From Senegalimassilia anaerobia JC110 (lineage in GTDB: Bacteria; Actinomycetota; Coriobacteriia; Coriobacteriales; Eggerthellaceae), in the NCBI RefSeq assembly GCF_000236865.1, contig NZ_HE611014.1, forward strand, positions 417,662 through 481,661: a DNA stretch of 64,000 bases, read 5' to 3'. The translations under genes were made by a program, and so were the position numbers. Position 1 is the first letter of the stretch. Each line of letters begins with the position of its first letter. Shown here one piece after another: positions 1 through 64,000 of the stretch. The notes beneath the pieces are model-generated. The model saw only the letters and a list, made by a program, of their open reading frames with translations, had not been told where the DNA came from and did no database searches.

Positions 1-154
1 CGCGGCAGCGGGTACGGCGCGGGCGCGGCAGCCGGGACGGCATCGCGTGGTCGCGCCTTCTCGTGCGCTTCCGTAGCGCATCAGGGCGCGTCGCCCGAAC
101 AGCTTGCCACGTTGCCCGCCGACCGCGGCACTTCCCGGCGGCGCCGCCATGCAC

Positions 155-182
155 TTGTGCGACAATAGAGGCGAACTATAGG
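155..182 (+). promoter_or_regulatory. Putative promoter of the RecJ-RecQ gene
   Basis: A TTGTGC box (155-160) and a TATAGG box (177-182) are separated by 16 bp, about 28 bp before the start codon. Both are near the sigma-70 consensus. The rest of positions 1-210 holds no convincing gene. Confidence 0.45.
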
Positions 183-210
183 AAAGCACTGCAATAAGTA
201 GGTACCCACC

Positions 211-3200
211 ATGTCTGCCAGATTCAACATCAAGGCGGCAGAGCCCGAGGCGGTCGCATCCCTGCAGCGCGAGCTGCACATGCCGCACTTCATCGCGGCC
301 ACGCTCGTTTCGCGCGGCATCGACACCCCGGAAGCCGCGAATCGTTTCCTCACGCCGTCGCTGGACCGCGACTGGCGCGACCCTTACATCATCCCCGGGT
401 TGTCCGAGGCCGCCGATGCGCTTGAGGCCGCCATCCGCCGCGGCGACCACATCCTCGTGTTCGGCGATTTCGACTTGGACGGCATCTCCGCCACCACCGT
501 CATGACGCGCGGCCTGCGCGAGTTCGGCGCGCGCGTCACGCCGTTCATCCCCCGTCGCTTCGAGGAGGGCTACGCCATCACCCCGGCGGCCATCGAGCGC
601 TTGTCGCAGGTCAAGCCTGACTTCCTAGTTACCGTCGACTGCGGCATCGCCTGCAAGGCCGAGGTGCGCCTGCTGCAGGAGCGCGGCATCGAAGTGGCCG
701 TCACCGATCATCACGAGCCCTCCGACCTGGTGCCCGAGGGCGTGCCCGTGGCCGACCCGAAGCGCGACCCCGCCTGCCCCAGCGCCATCCTGGCCGGCGT
801 GGGCGTGGCGCTCAAGATGGTGCAGGCGCTGGGCGGGCGCTTCGGCAAGCCGCACCTGTGGCGCCAGTACACCGACTTCGCCACGCTCGGCACCATCGCC
901 GACCTCATGCCCATGCGCGATGAGAACCGCGCCCTGGTGGCCGACGGCCTGCGCCGCATCAACCAGGCCCCGCGCCCGTGCATCGCCGCGCTGCTCGGCA
1001 CCTCCGGCGCCTCCGGCAAGCAGGTCACCGCCACCAACCTCAGCTTCTCCATCATCCCGCGCCTGAACGCCGCCGGCCGCATGGGCGACGCGCAGCTGGC
1101 GCTCGACCTTCTGCTCACCGACGATTTCGAGCAGGCCAACCAGCAGGCGCAGCGCCTCGAGGGCGTCAACGACCAGCGCCGAGCCATCGAGGCGGAGCTC
1201 TCCGAGATCGCCAAGGCCCAGGCCGCCGAAACCTACAAGGGCCAGCGCGCCCTGGTGGTGGCCGGCGAAGGGTGGCACGAGGGCGTGAAGGGCATCGTGG
1301 CAAGCCGCCTGGTGAACACCTACGGCGTGCCCTGCCTGCTGTTCACCATCGACGGCGACGAGGCGCGCGGCAGCGGCCGCAGCGTGGGCCAGGTCAACCT
1401 GTTCAAGGCCGTGGAAAGCTGCTCCGACCTGCTGCTGCGCTTCGGCGGGCACGAGGCGGCCGTGGGCGTGACGCTTCCCACCGAGAAACTGCCCGAGTTC
1501 GAGCGCCGCCTGTGCGAGTACATGGACGCGCTGCCCGAGGGGGCGTTCCACCCCCTCGTCACCATCGACGCCTGCGTGAACCTCGACGAGCTCACGCTGC
1601 GCAACGTGGCGCAGCTCGATGCGCTGGCCCCGTTCGGCCAGGAGCATCCCGTGCCCGTGTATCTGGCACGCGACGTCACGCTGCTGCACAGCCGCGCGGT
1701 GGGCGCCGAGCGCAACCACTTCTCGTGTTCGCTTTCCAACGGGCGCACCACGGTGGCCGGCATCATGTTCCACTGCAACGACATCGAGGCGCTCATGAAA
1801 ACCGACAGCGTGGTCAACGCCGCGTTCGAGGTGCAGATAGACGAATGGAAGAACCGCCGCAGCGTGAAGGCCATGCTCAAGTCGCTGTCGCCGGCGCGCA
1901 CGTGCGTCGCCCTGGAGGCGTGCTTGAACCCGGAGAACCTCAGCTTCGTGAGCGACCTGTACGCCACGCGCGACGAGGAGCTGTGCGCCGACGCGCCGCA
2001 CGACCCCGAGGCCATCGAGGAATACGAGAACGAGCTGGAGGTCAACCGCGCCCATTGGGAGGCCATGGCGCGCCAGGACCCGCAGCGCCTGCGCGAGCAC
2101 ATCGTGCGCGCCATCATCGGCGACGGCCAGCTTCACCAGGCGCAACGCGACATCTTGGACAACCTTGCCGAAGGCAGGTCGGTGCTCGGCGTCATGGTCA
2201 CGGGCCGCGGCAAATCGCTGACCTTCCAGGTGCATGCCACGCTGCGCGCGCTGGCTGCCCGCGAGGCCAGCCTGTTCGTGTATCCGCTGCGCGCCCTCAT
2301 CGCCGACCAGGCGTTTCATCTGCGCGAGGCGCTGGCGCCTTTCGGCATCACCGTGGTCACGCTCACCGGCGAGTCCACGGTCGACGAGCGCCGTCAGGCG
2401 TTCGCGGGCCTGGCCGACGGCAGCGTGGACATCGCGCTGACCACGCCCGAGTTTTTGGCCTGGCACGCCGACTCGTTCGCCTATACCGGTCGCGTGAAGT
2501 TCGTGGTGGTCGACGAGGCGCACCATGTGGGCCTGGCGCGCGCCGGCCAGCGCGAGGCGTACGCCACCATCGGCGCCGCGGTACGCAGGTTGGGCAACCC
2601 CACGGTGCTCGCGCTTACCGCCACGGCCGATGACGAGTGCGCGCAGGCGGTGCGCCGCGAGCTTCCCATCGACGCGTGCGTGTTCGACGCCTCCGATCGC
2701 CCGAATCTGCGCTTGGACGACCGCCGCAACGTGCCCAGCCGCGACAACTACCTGGCCAACCTGGTGGCAACCGGCGAGAAGACGGTGGTGTTCGTGAACT
2801 CCCGCGAGCAGTCCGTGGCCGTCGCCCGCGCGCTGCGCAAGCACGCGCCGCAGGTGGCGCCGCTCATCGGCTTCTACAACGCCGGCCTGTCGCGCAGCGA
2901 GCGCAAACGCATTGAGCAGCTGTTCCGCACCGATGCGCTTTTGGTGCTCATCGCCACCAGCGCGTTCGGCGAGGGCGTGGATATCCCGAACATCCGCCAT
3001 GTGGTGCTGTACCACATGCCGTTCAATGAAATAGAATTCAACCAGATGTCGGGCCGTGCCGGACGTGACGGCAAGCCGGCCTGCGTGCACCTGCTGTTCA
3101 GCCGCAACGATTGCGCCCTTAACGAGCGCATCCTGGCGGATATGACGCCGTGCCATGACAGCTTGGCGCAGGTGTATCGCAAGCTGCGCGATATGCAGCG

Positions 3201-3576
3201 CGCCTCCGATACGCTGTTCTTCACCACCAGCGATGCCGAGCTGGCCAAGAACGTGTCCACCGACATCTTCCCGGTGAACACGGCGTCGGTCACGTGCGCC
3301 GTGGCGGTGTTCCGCGAGCTGGGGCTTATCGAGGCGCACGCCATGTTCGGTCCCGACGGGTTGGTCCGCTCCATCCACGTGAAGGACACGCAGGACAAGG
3401 TGCAGCTCACCGACAGCGTGCGCTATCGCGAGGGAATGGATGAGCGTGAGATCTTCCACGCGTTCCGCGATTGGGTCATGCGCAGCAACGCCTGCGACCT
3501 GCAGAGGCGCGTCTCCCATCCCATCCTGCCCACCACCGCCGTTGCAAAGGAGGCTGGAAATGAACAAGTCGAATAG
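211..3576 (+). CDS. RecJ single-strand exonuclease fused to a RecQ-like helicase
   Basis: This 1121-residue protein joins two recombination enzymes. Residues 1 to about 560 are RecJ, a 5'-3' single-strand DNA exonuclease of the DHH family. They show the DFDLDG metal motif near residue 86, the TDHHEP motif near 165 and the GGHE motif of the DHHA1 region near 411. Residues from about 640 to 1000 are a superfamily 2 helicase like RecQ: Walker A TGRGKS near 663, DEAH in VVVDEAHHV near 767, LALTATA, and motif VI in NQMSGRAGRDGK near 944. RecJ alone is usually 550-600 residues and RecQ about 600, so this is a fusion, not a misread. RecJ and RecQ cooperate at stalled forks in RecF-type repair, so the fusion makes functional sense. 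The C-terminal 100 residues are unassigned. The gene overlaps relA by 17 bp, so the two are probably cotranscribed. The start has only a weak ribosome-binding site. Confidence 0.9.
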   Translation: MSARFNIKAAEPEAVASLQRELHMPHFIAATLVSRGIDTPEAANRFLTPSLDRDWRDPYIIPGLSEAADALEAAIRRGDHILVFGDFDLDGISATTVMTRGLREFGARVTPFIPRRFEEGYAITPAAIERLSQVKPDFLVTVDCGIACKAEVRLLQERGIEVAVTDHHEPSDLVPEGVPVADPKRDPACPSAILAGVGVALKMVQALGGRFGKPHLWRQYTDFATLGTIADLMPMRDENRALVADGLRRINQAPRPCIAALLGTSGASGKQVTATNLSFSIIPRLNAAGRMGDAQLALDLLLTDDFEQANQQAQRLEGVNDQRRAIEAELSEIAKAQAAETYKGQRALVVAGEGWHEGVKGIVASRLVNTYGVPCLLFTIDGDEARGSGRSVGQVNLFKAVESCSDLLLRFGGHEAAVGVTLPTEKLPEFERRLCEYMDALPEGAFHPLVTIDACVNLDELTLRNVAQLDALAPFGQEHPVPVYLARDVTLLHSRAVGAERNHFSCSLSNGRTTVAGIMFHCNDIEALMKTDSVVNAAFEVQIDEWKNRRSVKAMLKSLSPARTCVALEACLNPENLSFVSDLYATRDEELCADAPHDPEAIEEYENELEVNRAHWEAMARQDPQRLREHIVRAIIGDGQLHQAQRDILDNLAEGRSVLGVMVTGRGKSLTFQVHATLRALAAREASLFVYPLRALIADQAFHLREALAPFGITVVTLTGESTVDERRQAFAGLADGSVDIALTTPEFLAWHADSFAYTGRVKFVVVDEAHHVGLARAGQREAYATIGAAVRRLGNPTVLALTATADDECAQAVRRELPIDACVFDASDRPNLRLDDRRNVPSRDNYLANLVATGEKTVVFVNSREQSVAVARALRKHAPQVAPLIGFYNAGLSRSERKRIEQLFRTDALLVLIATSAFGEGVDIPNIRHVVLYHMPFNEIEFNQMSGRAGRDGKPACVHLLFSRNDCALNERILADMTPCHDSLAQVYRKLRDMQRASDTLFFTTSDAELAKNVSTDIFPVNTASVTCAVAVFRELGLIEAHAMFGPDGLVRSIHVKDTQDKVQLTDSVRYREGMDEREIFHAFRDWVMRSNACDLQRRVSHPILPTTAVAKEAGNEQVE

Positions 3577-5971
3577 CCGATCGGATCAGGGCCTGCTGGG
3601 GGCGCAGCCCGACGTTGTCCGGCAAACCGTCGACGATAGCCTGCTGGGCCGCCCGCACGTGGCGGAGAAGGCGTTTTCCACCGAGGCCACCAAGGTGCTG
3701 CCCAAGGGCGAGAAAACCCCTGATGAGCGCTTTGCTGACCTGCAGGATATGACGCGCGGCTACCTGACCGATGAGGAGGAGGCCAAGCTCGAGAAGGCCT
3801 TTCGCTTCGCCGCTGCGGCCCATGAGGGCGCGTGCCGCAAGTCGGGCGAGCCGTTCATCGCGCATCCGGTGGAGGTGGCCATCATCCTAGCCGACCTGCG
3901 CATGGACGTGGAAACGCTGTGCGCGGCGCTTCTGCACGACACGGTGGAGGACACCGACGTGACCAGCCAGCTGGTCGAGCAGGAGTTCGGCCCGCACGTG
4001 GCGCAGCTCGTCGACGGCGTCACCAAGATCACGCGCATCGAGGTGGAAACGCTCACCGACGAGCAGGCGGCAACCATCCGCAAGATGTTCGTCGCCATGA
4101 GCAAGGACATCCGCGTCATCGTCATCAAGCTGGCCGACCGCCTGCACAACATGCGTACCCTGGCGGCGCTCAAGGAGGACCGCCGCATCTTCAAGTCGCG
4201 CGAGACGCTTGAGATCTACGCGCCCATCGCGCACCGCCTAGGCATCAACTCCATCAAATGGGAGCTTGAGGACCTGAGCTTCTACTACCTCGAGCCCAAC
4301 AAGTTCAAGCAGGTCTCGCGCATGGTCACCGAAAGCCGCTTTGAGCGCGAGGAGTACCTTGACCAGGTTATCTCCGTGCTGCGCGGCGAGATGGACAAGG
4401 TGAGCATCCAGGCGCAGATCATGGGCCGCCCCAAGCACCTGTACAGCATCTATCAGAAGATGGCGAAGAAGGGCAAGGGCTTCTCCGAGATCTACGACCT
4501 GATCGCCGTGCGCATCATCGTCAAGTCGGTGAAGGATTGCTACTCGGCGTTGGGCGCGGTGCACACGCTGTGGCACCCCATGCCCGGGCGGTTCAAAGAC
4601 TACATCGCCATGCCGAAGTTCAACATGTACCAGAGCCTGCATACCACGGTCATCGGGCCCGCCGGCAGGCCGCTGGAGGTGCAGATCCGCACCGAGGAGA
4701 TGCACCGCCAAAGCGAGTATGGCGTGGCGGCGCACTGGCGCTATAAGGAGAAGGGCGGGCGCGGCAGCAACGACTCCATGGACAAGCAGCTGGCCTGGCT
4801 GCGCGAGATGGTGGACTGGCAGGACGAGACGCACGATTCGCGCGAGTTCTTGAAGGACCTGAAGGTGGACCTGGCACCTACCGAGGTGTTCGTGTTCACG
4901 CCGAAGGGCGAGGCCATGAGCCTGCGCGCCGGATCCACGCCCGTTGACTTCGCCTATGCCATCCACACCGAGGTGGGTAACCACTGCGTGGGCGCGAAGG
5001 TCAACGGCGCCATCGTGCCGCTGGCCTACGAGCTGCAGCTGGGCGACCGCGTGGAGATCCTCACGCAGAAGTCGGCAAGCCCCAGCCGCGACTGGCTCAA
5101 CATCGTGAAGACGCCCAGCGCGCGCAACAAGATCCGCGCGTATTTCAGCAAGGTGACCCGCGCCGACGACCTGCTCAGCGGCCGCGACAAGCTGGCGCGC
5201 GAGATGCGCAAGCACGGCCTTGGCATCTCCAACACCCGCTCCGAGCGCGCGCTGCGCACCGTCGCCGAGCACCTGGGCTACAAGGATGCCGACGACATGC
5301 TGGTCAACATCGGCACCAGCAAGGAGAGCGTGCAAAGCGTTGCCAACCGCCTGCTCGCCGAGCTGGGCCGCAAGGGCGACCAGCAGCCCGATCCGCTGAA
5401 CCTGGGCACGGCGGCCATGACCACCGGCAAGCTGCCGCCCATGCTCACGCTGGTGAACAAGCCGAAGAAGCACGAGACGAAAAGCTCCAACGGCGTGGTG
5501 GTGGAAGGCGTGGAAGGCGCGCTCGTGCGCCTGTCCCGCTGCTGCAACCCCGTGCCGGGCGACGAAATCATCGGCTTCGTCACGCGCGGTCGCGGCGTGT
5601 CGGTGCACCGGCGCGACTGCCCGAACGCCAAGGAGCTCATGGCCCAGCCCGAGCGCATCATGAAGGTGCACTGGGAAAGCGACCTGCCGAAGAACACATC
5701 GTTTAAGGTGGAGGTCTACATCGAGGCGCTCGATCGCCTGCAGCTGCTTTCCGACGTCGTGCTCGTGCTGTCGGGCATGGGGGCGAACGTCTTGTCGTCG
5801 AACACGGTATCGCACCGCGACGGCATGGCCGAGATGCGCTTCCTGTTCCAGGTCAGCGACATCACGCACATTGACATCATCCTCAGCAAGCTCAAGGCGC
5901 TCGAGGGCGTGTTCGATGCCCGCCGCATGGTGCCGAAGGTCGGCGGAGGGAAGGATTCCGCCCTCTTGTAG
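3560..5971 (+). CDS. relA: Bifunctional (p)ppGpp synthetase/hydrolase RelA/SpoT
   Basis: This enzyme makes and degrades the stringent-response alarmone (p)ppGpp. The 803-residue protein has the full long-RSH layout: an HD hydrolase domain with the LLHDTVED motif near residue 125, a synthetase domain at about 310-395 with DLIAVRIIV and YQSLHTTVIGP, a TGS domain at about 445-500, a Cys-containing segment (SRCCNPVPGD) near 660, and a C-terminal ACT domain at about 715-800. Because the HD motif is intact it should be bifunctional. The open frame extends upstream, but the ATG at 3560 is preceded by AAAGGAGG and starts inside the 3' end of the RecJ-RecQ gene, so that start was chosen. The first 60 or so residues are a charged leader not typical of the family. 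Confidence 0.95.
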   Translation: MNKSNSRSDQGLLGAQPDVVRQTVDDSLLGRPHVAEKAFSTEATKVLPKGEKTPDERFADLQDMTRGYLTDEEEAKLEKAFRFAAAAHEGACRKSGEPFIAHPVEVAIILADLRMDVETLCAALLHDTVEDTDVTSQLVEQEFGPHVAQLVDGVTKITRIEVETLTDEQAATIRKMFVAMSKDIRVIVIKLADRLHNMRTLAALKEDRRIFKSRETLEIYAPIAHRLGINSIKWELEDLSFYYLEPNKFKQVSRMVTESRFEREEYLDQVISVLRGEMDKVSIQAQIMGRPKHLYSIYQKMAKKGKGFSEIYDLIAVRIIVKSVKDCYSALGAVHTLWHPMPGRFKDYIAMPKFNMYQSLHTTVIGPAGRPLEVQIRTEEMHRQSEYGVAAHWRYKEKGGRGSNDSMDKQLAWLREMVDWQDETHDSREFLKDLKVDLAPTEVFVFTPKGEAMSLRAGSTPVDFAYAIHTEVGNHCVGAKVNGAIVPLAYELQLGDRVEILTQKSASPSRDWLNIVKTPSARNKIRAYFSKVTRADDLLSGRDKLAREMRKHGLGISNTRSERALRTVAEHLGYKDADDMLVNIGTSKESVQSVANRLLAELGRKGDQQPDPLNLGTAAMTTGKLPPMLTLVNKPKKHETKSSNGVVVEGVEGALVRLSRCCNPVPGDEIIGFVTRGRGVSVHRRDCPNAKELMAQPERIMKVHWESDLPKNTSFKVEVYIEALDRLQLLSDVVLVLSGMGANVLSSNTVSHRDGMAEMRFLFQVSDITHIDIILSKLKALEGVFDARRMVPKVGGGKDSALL

Positions 5972-6199
5972 GGGATGGGCGGAGCGCCTGACGCCCGGGT
6001 TTCCCGGGTGGCGGATTTCGGTGCTCGATCGGATGCGGGGAGACCGGCTCCGGAAACCTCCCGGAGGCGGCCCGCTTTCCCGCGTCGACTTGGTTGGATA
6101 GGGGGAATGGGCGCTTCGATGGGGTCCATTCCCGTTACAGGGTCGAGGGGCGATATCGTCCGCCCTCGACGTTCGAAGATACTGATGTAGGAGGACAAC

Positions 6200-6859
6200 A
6201 TGGCATATAAGGTGAAGGGAACGTGTGTCGACGCGTCGTTCCTGGTTCTGGGGCCGTATCAAACCAACGTCTACGTTGTGTCGGACGGCTCCGCCACCTT
6301 CGTGGTGGACCCCGCAAGCGATGCGAAAAAGATCGCGGCGGCTTTGGGCGGGCGCAAGCTCGATGCCATCGTGCTGACGCATCGCCACTCCGATCATGTG
6401 GCGGCCGCTGCCGAGCTGCGCAGCCTCACGGGCGCCACCGTCATCGCCTCGGCCATCGACGCCGACATGATCTGCGGCGACAAGCCCGTGCCGCGCGACG
6501 ACCAGAAGTTCCCCGCATGCCCGGTCGACCAGCGCGTCAACCATGGCGACGTGGTGAAGATCGGCAACATGCCGTGGAAGGTCATCAGCACCCCCGGCCA
6601 CACCGAGGGCAGCATGTGCCTGTTCCTGGATTCCTCGCTCACCGAGCGCCTGGATGCCAAGCCGGTCCTCATTGCCGGCGACACGCTGTTCTTCGGCTCC
6701 ATCGGCCGCACCGACTTCAGCGGCGGCAGCATGTCGGCCATGCGCAAGTCGCTCAAGCGCCTGGCGGTTCTGCCCGACGACACCGTGGTCCTGCCCGGTC
6801 ACGGCAACCTGACCACCATCGGCGGCGAGCGTCGCCGCGTGTTCGCCTTCTACGCATAA
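6200..6859 (+). CDS. Metallo-beta-lactamase-fold hydrolase (glyoxalase II-like)
   Basis: This 219-residue protein has the complete zinc-ligand set of glyoxalase II-type hydrolases: THRHSDH near residue 60, a later His in PGHTEGS, Asp in AGDTLFF, and His in LPGHGN. It probably hydrolyses a thioester or related ester, but the substrate cannot be read from sequence. The start at 6200 follows a strong TAGGAGGA site. It lies downstream of relA after a 228-bp gap with no clear terminator, an arrangement shared by many actinobacteria and firmicutes where an MBL hydrolase follows rel. A bidirectional terminator closes the unit. Confidence 0.85.
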   Translation: MAYKVKGTCVDASFLVLGPYQTNVYVVSDGSATFVVDPASDAKKIAAALGGRKLDAIVLTHRHSDHVAAAAELRSLTGATVIASAIDADMICGDKPVPRDDQKFPACPVDQRVNHGDVVKIGNMPWKVISTPGHTEGSMCLFLDSSLTERLDAKPVLIAGDTLFFGSIGRTDFSGGSMSAMRKSLKRLAVLPDDTVVLPGHGNLTTIGGERRRVFAFYA

Positions 6860-6894
6860 GGCGCAGCGGCCTGGCCGCAAACTTGCAATCACAT

Positions 6895-6925
6895 GAGAAA
6901 GGCCCGCGTGAGCGGGCCTTTCGCG
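6895..6925. terminator. Bidirectional terminator between the MBL hydrolase and DUF47 genes
   Basis: The arms GAAAGGCCCGC and GCGGGCCTTTC form a strong GC stem with A-rich and T-rich flanks on the two sides. It lies between two convergent genes and can serve both strands. Confidence 0.8.
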
Positions 6926-6951
6926 ATTCTATGGATTTGTGCAGCCTGTGC

Positions 6952-7581
6952 CTACACGTTCTTCAGCATGATGGTGTTCATGACGTCGGCTGCAAGCTCG
7001 CATGCGTCGCAGCAGGCTTCCATGCTGTCGAACAGGTTCGTCCACACTTGCACGCGCATGGGGTTGTCATAGTCGTTTACATGCAGGTCGCGGATGACCT
7101 TGGTGTAGAGCTGGTCGGCCTGCTCCTCAAGGTCGTGGACCTTCACGATGAGGTGCACGAAGTTCTTCGACTTCTTGAAGTTGCGGAAGTCGCACATGGC
7201 CTTATCGAGCGCCTCGCAGCTGCCCTGGATGAGCTTTGCGAACTCGATGGCCTGGTCGTGCATGAAGTGGATGTCGTACATGTAGAAGCGCAGCATGACG
7301 TCTTCGATGTCGTCGACGATGTCGTCGAGCGCCTGGCACATCTCGATGATGTCCTCGCGGTCGATGGGGGTGATGAAGTCGGTGGCGACCGTCTTGAAGA
7401 TCTTGTGGTTGATCGTGTCGCCCTCGTGCTCGATCTCATGCGCCTTCTGCGTGTTCTCTTCGAGCGCGGATGCTTCCGTGAACTGCTCGATGGTTTCAAC
7501 CAGCAATGCCGACTCGGCGACAGCAAGCTTCGAGTGCTGCTCGAATGCGCCGAAATAGTCGAACTTGTGCTTCCTGCCCAT
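6952..7581 (-). CDS. DUF47 family PhoU-like protein
   Basis: The 209-residue protein belongs to the DUF47 family, all-alpha relatives of PhoU that usually accompany Pit-type phosphate transporters and are thought to regulate them. The family pattern is visible in IEHEGDTINH, DREDIIEM and ALDDIVDDIEDV. The open frame extends further upstream, but the ATG at 7581 has AGAAGGAGA in front of it and gives the usual length. Unusually, no pit transporter gene is adjacent on either side, so the partner must lie elsewhere. Confidence 0.88.
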   Translation of the reverse strand: MGRKHKFDYFGAFEQHSKLAVAESALLVETIEQFTEASALEENTQKAHEIEHEGDTINHKIFKTVATDFITPIDREDIIEMCQALDDIVDDIEDVMLRFYMYDIHFMHDQAIEFAKLIQGSCEALDKAMCDFRNFKKSKNFVHLIVKVHDLEEQADQLYTKVIRDLHVNDYDNPMRVQVWTNLFDSMEACCDACELAADVMNTIMLKNV

Positions 7582-7983
7582 GGGGTCTCCTTCTAAGAAC
7601 AAGTACCTACCACGTTCGCACGTGCGATTCCAAAGTGTAACGCAAGTCAACGTGCTGGAAACGGGGAATCCACGGCGGCGTTGCGAAAGACGCGAACCGT
7701 CAACATCCCGTTATATTTGGATGCCCCGTTTCCGCAACAGCTGGGGCGGATGCCCCAGCTGGCGGCGCGGTTGGATGGGGGCTCCCGCCAGCCGGGGCGG
7801 ATGGGGCGATGCTGCCCAACCGCGCGCTTTCGCTGACGGGGCAGCTAGCGGACGAGTTGGATGCCCCGGCGGGCCGATGCGGCCGGATGCTTGGTTGGAG
7901 GCCGGCCGCGCATGCTTCCACCTGCGGAAGCCCCAGCAGATGGGGCTGCGTGCGTCGGGCGTTGCCTGGGCCTGCGGGGCCCC
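7582..7983. other. 402-bp intergenic region rich in nested inverted repeats
   Basis: This gap lies between two minus-strand genes. It holds several perfect dyads: CAGCTGGGG/CCCCAGCTG (7738-7746 and 7753-7761), GCGCGGTTGG/CCAACCGCGC (7765-7774 and 7816-7825) and AGCCCC/GGGGCT (7929-7934 and 7942-7947). The direct repeat TTGGATGCCCC occurs at 7717 and 7857. No T-run or open frame of coding character is seen. It may be a structured 3' untranslated region of the upstream TRIC gene. Confidence 0.5.
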
Positions 7984-8925
7984 TTACGTCTCGCTCTCGG
8001 GGCGCGGCGGCTGATCGTCGCTTTCCGGATAGCAGCGATTCTCGCCGTCGGTGCTGGTAACGCCGTTGCCCAAGGCGCTATCCGGCGACGAGCCGTCGGA
8101 TGCGATAGGGGCTATGCTGCCGGTGGCGCTCGGAGAGGCGATGGGCGGCATGCTGCCGGTGACGCCCTTGGCGGTAACCGGGGGGATGGGGCCGGTCAGG
8201 CCGGTGGTCTGAGCCTGGAAGCCGGTGGGGCGGCGACGGGCGCGCACGCGGTTGGCCATGCGCTTGACCGGCTGGGCGACGGCTTGCGTGACCACGTCGG
8301 AGTAGTCGCGCGCCGGGCGAGTTCGCCAGCCGAACGCCAGCGAGGCGTAGCGGATGCCCATGACCAGCACGACGCACGTGATGGCCGCATACTGATCGAG
8401 CAGGTGGTTTTGCTTCATGACGGCGAAGGCAAGCGCGCCGATGAACGCCGCGCTCACGTACACCGTGCCCGCTTGGAACGCCTCGGGTTCCCGGTTCATG
8501 CAGATGTCGCGCACGATGCCGCCGCCGTTGGCGGTGATGGTGCCTAGGATGACGGCGGGCACCAGGTCAAGACCGGCGGAGAGCGCCTTGCCCGTGCCGA
8601 TGATGGCCCACAGCGCCACCGACAGGTTGTCCAGGAGGTCCATGAACGGGTCGAAGTACGTCATGAGCTTGCCGAAGTAGAACGCCACGATGCCGGCGGC
8701 GATGCAGGCGAGGATCAGGTTCGGCTTCTGGAAGGCGTAGATGCCGTAATCCTGCAGCAGGATGTCGCGCGTGATGCCGCCGGCCAGGCCGACCACGATG
8801 GCGATGCAGCACACGCCGAAGATGTCGTATTTCGCCCGTACCGCGCTGAGCGCTCCGAAGATGGCGCCTGCAATGGTTGCGGCGAGCTCGAGCCAATAGG
8901 GGATAGCCAGGGCTACTTCCAGCAT
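7984..8925 (-). CDS. TRIC/UPF0126 family membrane protein
   Basis: The 313-residue protein has the two UPF0126 repeats of the TRIC-type channel family. About seven hydrophobic helices span residues 1-215, and the hallmark glycine-arginine motifs GGITRDILL and GGIVRDICM appear in the two halves. Family members are homotrimeric membrane proteins linked to cation or glycine transport; the substrate here is unknown. The C-terminal 100 residues are a Pro/Ser/Thr/Gly-rich cytoplasmic or exposed tail with short repeats such as TGSMPPIA and TGSIAPIA, which most family members lack. Confidence 0.85.
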   Translation of the reverse strand: MLEVALAIPYWLELAATIAGAIFGALSAVRAKYDIFGVCCIAIVVGLAGGITRDILLQDYGIYAFQKPNLILACIAAGIVAFYFGKLMTYFDPFMDLLDNLSVALWAIIGTGKALSAGLDLVPAVILGTITANGGGIVRDICMNREPEAFQAGTVYVSAAFIGALAFAVMKQNHLLDQYAAITCVVLVMGIRYASLAFGWRTRPARDYSDVVTQAVAQPVKRMANRVRARRRPTGFQAQTTGLTGPIPPVTAKGVTGSMPPIASPSATGSIAPIASDGSSPDSALGNGVTSTDGENRCYPESDDQPPRPESET

Positions 8926-8981
8926 GAATACCCTTTCATATGGGAGTCGTTATATAGGATGAGGTTGCCGCCCGCAGCCCG

Positions 8982-9938
8982 CTATTCCACCGCCAGCAGC
9001 TGGGCTTGCGTGGGGCGGCCGGAGAAGTCCAGCTCGCCGGTCAGCTCGCGCGTCCGCTCGACGGTGAAGCCCGGCTGGTCGAAGGCTGCGATCAGGTCCT
9101 TCGCCTTGTACTGCGCCTGATCGTAGAGGTCCCAGAAGCCGGTGGTGCGCACGTCGCCGGTGAAGGGGTTGGTCCAGGCGTCGTGCTCGTGGTTGTCGAA
9201 CACGCTTTCGGCGGCGGCCACCGGGCGATGGCTCATGGACTGGTAGAACGAATGCGGGCGCGCCAGGCGCTCGATGCGGCCGATGAGGTCGCGCTTGATG
9301 CCGGTAGGCGACCAGAACAAGCGCTGCACCAGGCGGAACCCGTGCACCGACAGGCGGAACAGGTTGTGCGGGACCACTTCTCCGTACACGTTCAGGGCCA
9401 GGTAGGCGTACATCTTCGACACGGCATCGAGCACCGCCTCGCTTGCGTGCAGGATCTCACGCGAGGGGTTGAACACGGCCACGGTGTCGCCGCGCTTGGC
9501 GAACAGCACCATCTCGTCGAGCTCGCTTTCAATGACGCCGTGCACCTCGCTGCCGTCATCGCGCGTCAAGCCCGGCTCGCCTGCGTCGCATAGCGCATGC
9601 TCGTGGCAGTACACCAGCGGGTGCACGGTGGAATCGAGCGCGTAGTGGCAAAGGAAGCCCAGCGCGTAGGCGCGTCCGAGCGGCTTCTCCTCGGGGTCCA
9701 GGACGCCGAGGGAGTCCTTCAGCGCCGCCAGCAGCTCGGCGGGCTTTCGGCTGTGCATGGTGTTGCCCAGCTTGTGGTACGCCGTGGCGCGGAAGTCGGC
9801 CACCGCGTAGAACAGCGGGTCGGGGCCTTGGTTTCCCAGCAGGAACGCGTCGGCTTCGTCGCGCGATCCGCCGATGGTCTGGAACAGCGCGTCGTACACG
9901 TCGCGTCCGAAGAAATCATGGGTGATGATTGCTGGCAT
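8982..9938 (-). CDS. Zinc-dependent phospholipase C family protein
   Basis: The 318-residue protein matches the zinc-dependent phospholipase C fold family by its metal-ligand spacing: ITHDFFG at the N-terminus, LGNQGPDPLFY, AYHKLGNTMHS, and the HYALDSTVHP pattern (HxxxDxxxHP). No signal peptide is evident, so it may act inside the cell, unlike the secreted clostridial toxins of this superfamily. The true substrate is unknown. It is divergent from the MFS gene at 10130 and separated by 56 bp from the TRIC gene downstream, so the two minus-strand genes may share a transcript. Confidence 0.8.
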   Translation of the reverse strand: MPAIITHDFFGRDVYDALFQTIGGSRDEADAFLLGNQGPDPLFYAVADFRATAYHKLGNTMHSRKPAELLAALKDSLGVLDPEEKPLGRAYALGFLCHYALDSTVHPLVYCHEHALCDAGEPGLTRDDGSEVHGVIESELDEMVLFAKRGDTVAVFNPSREILHASEAVLDAVSKMYAYLALNVYGEVVPHNLFRLSVHGFRLVQRLFWSPTGIKRDLIGRIERLARPHSFYQSMSHRPVAAAESVFDNHEHDAWTNPFTGDVRTTGFWDLYDQAQYKAKDLIAAFDQPGFTVERTRELTGELDFSGRPTQAQLLAVE

Positions 9939-10129
9939 TCCGTATCCCCGTTTCTCGTGTGGCTGACATTCATTTTACGTGGACGATTATAGCCATCATA
10001 TACAATGGTTTGCGCGCCGCTCGGCGGCGTTCAACGTACATGCACGATTCGGTGTTCAGAACCGTACGGGCCTGCGCGTCGGCGGGTTCCCGCGGGCGGC
10101 GTGGGCCTTGCCGATAGCAAGGAGCAGCC

Positions 10130-11368
10130 ATGGGATTGGGCCTTCGCAGCCTGTCGAAACGCGAGCGCAGCTGGGTTTTGTACGACGTGGGAAACTCCGC
10201 ATACGTCATGCTGGCGGCAACGCTCATCCCCATCTATTTCTCGGCCATCGCCGAACCTGGGTCGTCCGCCGTGGTGGCCTGGGGCTATGCGACTACGGTG
10301 GCCTCGCTGGCGCTTGCCCTGCTCATGCCGTTTCTGGGCAGCCTGGCCGATCTGAAGGGCAACAAGAAGAAGTTCCTTGCGGGAACCATCGGCACGGGCG
10401 CGGTGTCGCTCGCGGTCATGGGCGTGCCCGGCAACGCCATGGTGTTCCTGGCTATATACGTGTTCTCGTCGGTCATGCTCAACGCGTCGCTGGTGTTCTA
10501 CGATGCGTTCCTGGTCGACGCCACCGAGCAGGATCGCTACGACGAGGTTTCGTCCCAAGGCTATGCGTGGGGCTATATCGGATCTTGCATCCCGTTCATC
10601 GTGTGCCTGGTCATCGTGCTGTTCGGCAGCAGCTTCGGCATCGGGCAGCTTGACGGCATCCGCATCTCGTTCGTCATCACCGCGGCGTGGTGGCTGGTGT
10701 TCTCCGTGCCGGTGCTGCTCGACGTGCACCAGACGCACTTCAAGGCGCGCGAGGAGCACTTGTTCCGCCATACGCTCAAGGGCTTGGCGGGCACGTGCAA
10801 GAAGATCGCGCGCGACAAGCGCCTGCTCATGTTCATGCTGGCGTTCTTTTTCTACATCGACGGCGTGCACACCATCATCACCATGTCCACCAGCTACGGC
10901 ACCGACCTGGGCATCGACTCCACGCAGCTGGTGTTGGCGTTGCTGGTGACGCAGTTCGTGGCGTTCCCGTCCGCCATCGCCTACGGGCGTCTTGCCGGGC
11001 GCTTCGGCACCAAGCGCATGCTGCTGATCGCGGTGTTCGCGTACTTCTGCATCACGCTGTTCGCCGCGTTCTTCCTGCGCTCCGCCGCCGAGTTCTGGGT
11101 GCTGGCCGTGTGCGTGGGCCTGTTCCAGGGCGGCATCCAGGCGCTGTCGCGCAGCGAGTTCGGCAAGCTCATCCCGAAGGAGAACGCCAACGAGTACTAC
11201 GGCTTCTTCGATATCTTCGGCAAGTACGCCACCATCATGGGGACGCTGCTGGTAAGCGTGTTCACCCAGCTCACGGGCTCAAGCAGCTACGGCGTCCTTA
11301 GCGTGGCCGTGCTGTTCATCGTCGGCTTCGTCCTGCTTTGGAAGATGCCCGAGGAGGACGCCCGCTAG
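10130..11368 (+). CDS. UMF1/Vps-Atg22-type MFS transporter
   Basis: This 412-residue membrane protein has about 12 hydrophobic helices. It begins with the family-typical SWVLYDVGNSAYV segment of UMF1-type major facilitator proteins related to yeast Atg22. A conserved loop, QALSRSEFGKLIP, is near residue 340. The substrate is not predictable; Atg22 exports amino acids from the vacuole, but bacterial members are uncharacterised. The ATG at 10130 follows GCAAGGAGCAGCC, a good ribosome-binding site. It stands alone on the plus strand. Confidence 0.85.
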   Translation: MGLGLRSLSKRERSWVLYDVGNSAYVMLAATLIPIYFSAIAEPGSSAVVAWGYATTVASLALALLMPFLGSLADLKGNKKKFLAGTIGTGAVSLAVMGVPGNAMVFLAIYVFSSVMLNASLVFYDAFLVDATEQDRYDEVSSQGYAWGYIGSCIPFIVCLVIVLFGSSFGIGQLDGIRISFVITAAWWLVFSVPVLLDVHQTHFKAREEHLFRHTLKGLAGTCKKIARDKRLLMFMLAFFFYIDGVHTIITMSTSYGTDLGIDSTQLVLALLVTQFVAFPSAIAYGRLAGRFGTKRMLLIAVFAYFCITLFAAFFLRSAAEFWVLAVCVGLFQGGIQALSRSEFGKLIPKENANEYYGFFDIFGKYATIMGTLLVSVFTQLTGSSSYGVLSVAVLFIVGFVLLWKMPEEDAR

Positions 11369-11721
11369 CCCTCCCTCGCAGCTTGCCCCTCCGCTTAGGC
11401 GCTTCGCCGTCCGCATTTGCCGCCCGCCAGGCTGCTTCGCCTCCTGCGTTGCACCGCTAGCCGCCTGCCACGCCGCTTCGCTTCCTGCGTTGCACAGTTC
11501 GCCGCCCGCCTCCCGCAGCTCGCCCTCTTGCCTGGTCCTCCCACCGCCTGCGTCGAGCTCGTCGTCCCCGCGTGTGCTAATCTGGCGGTTGCGGTTTTTC
11601 CGCATATGATGATTTGTCTCCGGCCGCTCGTGCGCTTGCGCGGGCGGCCGCCGCGCTGTGGGGGCGCGGGTGGAAGAGGGGGTGCGCCGCAATGCGCGCA
11701 TCCGGGAAGGGGAAAGGCGCA
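11369..11721. other. Intergenic region with degenerate direct repeats
   Basis: No gene is seen. Two imperfect copies of a 24-bp unit containing CTTCGC and CCTGCGTTGCAC lie at about 11431-11454 and 11472-11495, in a C-rich stretch of repeated CCGCC-type words. A possible promoter region for the purine permease lies near 11570-11610. Confidence 0.4.
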
Positions 11722-13053
11722 ATGGAAGCGGCTATCGAGCGTTTCTTCAAGGTGGGCGAGCGCGGCAGCTCGTTGGGCACGGAGGTGATGGCGGGACTTA
11801 CCACCTTCCTGACCATGGCCTATATCGTGGCGGTCAACCCCGCCATGATGGAAGCGGCGGGCATCCCGTTCAACGCCGCGCTCACGGCCACGTGCTTCGG
11901 CGCCGCTGTCATGACGGCGGCCATGGGCCTGATCGCCAACCGGCCCATCGCGCTGGCATCGGGCATGGGCATCAACGCCATCGTGGCCTTCACGCTGTGC
12001 GGGTCGATGGGGCTCGACTGGCGCATCGCCATGGGCGTGGTGTTCTTAGAGGGCGTCATCATTCTGGTGCTGGTCATGCTGGGCTTGCGCGAGGCGGTCA
12101 TGGACGCCATCCCCGTGGCGCTGCGCCAGGCCATCGGCATCGGCATCGGCCTGTTCGTGGCGTTCATCGGTCTGAAGGGCGGCGGCATCCTGGCGCCCGA
12201 CTCCTCCACGCTCGTCACCATGGGCAGCCTGACCGAGCCCACGGCCACAGTGTCCGTGGTGTCCATCGCGCTTGCCATCATATTGACGGTGCGCGGCACG
12301 AAGGGCGGCCTGCTCATCTCCATCGTGGTGGCCACCATCGTGGGCATCCCGCTCGGCGTGACGGCGCTGCCCACCGAGTTCGATTTCGTTCCCGACTTCA
12401 GCGCGCTGTGCGCCCCGTTCCAGCAGCTGCCCGACGGCAGCGGCCTGGCCATCGTGCAGGTGTTCGTGCAGCCCGTGCTGCTCATGTTCGTGTTCAGCCT
12501 GCTCATGAGCGACTTCTTCGACACCATGGGCACCATGATGGCGGTGGGCCAGCAGGGCGGCTTCGTCGACGAGGACGGCAACGTGGAGAACACGCGTGAG
12601 ATTCTCATGGTCGACTCCGTGGGCGCTATCGTCGGCGGCTTCGTCGGCGCAAGCTCCATCACGTCGTTCGCCGAGTCCACCTCGGGCGCGGCGGCCGGCG
12701 CGCGCACGGGCCTGTCCAACATCGTGGTGGCCCTGGCGTTCTTCGTCTGCGCGTTTTTAGCTCCCATCATCGGCATGGTGTCGAGCTCGGCCACCTGCGG
12801 CGCGCTGGTGGTTGTGGGCTACCTTATGATGAGCGACATCGGCAAGATCGACTGGGGAAGCCTTAAGGCGGCCATCCCCGCGTTCGTCACCATCATGGGC
12901 ATCCCGTTCACCTATTCCATCACCAACGGCATCGGCTTCGGCTTCATCACCTACGTGGTGGTGAAGGTGACGCAGGGCCATTGGCGCGACGTCAAGCCGC
13001 TCATGTGGATCGTGTCCGCGGCGTTCCTGTTCACGTTCGTCGCATTCTCGTAG
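11722..13053 (+). CDS. NCS2 family purine permease (AzgA-like)
   Basis: The 443-residue protein is a nucleobase:cation symporter of the AzgA/PbuG branch, which imports hypoxanthine, guanine or adenine. Evidence is the N-terminal FFKVGERGSSLGTEVMAGL segment, the FLTMAYIVAVNP helix, the SDFFDTMGTMMAVG motif and the SSITSFAESTSGAAAGARTG motif with its helix-breaking residues, all diagnostic of this branch. About 13 hydrophobic helices are present. I chose ATG 11722, preceded by GGGGAAAGG; another in-frame ATG at 11692 would add ten basic residues. It stands alone, with no purine-catabolism genes nearby. Confidence 0.9.
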   Translation: MEAAIERFFKVGERGSSLGTEVMAGLTTFLTMAYIVAVNPAMMEAAGIPFNAALTATCFGAAVMTAAMGLIANRPIALASGMGINAIVAFTLCGSMGLDWRIAMGVVFLEGVIILVLVMLGLREAVMDAIPVALRQAIGIGIGLFVAFIGLKGGGILAPDSSTLVTMGSLTEPTATVSVVSIALAIILTVRGTKGGLLISIVVATIVGIPLGVTALPTEFDFVPDFSALCAPFQQLPDGSGLAIVQVFVQPVLLMFVFSLLMSDFFDTMGTMMAVGQQGGFVDEDGNVENTREILMVDSVGAIVGGFVGASSITSFAESTSGAAAGARTGLSNIVVALAFFVCAFLAPIIGMVSSSATCGALVVVGYLMMSDIGKIDWGSLKAAIPAFVTIMGIPFTYSITNGIGFGFITYVVVKVTQGHWRDVKPLMWIVSAAFLFTFVAFS

Positions 13054-13147
13054 GCGGTTGCGCGTTGCCCGGGTCGCAGGGCTTGGGCTGAGCGTGGCGA
13101 AGGGGGCGGCGAAGATCGCGCGGCCTCCTCGTGTCTCGGACGGCGCC

Positions 13148-13229
13148 TGCTGGTCGATCGCGCCCCCCCGGCCGGCGCTCGTCGTGCGCTTGCTGGTCGA
13201 TCCCGCCCCCGGCCGGCGCTCGTCGTGCG
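13148..13229. repeat. Two-copy tandem repeat, 43-bp period
   Basis: Copies at 13148-13188 and 13191-13229 both read TGCTGGTCGATC at the start and CGGCGCTCGTCGTGCG at the end, differing mainly in the length of a central C-run. It lies in the 374-bp gap between the purine permease and lysC, which otherwise holds no gene. Confidence 0.8.
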
Positions 13230-13332
13230 AGTCTCGCGTTCCGAGCCCTCATCCGGCCCCCGGCTATCCCGCAAACCGATAATGCGCTGCCGCTTGGCCC
13301 GATATCGCCAGCTCGTCCATACGTTCGCTGTG

Positions 13333-13383
13333 AAAAAACAACCTCGCAACCATCGTTTGACGCGGTGGTTACGAGGTTGTTTG
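13333..13383. promoter_or_regulatory. Long stem-loop in the lysC leader
   Basis: The arms at 13336-13355 and 13363-13382 are complementary over 20 positions with two G-T type mismatches, leaving a 7-base loop. A-run and T-rich flanks make it terminator-like on either strand. It ends about 45 bp before lysC. It could terminate transcripts entering from upstream or act as an attenuator. A TATAGT box follows at 13385-13390. Confidence 0.65.
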
Positions 13384-13427
13384 CTATAGTGGCAAACAAT
13401 CGAAACCCCGTCCGAAAAAGGAAACGC

Positions 13428-14708
13428 ATGTCGCTAATCGTATGCAAATTCGGGGGCACGTCCGTTGCAAGCCCCGAGCGCATCCAAATGGTTGCGAAGA
13501 AGCTGATCGCGAAGAAGCAGGCCGGCCATGACGTGGTCGCCGTGGTGTCCGCCATGGGCAAGACCACCGACGAGCTGGTGGGCCTGGCAGCCGCGCTCAA
13601 CGACAACCCGCCGCTGCGCGAGATGGACCGTCTGCTCTCCACCGGCGAGCAAGTGTCCATGTCGCTTCTGGCCATGGCCATCGAGGCGCGCGGCTACAAG
13701 GCCATGAGCTTCACCGGCCGTCAGGCTGGCATTGAGACCGACAAGTTCCACAACAAGGCGAAGATCGTCATGGTGCACAGCGAGCGCGTGCGCGATGCGC
13801 TCGAGCGCGGCGCCATCGCCGTCGTCGCCGGCTTTCAGGGCGTCGACGCCGATGGCGACATCACCACGCTCGGCCGCGGCGGCTCCGACACCACGGCCGT
13901 GGCCGTGGCGCACGGCCTGAATGCCGACGTGTGCGAGATCTACTCCGACGTGGACGGCGTCTACACCGCCGACCCGCGCATCTGCCCGCGCGCGAAGAAG
14001 CTCGACGCCATCAACTACGACGATATGCTGGAGCTTTCCGGCTCCGGCGCCGGCGTCCTGCAGATGCGCGCCGTCGAGTTCGCCCGCAAGTACAACGTGG
14101 TCATCCATTCCCGTTCGGCGTTCTCCGACGCCGAGGGCACCTATGTCAAGGAGGAAACCGACATGATGGAGGAAGCCGTCATCACCGGCATCGCACACGA
14201 CACGTCGGAAGTGAAGGTCACCATCCGCGGCGTGCCCGACATGTCCGGCGTCGCAGCCAAACTGTTCAGCGCCTTGGCGGGCAACCAGGTGAGCGTGGAC
14301 ATGATCATCCAGAACGTGTCCGAGGACGGCATCACCGACATCAGCTTCACCTGCCCGGGCGCCGACGAGAAGCGCGCCTGCGAGACGGTGGAGCGCATCC
14401 TTCCCGATGTCAACGCGCGCGAATATGTGGTCGACGAGGACATCGCCAAGGTCAGCATCGTGGGCACGGGCATGAAGTCCAGCCCCGGCATCGCCGCCAA
14501 GGCGTTCCAGACCCTCGGCGAGAACAACATCAACATCCTGGCCATCTCCACGTCGCCCATCCGCCTGTCCGTGGTGGTCGACGGCGCCCAGACCGCTGCT
14601 GCGGTGCGCTGCCTGCACACGGCCTTCGGCCTGGACTCCGATAGCGTGTTCGAGGAGACGCAGCTGTCCGCGGAGGAGATCGCCGCCAAGATGAACAAGG
14701 GCAGGTAG
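13428..14708 (+). CDS. lysC: Aspartate kinase
   Basis: This 426-residue enzyme phosphorylates aspartate, the first step toward lysine, threonine, methionine and diaminopimelate. The kinase domain opens with CKFGGTSVAS and contains GRGGSDTTAVA and SDVDGVYTADPR. Two C-terminal ACT domains (from about residue 260) provide feedback regulation by amino acids. The open frame extends far upstream, but ATG 13428, preceded by AAAAAGGAAACG, gives the family start. No internal GTG/ATG with a strong site for a separate beta subunit stands out. The next gene, asd, encodes the second enzyme of the pathway. Confidence 0.95.
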   Translation: MSLIVCKFGGTSVASPERIQMVAKKLIAKKQAGHDVVAVVSAMGKTTDELVGLAAALNDNPPLREMDRLLSTGEQVSMSLLAMAIEARGYKAMSFTGRQAGIETDKFHNKAKIVMVHSERVRDALERGAIAVVAGFQGVDADGDITTLGRGGSDTTAVAVAHGLNADVCEIYSDVDGVYTADPRICPRAKKLDAINYDDMLELSGSGAGVLQMRAVEFARKYNVVIHSRSAFSDAEGTYVKEETDMMEEAVITGIAHDTSEVKVTIRGVPDMSGVAAKLFSALAGNQVSVDMIIQNVSEDGITDISFTCPGADEKRACETVERILPDVNAREYVVDEDIAKVSIVGTGMKSSPGIAAKAFQTLGENNINILAISTSPIRLSVVVDGAQTAAAVRCLHTAFGLDSDSVFEETQLSAEEIAAKMNKGR

Positions 14709-14832
14709 CTGTAGCTCCGTCTGCCTGACGGCAGCCGGACTGCTCGACGTTGCGGCCGACCGTGGCACCCCGCCTTCGCACGAGCCCAAGGGCTCACGTA
14801 CCGAGGCCTGTCATACGGTGGCCGCACCGCTT

Positions 14833-14869
14833 GGAGCCGCGGGGGTGCGAAGCATCCCGCGGCTCCTTT
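14833..14869 (+). terminator. Hairpin between lysC and asd
   Basis: GGAGCCGCGGG (14833-14843) pairs with CCCGCGGCTCC (14856-14866), followed by TTT. It looks like a terminator or attenuator that separates lysC from asd. The 270-bp gap also contains the short dyad GAGCCC/GGGCTC near 14781. Confidence 0.65.
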
Positions 14870-14978
14870 CCCATTGCGCGCAGGCAGGGGCCGGCGCGCG
14901 TCCCTCAAGGCAATATGGGGCGCAAAAGCACCCATCATTGACGATATATCAACCCGGAACGTGAACGAGGAGGACCTC

Positions 14979-16034
14979 ATGGCTTGGACGAAAGTTATGC
15001 CGGCTAACCCGGTGGTTGCGGTTTGCGGCGCTACGGGCGCCGTCGGCAACGAGTTCTTGAATGTGCTGCACGACCTGGATTTCCCCGCGTCGAAGGTCAT
15101 CGCGCTGGCTTCCGCGCGTTCCGCTGGTAAGAAGCTGCCGTTCAAGGGTTGCGGCCAGGTTCCCGCAGGCGAGCTGACCGTGCAGGAGATGGCCCCCGAG
15201 TCGTTCGAGGGCGTCGACATCGCGCTGTTCTCCGCCGGCGGCTCCGTGTCGAAGGCCATGCGCGATGCCGTGGTCTCCCATGGCGCCGTCATGATCGACA
15301 ACTCCAGCGCGTTCCGCATGGACGAGGACGTGCCGCTGGTGGTGCCCGAGGTGAACCCCGGTGACGTGAGCTGGCATAACGGCGTCATCGCCAACCCGAA
15401 CTGCTCCACTATCCAAATGGTGGTCGCGCTCAAGCCGCTCTACGACCTGGCTCGCATCACCCGCGTTGTCGTCTCCACGTACCAGGCGGCATCCGGCGCC
15501 GGCGCCCCGGCCATGGCCGAGCTGTACGATCAGACGCGCGAGTTTTTGGACGGCAAGCCCGAGGACGAGCTGACCATCAAGGCGTTCAAGCACCGCATCG
15601 CGTTCAACACCATCCCGCACATCGACGTGTTCCTGGACGACGATTCCACGAAGGAAGAGTGGAAGATGGTCGCGGAGACGAAGAAGATCATGGGCGACGA
15701 GGGCGTGCGGGTGGCCGCCACCTGCGTGCGCGTGCCCGTGCTGCGCTGCCACGGCGAGTCCATCAACGTCGAGTTCGTCGGCGACGTGCCGCCCGAGGCC
15801 GCTCGCGAGGCGCTTGCCGCCGCGCCGGGCGTCACCGTCATGGACGACCCCGCTAACGACGTGTATCCCATGCCGGGCCTGCTGGCCGGCACGAACGACA
15901 CCTACGTCGGTCGCATCCGCCGCGACCCCACGGTCAAGCACGGCCTGGCCATGTGGGTTGTCGCCGACCAGATTCGCAAGGGCGCTGCGCTCAACGCCGT
16001 GCAGATCGCCCAGCTGCTGCTTCCGCAGGAGTAA
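14979..16034 (+). CDS. asd: Aspartate-semialdehyde dehydrogenase
   Basis: This 351-residue enzyme reduces aspartyl phosphate with NADPH to aspartate semialdehyde. It shows the nucleotide-binding AVCGATGAVG near residue 16, the catalytic cysteine in NPNCST near 146, and the YQAASGAG motif. ATG 14979 follows GAGGAGG and gives a normal-length protein; an upstream frame extension lacks family similarity. Together with lysC it supplies the common trunk of the aspartate pathway. Its last 30 bp, including the stop, are duplicated directly downstream. Confidence 0.95.
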   Translation: MAWTKVMPANPVVAVCGATGAVGNEFLNVLHDLDFPASKVIALASARSAGKKLPFKGCGQVPAGELTVQEMAPESFEGVDIALFSAGGSVSKAMRDAVVSHGAVMIDNSSAFRMDEDVPLVVPEVNPGDVSWHNGVIANPNCSTIQMVVALKPLYDLARITRVVVSTYQAASGAGAPAMAELYDQTREFLDGKPEDELTIKAFKHRIAFNTIPHIDVFLDDDSTKEEWKMVAETKKIMGDEGVRVAATCVRVPVLRCHGESINVEFVGDVPPEAAREALAAAPGVTVMDDPANDVYPMPGLLAGTNDTYVGRIRRDPTVKHGLAMWVVADQIRKGAALNAVQIAQLLLPQE

Positions 16035-16064
16035 ATCGCCCAGCTGCTGTCTCCGCAGGAGTAA
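16005..16064. repeat. 30-bp tandem duplication of the asd 3' end
   Basis: Positions 16005-16034 and 16035-16064 match over 30 bp with two mismatches, and both include the GGAGTAA stop context. The second copy abuts the IS3 transposase remnant, so the duplication sits exactly at the chromosome-IS junction. Confidence 0.9.
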
Positions 16065-16261
16065 ATTGCCTCGACAACGCAAAGGCCGAACGCTTCTTCT
16101 CGATGGTTAAGACCGAGCTTTACTACGATTGGGAGGGAGACGACCCCGATATCTTCGAGAGGGATTTGGAGGAGCTTATCGACTGGTATAGCAACGTGCG
16201 CATCAAGAGATGCCTAGACGGAAGCAGCCCAGACGAGTACAGGCTCAGCCGGGCCGCTTGA
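16065..16261 (+). pseudogene. C-terminal remnant of an IS3-family transposase
   Basis: This frame ends in a fragment typical of the DDE integrase core of IS3-family OrfB: NCLDNAKAERFFSMVKTE (holding the catalytic Glu), then DWYSNVRIKR and a DEYRLS ending. The rest of the transposase, including both catalytic Asp residues, is absent. It begins right after the duplicated asd stop and is a dead fragment. Confidence 0.8.
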
Positions 16262-16890
16262 TTCGCTTCTTTGCCGTTCAGGAAACGGGGTTCCCTGCAA
16301 AACTGGGACGGCTTAAATAAAGACTATGCCACTAGGGACTGGCTCCGGAACTCCTCCGGGGCCAGTCCCTTCGGTTTAACCTGGCGACACCGGGTGTTCC
16401 AATGGACGACATATGTGTCGAGGTTCGCCTTTAGGAGCTCGAGGTCGGGCGATGCCCTTCCCTGAAGGACTTGAAGTCTTTCTCCAACTCGCTCATATGC
16501 AGCCCTTCAGATCAACGCTTGCGATGCAATCCGAACCGAAGGCTGGCTAGACAGAACACTGATGGGGGCTGTACCATGCGGGTTGCTAGGTCCACGCGCT
16601 CGAGCCCATGCTCCTATTAGGTCATTGGCCGGCCTTGGTCGGGGCCGACGCGAGGCTCTTCGAGTTGAGGCCAGTCGCTGGAATCGACGGCAGTTCTTTA
16701 ATGGGCCGTCGCGTCGGCTCATGCGCATTTTCGCCGATAACCCTCGTTGATAGCGCGATTCCCATTATCAGTATCTTTCAAATGGCCCAACACCTGATTG
16801 GCGGCGCCGTTGTCGAGGCGGTTTCCCTTGCGCGATGTGCGCAAAGGGGCAGTCGGTCGCACGGTCGGCGGTGCTTTCGCTTCTGCGCTA
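16262..16890. other. Gene-free spacer after the IS3 remnant
   Basis: No open frame here has coding character. A strong stem-loop at 16334-16370 (arms AGGGACTGGC and GCCAGTCCCT) followed by TCGGTTT may be an IS terminal structure or terminator. The stretch is probably decayed mobile-element DNA. Confidence 0.4.
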
Positions 16891-16971
16891 GGCGAACGGG
16901 CTATATTGCTTGCGCAAGGCGAATGGGCTTTATTGCTTGCGCTAGCCGAACGGGCTTTATTGCCTGCGATG
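16891..16971. repeat. 27-bp tandem repeat, three copies
   Basis: Copies start at 16891, 16918 and 16945 and share the pattern GAAYGGGCTWTATTGCYTGCG. A partial copy precedes the first. The 27-bp period keeps frame, but no credible gene contains it. Confidence 0.85.
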
Positions 16972-17015
16972 GGCCGAGCGTGATCGGCTATTGGCTGGTA
17001 TTGGTCATGGCGGGT

Positions 17016-17400
17016 GCGAATAACCGTGCGTTTTGGTCGTCTGGGGACAAAATGAACGATTAATCGCATGTTCAGGGCCTCGTAAAGACGGTGTGGGACT
17101 CAAAATTGCAAACCATCGTCAAAAATGTCCAATTCCCTGACACCCAGCGATGGTTTGAGGGGTTTTTGGACCTGCTGATTGCGAATAACCGTTCGTTCTG
17201 TCCAAGGGCGGCCAAAACGCACGATTATTCGCACGCTCAGGGCTTCGCAGAGATGGTGCAGGACTAAAAAGTGCGAAATATCGTCGAAAGTGTCCGACTC
17301 CCCCACGCTCGGAGATGGTTTGAGGGGCTTTTGCGCCTGCTGGTTGCGAACAATCGCGCGTTCTGTCCGAGGGAGGCCAAAATGAACGATTATTCGCAGT
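17016..17400. repeat. 165-bp tandem repeat with a 52-bp palindrome in each unit
   Basis: Units begin at 17016, 17181 and 17346, exactly 165 bp apart. The third is truncated after its palindrome. Each unit opens with an imperfect dyad: a left arm like GCGAATAACCGT and, about 40 bp on, a right arm like ACGATTATTCGC. The spacer between palindromes is conserved at a lower level. The minus-strand frame stays open across units, but the encoded peptide has no known family. Confidence 0.85.
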
Positions 17401-17477
17401 CGCGTTTGACTTTGCCTGCACGTGGGGAGCGCCGGTCTTGTCAAGGCGGTTGCTTACATGCTGCTAAGAGAATTACG

Positions 17478-17557
17478 CTGGCGTGTGCTTTTGTGCACTG
17501 GCGTTTGCTTCTGTGTGCTGGCGTGTGCTTTTGTGCGCTGGCGTTTGCTTCCGTAGG
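17478..17557. repeat. 20-bp tandem repeat, four copies
   Basis: Copies start at 17478, 17498, 17518 and 17538. They alternate between two variants, CTGGCGTGTGCTTTTGTGC and CTGGCGTTTGCTTCYGT, so the array is really a duplicated 40-bp unit. It lies about 140 bp before tlyA. Confidence 0.9.
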
Positions 17558-17661
17558 GCATGCCGCGGCGTTGCCCGTGCATTTCTTCTTGCCTTTTTTC
17601 GATTTGCCTCGCTGCAGCACGACGCCGCGGCTCCCCGTTTCTTGTGGGGCGGGGCGTTTGC

Positions 17662-17692
17662 TTGCGGGGCTGACGAGGTCTTTCGCTATAAT
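17662..17692 (+). promoter_or_regulatory. Promoter of tlyA, apparently leaderless
   Basis: A perfect TATAAT (17687-17692) lies seven bases before the ATG at 17700, with a TTGCGG box at 17662-17667 (19-bp spacing). Transcription would begin at or next to the A of the start codon, giving an mRNA without a leader. Confidence 0.6.
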
Positions 17693-17699
17693 GGGCCGC

Positions 17700-18443
17700 A
17701 TGACTAAGAAACCGAAAAAGATACGCTTGGATGAGCTGCTGGTCGAGCAGGGGGTGTTCCCCGACGCCGGCACCGTGCTGCGCGCCGTTTTGGCGCACGA
17801 GGTGAAGGTGGACGATGCATACGTCACGAGCGCGGCCATCAAGGTCGCGCCCGATGCCGATATCGTAGTGAAGGGTCGCAAGAAGTTCGTCTCGCGCGGC
17901 GGGCACAAGCTGCAGGGCGCGCTCAACGCGTTCGGGCAGGACGTCTCGGGCATGCGCTGCATGGATATCGGCAGCTCGACGGGCGGATTCTCCGATTGCC
18001 TTCTGCAGGCCGGCGCCGGCAGCGTGGCGTGCGTGGACGTGAACTACGGGCAGCTGGCGTGGAAGCTGCGTCAAGACCCGCGCGTGGCGGTGTTCGAGCG
18101 CACCAACATCAAGCTGGCGGACCCCGTCGAGCTGGGTGCGCCGTTCGACTTGCTGGTGGCTGACCTGAGCTTTATCGGTCTGGCGGCCCTGGCGCCCACG
18201 TTCGCGCGGTTCGCGCAGGCGGGCACCATCTTCATCGGCCTGATCAAGCCCCAGTTCGAAAGCCAGCACGACGAAACCGATCACGGCATCGTGCGCGACG
18301 AGGCCGTGCGCCTGCGTACGGTCGACGAGGTGCGCGCGGCCTTGGAGGCCGCCGGCTTCGAATGCACGGGCGTCACCGAAAGCCCCATCACCGGCCACGA
18401 AGGCAACGTGGAGTACCTGGTCCGCGCGATTTTTCAGGGGTAG
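17700..18443 (+). CDS. tlyA: TlyA family rRNA 2'-O-methyltransferase
   Basis: The 247-residue protein has an N-terminal S4 RNA-binding domain (RLDELLVEQG) and a C-terminal FtsJ-type methyltransferase domain with the SAM motif DIGSSTGGFSDCLL near residue 85. TlyA enzymes 2'-O-methylate cytidines in 16S and 23S rRNA and affect capreomycin sensitivity in mycobacteria. The start at 17700 is favoured over the in-frame ATG at 17691, because the latter overlaps the TATAAT promoter box. The gene converges with the lipoprotein gene, with only 8 bp between stop codons. Confidence 0.9.
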   Translation: MTKKPKKIRLDELLVEQGVFPDAGTVLRAVLAHEVKVDDAYVTSAAIKVAPDADIVVKGRKKFVSRGGHKLQGALNAFGQDVSGMRCMDIGSSTGGFSDCLLQAGAGSVACVDVNYGQLAWKLRQDPRVAVFERTNIKLADPVELGAPFDLLVADLSFIGLAALAPTFARFAQAGTIFIGLIKPQFESQHDETDHGIVRDEAVRLRTVDEVRAALEAAGFECTGVTESPITGHEGNVEYLVRAIFQG

Positions 18444-18451
18444 CAATCTGT

Positions 18452-20788
18452 CTATACGCGGTATACGGCGATGCCCGTGAAGTTGAATATGCGCTTGCCG
18501 TTGTCGTGTAACGCCACATATGCGCGGTCGGTCGTCCCGTCGTTGTTCACGATGGGCGCATAGTATTTGTGGCGATAGAGATGCGATGGATGCTTCATCT
18601 GACGTTCGTCGATAAGCGGCAGCTGATAGGCAACGAAGGGCGCCCCCGTGTTGCGCGGCGCGGCAAGGTTGCCCTCGCCTTCGCCGAACAGGATATCCGT
18701 GAGCGTATTCTTCTTGCCGTAGTCAAGGTACATGTTGACCAGCTGATCTTGCGTGAGAACGCAATGACCTGCGGAATCTCTCATGAGCTGCTTTTGCGTC
18801 AGGCCGCCGTCCTTGGTCGTGTGCACGTTCGCGGCGTTGGCGGCGATTTGCACCTGATGCCCCGGCACCTGGTAGTAGCGGATGTTATCGGCCCGTTTCA
18901 CCAGCTTTTGCGCGGTGGCCATCGCCGCAACCTCGTTGGCGACGCCCGTTGCGGCGCCGTCGGCATCGTCATCTTCGGCAAGCAAGGTCAGCGCTGTCTC
19001 GGGCAGCGTGGCGGTTCCGAACAGGCCCTTCCAAAAGCCCAACCACTCGGCAAGCTCAGTCTTCTTCTCGGGGTCGTCTTTGATGGCCAGGTAGTGCTCG
19101 TTGAGGCAAAACGTCGAATAGTTGACGAGCGCCATGAAGTTCGACAACACTGAGCTTTGGAAGTTGGCGCGCATCTCGTATCCGTGGTGCTCCCACTTGT
19201 AGCTCAGCACCATGAGCTCGTCGAACGCGCCGAACAGGTTCTTGTTCGTGCCGGTGTAGCACTGCATAATCTCGTTGCCCAGGACGCCGGCCATGTCGTA
19301 AACGTATCTGCCGCACACCTGGTAGCGGGGGTTCGAGTACAGGTTCTCGGCGAACTCCTTGCGGCGGGCTTCCTTCTCGCTTCCATCGGGCAGCGCGTCG
19401 ATGGATTCCACCATGCTGTTGAGCTTCGAGAGGTCCCATCGCATCTCGGCGGAGAACTTGCTGAGGTAATTGTTCACCTGCAGGTAGCAGGCCTGCTTGT
19501 CGAATTGGGCTATGACCTGCGCGATCTTGCGCTCGATGTCGTCGAGCTGCCCTTGGATCTCGGTAAGTTTCGCAATGATCTGCGCCGATTCGTCGTTGCC
19601 GCCGAACACCAGATCGAGCAGAGACGAGCTTCCGTAATCGAAGGCGCGCCCCGCCGTCTGCTCGCCGATGAATTTCAAGCCGGCGATCAACAGGTCGATG
19701 GCCTCGATCGCGACGTCGGCTTCGGGGGCAGGGTCTTCCGCGCCCAGCGCGGCCACGTCTTGTTGGAAGTCTTCGGCGGGCTGATCATTGGATGACACGT
19801 CGGGCTCGCCGTCGTTTTCCAGGGGTTCCCCGGGCGTGAAGGACAGCAGGTTCTCGTCGCTGTCATCGTCGGCCGTATCCTCCGTGTCGATGGTGGTGCT
19901 GCCTGCAGTCTCGTCTGCGTAGGCGGTTTGCGGGGCGAAGGGGTTGGTGGAGGCGGCGGTTGCGGAGGCGGTTCTGCTGCCGGCGGGCGCTTTCGCCTGC
20001 TGGGTGGTTGCGGCGCCGGTTAGGGCGGCGATGGCGTCTTCCCAGGCGGCATCGTCGTTCGCGGCCTCGAGCAGCGTACCGTGGCGCTGCTCGGCGGCCC
20101 CTTCGTCGCCGGTAATGGCCACGTGTGCGCCGCCGGCTCCTTCGCCGGACACCTGGGCCTCGAAGGGCGCGTCGACGTCGCCCACGGAGCTGTTCGCGTT
20201 GATGACCAGGTCGGCGCACGAGTCGCCCAGCGTGGCCCGTCCGATGCGCGCGCCGTCGTGCGCGACGGCGTCGCTTTTGCCGACGACGATGAGATGGTCG
20301 ATCGACCCTTCGATATAGGCGGTCTTGATCGAGCCGAGGCTCAATACGCTGATGGTCGCGTCAGGTTGGATGGAAACGACGCCGTCGGAGTTCACGCCGT
20401 CGACGTTGAGCATGCGCAGCGTTCCCGTCACGATGACAGGGGACCCAAGCGGCGCCAACGTCAAGCAGCAGGGATCGGGGTTTTCGCCATTGCGATAGCA
20501 GAGCGCTATGGTGCCGTCGGCAAGGTTCGGGACCAGGGAAAGCGCCGCGCCCGAGAACGCGGTTCCCGCGGCGTCGCCGTTGATGAAGAAGCGCTGGCCA
20601 TCTACGTGCAGCGTTACCTGGTCGGACTCGCCTGAGGAAGCGCCGCCTCCGTTGTTGTCCGCGCTGCATCCGAGCGAGGTGACGCCGGTGAAACCGAGCG
20701 CGCACGAGCCGATGAGCACGGCGGACGTTTTGATCATGGTGCGACGGGTGATGCCGTTCCCGGCGGGTCGAGCGTTGAAGCTTGCCAT
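18452..20788 (-). CDS. Large Tat-type lipoprotein of unknown function
   Basis: This 778-residue protein starts with a twin-arginine-like signal (TRRTMIK, residues 14-20), a hydrophobic stretch and a lipobox ending at Cys41 (TSLGC). It is therefore predicted to be exported folded and anchored in the membrane. Residues about 50-230 look beta-rich. About 260-340 is an acidic Asp/Glu/Ser/Pro linker. About 398-430 is a clear coiled coil (KLTEIQGQLDDIERKIAQV). The remaining 340 residues are largely helical and match no family I recognise. ATG 20788 has GGGGAGGAG upstream; the open frame beyond it is spurious. A long inverted repeat lies just upstream. Pore-forming or adhesion roles are conceivable but unsupported. 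Confidence 0.8.
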   Translation of the reverse strand: MASFNARPAGNGITRRTMIKTSAVLIGSCALGFTGVTSLGCSADNNGGGASSGESDQVTLHVDGQRFFINGDAAGTAFSGAALSLVPNLADGTIALCYRNGENPDPCCLTLAPLGSPVIVTGTLRMLNVDGVNSDGVVSIQPDATISVLSLGSIKTAYIEGSIDHLIVVGKSDAVAHDGARIGRATLGDSCADLVINANSSVGDVDAPFEAQVSGEGAGGAHVAITGDEGAAEQRHGTLLEAANDDAAWEDAIAALTGAATTQQAKAPAGSRTASATAASTNPFAPQTAYADETAGSTTIDTEDTADDDSDENLLSFTPGEPLENDGEPDVSSNDQPAEDFQQDVAALGAEDPAPEADVAIEAIDLLIAGLKFIGEQTAGRAFDYGSSSLLDLVFGGNDESAQIIAKLTEIQGQLDDIERKIAQVIAQFDKQACYLQVNNYLSKFSAEMRWDLSKLNSMVESIDALPDGSEKEARRKEFAENLYSNPRYQVCGRYVYDMAGVLGNEIMQCYTGTNKNLFGAFDELMVLSYKWEHHGYEMRANFQSSVLSNFMALVNYSTFCLNEHYLAIKDDPEKKTELAEWLGFWKGLFGTATLPETALTLLAEDDDADGAATGVANEVAAMATAQKLVKRADNIRYYQVPGHQVQIAANAANVHTTKDGGLTQKQLMRDSAGHCVLTQDQLVNMYLDYGKKNTLTDILFGEGEGNLAAPRNTGAPFVAYQLPLIDERQMKHPSHLYRHKYYAPIVNNDGTTDRAYVALHDNGKRIFNFTGIAVYRV

Positions 20789-20801
20789 AGGGGCTCCTCC
20801 C

Positions 20802-20851
20802 CGAAGGTGAAAACGTTGCGCACATGATATGACATGCGCGATCGTTTTCGG
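20802..20851. promoter_or_regulatory. Interrupted inverted repeat upstream of the lipoprotein gene
   Basis: GAAAACG (20809-20815) and CGTTTTC (20843-20849) flank inner arms GCGCA and TGCGC around a central ATGATATGACAT. This 40-50 bp dyad sits in the promoter region of the minus-strand lipoprotein gene and resembles an operator. The remainder of the gap up to gltB (20852-21153) holds only a stem-loop, GCGGCC/GGCCGC at 21084-21110. Confidence 0.5.
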
Positions 20852-21153
20852 AAGGGGTAGGCCCGCCTTTTTCGGCGGCGGATGGCGGTGGCTGGGCGGG
20901 CGCGAAGATGGGCGGCGCTGCCTTTGCCCGTTCGCTCGCGTTCCCCGGTGTTGGGCGGCGGCGGGGAACGGTGGGCAGCGGGCAGCAGCGGGCAGCGGTG
21001 GTCCTGGCGCCCTCATGTTTCCACCTTCGAACGATGCTGTTTCCAGCTGGTTAAGCACAGCGGCGGAAATAATCGCGTAACACGCGGCCTGCACACTGAA
21101 TGCGGGCCGCTTACGTTCTCCGGCGGCCTTTTCATCCAGACGAAGGACCGCAT

Positions 21154-25872
<4,719 letters not shown>

Positions 25873-25875
25873 GAG

Positions 25876-27366
25876 ATGGGAAAGCCCGGAGCATTTTTGG
25901 AACACGGCCGCTGCGCCCACAGCCTGCGTCCCGTGCAAGAGCGAAGCCGCGATTTCGACGAGCTGTACGAGCCCGTGCCGGAGGAGCGGACGCGTGAGCA
26001 GGCAAGCCGCTGCATGGCATGCGGTGTGGCGTTTTGCCAGGCGGGAGCGCCGTTTGGGAAGGCAAGGCCTTCCGGCTGCCCGCTGCACAACCTGATCCCC
26101 GAGTGGAACGATCTGGTGTGGCGCGGCCAGTGGGAACAGGCTGCCGAGCGCTTGGCGCTGACCAGCCCCATGCCCGAGTTCACCAGCCGCGTGTGCCCGG
26201 CCTTGTGCGAGGCGGCGTGCAACCTTGCCCGCAACGACGAGGCCGAGACCATCCACGACAACGAGCGCGCAATCTCCGACTGGCAGTGGGCCCATGGCGG
26301 CCCGCGCCGCTTCGAGCCGGCGGTCCCGGACGCGCCGAGCGTCGTCGTGGTCGGTTCGGGTCCGGCGGGTCTGGTGGCCGCTTGGGATCTGGCGCGCCGC
26401 GGAGCGCGCGTGTGCGTGGTCGAGCGCCACGACCGCGCCGGCGGCCTGCTCATGTACGGCATCCCGAACATGAAGCTGGACAAATCGGTGGTGAAGCGCC
26501 GCACCGACCTGATGGCTGAGCTGGGTATCGAGTTCCGTCTGGGCGTCGACGCGGCCGATGCCGATGTGGCCGCGGGGCTGGTCGCGGAGTTCGACGCCGT
26601 GGTGGTTGCCGCGGGCGCCTGCAAGGCTCGCGGCGTGGGAGCGGAAGGCTTCGACGCCGGCGTTGCCGCGGGGGATGTGGTGTACGCGGTGGATTACCTG
26701 ACCGAGCAGACGCGCGCCTTGCTCGAGGGCCGCAAGCCGGCCATCAGCGCCGAGGGCAAGGATGTGGTGGTCATCGGCGGCGGCGATACGGGTAACGACT
26801 GCATGGGCACTGCGGTGCGCCAGGGCGCGCGCACGGTTCGCCAGCTGGAATATGGCCCGCGTGCGCCGAAGGAGCGCGCGGCGTCGAACCTGTGGCCTGA
26901 ATGGCCCAACGTCGCCAAGACGGACTACGGCCAGGAGGAAGCTATCGCGTTGCAGGGCGATGACCTGCGCGAATGGTGCGCCGATACGCAGAAGGTGCTG
27001 CTGGATGGCGCCGGGCATGTGCGCGGTCTGCAGGTGCGCTCGTTCGACTGGTCCGCTGGCAAGCCCGAGCCTGTGGAAGGCTCCGAGCGCGAGGTCGATG
27101 CGCAGCTGGTGCTGGTGGCCTGCGGTTTCGCGGGTCCGGAAGACGGCGTGTTCGATGCGTTCGGCGTGCCGTTGGCAACGCAGGGCCGTCCGCTTCCGGT
27201 GATGGCCGCCGGTGATTCGCATCGCGCCATGCGCGCCGCCGTGGGCAAGGACGACGCTGCCGTGTACGTTGCCGGCGATGCCCGCACGGGCAGCAGCCTG
27301 GTGGTCAACGCCATGGCCGACGCCCTTAAGTGCGCAGCCGAGGTAGCTGGCGACCTGGGGTTGTAG
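25876..27366 (+). CDS. gltD: Glutamate synthase small subunit
   Basis: This 496-residue flavoprotein feeds electrons from NAD(P)H to GltB. It has N-terminal cysteines for two 4Fe-4S clusters (CMACGVAFCQ, GCPLHNLIPEWND, CPALCEAACN), an FAD-binding VVVGSGPAGLVAA near residue 156, and an NAD(P)H-binding VVVIGGGDTGNDC near 296. It starts 3 bp after gltB. Its stop is 40 bp before a GC hairpin, then the left boundary repeat of the 27.4-33.0 kb island. Confidence 0.95.
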   Translation: MGKPGAFLEHGRCAHSLRPVQERSRDFDELYEPVPEERTREQASRCMACGVAFCQAGAPFGKARPSGCPLHNLIPEWNDLVWRGQWEQAAERLALTSPMPEFTSRVCPALCEAACNLARNDEAETIHDNERAISDWQWAHGGPRRFEPAVPDAPSVVVVGSGPAGLVAAWDLARRGARVCVVERHDRAGGLLMYGIPNMKLDKSVVKRRTDLMAELGIEFRLGVDAADADVAAGLVAEFDAVVVAAGACKARGVGAEGFDAGVAAGDVVYAVDYLTEQTRALLEGRKPAISAEGKDVVVIGGGDTGNDCMGTAVRQGARTVRQLEYGPRAPKERAASNLWPEWPNVAKTDYGQEEAIALQGDDLREWCADTQKVLLDGAGHVRGLQVRSFDWSAGKPEPVEGSEREVDAQLVLVACGFAGPEDGVFDAFGVPLATQGRPLPVMAAGDSHRAMRAAVGKDDAAVYVAGDARTGSSLVVNAMADALKCAAEVAGDLGL

Positions 27367-27406
27367 GGCGCGGGCAGGGCTGAGCCGGGCGTTGGAGGTC
27401 AAGTTG

Positions 27407-27438
27407 CGGGGAAGCGGACGGTTTGCCCTGCTTCCCCG
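27407..27438 (+). terminator. Hairpin downstream of gltBD
   Basis: CGGGGAAGC (27407-27415) pairs with GCTTCCCCG (27430-27438). There is only a short T stretch, so termination may be partial. Confidence 0.5.
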
Positions 27439-27443
27439 TTCGG

Positions 27444-27612
27444 TGCCTAAGCTGTGGCGAAGTTAGCCGAATATCGGATGCATTATTGCGCTTCCCTGAT
27501 TCGTGCAATAGCATATTCAGCTACTGTTAATCACAACGAAATCGGAGTCGCATGTCTCGTCGCCAAGCCACCTCACGCATCCTCTTCATCTGCCACGGCA
27601 ACATCTGCAGGT
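27444..27612 (+). repeat. Left 169-bp boundary repeat of the genomic island
   Basis: This 169-bp segment matches 32798-32966 without gaps, with seven differences, all transitions. It consists of about 108 bp of upstream region and the first 20 codons of the phosphatase gene whose intact copy is at 32906. It marks the left edge of a 5.35-kb insertion. Confidence 0.93.
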
Positions 27613-27614
27613 GA
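27552..27614 (+). pseudogene. Truncated 5' end of the tyrosine phosphatase gene
   Basis: ATG 27552 opens a copy of the phosphatase gene that encodes MSRRQATSRILFICHGNICR, then runs into TGA at 27612, exactly where island DNA begins. It keeps the catalytic Cys and Arg of the P-loop but nothing else, so it cannot fold into an enzyme. Confidence 0.9.
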
Positions 27615-27845
27615 CGGAGAATCAGCAGGTCAATTGCGGTTTCGGGTCTTCTCTGAGTGAAATCTACACTTTTTTACGCCGGTGGAGTCCCACTAACGAC
27701 AAATCTTGAATTAATGCATATGGTCTCTCGTCGAATCATTTAGCTTGCCCATCGTTTGTTTCTCGAAAGACGCATGGAGAAATATATAATGATTTATACG
27801 TATACAATTATCACCCATGACAAAGAATTGAACGCGAGAGGTTAA
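27613..27845. promoter_or_regulatory. AT-rich leader of the island genes
   Basis: Base composition falls sharply here compared with the host. It contains TATAAT at 27785-27790 and a TATACGTATA palindrome nearby, both suitable for a promoter, but no clear -35 box at normal spacing. AGAGGT precedes the methyltransferase ATG. Read-through from the duplicated phosphatase promoter could also supply transcripts. Confidence 0.45.
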
Positions 27846-28700
27846 ATGTCGGATCATTCCCTAAATAGAGGCTTCAAACCGTTCTTGCGGTGGGCTGGCG
27901 GAAAGAACTGGCTAATAAAATACCTACCGGATTTGATCAAAGACCTTGATTTCAATAATTACCATGAACCGTTTTTCGGCGGTGGCTCTGTGTTCTTTGC
28001 TTTATCTCCAGATGAGGCAATCCTCTCCGACATCAACGAAGAGCTCATTAATGCATACGTGGAAGTTCGTGATAACGTTGAGAGCGTAATCGAGATTATT
28101 GACGGATGGGACGTAAATGAGGATCAGTATTACGCCATTCGGTCGGAAGAACCAGATGATGCGATACAAAGAGCTGCCCGATTTATTTATCTGAACAGAA
28201 CATCGTTCAATGGCATTTATCGAGTCAACCGTAAAGGTCAATATAACGTGCCTTACGGGAAAAATGACGACTATAGATTTGATTTTCAACGAATTCGTCA
28301 TGCGAGTGAGGCCCTTCAGGGGGCAAAGCTATTCACGCGTTCCTTTGAGGAGTCGCTAAAGGATGTAAAAGCCAGAGATCTTGTATTTCTCGATCCGCCA
28401 TATACGGTTGCGCACAACAACAATGGCTTTATCGAATACAACAAAAAGCTCTTCTCTCTCGAAGATCAATTTAAATTGAAGAATTGTATCGATGTTCTTT
28501 CTGGGCTCGGCGCCTTCTATATTCTTACGAACGCCCATCATGAAGTAATTGATGGCTTGTTTTCTCCCGGCAGTATCAAACTGGCTGTTTCTCGAAGCAG
28601 CACTTTAGGCGGTCGTAATGCTCGTCGAGGGAACACTCAGGAATACATATTTACTAATATTCCTCAAGCGAGGATAGGGGATATCGATGGACTGGCTTAG
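27846..28700 (+). CDS. D12-class (Dam-like) DNA adenine-N6 methyltransferase
   Basis: The 284-residue protein is a D12-family adenine methyltransferase related to Dam and DpnM. Motifs in order are RWAGGK (residues 15-20), the SAM-binding EPFFGGGS (41-48) and the catalytic DPPY (183-186). The length is normal for the family. Target sequence cannot be deduced. The gene is AT-rich with host-atypical codons, so it was acquired. Its stop overlaps by 14 bp the start of the nuclease-DGQHR gene, indicating translational coupling. In that setting it probably protects host DNA, or marks it for the partner. Confidence 0.92.
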   Translation: MSDHSLNRGFKPFLRWAGGKNWLIKYLPDLIKDLDFNNYHEPFFGGGSVFFALSPDEAILSDINEELINAYVEVRDNVESVIEIIDGWDVNEDQYYAIRSEEPDDAIQRAARFIYLNRTSFNGIYRVNRKGQYNVPYGKNDDYRFDFQRIRHASEALQGAKLFTRSFEESLKDVKARDLVFLDPPYTVAHNNNGFIEYNKKLFSLEDQFKLKNCIDVLSGLGAFYILTNAHHEVIDGLFSPGSIKLAVSRSSTLGGRNARRGNTQEYIFTNIPQARIGDIDGLA

Positions 28701-30978
28701 TGAAATCGTCTCTGGGAAAGAGCTGGATTCCGCCAAACGCGAACGGACAAAGGACTATGTTTTTACAACACAGGTCGAGGAAGCTCAAGCTCGATATGAG
28801 TCGGAGGGCTGGGAATTTGACCGAACGCTCGCAAGAAGGCGAGTAAAACTAAAAAAGAAAAAACCCGCTGATGAGATCTTTGAGAATCGTGTTTGGACCA
28901 TGCTGTATAAGCTTGGCTTTTCTCACATGAACAGAGACAGATTGTTTTCTGTTGACTATTCCCAAAACGGAAGATCTTCAAGCAAGCAGATTGATGTCCT
29001 TGCAGCGGATAACGAAATCCTTCTGTTAATCGAGTGTAAATGCGCAAACAGACCAGGTACTCAGAGTAACTTTAAGACCGATATCGAAGCAATCGCTGAT
29101 TACAGGCGACATGTGTTTAACCAGCTTAAGCAAAAATTTCCAACCCAGAAAATGGTTTGTGTATTCGCAACAAGCAATTATGAGCTAGGTGACAAGAACA
29201 AGGACTTGCTTGCAGCAAAAAACATCAAGCATTTTGATGAAACCGCCATCGAATATTATGAGGCTCTTGGGAAAACGTTAGGAAAGGCAGCGAGATATCA
29301 GCTGCTAGGTAACCTATTCGCTAATCAAGAGATAACCGGGATGGATACAAGGGTTGCAGCAATCAAAGGGAAAATGGGAGGGCGTACTTACTACTCGTTT
29401 TCGATTGAGCCCTCCAAGCTTCTTAAGATGTCATACATCCTCCATCGAAATAGCGCTCAACCTGATGAAGTCTTGCCTACATATCAAAGGCTTATCAAGA
29501 AGGGACGCCTGAAGGATATTCAAAAATTCGTTAACGACGGAGGTTTTTTTCCGAACTCCATCATTGTCAATGTCGCAAATGAATCGCCGCGTTTTGAGCA
29601 AGCGCCGAAAAAGAATCAACCAAACGGCTCTGATTCGAGAATCGGAATATTGGAGCTTCCTAAGAAATATCGATCTATTTACGTTATCGATGGCCAGCAT
29701 AGGCTTTACGGATATGCAGATAGCGATCATGCTGAATCAGACATTATTCCTGTTGTTGCTTTCTACGATATGGATAATACTGAGCAAATAAAGATGTTTA
29801 TGGACATCAATGAAAAGCAGAAAGCCGTTCCTCAGACATTGCGGACTACGCTAAATGCTGATTTGCTTTGGGATGCAGAGGATGTTTCCGATAGGCAAAA
29901 AGCACTGCGCTCACGAATTGCGCAAGACCTTGGAGAAATTAAACGTTCTCCATTATACGATAGAGTCATTGTTGGAGAAAATACAAAAGGGCCCCATCGT
30001 TCGATAACACTTCCGTTTATTGACAACGCTATTGATAAAGCTGGATATCTGGGTAAATACCAAAAAGGGTCCATGCTCCAAGATGGCCTTTTCGAATACG
30101 GAAATATCGACATGTCTTACAAGAGAATTTTCAATTATTTGATTGGTTGCCTGGCGTATGTAAGAGACGCTAGCCCTGATGAATGGGAGCGCTCGAACAA
30201 GGAAGGGGCCGTATTCACTGTTAATGTAGGCATATATGCCCTCATTCGTATCTGCGCGGACATCCTGCAGCATCTTCGCGATTCCAATGCAATCGATATT
30301 AGGAATACCGAAATAGATGATTTGGTCGAGGATGCATCATTTTATTTGTTGCCATTGGTGAATCATATAGAACATCTTGATTGCGAACAGCGGGATTCTT
30401 TTACAAAAAAATATGGAGGCAATGCTACCAAGGACTGCCATTTCAAATTCAGGAAAATCGTGCATGATGCTCATGAAGAATTTGCGCCTGAGGGGCTAAG
30501 CGACTGGATAAGAGACAATAGCATGCAATACAACGAAGATTCGATTTCGAAATTGACCGCAATTGAAGAACGCATCGCTAACGATTTTGAGAAGCTCCTG
30601 AGCCAGGAATACGGCACCGATTGGTTGCGTATCGGTGTCGACAAGCCAGTTTTTAGCGCGCTTAACAAACGTGCGTCTGATCGGGAATTCGACACGGGAG
30701 TTAAACAAGAGCCATGGCGTGAGGTGACGCTGGAGGAATGTCGCAAAGTTGCAACATGGTCTCAGAATTGGAGCAGGCTGTTTAAGATCTATTTCGAGCG
30801 ACTTATTGGTGACGGAAAGGCGCATAACAAGACCGATTCTACTGAATGGATGTCGAACCTGAGTACAGTAAGAAAGCAGCTGCTTACCACGAAAAACTAT
30901 AGCGTGAGCCATGATCAACATGAGCTTATATGCGACTACTATGACAAGCTTCAGTCATTGGACATCATGGCTCTGTAG
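28687..30978 (+). CDS. PD-(D/E)XK nuclease-like and DGQHR-domain fusion protein
   Basis: This 763-residue protein has two recognisable parts. Residues about 60-180 look like a PD-(D/E)XK endonuclease core: Asp103 in QIDVLAAD and Glu116-x-Lys118 in LLLIECKC, preceded by a charged basic segment (LARRRVKLKKKK). Residues about 230-400 carry a DGQHR domain, with the signature at 335-339 in YVIDGQHRLYG and a following MFMDINEKQKAV. That domain is known from DndB of DNA phosphorothioation and DpdB of 7-deazaguanine DNA modification. The C-terminal 350 residues are helical and unassigned. With the overlapping adenine methyltransferase it suggests a two-gene modification/restriction system. The nuclease assignment rests on motif spacing only, and the function is inferred. 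Confidence 0.78.
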   Translation: MDWLSEIVSGKELDSAKRERTKDYVFTTQVEEAQARYESEGWEFDRTLARRRVKLKKKKPADEIFENRVWTMLYKLGFSHMNRDRLFSVDYSQNGRSSSKQIDVLAADNEILLLIECKCANRPGTQSNFKTDIEAIADYRRHVFNQLKQKFPTQKMVCVFATSNYELGDKNKDLLAAKNIKHFDETAIEYYEALGKTLGKAARYQLLGNLFANQEITGMDTRVAAIKGKMGGRTYYSFSIEPSKLLKMSYILHRNSAQPDEVLPTYQRLIKKGRLKDIQKFVNDGGFFPNSIIVNVANESPRFEQAPKKNQPNGSDSRIGILELPKKYRSIYVIDGQHRLYGYADSDHAESDIIPVVAFYDMDNTEQIKMFMDINEKQKAVPQTLRTTLNADLLWDAEDVSDRQKALRSRIAQDLGEIKRSPLYDRVIVGENTKGPHRSITLPFIDNAIDKAGYLGKYQKGSMLQDGLFEYGNIDMSYKRIFNYLIGCLAYVRDASPDEWERSNKEGAVFTVNVGIYALIRICADILQHLRDSNAIDIRNTEIDDLVEDASFYLLPLVNHIEHLDCEQRDSFTKKYGGNATKDCHFKFRKIVHDAHEEFAPEGLSDWIRDNSMQYNEDSISKLTAIEERIANDFEKLLSQEYGTDWLRIGVDKPVFSALNKRASDREFDTGVKQEPWREVTLEECRKVATWSQNWSRLFKIYFERLIGDGKAHNKTDSTEWMSNLSTVRKQLLTTKNYSVSHDQHELICDYYDKLQSLDIMAL

Positions 30979-31029
30979 GTGAAGCTTCGTTTTCGCTTCC
31001 AGGGACTAGGGACATGCGTCGTAGAGGAT

Positions 31030-31069
31030 AAATCGGGCGGAGCCTTGCGGCCTCGCCTGATTTGCGTTT
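31030..31069 (+). terminator. Putative terminator after the nuclease-DGQHR gene
   Basis: AAATCGGGCG (31030-31039) and CGCCTGATTT (31054-31063) form a stem with one G-T pair, followed by GCGTTT. It lies 52 bp after the stop and probably ends the two-gene island transcript. Confidence 0.55.
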
Positions 31070-31220
31070 AGACCAGCTCGCGACTCATCGCGTTGATGCG
31101 GGGGTGTTTTATGTCAAGCAGGCAATGAACAAAGGGGGATGCTGACAAAATTCCGTACCAACTAGGTGTCAGGGAGGTGGAGTGGGCATGATGAACTGGA
31201 CACCAGGTTAAGAGCGAAAG

Positions 31221-31511
31221 GTGTTCAAGACGACCCAAAGAAGAAAGCGATACGACAGGCAGTTTAAGGTCTCGGCGGCAAAGGTGGTCCTGTCCGGGGA
31301 GATGACGGTCAAAGACCTATCGGAGGAGCTCGGCACAAAGGACTCGACGCTGAGAAGATGGGCCCGCGAATATGAGGAGATGGGAGACGACGCGTTCCCT
31401 GGAAACGGCTCTCCGAAGATCGACAAGGACTACGAGATCGCGAAGCTCAAGAAGAAGGTCGAGGAGCTCGAGCGCGAGAACGAGATGCTAAAAAACTCCG
31501 GGCTTTCTTGA
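31221..31511 (+). CDS. IS3-family transposase OrfA
   Basis: The 96-residue protein has the N-terminal helix-turn-helix of IS3 OrfA proteins (RRKRYDRQFKVSAAKVVLSG, then KDLSEELGTKDSTLRRWA) and a C-terminal leucine-zipper coiled coil (KLKKKVEELERENEMLKN). It starts with GTG at 31221. It appears intact and could bind the element's ends, although the partner OrfB is dead. Normally OrfA-OrfB is made by programmed -1 frameshifting. Confidence 0.85.
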   Translation: MFKTTQRRKRYDRQFKVSAAKVVLSGEMTVKDLSEELGTKDSTLRRWAREYEEMGDDAFPGNGSPKIDKDYEIAKLKKKVEELERENEMLKNSGLS

Positions 31512-31519
31512 GTCAAGAC

Positions 31520-32355
31520 CATGCGCGAGGTTCGGGTTCCTCGAAGAGCATAGGGGCGAGATCGGCCCCATCAAGAAGGCATGCGGGCTGATGAAGGTCT
31601 CGAATCCGGTTTCTACGAGTATCTCTCCCGGAAGAAATCAAACGCCCAGATAGAGCGAGCGGCACAAGGGCCGCTACGGCTGCCGGCGCATCGACCGCGA
31701 ACTGCGAAAAAGCGGCATCGCCGTGAGCGAGAAGCGCGTGCTCCATATCATGCAGAAGCTCGGGCTCGCCGGAAGGGGCGCGGCCCGAAAACGCCGCATC
31801 CAGAAGAAGGTCGAGCCGGGAGACCCTCGGCTGAACCTGGCAGAGCGCGCTTTCTCCGCTGGCGGGCGCGACAGGCTTCGGGCGGGCGGCATCGCCCACA
31901 TGCCCGCAAGAGAAGGGCGGCTCTATCTCGCAGCCGCGATAGACGCCTTCTCCCGCAAGGTCGTGGGCTGGTCGATGTCCGGGCGCATCGCCGAGAAGGT
32001 CGCGATCGACGCGATAGGGCAGGCGGTTGGCAGGGAGGGTCCGCCAGACGACGGCGGCCTCGTCTTCCATGACGACCAAGGCGCGCAGCACGCCTCCCGT
32101 TCCTTCCAGCGATGCCTGGACTCGCATGGCATAGCCCAGTCGGCATCAAGGCCCGGCACGCCGCCGGGCAACGCGGTGGCCGAGCCGTTCTTCAAGACGC
32201 TGAAAAGGGAATTGGCGGAAGAGAGGGGTTATGGGACGAGGGACGAGGCCGAGCAGGACATCTTCAAGCACATAGAGCCCTGTTGCAATATGGTGCGCAT
32301 ACATTCCGCCTTGGGCTACATGTCTCCAGTGGAATACGAGCGGCAATACGCTTGA
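31520..32355 (+). pseudogene. IS3-family transposase OrfB, frameshifted and inactive
   Basis: Similarity to IS3 OrfB runs through three frames: EEHRGEIGPIKKACGLMKVS, then GFYEYLSRKKSNAQIE, then from about 31660 HKGRYGCRRIDRELRKSG, which stays open to 32355. The catalytic core keeps the second Asp (FHDDQGAQ) and the Glu (NAVAEPFFKTLKRE). The first Asp, expected in a D-I-T type motif, reads GGIAHMP near 31886. Two frameshifts plus the missing Asp make it inactive. Confidence 0.8.
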
Positions 32356-32405
32356 GGATCCTTAAAAGAAAGTCCAGTTTATCCTTCCCACTCCAAGGAC
32401 GTCAC

Positions 32406-32740
32406 ATGTATTCGCACGAGGACAAGATGGGGGCGAACGAGCTCTACCTTAGATACCACCGGAGCACGGCGGCGGTCATAAACGAGCTCGGCTATCCTAA
32501 CTGCCAAACCCTCAGGCTGTGGTACATGGAGCTCGAGGAAAACGGGGGCTTGAGCCGAGGGTGCCACCAGCGCTATGATGATCTCCGGAAGAAAGCCGTT
32601 GACGACCGCTTCTTCGATCGCGGGGCAATGCTTCGCCCGCGCCGTCCGCCATCTCGGATATCCGAAATCCAAGGAATCGCTCGGAGAGATGAGTCCGCTG
32701 CGGTACAGGTGGTCGCTCAATCCAGCGGCATGAGCGCTTT
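32406..32740 (+). pseudogene. Second IS-element OrfA remnant (IS150 type)
   Basis: From ATG 32406 the frame reads MYSHEDKMGANELYLRYH, then INELGYPNCQTLRLWYMELE, typical of the repeated helix-turn-helix OrfA of IS150-like elements. After about residue 60 the similarity moves to another frame (CFARAVRHLGYPKSKESLGE), so it is frameshifted, and no OrfB follows. It abuts the right boundary repeat. Confidence 0.7.
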
Positions 32741-32797
32741 TGTATGGAAAACGTCAGCATCCCCCCCAATGCCGGGGTCATGGTTGACGGGTACAGA

Positions 32798-32966
32798 TGC
32801 CTAAGCTGTGACGAAGTTAGCCGAATATTGGATGCATTATTGCGCTTCCTTGATTCGTGCAATAGCATATTCAGCTACTGCTAATCACAACGAAATCGGA
32901 GTCGCATGTCTCGTCGCCAAGCTATCTCACGCATCCTCTTCATTTGCCACGGCAACATCTGCAGGT
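32798..32966 (+). repeat. Right 169-bp boundary repeat of the genomic island
   Basis: This is the partner of 27444-27612 (162 of 169 positions identical by manual alignment). Here the repeat runs on into the complete phosphatase gene, so this copy supplies the functional promoter and 5' end. Confidence 0.93.
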
Positions 32967-33457
32967 CGACCATGGCCCAGTTCGTGATGCAGGACCTGGT
33001 GAACAAGGCAGGGCTGGCCGACGTTCTGCGCGTCGATTCCGCCGCCACCACCAACGATGAAATCGGGCATCCGCCGCATCATGGCACGGTCGACAAGCTC
33101 AAGCAGGTGGGCGTGCCGGTGCTGCCGCATCGCGCCCGCAAGGTCCGCGCCGACGAGTACGACGAGTGGGACCTGTTCGTGTATATGGATGACGAGAACG
33201 AGCGCCATCTGAGTCGCATCTTCGGAAGCGACCCGGAGGCGAAGTGCGTGCGTCTGCTCGCGTTCGCGCCCGGTGCGGGGCTGGTCGGCGAGGACGGGAA
33301 GGTCTTGCCCGACGCGCAGGACGCCCATGCGATCGCGCAAGCCGGCGCGAATGCCGCCGACGTGGCCGATCCCTGGTTCACCGGCAACTTCGACGACACC
33401 TACCGCGACGTGTTGGCCGGCTGCAAAGGCCTTCTGACCTGGTGCCGGGCGCAATAG
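32906..33457 (+). CDS. Low-molecular-weight protein tyrosine phosphatase
   Basis: The 183-residue protein has the complete signature: P-loop CHGNICRS with catalytic Cys14 and Arg20, and the general-acid loop DPWFTGNFDDTY near the C-terminus. Such enzymes dephosphorylate protein tyrosine, often in exopolysaccharide control; some relatives reduce arsenate. It is longer than the usual 150-160 residues because of an insert around residues 110-145. Its first 20 codons and upstream region are duplicated at 27444-27612, making it the apparent insertion target of the island. A strong hairpin follows. Confidence 0.92.
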   Translation: MSRRQAISRILFICHGNICRSTMAQFVMQDLVNKAGLADVLRVDSAATTNDEIGHPPHHGTVDKLKQVGVPVLPHRARKVRADEYDEWDLFVYMDDENERHLSRIFGSDPEAKCVRLLAFAPGAGLVGEDGKVLPDAQDAHAIAQAGANAADVADPWFTGNFDDTYRDVLAGCKGLLTWCRAQ

Positions 33458-33575
33458 TGGGGAGTTTGCATACGCAGAAGGGCTTGCGTGCAAGGGGTCT
33501 TTTGGCAAGCGGGGAGACACGGGGCCAAAAGGTTGGGCGCAAAAGCCATCGCGCGTAAAGGGAAATTCCCGTAGA

Positions 33576-33611
33576 AACGGGGCCGTCGGCAGATATGCCA
33601 GCGGCCCCGTT
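33576..33611. terminator. Terminator between convergent phosphatase and flavoprotein genes
   Basis: AACGGGGCCG (33576-33585) pairs with CGGCCCCGTT (33602-33611), giving a 10-bp GC-rich stem usable by both strands. Confidence 0.7.
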
Positions 33612-33633
33612 CTCGTTCCTGCGAAATCGCTTT

Positions 33634-34284
33634 CTATGCTCGTTGCTTGCCGGTGAAGCGGTCGACGTCGATGCAGTAGATGTTTGCGCGGGCGAGCGCC
33701 TGGTCGGTGAAGTCGGTCGAGGCTTCGGGCGCCAGGTGCTGCATGATGCGCGTGAGGCCGTAGCGCTTCGCTTCGATCCCCTGGATGTGATGGATGGTGC
33801 CCGTGCCCATGATGGAACGGTACGCGTACGAATATGCGCAGGCGTACGTGCCTGTGATCAGGCCATCCTGCACATCCATCTCGATCGCCACGCGCGGCTC
33901 CCGGTTGAACGCGTCCACCTTTCGGCCGACGCCGGCCGAGTGCACCCACAGCGCCAGGCGCGGTGCGTCGGCGTCGATTTCCTCGGGGTCGGCCCAGTCG
34001 TAGCCGAAACTCATGGGCACGATGAACGGCCCCTCCTCGTCCATGCACGCGATGCGCACCGTCTGGCAAGCCTCGACCACCGAATGCAGTTGCGTGGTGC
34101 TGCGAAGCTGACGGCCCGCCTGTCGCATGGGGCGATGCGAAACGGGCATGGCGGCCTGCGCTGCGGCACTGGCCTGGGCCATGCCGGCGATTTGCTGTGC
34201 CTGCGCGGCTTGCGCCATGGCGGCGGCCTGCTGCTGCGCCGCTGCGCCCTCGGGATAGACGGCGGGGATGTTTTGCAAGTTCAT
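33634..34284 (-). CDS. Pyridoxamine 5'-phosphate oxidase-fold flavoprotein (NimA-like)
   Basis: The 216-residue protein has a split-barrel flavin-binding domain from about residue 65 on, with VRIACMDEEGPFIVPMSFGY typical of the NimA/PNPOx-like family, whose members reduce nitro compounds or bind FMN or haem. ATG 34284 with CAGGAGC upstream was chosen. The first 60 residues are an odd low-complexity segment of Ala, Gln and Met (AAAQQQAAAMAQAAQAQQ) not found in typical family members. It is a single gene on the minus strand. Confidence 0.8.
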   Translation of the reverse strand: MNLQNIPAVYPEGAAAQQQAAAMAQAAQAQQIAGMAQASAAAQAAMPVSHRPMRQAGRQLRSTTQLHSVVEACQTVRIACMDEEGPFIVPMSFGYDWADPEEIDADAPRLALWVHSAGVGRKVDAFNREPRVAIEMDVQDGLITGTYACAYSYAYRSIMGTGTIHHIQGIEAKRYGLTRIMQHLAPEASTDFTDQALARANIYCIDVDRFTGKQRA

Positions 34285-34572
34285 GTGTGCTCCTGTGGTG
34301 AAACGCCTGCGTTGTGCCGGCCGCACGAAGGGCGGCGCTTGTGTTTCTCACCATAGTACGTTCCATGGCGGCGGTTGTGCGCGGCGTTCGCCCAAAGCGC
34401 CAACAACACATGGTTGCGAAGGCGTGCACATCGGGAAACGGTGCGTTGGCGGTTTTTCCACGGTAAGTGAACGGCCCCGCGTTAAAAGCGCGCAAACGCA
34501 CGGAAGCCCTAAAACCAGTCGCTGCACCTGCTATGCTTTGCTACATGATGGAGAACGGCCGCGCGGCGGCAG

Positions 34573-35445
34573 GTGGCGAAGGAGTTGGCGCAGATGGTGT
34601 TGCCGGAGAACATGGAAGGCCTCCATGGCGGGGCAGGCGTCGGCGGGGCGGCTCCCGCAGGGGAGCCTCCTGCGCTTTGCGCGCTGGTCACGGGCGCGAC
34701 GGGCGGCATCGGCCGCGAGCTGTGCGCGCAACTCGCCCATGAATGCGGCACATTGGCTCTGGTGGGACGCGATCGGGGCAAGCTCGAGGAGCTGGCGAAG
34801 GACCTTGCCGAGCGCTTCGACGTTGACACGCACGTTTTCGTTGTCGACTTCGCGCGGCCGGGCGCCGTCGATGCGCTGGCGTCGCAGGTGCAGGCGGCGA
34901 ACCTGCAGGTGGAGACGCTCGTGAACAATGCCGGCTTCGGCTACGATGCGCCCTTCGCGGAAAGCAGCCTGGAACGCCAACGCGCGCTTGTGCAAACCAA
35001 CGACATGGCGCTCATGGAGCTTTGCCACGCGTTCGCGCCCGGCATGGCGGAGCGCGGGCATGGCGGCATCCTCAACGTGGCCAGCGTGGCGGGGTTCGTC
35101 CCCGGGCCGTACATGTCCACGTATTACGCCTCGAAGGCGTTCGTCCAGTCGTTCTCAAGCGCGCTGCATATGGAGCTGCGCCCGTACGGCGTGCATGTGA
35201 CCGCGTTGTGCCCCGGGCCTGTTCGCACGCCGTTTTGGGATAACGCCGACGCGGGCGGAACAGCGTTGGCGCGCATGACCATCAGCGCCCCGCGCGTGGC
35301 TCGCGCGGCTATCCGGGCCCTGGGCTGCAACCGCCTGCTGTGCTGCCCGGGCGTGCTGGCGAAGGTCATCGTGTTCGGCAGCCGCTTCGTTCCGCGCACT
35401 TGGGCCGCCGCCGCGGCGTCCGCCCTGCAAAAACCCGGAAAGTAG
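34573..35445 (+). CDS. Short-chain dehydrogenase/reductase
   Basis: The 290-residue protein has the classical SDR pattern: the cofactor motif TGATGGIG near residue 40, NNAG in LVNNAGFGYD near 118, the catalytic Ser in NVASVAG and the YYASK Tyr-Lys pair near 180. An NADP preference is suggested by the basic residue after the second strand (GRDRGK). Substrate unknown; the C-terminal hydrophobic segment resembles SDRs acting on lipophilic substrates. The frame opens with GTG at 34573; ATGs at 34594 and 34612 are equally possible starts. Confidence 0.85.
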   Translation: MAKELAQMVLPENMEGLHGGAGVGGAAPAGEPPALCALVTGATGGIGRELCAQLAHECGTLALVGRDRGKLEELAKDLAERFDVDTHVFVVDFARPGAVDALASQVQAANLQVETLVNNAGFGYDAPFAESSLERQRALVQTNDMALMELCHAFAPGMAERGHGGILNVASVAGFVPGPYMSTYYASKAFVQSFSSALHMELRPYGVHVTALCPGPVRTPFWDNADAGGTALARMTISAPRVARAAIRALGCNRLLCCPGVLAKVIVFGSRFVPRTWAAAAASALQKPGK

Positions 35446-35644
35446 CGGAGTCGTCCAGGTTCGCGCGCTTAGCAAAAGGAACTCTTGAACTCGGGTTTTC
35501 TGGCGTCGAACTCGCATGGGGAGAAGGGCCCGCGTTCGCGTGCATTTGGAGAAGGGTGATATGCCTTTCCGCCAGTATATGGTTAAATCAAAGGAACGGC
35601 TTTTTCGGCGGGCAATGCCGCCGTGTCAAACATAAAGGAGCATC

Positions 35645-37324
35645 ATGGCAGAGTTCATCTACCAAATGTACAAGGCGCGCAAGGCGCACGGCGACAAGGT
35701 CATCCTCGATGATGTCACCCTGTCGTTCTACCCCGGCGCGAAGATCGGCGTGGTGGGCCCGAACGGCATGGGCAAGTCCACGCTGCTCAAGATCATGGCC
35801 GGCATCGAGGAGGTCAGCAACGGCGACGCGCGCCTGACCCCCGGCTACTCGGTGGGCATCCTGCAGCAGGAGCCGCCGCTGGACGAGGACAAGACCGTCC
35901 TGGAGAACATCGAGATGGCGTTCGCCGACGTGAAGGCCAACATCGCCCGCTTCAACGAGATCGGCACGCTCATGGGCGAGCCCGACGCCGACTTCGACGC
36001 GCTCATGGAGGAGATGGGCAAGCTGCAGGACGCCATCGACGCGGCCAACGGCTGGGACCTGGACAGCCAGCTGTCCCAGGCCATGGACGCGCTGCAGTGC
36101 CCCGACCCCGACATGCCGGTGAACGTGCTCTCCGGCGGCGAGCGTCGTCGCGTGGCGCTGTGCCGTCTGCTGCTCGAGGCCCCCGACCTGCTGCTTCTCG
36201 ACGAGCCCACCAACCACCTGGACGCCGAATCCGTGCTGTGGCTGGAGAAGTTCCTGCATAAGTACCCCGGCGCCGTGCTGGCCGTCACGCACGACCGTTA
36301 CTTCCTGGATAACGTGGCCGAGTGGATCTGCGAGGTCGATCGCGGCAGCCTGTACCCGTACAAGGGCAACTATTCCACGTACCTGGAGACCAAGGCCGCG
36401 CGTATGGCGGGCCAGAAGCAGCGCGATGAGAAGCTGCAGAAGCGCCTGGCCAGCGAGCTCGAGTGGGTCCGCAGCTCCCCGAAGGCGCGTCAGGCGAAGA
36501 GCCGCGCCCGTCTGGAGCGCTACGACCAGATGGCCGCCGAGGCCGCGCAGTCCAAGAAGCTCGACTTCACCGAGATCCAGATCCCGGCCGGCCCGCGCCT
36601 GGGCGCCGAGGTCCTCAAGGTCGAGCACCTGCACAAGCAGTTCGGCGACCGTGTGCTCATGGACGACCTGTCCTTCGAGCTGCCGCGCAACGGCATCGTC
36701 GGCGTGATCGGTCCCAACGGCGTGGGCAAGTCCACCCTGTTCAAGATGATCATGGGCATCGAGCAGCCCACCTCCGGCAGCCTGAAGCTCGGCGAGACGG
36801 TGAAAGTTTCCTACGTCGACCAGGGCCGTGCGGGCATCGACGGCGACAAGAACGTGTGGGAAGTCGTCTCCGGCGGCCTGGACTACATGATGGTCTGCGA
36901 AACCGAGGTGCCCAGCCGCGCGTACGTGGCCAGCTTCGGCTTCAAGGGCTCCGACCAGCAGAAGCCCGCGGGCGTGCTCTCCGGCGGCGAGCGCAACCGC
37001 CTGAACCTGGCGCTGACGCTCAAGCAGGGCGGCAACCTGCTGCTTCTCGACGAGCCCACCAACGACCTGGACGTGGAAACGCTGTCCAGTCTTGAGGAGG
37101 CGCTGCTGCGCTTCCCGGGCTGCGCCGTGGTGACCAGCCATGACCGTATGTTCCTCGACCGCGTTGCCACGCACATCCTGGCGTGGGAGGGCACCGATGA
37201 GAACCCGGGCAACTGGCACTGGTTCGAGGGCAACTTCGAGAGCTACCAGAAGAACCGCATCGAGCGCCTGGGCGAGGAGGCCGCAAAGCCCCACCGCCTG
37301 CACCGCAAGCTGACCAGGGACTAG
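35645..37324 (+). CDS. ettA: Energy-dependent translational throttle protein EttA (ABC-F)
   Basis: The 559-residue soluble ABC-F ATPase binds the ribosomal E site and gates the first elongation steps according to ATP level. It has two nucleotide-binding domains: Walker A GPNGMGKST and GPNGVGKST, signatures LSGGERRRVALC and LSGGERNRLNLA, and Walker B LLLLDEPTNHLD and LLLLDEPTNDLD. The charged linker between domains carries RSSPKARQAKSRARLERY. Length and the N-terminal FIYQMYKARK match EttA, not antibiotic-resistance ABC-F proteins. AAAGGAGCATC precedes the ATG. Confidence 0.93.
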   Translation: MAEFIYQMYKARKAHGDKVILDDVTLSFYPGAKIGVVGPNGMGKSTLLKIMAGIEEVSNGDARLTPGYSVGILQQEPPLDEDKTVLENIEMAFADVKANIARFNEIGTLMGEPDADFDALMEEMGKLQDAIDAANGWDLDSQLSQAMDALQCPDPDMPVNVLSGGERRRVALCRLLLEAPDLLLLDEPTNHLDAESVLWLEKFLHKYPGAVLAVTHDRYFLDNVAEWICEVDRGSLYPYKGNYSTYLETKAARMAGQKQRDEKLQKRLASELEWVRSSPKARQAKSRARLERYDQMAAEAAQSKKLDFTEIQIPAGPRLGAEVLKVEHLHKQFGDRVLMDDLSFELPRNGIVGVIGPNGVGKSTLFKMIMGIEQPTSGSLKLGETVKVSYVDQGRAGIDGDKNVWEVVSGGLDYMMVCETEVPSRAYVASFGFKGSDQQKPAGVLSGGERNRLNLALTLKQGGNLLLLDEPTNDLDVETLSSLEEALLRFPGCAVVTSHDRMFLDRVATHILAWEGTDENPGNWHWFEGNFESYQKNRIERLGEEAAKPHRLHRKLTRD

Positions 37325-37349
37325 GTTAAGCGCGCAAACGCGAACGAAC

Positions 37350-37387
37350 GGCTCCCGCGACCCCAAAGGCCGCGGGAGCCTTTTTTT
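37350..37387 (+). terminator. Rho-independent terminator of ettA
   Basis: GGCTCCCGCG (37350-37359) pairs with CGCGGGAGCC (37371-37380), followed directly by seven T residues. It is a textbook intrinsic terminator. Confidence 0.95.
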
Positions 37388-37412
37388 GCGTTGCTGTAGC
37401 GGCGGCAAAAGA

Positions 37413-37447
37413 AAAGCGGGGATTCCGAGTGTTCGGAATCCCCGCTT
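37413..37447 (-). terminator. Rho-independent terminator of the PFL-family gene
   Basis: AAGCGGGGATTCCGA (37414-37428) and its exact complement (37433-37447) form a 15-bp stem with a 4-base loop. On the minus strand it is followed by CTTTTG. It lies 28 bp after the stop of the minus-strand gene. Confidence 0.9.
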
Positions 37448-37474
37448 GCGTTCGGGTGGTGCTTGCCGCGTCCG

Positions 37475-38839
37475 TTAGTTCTTCAGCGAGTTGATGGGGG
37501 CGGGCATGCGGCCGCCACGATGGGCGAACACGGTGCCGGCGTGGGTGTTCACGGGCATGACCGGCGCATAGCCGAGCAGGCCGCCGAAGTCCAGCTTGTC
37601 GCCGACCTTCTTGCCGATTGCGGGGATGACGCGCACGGCGGTGGTCTTGTTGTTGATCATGCCGATGGCGCACTCGTCGGCGATGATGCCGAAGATGGCC
37701 TCGACCGGCGTGTCGCCGGGAATGGCGATCATGTCCAGGCCGACGCTGCAGACGCAGGTCATGGCCTCGAGCTTCTCCAGGCACAGCGCGCCGGACTCGG
37801 CGGCGCGGATCATGCCGGCGTCCTCGGACACGGGGATGAACGCGCCGGACAGGCCGCCGACGCTGGAGCTGGCCATGACGCCGCCCTTCTTCACGGCGTC
37901 GTTGAGCATGGCGAGCGCGGCCGTGGTGCCCGGGCCGCCGCACTGGCCAACGCCGATGGCTTCCAGGATCTCGGCCACGGAGTCGCCCTCGGCCGGGGTG
38001 GGGGCCAGCGACAGGTCCAGGATGCCCTTCGCCACGCCCATGCGGCGGCTGGCCTCGCGGGCCATTAGCTCGCCGGCGCGGGTGATCTTGAACGCGGTGG
38101 CCTTGATGGCCTCGGCGATCTCGGTCATGTCGGCGTCCTTGGGCATGTTCGCCAGCACCTGACGCACGACGCCCGGGCCGGAAACGCCCACGTTGACCAC
38201 GGCGTCGGCCTCGCCCGAGCCGTGGAAGGCGCCGGCCATGAAGGGGTTGTCCTCGACGGCGTTGCAGAACACCACCAGCTTGCCGGCGGCGATGCAGTCG
38301 CGGTCGGCGGTCAGCTCGGCGCACTGCTTGACGATGCCGGCCATCTTCAGCGCGGCGTCCATGTTGATGCCGGCGCGCGTGGAGCCGACGTTGACGCTCG
38401 AGCACACGCGCTCGGTGGCGGCAAGCGCGTTGGGGATGGAGTCCATCAGCTTGTTGTCAGCGGCCGATGCGCCCTTGTGCACGAGCGCGGAGAAGCCGCC
38501 CACGAAGTCGACGCCCACCTCGGCGCCGGCCTTGTCCATGGCCACGGCGATGCGCGACAGGTCGGTGTCGGGCACGGCGGCGCAAATCTCGGCGATGGGC
38601 GTGACGGAGATGCGCTTGTTCACGATCGGGATGCCGAACTCGCGCTCGAGCTGCTCGGCGGTGGGCACCAGCTGCTCTGCGGCCTTCGTCATCTTGTCGT
38701 ACACCTTGCGCGCCATGGTGTTGATATCCGAATCCGTGCAGGAGCGCAGGTTCAGGCCCAACGTGATGGTGCGGATATCCAGGTGCTGCTTGCTGACCAT
38801 GGCAAGCGTTTCGGCGATTTCTTCCGGGGTGATTTGCAT
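37475..38839 (-). CDS. PFL family protein (DUF711/UPF0210)
   Basis: The 454-residue protein belongs to the DUF711/UPF0210 family, related in fold to pyruvate formate-lyase-like proteins but of unknown biochemical role. Family segments include [15 protein letters not shown] near residue 20, [16 protein letters not shown] near 115 and [13 protein letters not shown] near 370. In many genomes it follows a small ACT-domain gene (UPF0237); here that partner is absent and the upstream neighbour is metQ, with its own terminator between. Confidence 0.88.
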
Positions 38840-38928
38840 GATGCTGTCCTTTTAACGGGCGATTCTTTTGCAACAGGATAGCAAATTGCAGCCGCATTGG
38901 TCGGGCAGGGGAGCCTTTGGGCAACGAA

Positions 38929-38952
38929 AAAGCGGGCCCGTGGGCCCGCTTT
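38929..38952 (-). terminator. Terminator of metQ
   Basis: AAAGCGGGCCC and GGGCCCGCTTT form an 11-bp stem with a two-base spacer. On the minus strand it is followed by TTCG after a T-run, 24 bp past the metQ stop. Confidence 0.85.
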
Positions 38953-38975
38953 CGCGATTGGTTCGTTGTTGCGGC

Positions 38976-39818
38976 TTAGAAGACCGGGACGACGGCGCCC
39001 TCGTAGGTCTTGTTGATGAAGTCGCGCACGGCGTCGGACTTCAGGGCCTTGGCCAGAGCCTGGATCTTCTCGGAATCCTGGTTGCCGTCCTTGACGACCA
39101 GCACGTTGGCGTAGGTCTCGGCGGCCAGGGAGTCGGTGGCCTCGACGGCCAGGGCGTCCTTCTCGACGGACAGGCCGGCGGCCTGGGCGTAGTTGCCGTT
39201 GATGCAGGCGATGTCGACATCCTTCAGGGCGTTGGGGATGTTGGCGGCCTCAAGCTCCTTGATCTGCAGGTTCTTGGGGTTCTCGACGATGTCCTTGGCG
39301 GTAGCGGTGATGCCTGCGCCGTCGGCCAGCTTGATCAGGCCCTCCTGCTGCAGCAGGAGCAGGGCGCGAGCCTCGTTGGTGGTGTCGTTGGGCACGGCGA
39401 CGGTTGCGCCGTCGGCCAGGGCGTCAAGGGAAGCGGTCTTGCCGGCGTACAGGCCGAAGGGCTCGAAGTGGATCGGCTCGACGGAGACCAGGTGCGTGCC
39501 CTTCTCCTCATTGAAGGAATCCAGGTAGGGCTGATGCTGGAAGTAGTTGGCGTCGACCTCGCCCTCCTCGGTGACCGTGTTGGGCTGGATGTAGTCGGTG
39601 AACTCCTTCACCTCGAGCGTGTAGCCCTGCTCCTTGAGCTGATCGGCCACGGCGTTGGTGAGGATCTCGGCGTGCGGGGTGGGGCTTGCGGCGACGGTGA
39701 TGGTCTTGTCGTCGGAGCCGGAGTTGGAACCGGAGCCTGCGCAACCGGCCAGGACGCCGGCGGCCAGGACGCCTGCGGCGGCGAACGCCGCGAGCTTCTT
39801 CAGTGCGGACTTCTTCAT
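38976..39818 (-). CDS. metQ: MetQ/NlpA family methionine-binding lipoprotein
   Basis: This 280-residue protein is the substrate-binding lipoprotein of a methionine ABC importer. It has a lipoprotein signal with LAGC (Cys26), a Ser/Gly linker, and the NlpA-family core: TVAASPTPHAEIL, the DYIQPNTV segment, QHQPYLDSFN and VAVPNDTTNEARALLLLQ. ATG 39818 with GGGAGGGAG upstream was chosen over the longer open frame. The usual metN and metI genes are not adjacent, so the permease must be encoded elsewhere. A clear promoter lies upstream, with the direct repeat GTGACGCC in the leader. Confidence 0.92.
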   Translation of the reverse strand: MKKSALKKLAAFAAAGVLAAGVLAGCAGSGSNSGSDDKTITVAASPTPHAEILTNAVADQLKEQGYTLEVKEFTDYIQPNTVTEEGEVDANYFQHQPYLDSFNEEKGTHLVSVEPIHFEPFGLYAGKTASLDALADGATVAVPNDTTNEARALLLLQQEGLIKLADGAGITATAKDIVENPKNLQIKELEAANIPNALKDVDIACINGNYAQAAGLSVEKDALAVEATDSLAAETYANVLVVKDGNQDSEKIQALAKALKSDAVRDFINKTYEGAVVPVF

Positions 39819-39877
39819 GTAGGGTCTCCCTCCCATCGATTTGCGCCTGGGCTGCACCGCGAGTTTGCGGGCGGGCA

Positions 39878-39931
39878 GTGACGCCTTGTTTTGCGTGACG
39901 CCTAGTATACCGAGCGGGGATTTTTGGGCAA
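39878..39931 (-). promoter_or_regulatory. metQ promoter and paired GTGACGCC repeat
   Basis: On the minus strand TTGCCC (39926-39931) and TATACT (39904-39909) are 16 bp apart. Two direct copies of GTGACGCC (39878-39885 and 39895-39902) lie at and just after the expected start site, where a repressor could bind. The rest of the 452-bp gap to 40270 holds no gene; I could not fold a SAM riboswitch in it. Confidence 0.6.
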
Positions 39932-40270
39932 TAGCTTTGCTCATACGAAAAGACGGGCGGAAGCTATCTGTGAAAACGATAACCCAGTCGGCTATGATGT
40001 AGAACGGGGTGAGCGGTGGCAGGGCGACCGCCATCGGCATCGCGGCACTGAAAACCATACCGTTCATCTATATATATGTAGAGGTTGCGGGACTCGTTTG
40101 CAGGCGTGCTGCGCTCGTTGCTTCCCGATTGCGCGGCCGGTAAAATAATCCTATTGAACACTTTGTCCATTATTGCTCGCGTTGTTTAAAACACGTGAAA
40201 CAGCGCCGCCGGCCGTCACGATCCGAGCCTGCGCGCATTCGCAACCCGCGTACGCAAGGAAGGGGGGCAT

Positions 40271-41005
40271 ATGCCCACGCAACGGAGTTCGATTTCCGAT
40301 TCGGCGACGGCTGCAAAGCCTGCCGCAGCGAGGCCGGCAACCGGCGCATCGCCCGCCGCAGCCTGTTCGGAAGCGAAGCCTGAGGCGGCCAAGCCCGCGC
40401 CGTTCGCCGTCGAAGATCGGCGCATCACGCGCTCGAAGCGCGCGCTGCGCGATGCGCTCGTCGAGCTGATCGAGGAACGCGGCCTGACCAACTTCAGCGC
40501 CAGCGACCTGTGCGCCCGCGCGGACCTCAACCGCGGCACGCTGTACAACAACTTCGGCGACATGGAGGGCCTGCTCGCCGCCCTTGAGGACGACATCATG
40601 GACGACTTGGAAAGCCTCCAGTCATGCATGCAGCGGCTCAGCCTGAAGGACGTGCTGCGCTACCGCGTGAACAAGAAGCCCATGCCGTTTTTGGTGGGCC
40701 TGTTCGACTACCTGCGCGAACAGGGCGACTTCCTGCACGCGATCATGGGCCCGAAAGGCGACCCGAGCTTCGGCCCGCGCGTGCGCGACGCCGTGTGCAC
40801 CGAGATCATCCAAACCATCCTGCACGAGCGTTACCGCAACGACCCCTCGCCGTTCGTGCAATATTATGTGGCGTTCTACGCCAGCGCGTATCTAGGGGTA
40901 ATCACCCATTGGATCGAAACGGGCATGAAGGAAAGCTCGCAGGAGATGGCCCTTGTGGCCATGCGCCTGTTCTTCATCAAACCCGGCGACCCCATTCGAC
41001 TGTAA
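40271..41005 (+). CDS. TetR/AcrR family transcriptional regulator
   Basis: The 244-residue protein has a TetR helix-turn-helix at about residues 55-105 (SKRALRDALVELIEERG, then ASDLCARADLNRGTLYNNFG) and an all-alpha C-terminal domain like those of Firmicutes TetR proteins. The first 45 residues are a low-complexity Ala/Pro/Ser/Lys leader. GGAAGGGGGG lies upstream. It ends 15 bp before the dehydratase-activase gene, so it may regulate it; the ligand is unknown. Confidence 0.85.
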   Translation: MPTQRSSISDSATAAKPAAARPATGASPAAACSEAKPEAAKPAPFAVEDRRITRSKRALRDALVELIEERGLTNFSASDLCARADLNRGTLYNNFGDMEGLLAALEDDIMDDLESLQSCMQRLSLKDVLRYRVNKKPMPFLVGLFDYLREQGDFLHAIMGPKGDPSFGPRVRDAVCTEIIQTILHERYRNDPSPFVQYYVAFYASAYLGVITHWIETGMKESSQEMALVAMRLFFIKPGDPIRL

Positions 41006-41020
41006 GGAATTAGGCGGAAC

Positions 41021-44000
41021 ATGAGCGAGAACAACCAGAACGAGAACCTGCATATCGGCATCGACGTGGGATCCACCACGGTCAAACTTGCCATCTTGGA
41101 TGACGCGGACCAGATCCGCTACGCGGTGTACCGCCGTCATCACGCTGACGTGCGCGCCACCATCGTCGAGGTGCTGTCCGAGGCTGCGCGCGACTTCGGA
41201 GACAAGCGCATGACCATCGCCATCACCGGATCGGGCGGCCTGCTTCTGGCCCAATGGCTGGGCATCGAGTTCGTGCAGGAGGTCATCGCCAGCAAAACCG
41301 CCGTCGAAACCTTCATCCCGAAAACCGACGTGGCCATCGAGCTGGGCGGCGAGGACGCGAAGATCATCTACTTCGACAACGGCATCGAGCAGCGCATGAA
41401 CGGCACGTGCGCCGGCGGCACCGGCGCGTTCATCGATCAGATGGCGGCGCTCTTGAACACTGACGCCGGTGGCCTCAACGAGCTGGCGCAGCATGCCACC
41501 ACCATCTATCCCATCGCCAGCCGCTGCGGCGTGTTCGCGAAAACCGACGTGCAGCCGCTGCTTAACGAAGGCGCGCGCCGCGAGGACATCGCCGCGTCCA
41601 TCTTCCAGTCCGTGGTCACGCAGACCATCTCCGGCCTGGCGTGCGGCCGCCCCATCCGCGGCTACGTGGCCTTCCTGGGCGGTCCGCTGCAGTACCTGCC
41701 TGAGCTGCGCAAACGCTTCTACGAAACGCTGAATCTGGACGAGGAGCACCGCATCGTCCCGCAAAACGCCCACCTGTTCGTGGCCGGCGGCTGCGCCATC
41801 GCCGGCGCGGCCAGCGAGACGGTGAAGGCCGAGCTGCTCTCCGACGTGCTCGAGCGCCTGAAGAACCTCGGCGACATCCAGGGCAGCGAGGTCGTGCGCC
41901 TGCCCCCGCTGTTCGCCGACCAGGCCGAGTTGGACGAGTTCAACGCCCGCCACGCCGGTGAGCGCGTGCCCCGCGGCGACCTTGCCGGCTACCGCGGCAC
42001 CGCCTTCCTGGGCATCGACGCCGGCTCCACCACGTTCAAGGCCGCGCTTATCGGCCGGGACGGCGAGCTGCTGTGGACCCATTACGTGTCGAACAAGGGC
42101 GACGTGCTCGGCTGCGCGAAGGCCGCCATCGCCAAACTCTACCGCGAGCTTCCGCGCGACGCCGCCGGCAACCCGCTGGTGACCATCGGCCACTCCACGG
42201 TCACGGGCTACGGCGAGCACCTGCTGCTTGAGGCACTGCGCGTGGACTCGGGCGAGATCGAGACGGTCGCGCACCTGCGCGGCGCGCAGGAGATGCTGCC
42301 GGGCGTGGAGTTCATCCTGGACATCGGCGGCCAGGACATGAAGTGCCTGCGCGTGAAAGACGGCGTCATCGACCACATCATGCTCAACGAGGCGTGCTCC
42401 TCGGGCTGCGGCAGCTTCATCGAAAGCTTCGCCAGCGGCCTGAACCTGGACGTGTCCGAGTTCGCGAAGACCGCCATCGGCGCGGAAAACCCCGTCGACC
42501 TGGGCAGCCGCTGCACCGTGTTCATGAACAGCCGCGTGAAGCAGGCGCAGAAGGAGGGCGCCACCGTCGGCGACATCGCCGCGGGCCTGGCCATCTCGGT
42601 CATCAAGAACGCCCTGTTCAAGGTCATCAAGATCCGCGATCCGCACGACGTGGGCAACAAGGTCATCGTGCAGGGCGGCACATTCCTCAACGACGCCGTG
42701 CTGCGCGCCTTCGAGCAGCTCTCAGGCGTGAACGCCGTGCGTCCCGACATCGCCGGCAACATGGGCGCGTTCGGTGCGGCGCTTTTGGCCCGCGACCGCT
42801 TCAGCCGTCAGGATTTCCAGGTTAGCGGCCTGCTGTCCCTTGATGCGCTCGAGGCGCTCGCCCCCACGCACAGGACCGTGCGTTGCAAGGCGTGCTCGAA
42901 CCACTGCCTGCTCACCGTCAACGACTTCGGCGTCGACGAGGCCACGGGCAAGCATCGCCGCTTCATCACGGGCAATCGCTGCGAGAAGGGCGCCGGCGCG
43001 CTTGGCCAGGCGACGAAGGCCGACAAGGTCCCCAACCTGTTCGAGTACAAGTCCAAGCGCCTGTTCGACCACTACACGCCGCTGGCGGAGCAGGATGCGC
43101 CGCGCGGCACCGTGGGCATTCCGCGCGCGCTGAACATGTACGAGAACTACCCGTTCTGGTTCACTTTCTTCACGAAGCTGGGCTGGCGCGTGGTGCTCTC
43201 GGACCCGTCCACGAAGAAAACCTATGAGGCCGGCATCGAGTCCATGCCGTCGGAGAGCGTGTGCTACCCGGCGAAGCTCTCGCACGGCCACATCATGAAC
43301 CTGCTGGACAAGCATCCCGACTTCATCTGGTTCCCCTGCAGCAAGTGGGAGCGCCAGGAGGACGAGGGCGCCGGCAACCACTTCAACTGCCCCATCGTGG
43401 CCAGCTACGCCGAGGCGCTGCGTCTCAACATCGATGAGCTGCGCGACTCCGACACGCAGTTCCTGAACCCGTGGCTGCCCTACGATAAGAAGGAGCACCT
43501 GAAGAAGCGCCTGTTCGTGGAGCTGATCCAGGCGCATCCCGAACTGTGCGGCAAGGGCATGGCAGCGCCCACGCAGGCCGAGGTCGACGCCGCGGTCGAC
43601 GCCGCATGGGCCGAGGACGAGGCGTTCAAGGCCGATATCCGCGAGAAGGGCGCCGAGACGCTGCTGTGGATGGAGAAGACCCACACGCACGGCATCGTGC
43701 TCGCCGGCCGCCCGTACCACAACGACCCCGAGATCAACCACGCCATCCCCGAGCTTCTGACAAGCTTCGGCCTGGCCGTGCTCACCGAGGACTCCATCGC
43801 GCACCTGGGCACGCTTGAGCGCCCCATCCGCCTGGTGGACCAGTGGATGTACCACACGCGCCTGTACGCCGCGGCGAAGGTGGCGTCGGAGCGCAAGGAC
43901 CTCGACCTCATCCAGCTGAACAGCTTCGGCTGCGGCCTTGACGCGCTGACCACCGACCAGGTGCAGGAGATCTTGGAGCAGGCGGGCAAGGTGTACACCG

Positions 44001-45673
44001 TGCTGAAGATCGACGAGGTGTCGAACCTCGGCGCCGCGCGCATCCGCGTGCGCAGCCTGCTTGCGGCCCTGAAGGACCAGGCCGATGAGGAGGCCGAGGC
44101 CCGGGCTGCCGAGCAGGCGCGCAACGCCGCGGGCTGCGGCGCATGCAGCCTGGACGTGGAGCAGCTGCTGGCCGAGGCCGAGGAGCGCGCGGCGGGCAAG
44201 CAGGCCGGCGGCGCCGATGCCGAGGCCGTGCAGGCCGCGGCGGCCGCCATCAAGCCGCCCGCAAGCTTCACGGAAAAGGCCGCGCCCGAGGTGCAGGCCG
44301 AGTTCAAGCAGCGCGAAAGCGGTGCCTCGACGGAGTTCCCGCGCGCCCAGTTCACCGAGGAGATGCGCGATGCGGGCTACACCATCCTGGCCCCGCAGAT
44401 GGCGCCGTACCACTTCGAGCTGCTCGTGCCCATCTTCGAGCGCTTCGGCTACAACGTGGAGCTGCTGCCCTCCGTGGACCACGGTGCGGTGGACGCGGGC
44501 CTGAAGTACGTGAACAACGACATCTGCTATCCGTCCATCCTGGTCACGGGCCAGATCATGGAAGCGGTCATGTCCGGCAAGTACGACACCGACAAGCTGG
44601 CCGTGCTCATCACGCAGACCGGCGGCGGCTGCCGTGCCACGAACTACATCTCGCTCATCCGCAAGGCGCTCAAGTCGGTGGGCCTGTCGCATATCCCGGT
44701 CATCGCCATCAGCTTCAAGGACTTGGGCGAGGTCAACCCCGGCTTCTCCATCACGCCGGCCATGCTCTACCAGGCGGTTTCCGCGCTGCAGTACGGCGAC
44801 CTGCTCATGATGTGCCTGTACCGCACGCGTCCCTACGAGGTTGAGCCCGGCAGCGCAAACGCCCTGTTCGACCACTGGATGACCGAGTGCAAGCGCCAGC
44901 TTGCGCGCGGCGTGAAGCGCGGCGAGTTCAAGCGCACGGTCAAGCAGATCGTCGAGGACTTCGACACGCTGCCCTTGCAGGGCGAGGGAACCAAGCCGCG
45001 CGTCGGCGTGGTCGGTGAGATCTTGGTGAAGTTCCACCCCACGGCGAACAACCAGATCGTCGACGTCATCGAGCGCGAGGGCTGCGAGGCCGTGGTGCCG
45101 GGGCTCATCGAGTTCTTCCTGTTCGGCGCGGCAGGCGGCATCTTCCAGAAGGACCCGCTCGGCCGTTCGGCCAAGGGCGCGTTCGGCAGCAAGATCGCCC
45201 TGCAGGTGGTGAAGGCCCTGCGCGCGCCGGTGACCAAGGCGCTCGAGGAGTCCACGCGCTTCAACCCGCCGGCGAGCATCTACGAGCTGGCCGAGTACGC
45301 GAGCGAGATCTTGAGCCTGTGCAACTCCATGGGCGAAGGTTGGCTGCTCACGGCCGAGATGGTGGAGCTCATCCGCACGGGCGCGCCGAACGTGGTGTGC
45401 ACGCAGCCGTTCGCCTGCTTGCCGAACCACGTGGTGGGCAAGGCGGTCATCAAGGAGCTGCGCCGCCGTTACCCGGAGAGCAACATCGTGGCCGTCGACT
45501 ACGACCCCGGTGCGTCCGAGGTCAACCAGCTCAACCGCATCAAGCTCATGATCGCGGTGGCGAAGAGCAACCTGGCCGACAAGGAGGCCGAGGCCCGCGC
45601 CGCCCGCACGGCGGCTGCAACGCCGGCGGTCGAGGAAGCCGGCGCGCTCGATGTGCAGGAAACGAGGGCGTGA
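41021..45673 (+). CDS. Giant acyl-CoA dehydratase activase-related protein
   Basis: The 1550-residue protein fuses the parts of a 2-hydroxyacyl-CoA dehydratase activator system. Two BcrAD/BadFG-type ATPase domains come first ([13 protein letters not shown] near residue 10, [15 protein letters not shown] near 330), each with an acidic-phosphate binding core. Cysteines for a bridging 4Fe-4S cluster appear in [11 protein letters not shown] and [11 protein letters not shown]. From about 680 a DUF2229-type region follows ([17 protein letters not shown]). The C-terminal third resembles HgdB-like dehydratase subunits ([24 protein letters not shown]). Such proteins are common in anaerobes, and their real substrates are mostly unknown. 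It overlaps rsmI by one base. Confidence 0.88.
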
Positions 45674-46521
45674 TGGCTGGCAAGCTGATCATCTGCCCGA
45701 CGCCCATCGGCAACCTGGGCGACATGCCGCAGCGCGCGCTTGACGCGCTGACCAGCGCCGATGTGGTGTGCGCGGAGGATACGCGCGTCACCGGCAAGCT
45801 GTTGGCGGCGTTCGGCATCGGCAAGCGCCTGGAACGTCTTGACGAGGCGCTCATCGGCTCTCGCGCTGACGGTATCGTGGCGCGCGTGGAGGCGGGCGAG
45901 GTCATCGCGTACTGCAGCGATGCCGGCATGCCGGGCGTGTCCGACCCGGGTCTGCGCCTGGTGCGCGCATGCCGGGAGGCGGGCGCGCCGGTGGAGGTGC
46001 TGCCCGGGCCTACGGCAACGGCCACGGCGTATGTGGCCAGCGGTTGCACGAACCCGCGCTTCTACTTCGGCGGCTTCTTCCCGCGCAAGGCCGGCGAGCA
46101 GAAGGCGGCGCTCGATGCGGTGCGCACGCTGGATGCGGCGCTTATCTATTACGAAAGCCCGAACCGCATCGCCGGGGCGCTGGCGGCGCTTGCCGAGGCC
46201 TTCCCGCTACGCGAGGCGGCCGTGTGCCGCGAGCTCACGAAGCTGCATGAGGAAGTGGTGCGCGACACGCTGCCCGCGCTGCGCGACGAGTTCGCCGCAC
46301 GCGAGGCGGCCGGCGGCATCAAGGGCGAGATCGTCATCGTGATCGACGGGCCCAGCGAGGCGGAGGGGCAGGCCGCTCAGGAAAGCGCCGAGGATTCCGC
46401 CCGCGTCCGTGCCGCCCAGCTCAAGGCCGAGGGCGCGCGCAACAAGGACATCGCCAAAACGCTGGCAGCCGAGTTCGGCCTGCCGCGCAACGCCGCGTAC
46501 GAGATCGCGCTGGAGGCGTAG
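45673..46521 (+). CDS. rsmI: 16S rRNA (cytidine(1402)-2'-O)-methyltransferase
   Basis: The 282-residue SAM-dependent enzyme methylates the ribose of C1402 in the 16S rRNA decoding centre. It shows CPTPIGNLGDMPQRAL at the start, VVCAEDTR, YCSDAGMPGVSDPG and LPGPTA, all diagnostic of RsmI. The C-terminal tail carries the small helical domain ending in EFGLPRNAAYEIAL. ATG 45673 overlaps the upstream TGA (TGATG), so translation is coupled. An upstream extension of the open frame is spurious. Confidence 0.95.
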   Translation: MAGKLIICPTPIGNLGDMPQRALDALTSADVVCAEDTRVTGKLLAAFGIGKRLERLDEALIGSRADGIVARVEAGEVIAYCSDAGMPGVSDPGLRLVRACREAGAPVEVLPGPTATATAYVASGCTNPRFYFGGFFPRKAGEQKAALDAVRTLDAALIYYESPNRIAGALAALAEAFPLREAAVCRELTKLHEEVVRDTLPALRDEFAAREAAGGIKGEIVIVIDGPSEAEGQAAQESAEDSARVRAAQLKAEGARNKDIAKTLAAEFGLPRNAAYEIALEA

Positions 46522-46524
46522 GGC

Positions 46525-47322
46525 GTGGCCAGCGATAACCGTTCCGGCCCGGTGCGCACGCGCCGCGTGGACCCGGGCGAGCTCAAGCGTCAGGCGGCGG
46601 GCGGCTCGCGCGAGCGGGGCGCCGCGTCGCAGCGGCGTTCGGCCGCTTCCGGTCGCGGGAGCGGCGATGCGGGGAAGGTTGCGCCGCGACAACGTTCGTC
46701 GGGTGCCGGGCGCACGGTGGTCGGGGCAGGGAAGGCGGGTTCGCAAATCGTGCGTCGCAAGCCCGCGCGCGCAATGGCGCCCGAGGTGCTTTACGTTGAC
46801 GGCATCGAAGTGCGCTTGCAACGCAAAAAGGTGAAGAACCTCAACCTGCGCATCGCCCGCGACGGCGGCCATGTGGACGCATCCGCGCCCGCCTGGATGT
46901 CGCCGGCCGATGTGGCCGATTTCGTGCGTCGCAAGCACGATTGGATAGAAGCCCAGATGGAGCGCGTGTCCGCCACGCCCATGGCGCAGGCCTCGCAGGC
47001 GTCGAAAGCCGAGGTGGCGCAGTGGCGCGCGGTGGTGCAGGCCTGCGTGCCGGCGTTGGTGGCGGCATGGGAGCCCATCATGGGGGTGAAGGCTGGCCAG
47101 CTGGCATACCGCAACATGACCAGCCGCTGGGGCAGCTGCCAACCTTCCACGGGCCGCATCTGCATCAACGTGCGCTTGGCGCTCTACCCTCCGGAATGCC
47201 TGGAATACGTGGTGGTGCACGAGCTTTGCCACCTGTTGGAACGCGGCCACGGCCCAAGGTTCCACCAGCTCATGGACCGCTTCATGCCCGACTGGAAGCA
47301 GCGTCGCGACAAACTGCGGTAG
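46525..47322 (+). CDS. YgjP-like (DUF45) metallopeptidase
   Basis: The 265-residue protein carries the YgjP/SprT-like metallopeptidase domain at about residues 90-262, with the zinc motif VVHELCHLLERGHGPRF and the upstream SRWGSCQP motif. Its physiological substrate is unknown. The first 80 residues are a basic, Arg/Gly/Ser-rich disordered leader uncommon in the family. It begins with GTG at 46525, three bases after rsmI, so it is in the same operon. Confidence 0.85.
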   Translation: MASDNRSGPVRTRRVDPGELKRQAAGGSRERGAASQRRSAASGRGSGDAGKVAPRQRSSGAGRTVVGAGKAGSQIVRRKPARAMAPEVLYVDGIEVRLQRKKVKNLNLRIARDGGHVDASAPAWMSPADVADFVRRKHDWIEAQMERVSATPMAQASQASKAEVAQWRAVVQACVPALVAAWEPIMGVKAGQLAYRNMTSRWGSCQPSTGRICINVRLALYPPECLEYVVVHELCHLLERGHGPRFHQLMDRFMPDWKQRRDKLR

Positions 47323-47521
47323 GGGGCGCTGCTCCGGCACCTCTCCCGTTGGCGATGTGCGAGGCGATCGTGGGCGGGGGAGACGTTTGGGAGAAGGCTT
47401 CCGTTTTCCGAGCATCCGTCCTGGACGCCCTCTCCGTCCTTTGTTTGCCTGGAAGGCCTCCTTCCGTGCGCGTTTCGTGCGCGGATGGTTGCGGGTGCGC
47501 TGCAACTGCTACCATCGCGGT

Positions 47522-49009
47522 ATGGATACGAACGAAACCTATTCCGGAGACGCGGCGAACGCGTCTCGTTTGAAAACCGCTGCGCAGGCAGCTGTAGCCG
47601 ATCCCGAACCCGATTCCGAACCCGAGCGCGACGGCTTGCCCCCGCGGCAGCGTCGCCTGGTGCTGGGCATCATGGTGTCGGGTACCACGGCGGCGTGCAT
47701 CTCCCAAAGCATGATGATCGCCGCGCTGCCGGCGGTCATGCACGAGTACGGCATCGGCGCAAGCTCCGGCCAGCTGCTCACCACGGCATACATTTTCGTA
47801 TTGGGCCTGATCAGCGCCATGACGGGTTATCTGATGAACCGGTTTGACTCCAAGAAACTGTTCTTCGCGTCCATGGCGTCGTTCGCCATCGGGTGCGCTG
47901 CGGCCATCTTCGCGCCGAACTATCCCTGCCTGCTGGCGGCGCGCCTGCTGCAGGCGGGCGGCGCCGGTATCTGCCTGCCGCTTGTGCAGCTGGTGGCGCT
48001 GAACATCTATCCGAAAAGCCAGTACGGCCAGGCCACGGCCATCGTGGGCATGATCATCGGGTTCGCGCCCGCCATCGGCCCGACCATCAGCGGCTTCCTC
48101 ATCGACGCGTGGGGCTGGCGCTCCATGTTCTGGATGCTCGGCGCCATCGCGCTTGCGGTGATGGTTCTGACGGTTCTGCTGCTCGACGACGTGGTGCGGC
48201 GCCCCGACCATCCGGGCCATTTCGACCTGGTGTCGGCGCTTCTATATTCCGGCGGCTTCGTGCTGGTGATGATCGCTGCCACCATGCTGGAATCGGGCGG
48301 GTCCGTGGGCGCGGGCTTCATCCTCCCGTTGTTGCTGGGCGTGGCCGGGCTTGTCGTGTTCGCGCGCCGTCAGCTGTGCGTTCCCGAACCGTTCCTGAGG
48401 CTGCAATGCTTTCGCGACAAGACGTTCGCCGTCTCCACGCTCATCGTCATCTGCGCGCACATGATGTTCATGGCGCCGTCGATCATGGTGCCGCTGTTCG
48501 TGCAGGATATCCAGGGGCTTTCGGCCACGGTGTCGGGCCTGACGCTTCTGCCCGGCGCCATCATGATGGGCGTGATGAACCCCATCACCGGGCGCTTGCT
48601 GGACCGTCGCGGCCCGCGCCCGCTTATCGTGGCAGGCTGCATCACGGTGCTTGCGGGCACGGTGGCGTTTGCCCTTATTCCCGCCAGCGCCCCCGAATGG
48701 GTTGTCACGGTGCTCTACGGCGTTCGCGTAACGGGCATCGCGTGCCTGATGATGCCGCTGACGGCATGGGCGTGCACCACGCTCGATCCCGACGAGCTGG
48801 CGCAGGCGTCGGCCATCATCACGTCCGCGCGACAACTCATCGGAAGCCTTTCGGCATCGGTGTTCATCGCCGCCATGGCGTTGACCTCGCAAAACGCGCT
48901 GGGCGTCGACCTCGGCGGCTTCGACTCCAGCTTCTGGCTGCAATGCGGAGTCCCCGTGCTGGCGTTCGTGCTGGGCATGTTCGTCTTGCCGGCGAAAGGG
49001 AAGCGCTAG
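47522..49009 (+). CDS. DHA2-family MFS drug efflux transporter
   Basis: The 495-residue protein has about 14 hydrophobic helices and the DHA2 hallmarks: SQSMMIAALPAV in helix 1, the TAYIFVLGLISAMTGYLMNR motif-A region, and motif C in GFAPAIGPTISGFLID. It is likely a proton-driven exporter of drugs or other small molecules. A hydrophilic 40-residue leader precedes helix 1. TACCAT at 47510-47515 stands six bases before the ATG, hinting at another leaderless transcript. It ends at a long bidirectional terminator after 211 bp. Confidence 0.88.
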   Translation: MDTNETYSGDAANASRLKTAAQAAVADPEPDSEPERDGLPPRQRRLVLGIMVSGTTAACISQSMMIAALPAVMHEYGIGASSGQLLTTAYIFVLGLISAMTGYLMNRFDSKKLFFASMASFAIGCAAAIFAPNYPCLLAARLLQAGGAGICLPLVQLVALNIYPKSQYGQATAIVGMIIGFAPAIGPTISGFLIDAWGWRSMFWMLGAIALAVMVLTVLLLDDVVRRPDHPGHFDLVSALLYSGGFVLVMIAATMLESGGSVGAGFILPLLLGVAGLVVFARRQLCVPEPFLRLQCFRDKTFAVSTLIVICAHMMFMAPSIMVPLFVQDIQGLSATVSGLTLLPGAIMMGVMNPITGRLLDRRGPRPLIVAGCITVLAGTVAFALIPASAPEWVVTVLYGVRVTGIACLMMPLTAWACTTLDPDELAQASAIITSARQLIGSLSASVFIAAMALTSQNALGVDLGGFDSSFWLQCGVPVLAFVLGMFVLPAKGKR

Positions 49010-49220
49010 AGGCAATCGGGCCGGCTTGCCGTTGCCTGGTGTTTGGCGGCGGATGGTGAAACCTCGGCACGAAAGCCCCGGTACGTGATGGCGAGTGCCT
49101 GGCAGATTCAGCGACGAAATGGCTCAGGGCTCGATGGCGGCAGGGCGGTGTGCCGTGCCGAAGAGCCCAGCGCCCAATAAGGAAAACCCAGCGCGTATGA
49201 CGGGGCCGGTCGCGCCATGC
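49010..49220. other. Intergenic region, nothing recognised
   Basis: This GC-rich spacer after the efflux gene has no open frame with coding character and no clear signal until the terminator at 49221. Confidence 0.4.
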
Positions 49221-49255
49221 AATAAGAAACCCGGCTCGTGGCCGGGTTTCTTATT
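49221..49255. terminator. Bidirectional terminator of the efflux and muralytic genes
   Basis: AATAAGAAACCCGGC and its exact complement form a 15-bp stem with loop TCGTG. The outer AAT/ATT pairs give T-rich exits on both strands. The stop codon of the minus-strand gene (49254-49256) overlaps the stem. Confidence 0.9.
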
Positions 49256-50414
49256 AGATCATATTCATCTGCGCAAGCGTTGCGTTGTACCAGTGCTCCC
49301 AGTTCGGCGGGCAGTACTTTTTGGCCGCTTCCACCGAGATGGTGTAGCCGTAGCCGCGGGCAAGGCCGGCAACGTGGTCGCGGATAGCCTCTTCCCAGCT
49401 TCCCCAGCTGCAGCCGCCCCAGCCCCAGGCGTTGCAGCTGCCGGAGCAGTACAGGCCCTTGGAGCTTTCGGTGTTGGAGATGGCGGGCGACCAACGCGGG
49501 TCCACGCCGTAATCCCAAGCGGCCTCGGCGAACACCTTGCCCGTGCCCGCCATGGGCGAACCAGCCAGATATGCGTCGATGCGGCCGGCCCACTGCGCCA
49601 CGAACACGTCGCGCTCGCTTGCCCAGTCGGCGCCGTCGTCGCTGGGCGCCTCCACGGTGCCCGCGGAAGAGCCGCCCGCTGTTTCGGCGGCAGCCGGGGC
49701 GCTGGCGGAATCTGCCTGCTCCTGCTTGTCGGCCTCCTTAGAGGCTTCGGCCTTCGCGGCCTCGGCTTCGGCGGCCTTTGCGGCCTCTTCAGCCTGGCGG
49801 GCGGCTTCCTCCTGCGCTTTGCGCTGGGCTTCCTGGCGCGCCTGCTGGGCGGCGGAAAGCGCCTGTTCGGCGTTGGCCGCCTCGGCGTCGGCGTCCTTCT
49901 TCGCCTGCGATAGGTCGCGATGCGTCTGGTCGAGCTCGTCCTTCAGTTCGCCAAGGCGCTTGATTTCGGCCTGGTTGCTGCTGTAGATGTGGGACACATA
50001 CTCAAGCGACGTGAGGAAATCCACGATATTATCGGAGCCGAGGACCATTTCCAGCAAGCCGGGCGTGGAAGCCTGGGTCTTGTACAGCTTTACCGCTGCA
50101 GCGGAGCTGCGCTCCTGCTGGGTGGGAAGGGTCTCCTCGATCTCAGCGATGCGCGCCTCGTTGTCGGCGATCTGCCGGTTCAGGTCGTCGATGCGGCTTA
50201 TGGCCTGGTCGTATTCGGCGGCAGTGCGCTCGACCTCTTGCTGTGCGGCGTCGGCCTGCACGTTCGTGTCGATGTCCTCTGCCCATGCGGTTCGCTGAGC
50301 CATGCCCGCGACCGGCACGCTTGCGAAGGCCAGCGTCGCGCTCAAGGCGACGGCCAGCGGCAAGCGGTGGCGAGGGCGGCTGCTCGGGTTCGTTTGAAGT
50401 TTGTTAGAAAACAT
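49254..50414 (-). CDS. Secreted coiled-coil protein with a lysozyme-like domain
   Basis: The 386-residue protein has a signal peptide (residues about 1-45, ending AWA), a long PcsB/CwlO-like coiled coil (about 50-235, including IDDLNRQIADNEARIAEIEE and an Ala/Glu-rich stretch), a Ser/Ala linker, and a C-terminal lysozyme-like domain from about 275. That domain shows the NTESSKG segment with the likely catalytic Glu and NAWGWGGCSWGSWEEAI. It probably cleaves or trims peptidoglycan, with the coiled coil as regulator, as proposed for PcsB-type proteins. Four Cys residues in the last domain could form disulfides. Confidence 0.8.
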   Translation of the reverse strand: MFSNKLQTNPSSRPRHRLPLAVALSATLAFASVPVAGMAQRTAWAEDIDTNVQADAAQQEVERTAAEYDQAISRIDDLNRQIADNEARIAEIEETLPTQQERSSAAAVKLYKTQASTPGLLEMVLGSDNIVDFLTSLEYVSHIYSSNQAEIKRLGELKDELDQTHRDLSQAKKDADAEAANAEQALSAAQQARQEAQRKAQEEAARQAEEAAKAAEAEAAKAEASKEADKQEQADSASAPAAAETAGGSSAGTVEAPSDDGADWASERDVFVAQWAGRIDAYLAGSPMAGTGKVFAEAAWDYGVDPRWSPAISNTESSKGLYCSGSCNAWGWGGCSWGSWEEAIRDHVAGLARGYGYTISVEAAKKYCPPNWEHWYNATLAQMNMI

Positions 50415-50654
50415 CCGCCATCCTTCGATTTATAACAATTAGCATTGATTATACCGGTCGGATATGTTCAAAACGTGCCGCTCATTAAACGTGCACAAGC
50501 GCTCGAGCCCGCCGGATCGCCCGATGATTGCGTGGTGGCGGACTTGGGGGCAAGCTTCGCGCCGTCCCCGCGTGGTACAATCGGGGGCACTGCGAAAACC
50601 TAGGTTGGCGGGGCATCATTCGCCCGACTGCGGCCGCGAGCAAAAGGAAGCACC

Positions 50655-52241
50655 ATGTCAAAGGGAACCTACTCGTTCACCACGCCCATCTATTACGTGA
50701 ACGCCGAGCCCCATTTGGGCACGGCTTACACCACCGTCGCCGCCGACACCGTCGCGCGTTACCAGCGCATGAACGGCTACGACGTGGCGTTTGTCACGGG
50801 CATGGACGAGCATGGCCAGAAAGTGGCCGATACCGCCGAGTCGAAGGGCATGACCCCGCAGGCCTGGTGCGATTCCATGGAGCCGGCGTTCCGCAACGTG
50901 TGGGACCTGCTCGACATCACCTACACCGATTTCGTGCGCACCACCCAGCCGCGCCACACCCGCACCGTGCAGAAGTTCTGGCAGGACCTGTTCGACAAGG
51001 GCTGGTGCTACAAGGGCAGCTACGAGGGCTGGTACTGCGTGCACGAGGAAACCTATTACGCCGAGTCCGACCTTGAGAAGAACGAGGACGGCGAGCTGGT
51101 GTGCCCCGACTGCCATCGCCCGGTGCAGAAGGCCGGCGGCGAGGAGAACTGGTTCTTCAAGCTCTCCGAGTTCCAGGAGCCGCTGCTGAAGTTCTACGAG
51201 GAGAATCCCGACTTCATCCGCCCCGAAACGCGCAAGAACGAGGTGGTCACCTTCGTGAAGAGCGGTCTGAAGGACCTGTCCATCAGCCGTTCCACCTTCG
51301 ACTGGGGCGTGCCGCTGCCCTTCGACGAGGGCCACGTGGCCTACGTGTGGGCCGACGCCCTGCTGGCCTACCTGACCGGTATCGGCTACGGCGACGAGCA
51401 GCGCGCCGGCGAGTTCGATCAGCGCTGGCCCATGCAGTACCACTTCGTGGGCAAGGACATCACGCGTTTCCACTGCGTCATCTGGCCGGCCATGCTCATG
51501 GCCGCCGGCCTGCCTATCACGCACACCGTGTTCGGCCACGGCTTCCTGCTCACCAAGGGCGAGAAGATGTCGAAGTCCAAGGGCAACGGCATGAAGCCCG
51601 CCGACCTGGTGAAGATCTTCGGCGTGGATGCCTACCGCTACTACTTCATGTCCGACGTACAGTTCGGCCATGACGGCAACATCTCCATGGAGCGCATGGT
51701 GCAGGTGTACAACGCCGACCTGGCCAACACCTGGGGCAACCTGTGCAGCCGCGTGTTCAACATGACGAACAAGTACTTCGACGGCAAGGTGCCCGCCGTG
51801 CCGGCCGACGCCGCCGAGCGCGTTGCCAACCCCATGCTGCCCATCGTCGAGCAACTGTACGCGAAGTACGACGCCTGCATGTCCCAGGTCGACTTCACCG
51901 GCGCCGCCGCCGCGGTGCAGGAGCTTGCCGGTCGCGTGAACCTCTACGTCGAGGAAAGCGCTCCGTGGAACCTGGCGAAGAAGGAGGAGACGCAGGGCGA
52001 CCTGGCCGCCGTCATCTACAACGCGCTCGAGGCCATCCGCATCATCGCGCTGTACATGGCCCCGTTCATGCCGAACACCTCCAACGAGGTCTTCGATCGC
52101 CTGAGCCTGGGCAAGGTCGCCGACGTGGTGGACGTCGAGGACGCCACGAAGTGGGGCCAGCTGCCCGCCGGCAACACGGTCACCGTGGGCGACCCGCTGT
52201 TCCCGCGTCTGAACATGGACGAGATCCAGATCGAGGAATAA
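50655..52241 (+). CDS. metG: Methionyl-tRNA synthetase
   Basis: The 528-residue class I synthetase charges tRNA-Met. The HIGH-type motif is PHLGTAYT near residue 20, the zinc-knuckle region carries CPDCHRPVQ near 155, and the KMSKS motif KMSKSKGN is near 305. It is the short form, without the C-terminal EMAP/Trbp111 tRNA-binding domain. AAAAGGAAGCACC precedes the ATG. TACAAT at 50576 could be its -10 box. No T-box leader was found. Confidence 0.95.
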   Translation: MSKGTYSFTTPIYYVNAEPHLGTAYTTVAADTVARYQRMNGYDVAFVTGMDEHGQKVADTAESKGMTPQAWCDSMEPAFRNVWDLLDITYTDFVRTTQPRHTRTVQKFWQDLFDKGWCYKGSYEGWYCVHEETYYAESDLEKNEDGELVCPDCHRPVQKAGGEENWFFKLSEFQEPLLKFYEENPDFIRPETRKNEVVTFVKSGLKDLSISRSTFDWGVPLPFDEGHVAYVWADALLAYLTGIGYGDEQRAGEFDQRWPMQYHFVGKDITRFHCVIWPAMLMAAGLPITHTVFGHGFLLTKGEKMSKSKGNGMKPADLVKIFGVDAYRYYFMSDVQFGHDGNISMERMVQVYNADLANTWGNLCSRVFNMTNKYFDGKVPAVPADAAERVANPMLPIVEQLYAKYDACMSQVDFTGAAAAVQELAGRVNLYVEESAPWNLAKKEETQGDLAAVIYNALEAIRIIALYMAPFMPNTSNEVFDRLSLGKVADVVDVEDATKWGQLPAGNTVTVGDPLFPRLNMDEIQIEE

Positions 52242-52291
52242 AAGGGTTCCGCCTGCTAAAGGCAGGTGGAGCGCTTGATGCTGCGGTGGAT

Positions 52292-52318
52292 CGCGGCGAA
52301 GGAGCCTCCTTCGCCGCG
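52292..52318. terminator. Perfect hairpin after metG
   Basis: CGCGGCGAAGGA (52292-52303) and TCCTTCGCCGCG (52307-52318) form a 12-bp perfect stem with a 3-base loop. The lack of a T-run makes termination uncertain. Confidence 0.55.
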
Positions 52319-52341
52319 CCGCACATCGCGACACTTCAAGT

Positions 52342-52376
52342 CCTGACATTTCGGGGACGTAGCGTTAAGTGTCAGG
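52342..52376. repeat. REP-like palindromic element, copy 1
   Basis: CCTGACA...TGTCAGG arms enclose the core GGGGACGTAGCGTTAAGTGTC, which recurs at 56352, 57175 and, inverted, 57241. It lies between metG and tatD. Confidence 0.75.
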
Positions 52377-52427
52377 GCGAAGGGGAGACCCTTCGCCCTG
52401 CTGCATGTACATATAGGGAAGGGATGC

Positions 52428-53504
52428 ATGGCCGAGGAAGAGCAACAACCGGTTTTCGTCGACGCGCTGTTTCGGCAGAAACGCAAGCATGGAAAGTTTC
52501 GCCTGGTGGAGCCGCCGCGGCTTGCCGGTCCGGTGGCGGACACGCACGCGCATGTGCACCTGCTTGCCGATCCGGCACTGGAGTTCGCGCGCTGCGCGGC
52601 GTGGGGCGTGGATTTCGTCTGCGACATCATCGATGTGCAGGAAGATGCCCCGGATGTGTTCGATTGCATCGGCGATTGGTACGCCCAAGCGCAGTCGCGT
52701 CTGCCGGAAGCGGTGGAGCGCACGCGCGAGGTGTTGACAGCCGGCGGCGACGAGCTGACGCATCTGCCCGACGGTGCCGATCCCGCATGCTTCGCGCTGC
52801 CCGACGATGCAGCATCGCGTCCGCTGCCGCGCCTGCGCCTGGCGGCCGGCGTGCATCCGCATAATGCGCGCTTTTACGATGACGCCATGGAATCTCGCCT
52901 GGTCAATCGCCTGGCCGACCCGCGCATATGTGCCGTGGGCGAAATCGGCCTGGACTATCATTACGACCTGTCACCGCGCGAGGATCAGCGGCAGGCGTTT
53001 CGCCGTCAAATCCGCCTGGCGCATACCACGGGCCTTCCCGCAGCGCTGCATGTGCGCGAGGCGCATGACGAGGCGTTCGCCATCTTGCGCGAGGAGGGCT
53101 TCCCCGAGGCGGGCACGTTGCTGCATTGCTTCGATCTGGACTGGGAGACGCTCGAGCCTTGGGTCGACCGCGGTTGCTTCGTTGCTTTAGGCGGCGCGCT
53201 CACGTTCAAGCGCTGCCAGGACACGCGCGATGCGGTCGCGCGCACGCCGCGCAACCTGCTGCTCACCGAAACCGATTCGCCGTACATGACGCCCGAGCCC
53301 ATGCGCGGCGTGCCGTGCGGCCCCGCGCACACCGTGTTCACCGCGGCGTGCATGGCGGAGGTGCTCGGGTGCGAAACCGAGAAGGCCAGAAACGAGATGC
53401 TGGCCCAGATCGCGCAAAACGCGCGCGCATTGTTGGACCGCCCGCCCACGGCCTGGCAGATCGAACATGCGCAAACCGCCGCAACTGAAAGGAATTGCGA
53501 ATGA
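52428..53504 (+). CDS. TatD family metal-dependent DNase/hydrolase
   Basis: The 358-residue protein shows the TatD metal site: ADTHAHVHL near residue 34, GEIGLDYHYD near 172, His in ALHVREAHDE, His in LLHCFD and Asp in TETDSPYM. TatD proteins are 3'-5' exonucleases or related amidohydrolases. At 358 residues it is some 90 longer than usual: there is a 30-residue basic leader and an insert (about residues 75-150) between the first metal motif and the GVHPHN strand. It overlaps the next gene by 4 bp (ATGA). The metG-tatD-rsmA order is widely conserved. Confidence 0.9.
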   Translation: MAEEEQQPVFVDALFRQKRKHGKFRLVEPPRLAGPVADTHAHVHLLADPALEFARCAAWGVDFVCDIIDVQEDAPDVFDCIGDWYAQAQSRLPEAVERTREVLTAGGDELTHLPDGADPACFALPDDAASRPLPRLRLAAGVHPHNARFYDDAMESRLVNRLADPRICAVGEIGLDYHYDLSPREDQRQAFRRQIRLAHTTGLPAALHVREAHDEAFAILREEGFPEAGTLLHCFDLDWETLEPWVDRGCFVALGGALTFKRCQDTRDAVARTPRNLLLTETDSPYMTPEPMRGVPCGPAHTVFTAACMAEVLGCETEKARNEMLAQIAQNARALLDRPPTAWQIEHAQTAATERNCE

Positions 53505-54547
53505 AACGCCTGATCATCGTCGGCTCGCCTCGCGTTGAGGGGCGAAGCGGCGCGCTTGCGGACCTCCTGTTCGAAAGCTGCATCGAGGAGTGCCCGGAAG
53601 ACGAGGTGTACCTGGCGCCCGTGTCCACGCTCGACGTGGCCGGCTGCAACGCCTGCGATTTTTGCAAGCGCAAGGCGCAGGGCGCGATGACCGAGCAGGA
53701 GGCCGCCGAGGATGAGGCCTTCGAGGAGCAGCGCGCCGAGGACGAGGCGCCGCGTCGATGCGCCATCCGTGACGACATGGACGACGTCTACCCGCTGCTC
53801 GAGGATGCCGACGAGCTGATCGTCGTGGCGCCGGTGTATTTCGCCGGCCCGTCTTCGCAGCTCAAGTGCATGCTCGATCGTTTCCAGCCGTACTTCTGGA
53901 CGCGCACCCGTGCGCGTAAGCGCCCCTGCACGCTGCACGTGGTGGGGGAGGGCGGCGATCCGCACGGCTTCGACCCGCTTGTGGGGTGCGTCCGCTCTGC
54001 CGCCGCTGTGGCGGGCTTCCGTTTGGAGCGAGTGCTGGATTGGGTCGGCAAGATCGATGAATCCGGCGAGATCGTCGACGAGGCCGACGAGTATTCCGTC
54101 GAGGGGCCCGTGGTGCGCGCCTTTGCCGGGGGCAAGATGGCCGACCAGGGCGCTGGCGATCAGGGGTTCCCTGCCGAAGATGAACCGGCGGAGCAGGCCG
54201 ACGAGTTCGAGCCCGAGACGTTTGCCGAGGACGATTTCGCCGCTCAGCTGGCCTCTCAGGCGCAACGCCGCCAGAACCGTGCGCGCCTGAACCTGGGCGA
54301 GAACGGCGCCGAGCGCCAGGTCATCCAGCTTGACGAGGACGGCCGTCGCATCGATGCGGCGCAGCACGGTCGCAAGCGTTCGGCTCAGAAGAAGCACGCC
54401 AACGCCAAGCGCGGCACGAACGGCACGGTGCAGGCCAAGCACGAGAACCCGCATGCCCCCAAGGGCAAAGGCGGGCAGGGCAAGTCCGGCAAGGGCGGCT
54501 CGAAGCAGGGCGGCGGTCGCGGCAAGCAGGGGAAGCGCCGTGGGTAG
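53501..54547 (+). CDS. Flavodoxin/NADPH-FMN reductase-like protein with a basic tail
   Basis: Residues about 1-195 form a flavodoxin-like FMN domain: IIVGSPRVEGRSGALAD at the phosphate-binding loop, a CNACDFCK cysteine pair typical of iron-sulfur flavoproteins, and ELIVVAPVYFAGPSSQLK. An acidic insert (AEDEAFEEQRAEDEA) follows the Cys pair. From about residue 245 the tail is strongly basic and Gly/Lys-rich (SGKGGSKQGGGRGKQGKRRG at the end), like nucleic-acid-binding tails. It lies between tatD and rsmA, overlapping both, so it is in an rRNA-processing type operon. The role is unknown; RNA or ribosome binding is a guess from the tail and context. Confidence 0.8.
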   Translation: MKRLIIVGSPRVEGRSGALADLLFESCIEECPEDEVYLAPVSTLDVAGCNACDFCKRKAQGAMTEQEAAEDEAFEEQRAEDEAPRRCAIRDDMDDVYPLLEDADELIVVAPVYFAGPSSQLKCMLDRFQPYFWTRTRARKRPCTLHVVGEGGDPHGFDPLVGCVRSAAAVAGFRLERVLDWVGKIDESGEIVDEADEYSVEGPVVRAFAGGKMADQGAGDQGFPAEDEPAEQADEFEPETFAEDDFAAQLASQAQRRQNRARLNLGENGAERQVIQLDEDGRRIDAAQHGRKRSAQKKHANAKRGTNGTVQAKHENPHAPKGKGGQGKSGKGGSKQGGGRGKQGKRRG

Positions 54548-55445
54548 CGTATCGTCGTTGGCCAACCTTTCGGTCACTCGGCAGGTGCTGGCAGATCACG
54601 GGCTTTCGGCGAAGTACTCGCTCGGGCAGAACTTCCTGGTCAACGAGGCCATCGTGGCGAAGATCGTGGCGCTGGCCGAGCTCGAGGGCGCGGACAACGT
54701 GCTTGAAATCGGCCCCGGCATCGGCACGCTCACCATGGCCCTGCTGCAAAACGCGAAGCATGTCACGTCCATCGAGCGCGATACCGACCTGCCTGCGGTG
54801 CTGGCCGAAACGCTGGAGCCGTGGCGGGATTCGTTCACGCTTATCCAGAAAGACGCGCTTGACCTGCAGCTTTCCGATTTTGACGGGCAAGACGCCCCCA
54901 ACAAGCTGGTGGCGAACTTGCCGTACGCCGTTGCCGCAACGGTGGTGCTTGATTATTTCCAGCGCATCGAATCGCTTGAGTCGGCAACGGTGATGGTGCA
55001 GAAGGAGGTGGCCGACCGTATGGCCGCCGAGCCGGGCACGAAGAACTACGGCGCCTATACCGTGAAGCTGCGGCTGTATGCGCAGCCGGCGGGGCGCTTC
55101 CCGGTCAGCCCGAACAACTTCTTCCCGCCGCCGCGCGTGGACAGCGCGGTCATCCGCCTGAACCGCACGCCCGTGCTCGATGAGCAGGGCAAACCGCTTG
55201 ACGGGGAAGTGGTGCGCGCTGCTTGCGCCATGGCCGACGCTGCGTTCGCCAGCCGCCGCAAAACGCTGTCGAACTCATGCAAAACCTACTTCGCCGGCCG
55301 CGGGGCCGGCGGCGCTGCGGTGGCCCCGCATCTGCCCGAGTTGTTCGAGCAAGCGGGCATCGACCCCAAACGACGCGGCGAGACGTTGTCTCTTGCCGAG
55401 TTCGTGAACATGGGCAAGGCGCTGCTGGCGCTGCATCAGGGTTAG
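54540..55445 (+). CDS. rsmA: 16S rRNA dimethyladenosine transferase
   Basis: The 301-residue KsgA/RsmA enzyme dimethylates A1518 and A1519 of 16S rRNA late in 30S assembly. It shows YSLGQNFLVN, the SAM motif LEIGPGIGTLT near residue 58, the NLPY catalytic motif in VANLPYAVA near 123 and FFPPPRVDSAV. GTG 54540 was chosen: it has AGGGGAAG upstream, overlaps the previous stop and gives a normal N-terminus. The larger open frame is spurious. A terminator follows, then veg. Confidence 0.93.
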   Translation: MGSVSSLANLSVTRQVLADHGLSAKYSLGQNFLVNEAIVAKIVALAELEGADNVLEIGPGIGTLTMALLQNAKHVTSIERDTDLPAVLAETLEPWRDSFTLIQKDALDLQLSDFDGQDAPNKLVANLPYAVAATVVLDYFQRIESLESATVMVQKEVADRMAAEPGTKNYGAYTVKLRLYAQPAGRFPVSPNNFFPPPRVDSAVIRLNRTPVLDEQGKPLDGEVVRAACAMADAAFASRRKTLSNSCKTYFAGRGAGGAAVAPHLPELFEQAGIDPKRRGETLSLAEFVNMGKALLALHQG

Positions 55446-55468
55446 CGATGGAAATCGATATGCTACTT

Positions 55469-55494
55469 GGGCCGCGTGCATAGCGGCCCTTTTT
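55469..55494 (+). terminator. Rho-independent terminator of the tatD-rsmA operon
   Basis: GGGCCGC (55469-55475) pairs with GCGGCCC (55483-55489), followed by five T residues. It is 24 bp past the rsmA stop. The remaining gap to veg has a small GCCGGC-type dyad and no gene. Confidence 0.85.
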
Positions 55495-55777
55495 GCGTGA
55501 TGCAGGGTTGGGAAAGCGAGTCTGCAGCAGTCTGGCAGGTGCGGGTTAGTTTGCCGTAGCAGCGCTTCTCCGGCTCTAAAGCCGGCGGTCGCGGGAAGGT
55601 TAGCGTTGCCATGTGCCCCGTCAAACCGCTGTCTTCAAGCTAAAACGCACCTGGAGTATGGCCATTGTGTGCGAACTGCTATGGAATTAGGTGCAAAACA
55701 TGGAGAAGTAAGCGTGCATTGACCCGCATGATACAATTTTGAGCTGTTATCTGTGTGTTATGTAGGAAAGAGCAACT

Positions 55778-56110
55778 ATGGACTTAGCGAAACAAGCGCA
55801 AATCGTCGACTCCATTCATGATACGTTACACGATTTCGTCGGTCAACGCCTGAAAGTGCGCGCCAACATGGGCCGCTCCAAGATCGTCGAGAGCGAGGGC
55901 ACGCTCATGCAGGTGCACCCGCAGCTGTTCATCATGGAAGTGGATCGCAAGCGCGGCCGCACCGCCCGTCAGTCGTACCAGTACGTCGACGTGCTCACCG
56001 GCATGGTCGAGCTGTCGCAGAACGGCGAGCCGCTGTTCGAGCCTTTCGTTCCCGAAGGCGACGAGCCGGGCGTGGAGTCTCCTCTCATGGAGGAACGTGT
56101 CCTGTCGTAA
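55778..56110 (+). CDS. veg: Veg family protein
   Basis: This 110-residue protein matches Veg (DUF1021), a small conserved protein which in Bacillus stimulates biofilm formation through effects on SinR. Family features are the N-terminal IHDTLHDFVGQRLKVRANMG, RSKIVESEGTL and a SYQYVDVLTG strand. The gene follows rsmA, the order also seen in Bacillus, which strengthens the call. AGGAAAGAG lies upstream. A TACAAT box at 55732 may be part of its own promoter, since a terminator separates it from rsmA. Confidence 0.88.
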   Translation: MDLAKQAQIVDSIHDTLHDFVGQRLKVRANMGRSKIVESEGTLMQVHPQLFIMEVDRKRGRTARQSYQYVDVLTGMVELSQNGEPLFEPFVPEGDEPGVESPLMEERVLS

Positions 56111-56212
56111 GCGGTTTCAACCGTGAACTTTTTGCGGATGCCCGCGAAGAAGTGTTTGACAAACAGCGTTTGAACGAGGAAAATACATTCTCGCGCAAAG
56201 CGCAATACCCAT

Positions 56213-56288
56213 GGGGATGTAGCTCAGCTGGGAGAGCATTACGTTCGCAACGTAGGGGTCGTGGGTTCGAATCCCATCATCTCCACCA
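56213..56288 (+). tRNA. tRNA-Ala (anticodon CGC)
   Basis: A 76-base cloverleaf folds cleanly: acceptor GGGGATG/CATCTCC with the G3-U70 pair that marks alanine tRNA, D arm GCTC/GAGC, anticodon stem TTACG/CGTAG with loop TTCGCAA, and T arm GTGGG/CCCAT around TTCGAAT. The CCA end is encoded. It reads GCG codons, frequent in this genome. Confidence 0.96.
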
Positions 56289-56297
56289 TGGAAATGC

Positions 56298-56331
56298 AAA
56301 GGCCGTCGGTCCCACCGGCGGCCTTTTTCTT
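56298..56331 (+). terminator. Terminator after tRNA-Ala
   Basis: AAAGGCCG (56298-56305) pairs with CGGCCTTT (56319-56326), with an inner CGGT/ACCG stem and a T-run. It ends the tRNA transcript. Confidence 0.85.
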
Positions 56332-56351
56332 TCCCAAAAGCGCGTGGGCTC

Positions 56352-56382
56352 GGACACTTTGGGGACGTAGCACTAAGTGTCC
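56352..56382. repeat. REP-like palindromic element, copy 2
   Basis: GGACACTTTGGGGACGTAG leads into CACTAAGTGTCC, so the ends are inverted repeats. It shares its core with the elements at 52342, 57175 and 57241. Confidence 0.75.
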
Positions 56383-56498
56383 AAATCGACGAGAATCGGC
56401 GAGAGCGGTTTTGATAGCGCTAATGCAAGGCGGTATCTTTCGTTGCTGCCTGCCCGCCGGTTTGCGGCGCAGGCCCATTTAACTACTGAAGGAGCATC

Positions 56499-57152
56499 AT
56501 GGCTGGTCTGAAGGCGGTTTTGTTCGACAACGATGGCACGCTGGTTGATTCTCGCGAGCTGCTTTTGGCAAGCTTTCACTATGCGGGCCCTGCGGTGCTG
56601 GGCCGCCAGCTTAGCGACGAGGAATATCTGCAGAAGGTGGGGCAGCCGCTGGCCGTGCAGGTCAAGGACTACACGGACGACCCGGTGCTGCAGGAGCGGT
56701 TCTGCGAAGCGTATCGAGCGCACAACAAAACGGTGCACGATAAGATGATCAAGGCGTTCCCCGGAACGGTTGAGGCGCTGGCGGAGCTCGCAAGCGCGGG
56801 CCTGAAGCTGGGTGTGGTGACGTCGAAGCGCCATGCGGTTGCCTGGCGCGGGCTCGAGGTGGTGGGCGCCGCGTCGTATCTGGATTGCTGCGTGGGCTGG
56901 GACGATATCGAACGTCCGAAGCCCGATCCCCAGCCGGTGGTCCGCGGTTGCGAGCTGCTGGGGTTCGATCCCAGCGAGTGCCTGTACGTCGGCGACGCCC
57001 CGTTCGACCTGCAATCCGGTAACGCGGCAGGTGCGAGCACCGCGGCGGTGACCTGGGGCATGTTCAACGAGCCCACCCTGACAGCCGAGCGCCCCTCGTT
57101 CGTTTCGCACACCTGGGACGAGCTGATCGCAAGCACGCTGGCGTTGCTCTAG
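56499..57152 (+). CDS. HAD-family phosphatase (phosphoglycolate phosphatase-like)
   Basis: The 217-residue protein has the HAD motifs: nucleophile motif FDNDGTLVD (Asp near residue 10 and the acid two residues later), VTSKR in motif II, Lys in ERPKPDPQP (motif III) and the acidic YVGDAPFDL (motif IV), with a helical cap. This is the Gph/PpaX-type subfamily; the substrate may be phosphoglycolate, pyrophosphate or a sugar phosphate. AAGGAGCATC precedes the ATG. It stands alone between REP-like repeats. Confidence 0.87.
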   Translation: MAGLKAVLFDNDGTLVDSRELLLASFHYAGPAVLGRQLSDEEYLQKVGQPLAVQVKDYTDDPVLQERFCEAYRAHNKTVHDKMIKAFPGTVEALAELASAGLKLGVVTSKRHAVAWRGLEVVGAASYLDCCVGWDDIERPKPDPQPVVRGCELLGFDPSECLYVGDAPFDLQSGNAAGASTAAVTWGMFNEPTLTAERPSFVSHTWDELIASTLALL

Positions 57153-57174
57153 CTTTCGGCATCTGCGGGGCATC

Positions 57175-57218
57175 GGACACTTCGGGCGGACACATTGGGG
57201 ACGTAGCGTTAAGTGTCC
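57175..57218. repeat. REP-like palindromic element, copy 3
   Basis: Same core (GGGGACGTAGCGTTAAGTGTCC) and inverted ends as the others, with an internal duplication of GGACAC making it 44 bp. It is paired 22 bp away with an inverted copy at 57241. Confidence 0.8.
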
Positions 57219-57240
57219 AATCCGGTAGCGCCATGAGGTC

Positions 57241-57287
57241 GGACACTTAACGCTACGTCCCCTAAGTGCTACGTCTCTTAAGTGTCC
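57241..57287. repeat. REP-like palindromic element, copy 4, inverted
   Basis: GGACACTTAACGCTACGTCC opens the reverse complement of copy 3, followed by a second partial core (GTGCTACGTCTC) and AAGTGTCC. The two copies form an inverted pair, as in BIME-type REP doublets. Confidence 0.8.
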
Positions 57288-57351
57288 GCTGAAGTGTCTG
57301 GTGGCGCTGCTCTAGCGCTTGCGGTTATCGTGCGGAAGTGCGGATGCGGCG

Positions 57352-57378
57352 TTGTTTGCGGCTTTGGGGCGGTATACT
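57352..57378 (+). promoter_or_regulatory. Promoter of the queDECF operon
   Basis: TATACT (57373-57378) lies ten bases before the expected start of the riboswitch transcript. TTGTTT (57352-57357) is a possible -35 box at 15-bp spacing. Confidence 0.5.
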
Positions 57379-57394
57379 TGCCGCGTGATTGATG

Positions 57395-57433
57395 GACAGT
57401 TCGAAAACCTCCTGTCGGTAAACAAAACTAGGT
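57395..57433 (+). promoter_or_regulatory. Candidate preQ1-I riboswitch
   Basis: A 5-bp stem GACAG (57395-57399)/CTGTC (57412-57416) closes a 12-base loop starting TTCG. It is followed by the A-rich tail AAACAAAACTAGG. Stem size, loop size and tail closely match preQ1-I riboswitches such as those of Bacillus and Thermoanaerobacter. A terminator hairpin follows within 6 bp, and the next genes make preQ1. Binding of preQ1 would reduce queDECF transcription. Confidence 0.75.
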
Positions 57434-57438
57434 ACCTT

Positions 57439-57463
57439 GCCCGCTGATCGTGGCGGGCGTTTT
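57439..57463 (+). terminator. Riboswitch-linked terminator
   Basis: GCCCGC (57439-57444) pairs with GCGGGC (57453-57458), followed by GTTTT. It lies directly after the preQ1-I candidate and 120 bp before queD, as expected for a transcriptional riboswitch. Confidence 0.75.
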
Positions 57464-57584
57464 GCGCGACGGCGCGATTTTATCGGCGGGGGTGAACAGC
57501 TTCCGCTGCATCGTTGCAGGTTGTCGCGCATTTCGAGAAGGGCCTTTCCGACGGCGGTTTTCGCTTGATGGAAGGGCTTTTGCT

Positions 57585-58004
57585 ATGTATGGGCTGAAAA
57601 CGGAGAGCAGCTTCGACGCTGCGCATTTCCTGACCGATTACCACGGCAAGTGCGAGAACCTGCACGGTCATCGCTGGCGCGTGGTGGCGTATCTCGAGCA
57701 GGCCGACCTGCAAACCGAGGGCACGCATAAGGACATGGTCATCGACTTCGCGGACTTCAAGCACGCGCTGCGTGACCTTACCGAGGAACTCGACCACTCG
57801 TTCGTGGTAGAGGAGGGCTCGCTCATGCCCAAAACCCTTGATTGCCTGCGTGAGGAGGGGTTCACGCTGTCGATGATGCCCTTCCGCACCACCGCGGAGA
57901 ACCTGGCGCGCTACTTCTTCGGCAAGCTTGCCGAGCAGGGCTTCCCCGTGTCCCAGGTTGATGTGTACGAAACGCCGAACAACTGCGCGATCTATCGTGC
58001 GTAA
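57585..58004 (+). CDS. queD: 6-carboxy-5,6,7,8-tetrahydropterin synthase
   Basis: The 139-residue enzyme converts dihydroneopterin triphosphate to carboxy-tetrahydropterin, the second step of 7-deazaguanine synthesis. The family pattern is FDAAHFL, then CENLHGHRW with the catalytic Cys and zinc-binding His residues, DFADFK, and ELDHSFV with the catalytic His-Asp neighbourhood, ending with a VYETPNN strand. ATG 57585 with GGAAGG upstream gives a normal length. It is the first gene of queDECF. Confidence 0.94.
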   Translation: MYGLKTESSFDAAHFLTDYHGKCENLHGHRWRVVAYLEQADLQTEGTHKDMVIDFADFKHALRDLTEELDHSFVVEEGSLMPKTLDCLREEGFTLSMMPFRTTAENLARYFFGKLAEQGFPVSQVDVYETPNNCAIYRA

Positions 58005-58011
58005 CGAAGCT

Positions 58012-58812
58012 ATGACCTGCGAAAACGAAAACGCAACGGCAACCTACGGCAGCCTGCACGACGCGTTCTCGGCGTCGCAGCGCCGAAGCGCCGACCAGCC
58101 TGGCTCCCAGGCAACCATGCCGGTTGCGGAGCGGTTCGTCAGCATCAACGGCGAAGGGGCGTGCGCGGGCAAGCTGGCGGCGTTCATCCGATTCGCCGGC
58201 TGCAATCTGCGTTGCGGTTACTGCGACACCATGTGGGCAAACGTTCCGGGTGCCGCGGCGAAGGGCGAAACCCCCGAGCAGTTGGCGGCGTGGGTGCGGC
58301 AGACCGGCGTGGAATGTGTGACGCTTACCGGCGGCGAGCCGGTGCTGCAGCCGCTGCTGCCGCAGCTGGTGGAGCTGCTGCTGGTCGAACCCGGCCCGAA
58401 CGGGCGCGGCCTGCGTGTGGAGATTGAGACGAACGGCGCCGCCGACCTGGGCGAACTTGCCGCGTTGCGCGCGCGTATCGGTGACGCTGCGCCCGGCATG
58501 CTTTCCTTCACCGTAGACTGGAAGCTGCCGTCAAGCGGCATGGAGCAGCAGATGCTGCCCGCGAACTTCCGCCTGCTCGACACGCGCGACACGGTGAAGT
58601 TCGTGTGCGGGCAGGGCGATTTGCCGCGCGTTTTGGAAGTTGCCCGGCAGCTCGATCTGCCGGGGCGCGTGCCGGTGTACCTGAGCCCGTGCTTTGGGGA
58701 CATCGAGCCGGCGCGCATCGTTGAATTCATGCAAGAGAACCAAATGACCTGGGCAACCGCCCAAGTGCAGCTGCACAAGGTCATTTGGCCCGATGTTGAG
58801 AGGGGCGTGTAA
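58012..58812 (+). CDS. queE: 7-carboxy-7-deazaguanine synthase (radical SAM)
   Basis: The 266-residue enzyme makes 7-carboxy-7-deazaguanine by a SAM- and Mg-dependent radical rearrangement. It carries the cluster motif CNLRCGYCD (CX3CX2C) near residue 65, TLTGGEPVLQP and EIETNG. About 35 residues precede the core as a low-complexity leader; a later in-frame ATG at 58117 is an alternative start. It begins 7 bp after queD and ends 2 bp before queC. Confidence 0.93.
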   Translation: MTCENENATATYGSLHDAFSASQRRSADQPGSQATMPVAERFVSINGEGACAGKLAAFIRFAGCNLRCGYCDTMWANVPGAAAKGETPEQLAAWVRQTGVECVTLTGGEPVLQPLLPQLVELLLVEPGPNGRGLRVEIETNGAADLGELAALRARIGDAAPGMLSFTVDWKLPSSGMEQQMLPANFRLLDTRDTVKFVCGQGDLPRVLEVARQLDLPGRVPVYLSPCFGDIEPARIVEFMQENQMTWATAQVQLHKVIWPDVERGV

Positions 58813-58814
58813 GG

Positions 58815-59654
58815 ATGGGCATTTTCGAGGGACAGGCGTTCTCCTCGTTCGCGGCTGCGGCCGCCAACGCGCGCGAGAACCTGCGCGTGCACGGGACGCT
58901 GGGCGAGGACCCGGCGCCGCGCGACGAGAACGGCAAGGTGTGCGGCGAGAACCCGCAAAAGGCGCTCGTGCTCAGCAGCGGCGGCGTGGATTCCAGCACG
59001 CTTCTGGCCTTGGCGGTCAAGCGCTTCGGCGCGGAGAACGTGTTCGCCCTGAGCATCTCCTACGGCCAGCGTCACGAGAAGGAGATCGAAAGCGCGAAGG
59101 CCGTCGCCGCGCATTACGGCGTCGAGCAGCGCTTCCTCGACCTTTCCGCCATCTTCGCCGATAGCGATTGCAGCCTGCTCGAGCATTCCTCGCAAGACGT
59201 TCCCGAGGAAAGCTACGCCGAGCAGATCGACGAGGCGGACGGCTCTACGGTCAGCACGTACGTGCCGTTCCGCAACGGGCTGTTCCTGTCGAGCGCCGCG
59301 TCCATGGCGCTGTCGCTGGGCGCGAGCGTGCTGTTCTACGGCGCGCACCACGACGATTGGGCCGGCGACGCTTATCCCGATTGCTCCATCGAGTTCGTGA
59401 ACGCCATGAACCTTGCCATCACGCAGGGCACGGCGGGCCAGCTGCACATGGAGGCGCCCTTCGTGTCCTGGTCGAAGGCCGATATCGTGAAATGCGGTCT
59501 TGAGCTGGACGTTCCCTACGAGCTTACGTGGAGCTGCTACGAGGGCGGCGAGCGTCCGTGCGGCAAATGCGGCACATGCATCGACCGCAACCGCGCTTTC
59601 GAGGCCAACGGCATGCGCGACCCGCTGCTCGACAAATTGGACGCCCAAGGGTAG
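58815..59654 (+). CDS. queC: 7-cyano-7-deazaguanine synthase
   Basis: The 279-residue enzyme converts carboxy-deazaguanine to preQ0 with ATP and ammonia. It has the PP-loop LSSGGVDSST near residue 55, FRNGLFLS, and the zinc cysteines CYEGGERPCGKCGTC near the end. It is longer than the usual 220-240 residues because of a 45-residue N-terminal extension of unknown role. It is coupled to queE. Confidence 0.94.
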   Translation: MGIFEGQAFSSFAAAAANARENLRVHGTLGEDPAPRDENGKVCGENPQKALVLSSGGVDSSTLLALAVKRFGAENVFALSISYGQRHEKEIESAKAVAAHYGVEQRFLDLSAIFADSDCSLLEHSSQDVPEESYAEQIDEADGSTVSTYVPFRNGLFLSSAASMALSLGASVLFYGAHHDDWAGDAYPDCSIEFVNAMNLAITQGTAGQLHMEAPFVSWSKADIVKCGLELDVPYELTWSCYEGGERPCGKCGTCIDRNRAFEANGMRDPLLDKLDAQG

Positions 59655-59765
59655 GGCGCTGCCGCTAGAAGGGGCGCCTTCCGCTGCGCGGCGGCCGTTT
59701 ACCCAGCAGTCCCGAACCCATACAACCCTCGCGGCCCTTCCGGCCGCGCTTCCCAAGGAGAACCT

Positions 59766-60269
59766 ATGACCAACGAAAAACCTGCGCGCGTCGGCATCGA
59801 CGACCTGTCGCTCCTGGGCAACCAGGGCGTGCAGTATCCGCAAACTTACGATCCCGGCGTGCTCGAGACGTTCGACAACAAGCACCCCGGCAACGACTAC
59901 TTCGTGAAGTTCAACTGCCCGGAGTTCACGGCGTTGTGCCCGATCACCGGCCAGCCCGACTTCGCCACCATCTACATCTCCTACGTGCCCGACGTGCGCA
60001 TGGTGGAGAGCAAGAGTCTGAAGCTGTACCTGTTCAGCTTCCGCAACCATGGCGACTTCCACGAGGATTGCGTCAACGTGATCATGAAGGACCTGATCGC
60101 GCTGATGGACCCGAAGTACATCGAGGTGTGGGGCAAGTTCCTGCCGCGCGGCGGCATCTCCATCGATCCGTACTGCAACTATGGCAAGCCCGGCACACGC
60201 TGGGAGCAGGTTGCCTGGGATCGCCTGGCAAACCACGACCTGCACCCTGAGGCCGTGAACAACCGCTAG
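59766..60269 (+). CDS. queF: NADPH-dependent preQ0 reductase
   Basis: The 167-residue type I QueF reduces the nitrile of preQ0 to preQ1, the last step before insertion into tRNA. It shows [18 protein letters not shown], with the catalytic Cys in the TALCPITGQ part, and the QueF signature [18 protein letters not shown] precedes the ATG. It follows queC after 111 bp and ends with a strong terminator. Because QueF is present, the operon feeds queuosine in tRNA rather than stopping at preQ0. Confidence 0.95.
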
Positions 60270-60278
60270 CAGCGCTTG

Positions 60279-60312
60279 ACGCCCGCAGACATCGCCGTCT
60301 GCGGGCGTTTTT
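60279..60312 (+). terminator. Terminator of queDECF
   Basis: ACGCCCGCAGAC (60279-60290) and GTCTGCGGGCGT (60297-60308) form a 12-bp stem with a 6-base loop, followed by a T-run. Confidence 0.95.
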
Positions 60313-60445
60313 CATGCGGGATCGCATACATTTGCGTGTTTTTGGCAGGAACCATATGCGTGCGTTGACCTGGGAAAACGTTGCATAACACCGGGTCATC
60401 AGCCGATTATAAACGTGCGCGAGTGCGTGCGATTTCTCTATCGGA

Positions 60446-60451
60446 TACAAT
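60446..60451 (+). promoter_or_regulatory. -10 box for an apparently leaderless PAP2 transcript
   Basis: TACAAT ends six bases before the ATG at 60458, placing the likely transcript start at the start codon. No good -35 box is visible. Confidence 0.45.
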
Positions 60452-60457
60452 GTTGGC

Positions 60458-60979
60458 ATGCAAAAATCCACGTACATATCTATGACCGATGCCTTGCGGG
60501 CGCGTCCTGCGCTGGCGCGTGGCGTGTCGCTGGCGAACAAGGTCATCACCGACGTCGTGTATGTGGCGTATCCGTGCCTGCTTGTGTGGCTGGCGTATGC
60601 GGCGGCAACCGGCGCAGCCGGCGCGGCGGGCATGCTGCTCCGTGCCGCGCTGGTACCGGGCATCTCGTTCGTGCTGGTCACCGTGCTGCGCAAGGAGATC
60701 AACGCGCCACGTCCGTATGAGGTGTTCGACGCCGCTCCCGTCATCCCGAAGGATACGCGCGGCAATTCGTTCCCTAGCCGGCACGCATTCAGCATCTTCG
60801 TCATAGCCATGACGTTTTGCGCCTGCTGTCCGCTTGCATGGGCGGGGCCGGTCATGCTGGCTGCCGGGGTGTTGCTGGCGGTCATCCGTGTGGTATCGGG
60901 CGTGCACTTCCCTTGCGATGTCGTGGTGGGGGCTTTGTTGGGCATGCTTGCAGGTTTTGTGGGTCTCTGGATTCTTTAG
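60458..60979 (+). CDS. PAP2-family membrane phosphatase
   Basis: The 173-residue membrane protein has the three PAP2 motifs: KEINAPRP, SFPSRHAFS and RVVSGVHFPCDV, with about five hydrophobic helices. Such enzymes dephosphorylate lipid phosphates, e.g. undecaprenyl pyrophosphate or phosphatidylglycerol phosphate. The active site faces outward in most members. It appears to start directly at its promoter without a leader. Confidence 0.88.
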   Translation: MQKSTYISMTDALRARPALARGVSLANKVITDVVYVAYPCLLVWLAYAAATGAAGAAGMLLRAALVPGISFVLVTVLRKEINAPRPYEVFDAAPVIPKDTRGNSFPSRHAFSIFVIAMTFCACCPLAWAGPVMLAAGVLLAVIRVVSGVHFPCDVVVGALLGMLAGFVGLWIL

Positions 60980-61060
60980 CGGCGGGTTGATACAGTTATT
61001 GATATTAAATATCGATATTGGTTTGCTGATACCGTTCGTTTCGTTTCAGAGGGGGCGGAT

Positions 61061-61528
61061 ATGCTGAAGGTTTCGAAGCGTACGTTGCTTTTAGTCGCCG
61101 GCATCGTTTGGCTTATCGCCGGTGGGAACATCGCCTGGCTGGGCATCCGGTCGTTCGCTCAGATGGATCAGGGAATCTGGTGGCTGCTCGTCATCGGCGC
61201 CGTTGGGGTGTTCACGTTGTTCCACGTCAAGGTATTCTCGAAGATGGTCGGTAAGCATGCCGTTCGCATTGCCGGTTACGAGGCCGATCGCGTGGGCGTG
61301 TGGAACTTCTTCGATGTACCGGGTTATGCCATGATGGTCATCATGATGACCGGCGGCATCTCCCTTCGCGCGTTCGGCCTGGTCCCTGTGTGGTTCATCG
61401 CGTTCTTTTACACCGGTCTGGGCATTGCGCTGGCGCTTTCCGGCGCAAGCTTCCTTATCCGTTTCGCGCGCCGCGGCAACCGTCCCGCCCCGTGCCCGTT
61501 GGTTCCTCGTGCAGCTTCGCGCGGATAA
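61061..61528 (+). CDS. Small membrane protein of unknown function
   Basis: The 155-residue protein has four predicted transmembrane helices (about residues 8-30, 42-58, 88-108 and 110-132) and a basic tail (RFARRGNRP). No family is recognised. The ATG at 61061 has the GAGGGGGCGG site upstream. It ends before a strong hairpin terminator. Confidence 0.7.
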   Translation: MLKVSKRTLLLVAGIVWLIAGGNIAWLGIRSFAQMDQGIWWLLVIGAVGVFTLFHVKVFSKMVGKHAVRIAGYEADRVGVWNFFDVPGYAMMVIMMTGGISLRAFGLVPVWFIAFFYTGLGIALALSGASFLIRFARRGNRPAPCPLVPRAASRG

Positions 61529-61559
61529 TCGCTTCTCATTACATGATTCCGCTTTATCA

Positions 61560-61592
61560 CGAAGGCCCGCTCGTTTGAGCGGGCCTTCGCTT
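61560..61592 (+). terminator. Terminator after the small membrane protein gene
   Basis: CGAAGGCCCGCTC (61560-61572) and GAGCGGGCCTTCG (61577-61589) form a 13-bp perfect stem with loop GTTT, followed by CTTT. Confidence 0.9.
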
Positions 61593-61680
61593 TGCTACCG
61601 GGAAATCCTGGCGAAAGGGGATCCTGGCAAGGGAGTTGTTCCGATCAGGGGGCATCTCACGAAGCTGCCCCCCAGTCGCG

Positions 61681-61721
61681 GCTATGGCGCCGCTCCGCTG
61701 GGGAAACGGAAGCGCCATAGC
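61681..61721. repeat. Inverted repeat downstream of metY
   Basis: GCTATGGCGC (61681-61690) and GCGCCATAGC (61712-61721) are exact complements and may end the minus-strand metY transcript. No T-run follows. The rest of the gap holds no gene. Confidence 0.5.
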
Positions 61722-61819
61722 GTTTGGAGGGTTGCCGCCTGGCGGGGCTTTCGCTTCCAGCTGGGGAAATAGGGGCTGGTAGCGCCACCCCCCGCCATGG
61801 GCGTTCAGTCGTTGGAGGG

Positions 61820-63115
61820 CTACTTGATGGCTTCGAAGCCGGCTGTCAGGTCGGCGATGATGTCGTCGATGTTCTCGGTGCCGATGGACAGGCGCACGGT
61901 GGTGGGCTTGATGCCGGCGGCCAGCAGCTCGTCCTCGGTCAGCTGGGAGTGCGTGGTGGATGCCGGGTGGATGACCAACGACTTCACGTCGGCAACGTTC
62001 GCCAGCAGGCTGAACAGGCTCAAGGACTCGGTGAACTTGCGCGCGTCGTCGGCGGTGCCCTTCACGTCGAAGGTGAAGATGGAGCCGGCGCCGTTCGGGT
62101 AGTACTCATCGTAGAGCTCCTTGGCGCGGCCGGTCGCCAACGCCGGATGGTTCACGGAAGCAACCTGCGGATGGTTGTTCAGGAACTCCACCACCTTCAG
62201 CGCATTCTCCACATGGCGGTCGACGCGCAGGGACAGCGTCTCCAGGCCAAGCAGCAGCAACCATGCGTTGAACGGGGAGAGCGTGGCGCCCTGGTCGCGC
62301 AGCAGCGTGGCGCGGGCCTTCGTGATGTAGGCTGCGGGGCCTGCGGCCTCGGTGAATACGACGCCGTGGTAGCTGGGGTTGGGCTTTGCCACGCCGGGGA
62401 ACTTATCGGCGTTCGCAGCCCAGTCGAACGTACCGGCATCGGTGATCACGCCGCCCATGGCCGTGCCGTGGCCGCCGATGAACTTGGTGGCGGAGTGGAC
62501 GACCACGTCGGCGCCGTGCTCGATGGGGCGCAGCAGGTAAGGCGTGGAGAAAGTGGCGTCCACGATTAGCGGCACGTTGTGGCGGTGCGCGATGTCGGCC
62601 CATGCCTCAAGGTCGAGCACGTCGGAGTTGGGGTTGCCCAGCGTCTCGGCGTAGAGCAGCTTGGTGTTGTCCTGGATGGCGGCTTCGACGGCGTCCAGGT
62701 CGGCCGGGTTGACGAACGTGGTGGAAAGCCCCTGCTCGGCCAGCGTGTGCTCGAACAGGTTCAGCGTTCCACCGTACAGGTTGGTGGAGGACACGATGTG
62801 ATCGCCGGCGGTGGCGATGTTCTGCACGGCGATGGTGATGGCGGCGGAACCGGTCGCCACGCCTAGGGATCCGACGCCGCCTTCGAGTGCGGCAACGCGC
62901 TCCTCGAAGGTGCTGACCGTGGGGTTGGTCAGGCGGCTGTAGATGTTGCCGGGCTCGGTCAGGCCGAAACGGCCGGCGGCGGTGGCGGCATCCTTGAACA
63001 CGAAGGACGAGGTCAGGTAAATCGGCACGGCGCGGGCGTCGGTTGCCGGATCGGGCTGCTCCTGTCCGGCGTGCACTTGCAGGGTTTCGAATGCGTACTT
63101 CTGCTTCTCAGACAT
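61820..63115 (-). CDS. metY: O-acetylhomoserine sulfhydrylase (MetY-type)
   Basis: The 431-residue PLP enzyme of the Cys/Met metabolism family makes homocysteine from O-acetylhomoserine and sulfide. It starts with FETLQVHAGQEQPDPATDAR and PIYLTSSFVFKD, has SRLTNPT, and the PLP lysine in VHSATKFIGG near residue 210. Length and the N-terminal pattern fit MetY rather than MetB/MetC. A consensus promoter and TTAGGAGA site lie upstream. With lysC-asd and metQ in the same window it belongs to methionine supply, but is not linked to them. Confidence 0.93.
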   Translation of the reverse strand: MSEKQKYAFETLQVHAGQEQPDPATDARAVPIYLTSSFVFKDAATAAGRFGLTEPGNIYSRLTNPTVSTFEERVAALEGGVGSLGVATGSAAITIAVQNIATAGDHIVSSTNLYGGTLNLFEHTLAEQGLSTTFVNPADLDAVEAAIQDNTKLLYAETLGNPNSDVLDLEAWADIAHRHNVPLIVDATFSTPYLLRPIEHGADVVVHSATKFIGGHGTAMGGVITDAGTFDWAANADKFPGVAKPNPSYHGVVFTEAAGPAAYITKARATLLRDQGATLSPFNAWLLLLGLETLSLRVDRHVENALKVVEFLNNHPQVASVNHPALATGRAKELYDEYYPNGAGSIFTFDVKGTADDARKFTESLSLFSLLANVADVKSLVIHPASTTHSQLTEDELLAAGIKPTTVRLSIGTENIDDIIADLTAGFEAIK

Positions 63116-63180
63116 CTGGCTATCTCCTAAATCGATTACTATGGCTTTCTTGTTCTCATATAGCGTGATGACGGTTGTAA

Positions 63181-63209
63181 GTTATACCGAAGCAAAGGAA
63201 GTGGGTCAA
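63181..63209 (-). promoter_or_regulatory. Promoter of metY
   Basis: On the minus strand TTGACC (63204-63209) and TATAAC (63181-63186) are exactly 17 bp apart, an almost ideal sigma-70-type promoter. The leader is about 58 bases; no SAM riboswitch fits in it. Confidence 0.8.
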
Positions 63210-63313
63210 TAGGAATATAGGAGATTCCGTCCGCGGGGTATTTCGAAATTCAGATACCTAGTTTTTCATGCTCTCGATAAGCCTAGCGAATAAATGGGAA
63301 ATAACGCTTTGAA

Positions 63314-63332
63314 TATGCCCTATGGGGGTATA
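63314..63332 (+). promoter_or_regulatory. CsoR-type operator candidate
   Basis: TATGCCCTATGGGGGTATA is a near-palindrome of the GC-tract type bound by CsoR copper sensors (ATACCC...GGGTAT). It lies 53 bp before the HMA-protein ATG, overlapping the region upstream of a TACAAT -10 box (63340-63345). Confidence 0.65.
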
Positions 63333-63384
63333 CAAGTGCTACAATCGCCTTGTACTGTTAACCAAAGCTAAGAAAGGTGGGACC

Positions 63385-63753
63385 ATGATCGCGACCGTGA
63401 TCATCTGCATTATCATCGCCATTGCCGTCGTTTTCGCAGCCAGAAGGGCCGTTCGCACGTTCTCGGGTGATGGCTCATGCTGCGGCGGGAAGAGCGCGAA
63501 GAAGGTCAAGCGCACGCATGTCGAGGATACGGACGAGGCAAACTATCCGTATGCGACGGATGTGTCGATCGGCGGTATGACGTGCGAGAGATGCTCCGCC
63601 GCGGTTGAGAATGCGCTGAACGGTATCGACGGCGTGTGGGCGCGGGTCGATTTGGCGGCGAAGAACGCGCACGTGTTGTCCAAGCAGCCGCTCGACATGG
63701 ACTGCGTGAAGGATGTCGTTCGCGAAGCCGGCTACTACGTGATCCAGCGCTAG
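63385..63753 (+). CDS. Membrane-anchored heavy-metal-associated (HMA) protein
   Basis: The 122-residue protein has an N-terminal transmembrane helix (residues 2-19) followed by basic residues and a GSCCGGK cysteine pair, a layout resembling FeoB-associated Cys-rich membrane proteins. An HMA domain with the copper-binding motif GMTCERC (Cys67, Cys70) fills residues 55-122. It probably binds Cu(I) at the inner face of the membrane and may pass it to an exporter. ATG 63385 with AAAGGTGG is chosen over an upstream in-frame Met. The CsoR-type operator upstream supports copper control. Confidence 0.82.
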   Translation: MIATVIICIIIAIAVVFAARRAVRTFSGDGSCCGGKSAKKVKRTHVEDTDEANYPYATDVSIGGMTCERCSAAVENALNGIDGVWARVDLAAKNAHVLSKQPLDMDCVKDVVREAGYYVIQR

Positions 63754-63876
63754 CTGCGCGCCCGTCGCAAGGCGAGCGACCGCATGCGGTGGGCCGTTTC
63801 GCTGGGCGGGTTGCGCAAACGGCGAGGGGGATCCTGGCTAAGGCATTATACGGAGCGGCTTGTCCGCTAGCGCGAA

Positions 63877-63906
63877 AAAAAGGGCTTCCCTTGGGAGGCC
63901 CTTTTC
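63877..63906 (-). terminator. Terminator near the window end
   Basis: AAAAGGGCTTCC and GGAGGCCCTTTT form a stem with one mismatch. On the minus strand a run of seven T residues follows, as expected for a gene entering from the right edge. Confidence 0.7.
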
Positions 63907-63953
63907 CATGGTTGATCGTCGGTTTCGCGAATCGCCGGGGATCGTAAGCTGCG

Positions 63954-64000
63954 CTATGCCAGCAGCGCGCCAAGGCGCATGCATTCGGCGGCGGCGTCAT
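63954..64000 (-). CDS. Possible 3' end of a minus-strand gene cut by the window edge
   Basis: The minus strand reads DAAAECMRLGALLA then a stop at 63954-63956, followed 48 bp later by a strong minus-strand terminator. The peptide is too short to identify. Confidence 0.4.
   Translation of the reverse strand, partial: DAAAECMRLGALLA

Follow-up and report, generated by a model that had tools for sequence, protein, structure and literature searches.

The island between two long direct repeats in the window, the 64,000-nucleotide stretch of Senegalimassilia anaerobia JC110 that we analysed (G000:C2:417662-481661), is probably an integrase-less, att-flanked (CIME-like) derivative of an element that targets the P-loop codons (CHGNIC) of a low molecular weight (LMW) tyrosine phosphatase gene. 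The mechanism is known in kind; the novelty appears to lie in the site, in the elements that use it and in the lack of an integrase in this island.

Alignment confirmed the ungapped 169-bp repeats with seven differences reported by the initial annotation: positions 27444-27612 and 32798-32966, both on the forward strand, are direct repeats with 96% identity, and all seven substitutions are transitions. A whole-genome search found these two copies and none besides in the 2.4-Mb genome, and a chance repeat is ruled out by the length, the identity and the two copies. As had also been described, each copy contains the upstream region and the phosphatase ATG (27552 on the left, 32906 on the right) with 20 codons, MSRRQA[T/I]SRILFICHGNICR. 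The left (attL-like) copy is a truncated phosphatase start whose TGA spans the junction (27612-27614), and the right (attR-like) copy reads on into the intact 183-aa LMWPc phosphatase, the target gene (32906-33457, forward strand; PF01451, 5.7e-27). The P-loop core, the portion common to other genomes, lies at 27576-27612 in the left copy and at 32930-32966 in the right copy, both forward. Inspection of the island ends by eye revealed no arm-type repeats.

We searched for the repeat in 396 genomes of the class and found matches in 132, nearly all within about positions 131-169 of the repeat. Matches extending back to positions 119-127 occurred in three genomes of this sample, G219 had a separate match at positions 50-71, and only the window genome had a full-length match. 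Thus the first 132 bp matched no class genome except for small extensions and one unrelated stretch, and viral contigs did not contain the 169-bp repeat.

We took the upstream stretches of 100 class phosphatase loci, excluded two in which no P-loop was shown (L173 and L183), and retained 98 with a recognisable P-loop; in 95 of these, the sequence ahead of the P-loop extended for 1.5 kb or more. At 2 of the 98 loci (G102 and, as a fragment, G106), a Tn916-type integrase oriented like the phosphatase lies upstream by about 180-230 bp, as judged with a model built from the integrases of G000-G002 that highly divergent recombinases, including serine integrases, could escape; this count is one of the points against the CIME-like reading. 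In genome G005 a different integrase, oriented the opposite way, precedes the phosphatase, and in G017 an integrase is 11.6 kb away.

We found a complete element of about 8.75 kb at the same codons in G102, which belongs to the same family and another genus. Its far end, 8.75 kb upstream of the intact gene, is a truncated native-like start, VHRIMFVCHGNICK followed by a stop (ending CHGNICK and stop), that resembles the HRIMF starts of its genus; then come FtsK and Rep genes, the integrase, which carries PF02920 (the DNA-binding domain of Tn916 Int), and next to it a new start, MIKIMFVCHGNICRS, with the intact gene. The same type of integrase is upstream in 5 of 18 loci fetched from genome_contigs for the phosphatase (L008, a fragment, L011, L014, L020 and L022). 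L014 also has a truncated far-end start (MIKILSVCHG and onward to a stop), and no far-end copy was found in the other four of these five Clostridia loci.

In G005 (L134, G005:C5:95639-113300), where the integrase near the phosphatase runs in the reverse direction, a 24-bp repeat, ACATTTGGTAGATGAATTC[C/T]GCCA, occurs near 10225 and near 16846, one copy about 181 bp ahead of the P-loop and the second 6.6 kb further up. This is probably an element at the phosphatase gene with an att site other than the P-loop codons.

Viral and phage integrases also use the phosphatase start. Searching viral_contigs with a profile of five integrases gave 76 loci; together with phage records, 63 integrases were usable, of which 46 had at least 400 nt downstream. 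Among these 46 Tn916-type integrases, not selected for the site, 12 had a phosphatase start (F[IV]CHGNI) within 600 nt downstream, a count made with a looser motif chosen after the junctions were known; a strict motif gave 5 of the 63 loci within 1.5 kb. When near-copies are merged, the 12 represent 10 distinct integrase proteins and the 46 represent 40. Three of the 12 run on into the gene (L250, L255 and L330) and nine do not. L250, whose contig also encodes a terminase, shares its sequence with L248/L249 as far as CACGGCAA; from there L250 runs into the gene and L248/L249 into element sequence, so that the split falls inside CACGGCAA...TG, at the same codons. We read L250 as the attR of a prophage contig and L248/L249 as an attP-like junction; the latter two are not closed circles, and their junction may derive from an excised form or a tandem array. 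L255 has a truncated far-end start, too.

In Clostridia and Coriobacteriia, the site thus serves Tn916-type integrases of both phages and small elements, and the relatives there include the small FtsK/Rep element and prophages. The integrases match the Tn1549 and Tn916 Int structures (PDB 1b69, 6emz). On an integrase tree, for which a 3-kb search distance was used so that its labels include a few rows absent from the 600-nt survey, the phosphatase-site label requires 11 changes, of which starred branches force 8, and 1 of 500 shuffles was as low. The phosphatase-site integrases thus appear clustered and not as one clade, and long branches make parts of the tree unsure.

These independent integrase-bearing elements support the att-site logic at the 5' end of a protein gene that the initial annotation had proposed, and also its junction at the P-loop codons: the 3' break of the window repeat lies within about 10 bp of the breaks in G102, L014, L255 and L248/L250, and the left window copy ends in a stop, as does the far-end start of G102. 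Both window copies terminate at codons that related elements use, and they may represent a retained attL and attR. What sets the window apart, and is another point against the CIME-like reading, is the 169-bp match in place of the short core of the relatives, since the two copies in G102, L014 and L255 match over about 20-31 bp only; the 169-bp match therefore needs an extra history. A further such point is the window start MSRRQAIS, which does not resemble the MIKI starts found in known elements. The lack of recognised arm-type repeats, of an integrase or its relic in the island, of an evident integrase of this subfamily elsewhere in the genome, and of far-end copies at four of the five Clostridia loci also counts against it.

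Between the repeats, the AT-rich genes that had been noted were borne out: G+C is 43% across 27613-31000 compared with about 65% in the flanks. The cargo consists of a Dam-family D12 adenine methyltransferase (27846-28700, forward; PF02086 1e-47, TIGR00571, nearest structure the DpnII methylase 2dpm) and a 763-aa DGQHR-domain protein (28687-30978, forward; TIGR03187 4e-52, PF14072), whose N-terminal region looks nuclease-like from a motif read by eye. In the class sample of 396 genomes, four others encode a DGQHR protein (G057, G198, G150 and G070), and in each of them a Dam-type methyltransferase gene adjoins the DGQHR gene; counting the window (27846-30978; the others are L075-L078), the two are neighbours, in either order, in 5 of 5. 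A DGQHR relative on two plasmids that we inspected has different neighbours. Comparison with solved structures gave no match to the DGQHR protein, no relative was confirmed in viral contigs, and phage records gave four partial matches with less than 60% identity. A restriction-modification-like function for the Dam-type and DGQHR genes is a reasonable guess, and the island probably carries a restriction-type defence pair.

The island contains no tyrosine or serine integrase recognisable with Pfam/NCBIfam, no integrase relic by tblastn with about 25 integrases, and no Rep or FtsK relic that we could find. Hence, the claim that neither integrase nor recombinase is present holds for the integrase and needs correction for the recombinase, as 31221-32355 contains a recombinase-type gene, a broken transposase of the IS3 type that has an rve domain. 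This transposase (frames 31221-31511 and 31723-32355) belongs to an IS3-family element (31178-32395, forward; HTH_Tnp_1, rve, transpos_IS3) with terminal inverted repeats at 31178-31201 and 32372-32395. It is nested in a decayed outer insertion sequence, whose left end (GGGGGATGCTGAC, 31134-31146, forward) is an inverted match to 32753-32765 and whose right part (32388-32789, forward) was recognised by end homology to relics in G000 and G001. Short relics like this end occur at G000:C3:69450-69495, G000:C4:120133-120192 and G001:C1:2658912-2658946. In the window, the end homology runs to 32789, eight bases short of the right repeat copy.

These remnants occupy the position held by the integrase in intact relatives. 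Presumably the integrase was lost through an insertion sequence; from the same analysis, the repeat probably begins on its left side only where the remnants truncated the right copy. A composite transposon was rejected, as the remnants are at the right end only and do not flank both sides.

We compared the window with two genomes of the same genus, G001 and G002. In these, gltBD and the phosphatase are present and the 169-bp repeat is missing; the left chromosomal flank, a gltD-like gene in the window (25876-27366, forward; Pfam Fer4_20 and Pyr_redox_2), is common to them by alignment, and homology restarts at repeat position 133, at the P-loop codons (in the right-copy core for G001). The initial annotation had suggested searching this interval in relatives for empty sites and other cargo. 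The same-genus genomes are without the repeat and have there a block in which two genes look like ABC transporters and one like AraC, as judged from the sequence itself, in an interval of 6.06 kb in G001 and 12.3 kb in G002 with 84.6% identity over 3.6 kb. Nothing in the window genome matches this block above 72% except short pieces. Relocation of the block within the window genome was considered and rejected, because we read the best match, at 72% compared with 84.6% between G001 and G002, as paralogues.

The phosphatase begins MYRILF in G001 and G002 and MSRRQA[T/I]SRILF in both window copies. The swap of the 5' end, with the old end left at the far side, is clear in G102, whereas the window copies both differ from the ancestral start. 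Hence, the island does not look like one clean insertion. Because both 169-bp copies carry the non-ancestral start, we favour a history in which two related elements inserted one after the other and the first of them, like the ancestral ABC-ABC-AraC block, was later deleted; this is the likeliest history, at about an even chance of being correct.

A single insertion is possible but doubtful. It would make the left copy the species' own start, with an element bearing a long, near-identical imitation inserted once and the loss of the ABC-AraC block unrelated. It has a precedent in prophage PhiM247, for which the published account gives an att pair of 138 bp that differs by 15 changes and takes in 96 nt from the 5' end of msrA (PMC10763512), and MSRRQAIS is closer to host-type starts than to the MIKI starts of the elements. 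However, the stretch shared within the same integrase group is short, MYRILF is found in both G001 and G002, and the first 132 bp are essentially unmatched in the 396 class genomes. An origin that was not site-specific, by duplication or by a single homologous crossover with a circle bearing the phosphatase start, with the insertion sequences arriving later, is improbable: it would account for the long match, which a homologous crossover is expected to give, for the absent integrase and for the insertion-sequence remnants beside the right copy, but not for a 3' break so close to those of the integrase-bearing elements or for a left-copy stop like that of G102, and the insertion sequences are on one side of the island only.

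Under the preferred reading, a CIME-like derivative, the ancestral element would have entered the CHGNIC codons at the phosphatase 5' end by site-specific recombination. The sequences of its intact relatives show a Tn916-type tyrosine integrase beside the right end. They also show that each element brings an upstream region, an ATG and P-loop codons of its own; insertion thereby replaces the gene start with that of the element and leaves the old start, soon stopped, at the far end. In the window, the integrase end would have been lost where the decayed insertion-sequence pair adjoins the right copy, and the Dam methyltransferase and the DGQHR protein would have been left behind as cargo.

Several known systems resemble the window island in part. 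Islands and prophages specific for dusA, as far as the available text describes them (PMC4482086), substitute the 5' end of their target gene. As proposed here, they insert into the 5' end of a conserved protein gene, supply a new 5' end, leave the old end at the far side and have short imperfect direct repeats; they differ in target gene and integrase family, and the window island, unlike them, encodes no integrase of its own and has a far longer repeat (PMC4482086). In the sections available of a review, a CIME (cis-mobilizable element) is an element without integration genes that retains attL and attR, and decay followed by further insertion in attR is described (PMC5704250). The window island likewise has att-like ends and no integration genes by Pfam/NCBIfam/tblastn, their former presence being presumed; CIMEs have a conjugative or mobilizable origin and move in cis, both of which would be conjecture for the window island.

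The relatives at the site share PF02920 with Tn916/Tn1549-type integrases and match Tn1549 Int, whereas the window is without an integrase. Tn916 itself can insert at many sites, according to the portion of the source available (PMC11838328), in contrast to the one gene start used by the relatives here. PhiM247 at msrA is like the window in its long imperfect att repeat that includes a protein-gene 5' end and differs in gene, host and being an intact, excising prophage, again from the accessible text (PMC10763512).

The catalytic-loop codons of the LMW tyrosine phosphatase are a little-described integration site for Tn916-type integrases; we identified no description of it in the accessible parts of the literature covered, which included few subscription journals. 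The site is a marker for finding such elements, it raises the question of how an exchange of promoter and start affects the phosphatase, and it shows how a restriction-like gene pair can end stranded in the chromosome. More broadly, it is conceivable, though rather unlikely, that in Actinobacteria and Firmicutes the Tn916-type integrases encoded by phages and small elements repeatedly came to target these codons, each element bringing a spare start. If so, lysogeny or island gain would alter the expression and the N-terminus of the phosphatase, and stranded defence islands like that of the window would be by-products that retain the swapped start.

Movement of the window island would require an integrase of the same type acting from outside. 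The window genome has five PF00589 loci, none of them evidently of the G102 integrase subfamily. A helper in the same genome was considered and rejected: only L091 matched the G102 integrase (phmmer, E<1e-10; 7.6e-11), which we took as generic tyrosine-recombinase similarity. In G001, three adjacent tyrosine-recombinase genes occur in two near-identical copies with equal scores (G001:C1:436771-439823 and 1146032-1149084), an arrangement reminiscent of recombinase-in-trio elements.

Follow-up and report, generated by a model that had tools for sequence, protein, structure and literature searches.

In SspE, a ParB-like GTPase domain with a DGQQR motif is joined to a nuclease, and the self mark both stimulates hydrolysis of GTP and licenses the cutting of unmarked DNA (PMC13251355). 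The DGQQR motif of GmrS has been recognized as akin to DGQHR (PMC4619093), a DndB-like protein binds both ATP and GTP (PMC12704722) and DpdB has been described as a ParB-like ATPase (PMC12839542). A general proposal made in 2012 holds that immunity is coupled to suicide nucleases, with HEPN, REase and ParB domains of restriction-modification (R-M) loci among the examples (PMC3506569). Here we describe a gene pair from Senegalimassilia anaerobia JC110 in which an adenine methylase gene overlaps a gene for a protein with a central DGQHR domain. Positions refer to the window, that is, the whole 64,000-nt stretch of DNA that was analysed (Table 1).

Table 1. Features of the methylase–DGQHR locus, with window coordinates.
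Feature	Position	Strand	Basis
Left direct-repeat copy bounding the island	27444..27596	+	153 nt, 95% identity to right copy
Candidate operon promoter TCGAAA-16-TATAAT	27763..27790	+	Upstream; consensus scan only
Adenine methylase gene	27846..28700	+	ORF, 284 aa
PD-(D/E)XK – DGQHR (ParB/Srx) – HEPN-type fusion gene	28687..30978	+	ORF, 763 aa; family profiles; AlphaFold2 model
PD-(D/E)XK nuclease domain, residues 61–191	28867..29259	+	VIA-align folds, D-E-K conservation
Catalytic D103	28993–28995	+	Predicted PD-(D/E)XK site
E116-x-K118	29032–29040	+	Predicted PD-(D/E)XK site
DGQHR (DndB/ParB-Srx) domain, residues 225–527	29359..30267	+	TIGR03187, PF14072, ParB-like structure
DGQHR motif, residues 335–339	29689..29703	+	Invariant, 91/91
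HEPN-type domain, residues 613–763	30523..30975	+	Csm6 HEPN match; homologue L068; HEPN_Swt1
Right direct-repeat copy bounding the island	32798..32950	+	153 nt, 95% identity to left copy

Both reading frames and their overlap were recovered as an earlier, sequence-only reading had given them, with the ORF coordinates placing the 14-bp overlap at 28687–28700 and a purine-rich stretch preceding the second ATG, that of the DGQHR gene. The consensus scan behind the candidate promoter gave fewer hits than in shuffled sequence. The pair lies in an island of 43–44% GC (63–67% for the genome) that is flanked by gltD and a gene for a low-molecular-weight phosphatase. The direct repeat bounding this island is a duplicate of the start of the downstream phosphatase gene, and next comes an IS3-like element whose inverted repeats measure 24 nt. 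We could not demonstrate a clean empty site, the same-genus genome G096 having unrelated cargo at this position. The low-GC island, its flanking repeat and the C-terminal HEPN-type domain (see below) were all missed in the sequence-only reading. Homologues of the DGQHR protein also occur on predicted viral contigs, and the family is rare, being present in far fewer than 1% of genomes across four phylum samples (seed genomes aside) and in 3 of 138 genomes of the window organism's own family. The best reading of the island with its repeats, the rare and scattered occurrence and the presence on predicted viral contigs is that the pair is a mobile module.

The first gene encodes the DNA methyltransferase expected of a type II R-M system, matching both the Pfam MethyltransfD12 (PF02086, 1e-47) and NCBIfam dam (TIGR00571, 1.9e-62) profiles, and it carries the DPPY and FFGGGS motifs from which an adenine methylase had already been called. 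Its nearest solved structure is DpnM (2dpm, 1.5e-51), and the genome encodes no other D12 methylase. An alignment placed the GATC-family stretch NG(I/L)YRVN..G.YNVP.G, or more loosely NG(I/L)YR.N..G.(Y/F)NVP.G, in this protein, in DpnM and in Escherichia coli Dam. The enzyme is a Dam/DpnM-type (D12) adenine-N6 DNA methyltransferase and, because of this motif and the association of homologues with DpnII, is probably specific for GATC.

The AlphaFold2 model of the 763-residue partner, based on an alignment of 81 homologues, had a mean pLDDT of 91.5 and a pTM of 0.79. Searching PDB sequences with phmmer gave no match, and Foldseek on the whole model returned nothing at E < 0.001; the folds were recovered in a second look with VIA-align. 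Residues 61–191 aligned to AF1548 (1y88) with a Z score of 12.6 and 2.1 Å across 114 residues, followed by Can2 (9.7), 1xmx (9.4), Card1 (9.2), EndoMS (8.4) and FokI (7.7), and the PADLOC model CARF4--CARF_PDDEXK matched residues 65–122 at 2e-4. This region has the alpha-beta-beta-beta-alpha-beta core and the D...ExK residues of the PD-(D/E)XK superfamily, together with a near-invariant E66. The sequence-only reading had picked out D103, E116 and K118 as PD-(D/E)XK-like residues and proposed looking for a nuclease fold around them; all three are present and lie within the predicted fold. As modelled, the nuclease domain most resembles AF1548 and the sequence-nonspecific, ligand-gated effectors Can2 and Card1.

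These features bear on a classical type II-like arrangement, in which the PD-(D/E)XK protein would cut unmethylated GATC directly while the methylase shields the host. The intact D103/E116/K118 site in a PD-(D/E)XK fold and the constant methylase neighbour fit this explanation, whereas the nearest folds include nonspecific effectors and the DGQHR protein matched none of the PADLOC REase_II models and no Pfam endonuclease family above its cut-off.

The central region matched TIGR03187 at 4.4e-52 over residues 225–527 (177.5 bits compared to a cut-off of 58.85), placing the DGQHR signature noticed earlier within an established family, and matched Pfam DndB (PF14072) at 1.3e-17. In VIA-align, residues 228–393 aligned to nucleotide-bound ParB (7bm8, Z 8.0), PadC (8.0), Noc (7.8) and sulfiredoxin–ATP (5.2). 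On this structural likeness a ParB-type domain at residues ~228–379, which holds the DGQHR motif, is predicted to be a nucleotide-binding switch. No DNA-binding HTH domain was seen in the DGQHR protein.

At the C terminus, residues 613–763 of the whole model matched Csm6 HEPN (VIA-align Z 5.9). The corresponding domain of the homologue at locus L068, modelled in isolation (pLDDT 86.8), gave ten top VIA-align rows that were all HEPN proteins, with individually middling Z scores of 4.2–8.5 (AbiF 8.5, Csm6' 7.3, 1wwp 6.5 and yeast Swt1 6.5, together with Csm6 and HepT-type toxins); Foldseek on the isolated C-terminal domain ranked unrelated all-helical proteins first. The Pfam HEPN_Swt1 profile matched weakly in 5 of 10 C-termini tried (best 5.5e-4), and the RNxxxH motif of homologues falls at the position expected for HEPN. 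An RxxxxH motif is found in 50 of 90 homologues and is absent from the window protein. Judged from these models, with the helical fold recovered through L068, the C-terminal domain is HEPN-type and degenerate in the window copy.

A scan of GTDB genomes yielded 346 relatives, of which the best 80 were kept; to these we added 24 viral contigs, long matches being present in nine. Selection of the loci thus followed resemblance to the window protein. Of the 90 homologous loci, ~84 have an adjacent methylase: a Dam-family D12 gene stands at ±1 or −2 in 76, almost invariably upstream and in the same orientation, a second D12 lineage lies at most three genes away in seven and an MT-A70 gene is the partner in one. 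Three loci have a radical-SAM gene and no methylase, two (L051 and L075) have a methylase 4–5 genes from the DGQHR gene and one stops at a contig edge. The two reading frames touch or overlap (median gap −4 nt), and the pair recurs in several bacterial phyla. Evenly drawn genomes contained four homologues, three with a GATC-type D12 gene next door and one with a radical-SAM-like gene, a call made by eye from sequence. Because the pairing recurs in most loci and the DGQHR and D-E-K residues are conserved, it is not a product of chance, and a methylase is the usual partner of the family, as the proposal of the sequence-only reading required. A single fixed methylase partner is ruled out by the second D12 lineage, MT-A70 and radical SAM.

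Some homologues belong to larger operons. At L052, L059 and L066 the DGQHR gene is directly part of the operon: a DpnM-like methylase comes first, and the DGQHR gene then sits between DpnII (at L052 a PF04556 match of 4.5e-95) and an N6_N4 methylase. At L075, DpnII, N6_N4 and DpnM-like genes occur nearby. Nine Firmicute-type loci are DISARM-like (L020, L030, L032, L034, L035, L037 and L042–L044), comprising UvrD-like, DrmA-like (3e-137), DrmB-like, NERD-helicase and D12 methylase genes with the DGQHR gene last; no DrmC-sized extra gene was seen in two DISARM-like operons read in longer stretches (L118 and L119). At L073 and L074 the neighbours are a D12 methylase and a PtuA-like ATPase, with an HNH gene at least in L074.

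At L004 and L005 the DGQHR protein is paired with a second DGQHR protein and a radical SAM protein, which would suit a modification helper or regulator that either aids the modifying enzyme, as DpdB does (PMC12839542), or limits methylase expression or activity, as DndB does (PMC4507180). These precedents and the DGQHR domain as the one invariant core point the same way, but most homologues retain a PD-(D/E)XK or HEPN site and no HTH domain for DNA binding is apparent. Dam-type methylases are not known to need an ATP helper, and we consider a helper or regulator the least probable of the explanations weighed.

Partner exchange can be followed among close relatives. L078 has a GATC-type methylase, its effector sisters L073 and L074 have the other D12 lineage and their genomes contain no methylase of the window's type. 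The effectors of L078 and of L073/L074 are 52–92% identical by region, and in these few pairs no region of change stands out against the L073–L074 comparison. Methylase distances show a weak correlation with effector distances (Mantel r = 0.25). We looked for a sequence-recognition domain in the DGQHR protein as a local hot spot between sisters with different methylases, and none appeared in the few pairs available. Since the partner changed without regional change in the effector, we infer from these few pairs that no recognition domain in the effector is matched to the partner, and that the effector is cued by the methylase, the methylase's mark or a complex.

Conservation separates the DGQHR core from the nuclease sites. 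DGQHR, YQR (266–268) and F371-x-x-I-N375 do not vary in any of the 91 proteins (90 homologues and the window protein), and the D-E-K triad is exact in 65 of the 90 homologues, the window protein not counted; several homologues have a degenerate PD-(D/E)XK site and retain the methylase. Outside the DISARM-like loci, 34 homologues have both sites, 31 only PD-(D/E)XK, 16 only HEPN and none neither, while all nine in DISARM-like loci lack both. Fisher's test on the PD-(D/E)XK versus HEPN pattern gave P = 0.0003, a value that ignores ancestry among related rows. Tree parsimony placed seven to nine PD-(D/E)XK losses on branches with a HEPN site and one, that of the DISARM-like clade, on branches without, and the ancestry-aware P for an either-or pattern was 0.03 to 0.15, depending on the definition of loss. 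Because the rows are related and P spans this range on the tree, an either-or rule for the two sites is only suggestive.

These patterns sharpen the verdict on direct cutting. The sequence-only reading had inferred that the DGQHR protein either senses DNA status and cuts what its partner has left unmethylated or is itself regulated by methylation. Sensing or regulation remains the better half. The picture of a nuclease simply cutting sites unmethylated by its own methylase is disfavoured by the AF1548-like and nonspecific Can2/Card1-like fold, by partner exchange without local effector change, by the homologues in DpnII- and DISARM-like operons and by the loss of the nuclease site several times but of DGQHR never. 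For the classical type II arrangement as such, the occurrence of the DGQHR protein beside DpnII itself, the change of methylase type without local change in the protein and the repeated loss of the nuclease site while the methylase stays make it quite improbable.

A further explanation is a guard or suicide device. PrrC is a guard-type device for EcoprrI; here, the methylase or normal methylation would keep the DGQHR protein inactive, and its DNase or RNase would fire once the methylase is blocked or outpaced by an invader. HEPN-type domains and nucleases resembling Can2/Card1 are characteristic of effectors that cause suicide or dormancy, the DGQHR protein accompanies complete R-M or DISARM-like operons already able to cut DNA and the idea accords with the general immunity–suicide coupling hypothesis (PMC3506569). 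However, the HEPN motif is lost in nearly half of the copies, including that of the window, the DISARM-like clade has neither site and methylases are exchanged freely, which a tight protein–protein guard would resist. We regard a guard as unlikely.

The reading we favour, at about an even chance, is a defence pair resembling R-M, with the DGQHR protein as an NTP-driven effector that is gated by methylation status, carries nonspecific nucleases and follows a logic like that of SspE. The methylase would place N6-methyladenine on host DNA, GATC being the most likely site, and the ParB/Srx-type domain would bind and probably hydrolyse nucleotide while reading the methylation status of the DNA or of a methylase–DNA complex. 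A conformational change in the DGQHR protein would then license the attached nucleases, a PD-(D/E)XK DNase and, in many relatives, also a HEPN-type RNase, with an antiphage effect as the outcome. Assigning the DGQHR domain as the switch and the Can2/Card1-like and HEPN-type domains as outputs follows from analogy with SspE, GmrSD, DndB-like proteins and DpdB. Sequence specificity would be supplied by the methylase and its mark rather than by the effector, and methylases would therefore be exchangeable. For the window copy, the predicted output is nicking or cleavage of invading DNA because only the PD-(D/E)XK site is intact there.

If this gated-effector reading is correct, Dam-type methylases held in databases as orphan or as endonuclease-less type II enzymes work with an effector partner that has gone unnoticed, and NTP-gated nucleases can be triggered by DNA methylation, a principle demonstrated to date for phosphorothioation (SspE). 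Two sites on one chain, both decayed only in a DISARM-like operon, would also offer a direct test of substitution between immunity and suicide effectors.

No description of the pair or of the three-part protein was found in the open-access literature searched, a reading by term of a YprA/DISARM survey and a ParB-fold survey turned up neither, and PADLOC has no model for the methylase–DGQHR pair. Within the open literature and the PADLOC models, the earlier statement that the pair matches no nameable system thus holds. DpnII-type R-M systems come close in that DpnM belongs to the closest methylase family and DGQHR homologues accompany DpnII in the four loci described above, but the window has no DpnII endonuclease or DpnA, and the DGQHR protein is unrelated to DpnII. 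DISARM resembles the family through the nine operons with DrmA- and DrmB-like genes, whose DGQHR proteins differ in the decay of both nuclease sites; among the ORFs around the window pair, drmA and drmB are absent.

Dnd and Dpd systems likewise place a DGQHR domain (TIGR03187) in a DNA-modification operon, whereas the present protein has nuclease domains fused to it and the DndB and DpdB models match only residues ~220–535. Scores fell below the equivalog cut-offs for DndB (TIGR03233, 34.5 bits compared to 328) and DpdB (NF041060, 75 compared to 300). Membership of either system was rejected on these scores, which are far too low, and on the lack of dnd or dpd modification genes beside the pair, as the sequence-only reading had noted.

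The type IV systems GmrSD and BrxU share a ParB/Srx-type NTPase domain fused to a nuclease but differ in having DUF262 and HNH, no methylase partner and modified phage DNA as target. The type III CRISPR ancillary nucleases Can2/Card1 and Csm6 are PD-(D/E)XK and HEPN effectors gated by a ligand-binding domain, which in their case is a CARF sensor of cyclic oligoadenylate and in the present protein a ParB/DGQHR domain. Tentatively, and with rather less than even prospects, the ParB/DGQHR switch may replace CARF in a single chain that combines a DNase resembling Can2/Card1 with an RNase resembling Csm6, works with exchangeable modifying enzymes, can be plugged into DpnII- or DISARM-like systems and represents an undescribed class of methylation-gated immunity. 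SspABCD–SspE differs in its phosphorothioate mark, in belonging to the DUF262 rather than the DGQHR family and in the C-terminal HNH of SspE; Pfam gives DndB (PF14072) and neither DUF262 nor HNH for the present protein, which has an N-terminal PD-(D/E)XK nuclease fold, a C-terminal HEPN domain and a methylase partner. The two nonetheless share the same plan, a DNA-modifying partner and an effector that joins a ParB-like NTPase domain with a DGQ[H/Q]R motif to a nuclease.

The island carrying the D12 methylase and DGQHR genes is bounded by a direct repeat, in which the sequence preceding a phosphatase gene is duplicated together with that gene's first codons, and an IS3-like element lies directly 3' of the DGQHR gene. 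At the same position in G096, a genome of the same genus, we observed ~6 kb of other genes, read by eye as encoding an AraC-type regulator, two ABC-type exporters and a RelE/ParE-like ORF. Because G096 has other genes there, the position may be an insertion hot spot.

Features of the island and of loci with DGQHR homologues
Feature	Location	Details
IS3-like element	window 31178-32395	24-nt inverted repeats (88%), HTH transposase ORF, rve integrase ORF
Direct repeat	window 27444-27596, 32798-32950	153 nt, copies 95% identical
Phosphatase gene	window 32906-33457	
G096 stretch	L117:3741-9799	
Radical-SAM loci	L004:5992-12490	
	L005:6004-12708	
	L092:9896-13421	
	L112	
Distant methylase	L051:4762-12253	
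DISARM-like operon, L030	L118:10607-19824	
DISARM-like operon, L034	L119:1-9581	

DGQHR homologues without a methylase adjoin radical-SAM proteins; two of these loci (L004 and L005) also encode a second DGQHR protein and an HATPase-type ATP-binding protein, a set that may represent a different DNA-modification module. At L051, a D12 methylase gene precedes the DGQHR gene by five genes, and the interval between them encodes two proteins of 574 and 582 aa.

At nine loci (L030, L034, L020, L032, L035, L037 and L042-L044), the DGQHR protein, with both its PD-(D/E)XK and HEPN sites decayed, belongs to a six-gene operon that also encodes UvrD-like, DrmA-like, DrmB-like, NERD-helicase and Dam-type methylase proteins. 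No DrmC was found in this operon in the two stretches read (L118 and L119). The DISARM-like arrangement is possibly an unnamed DISARM subtype.
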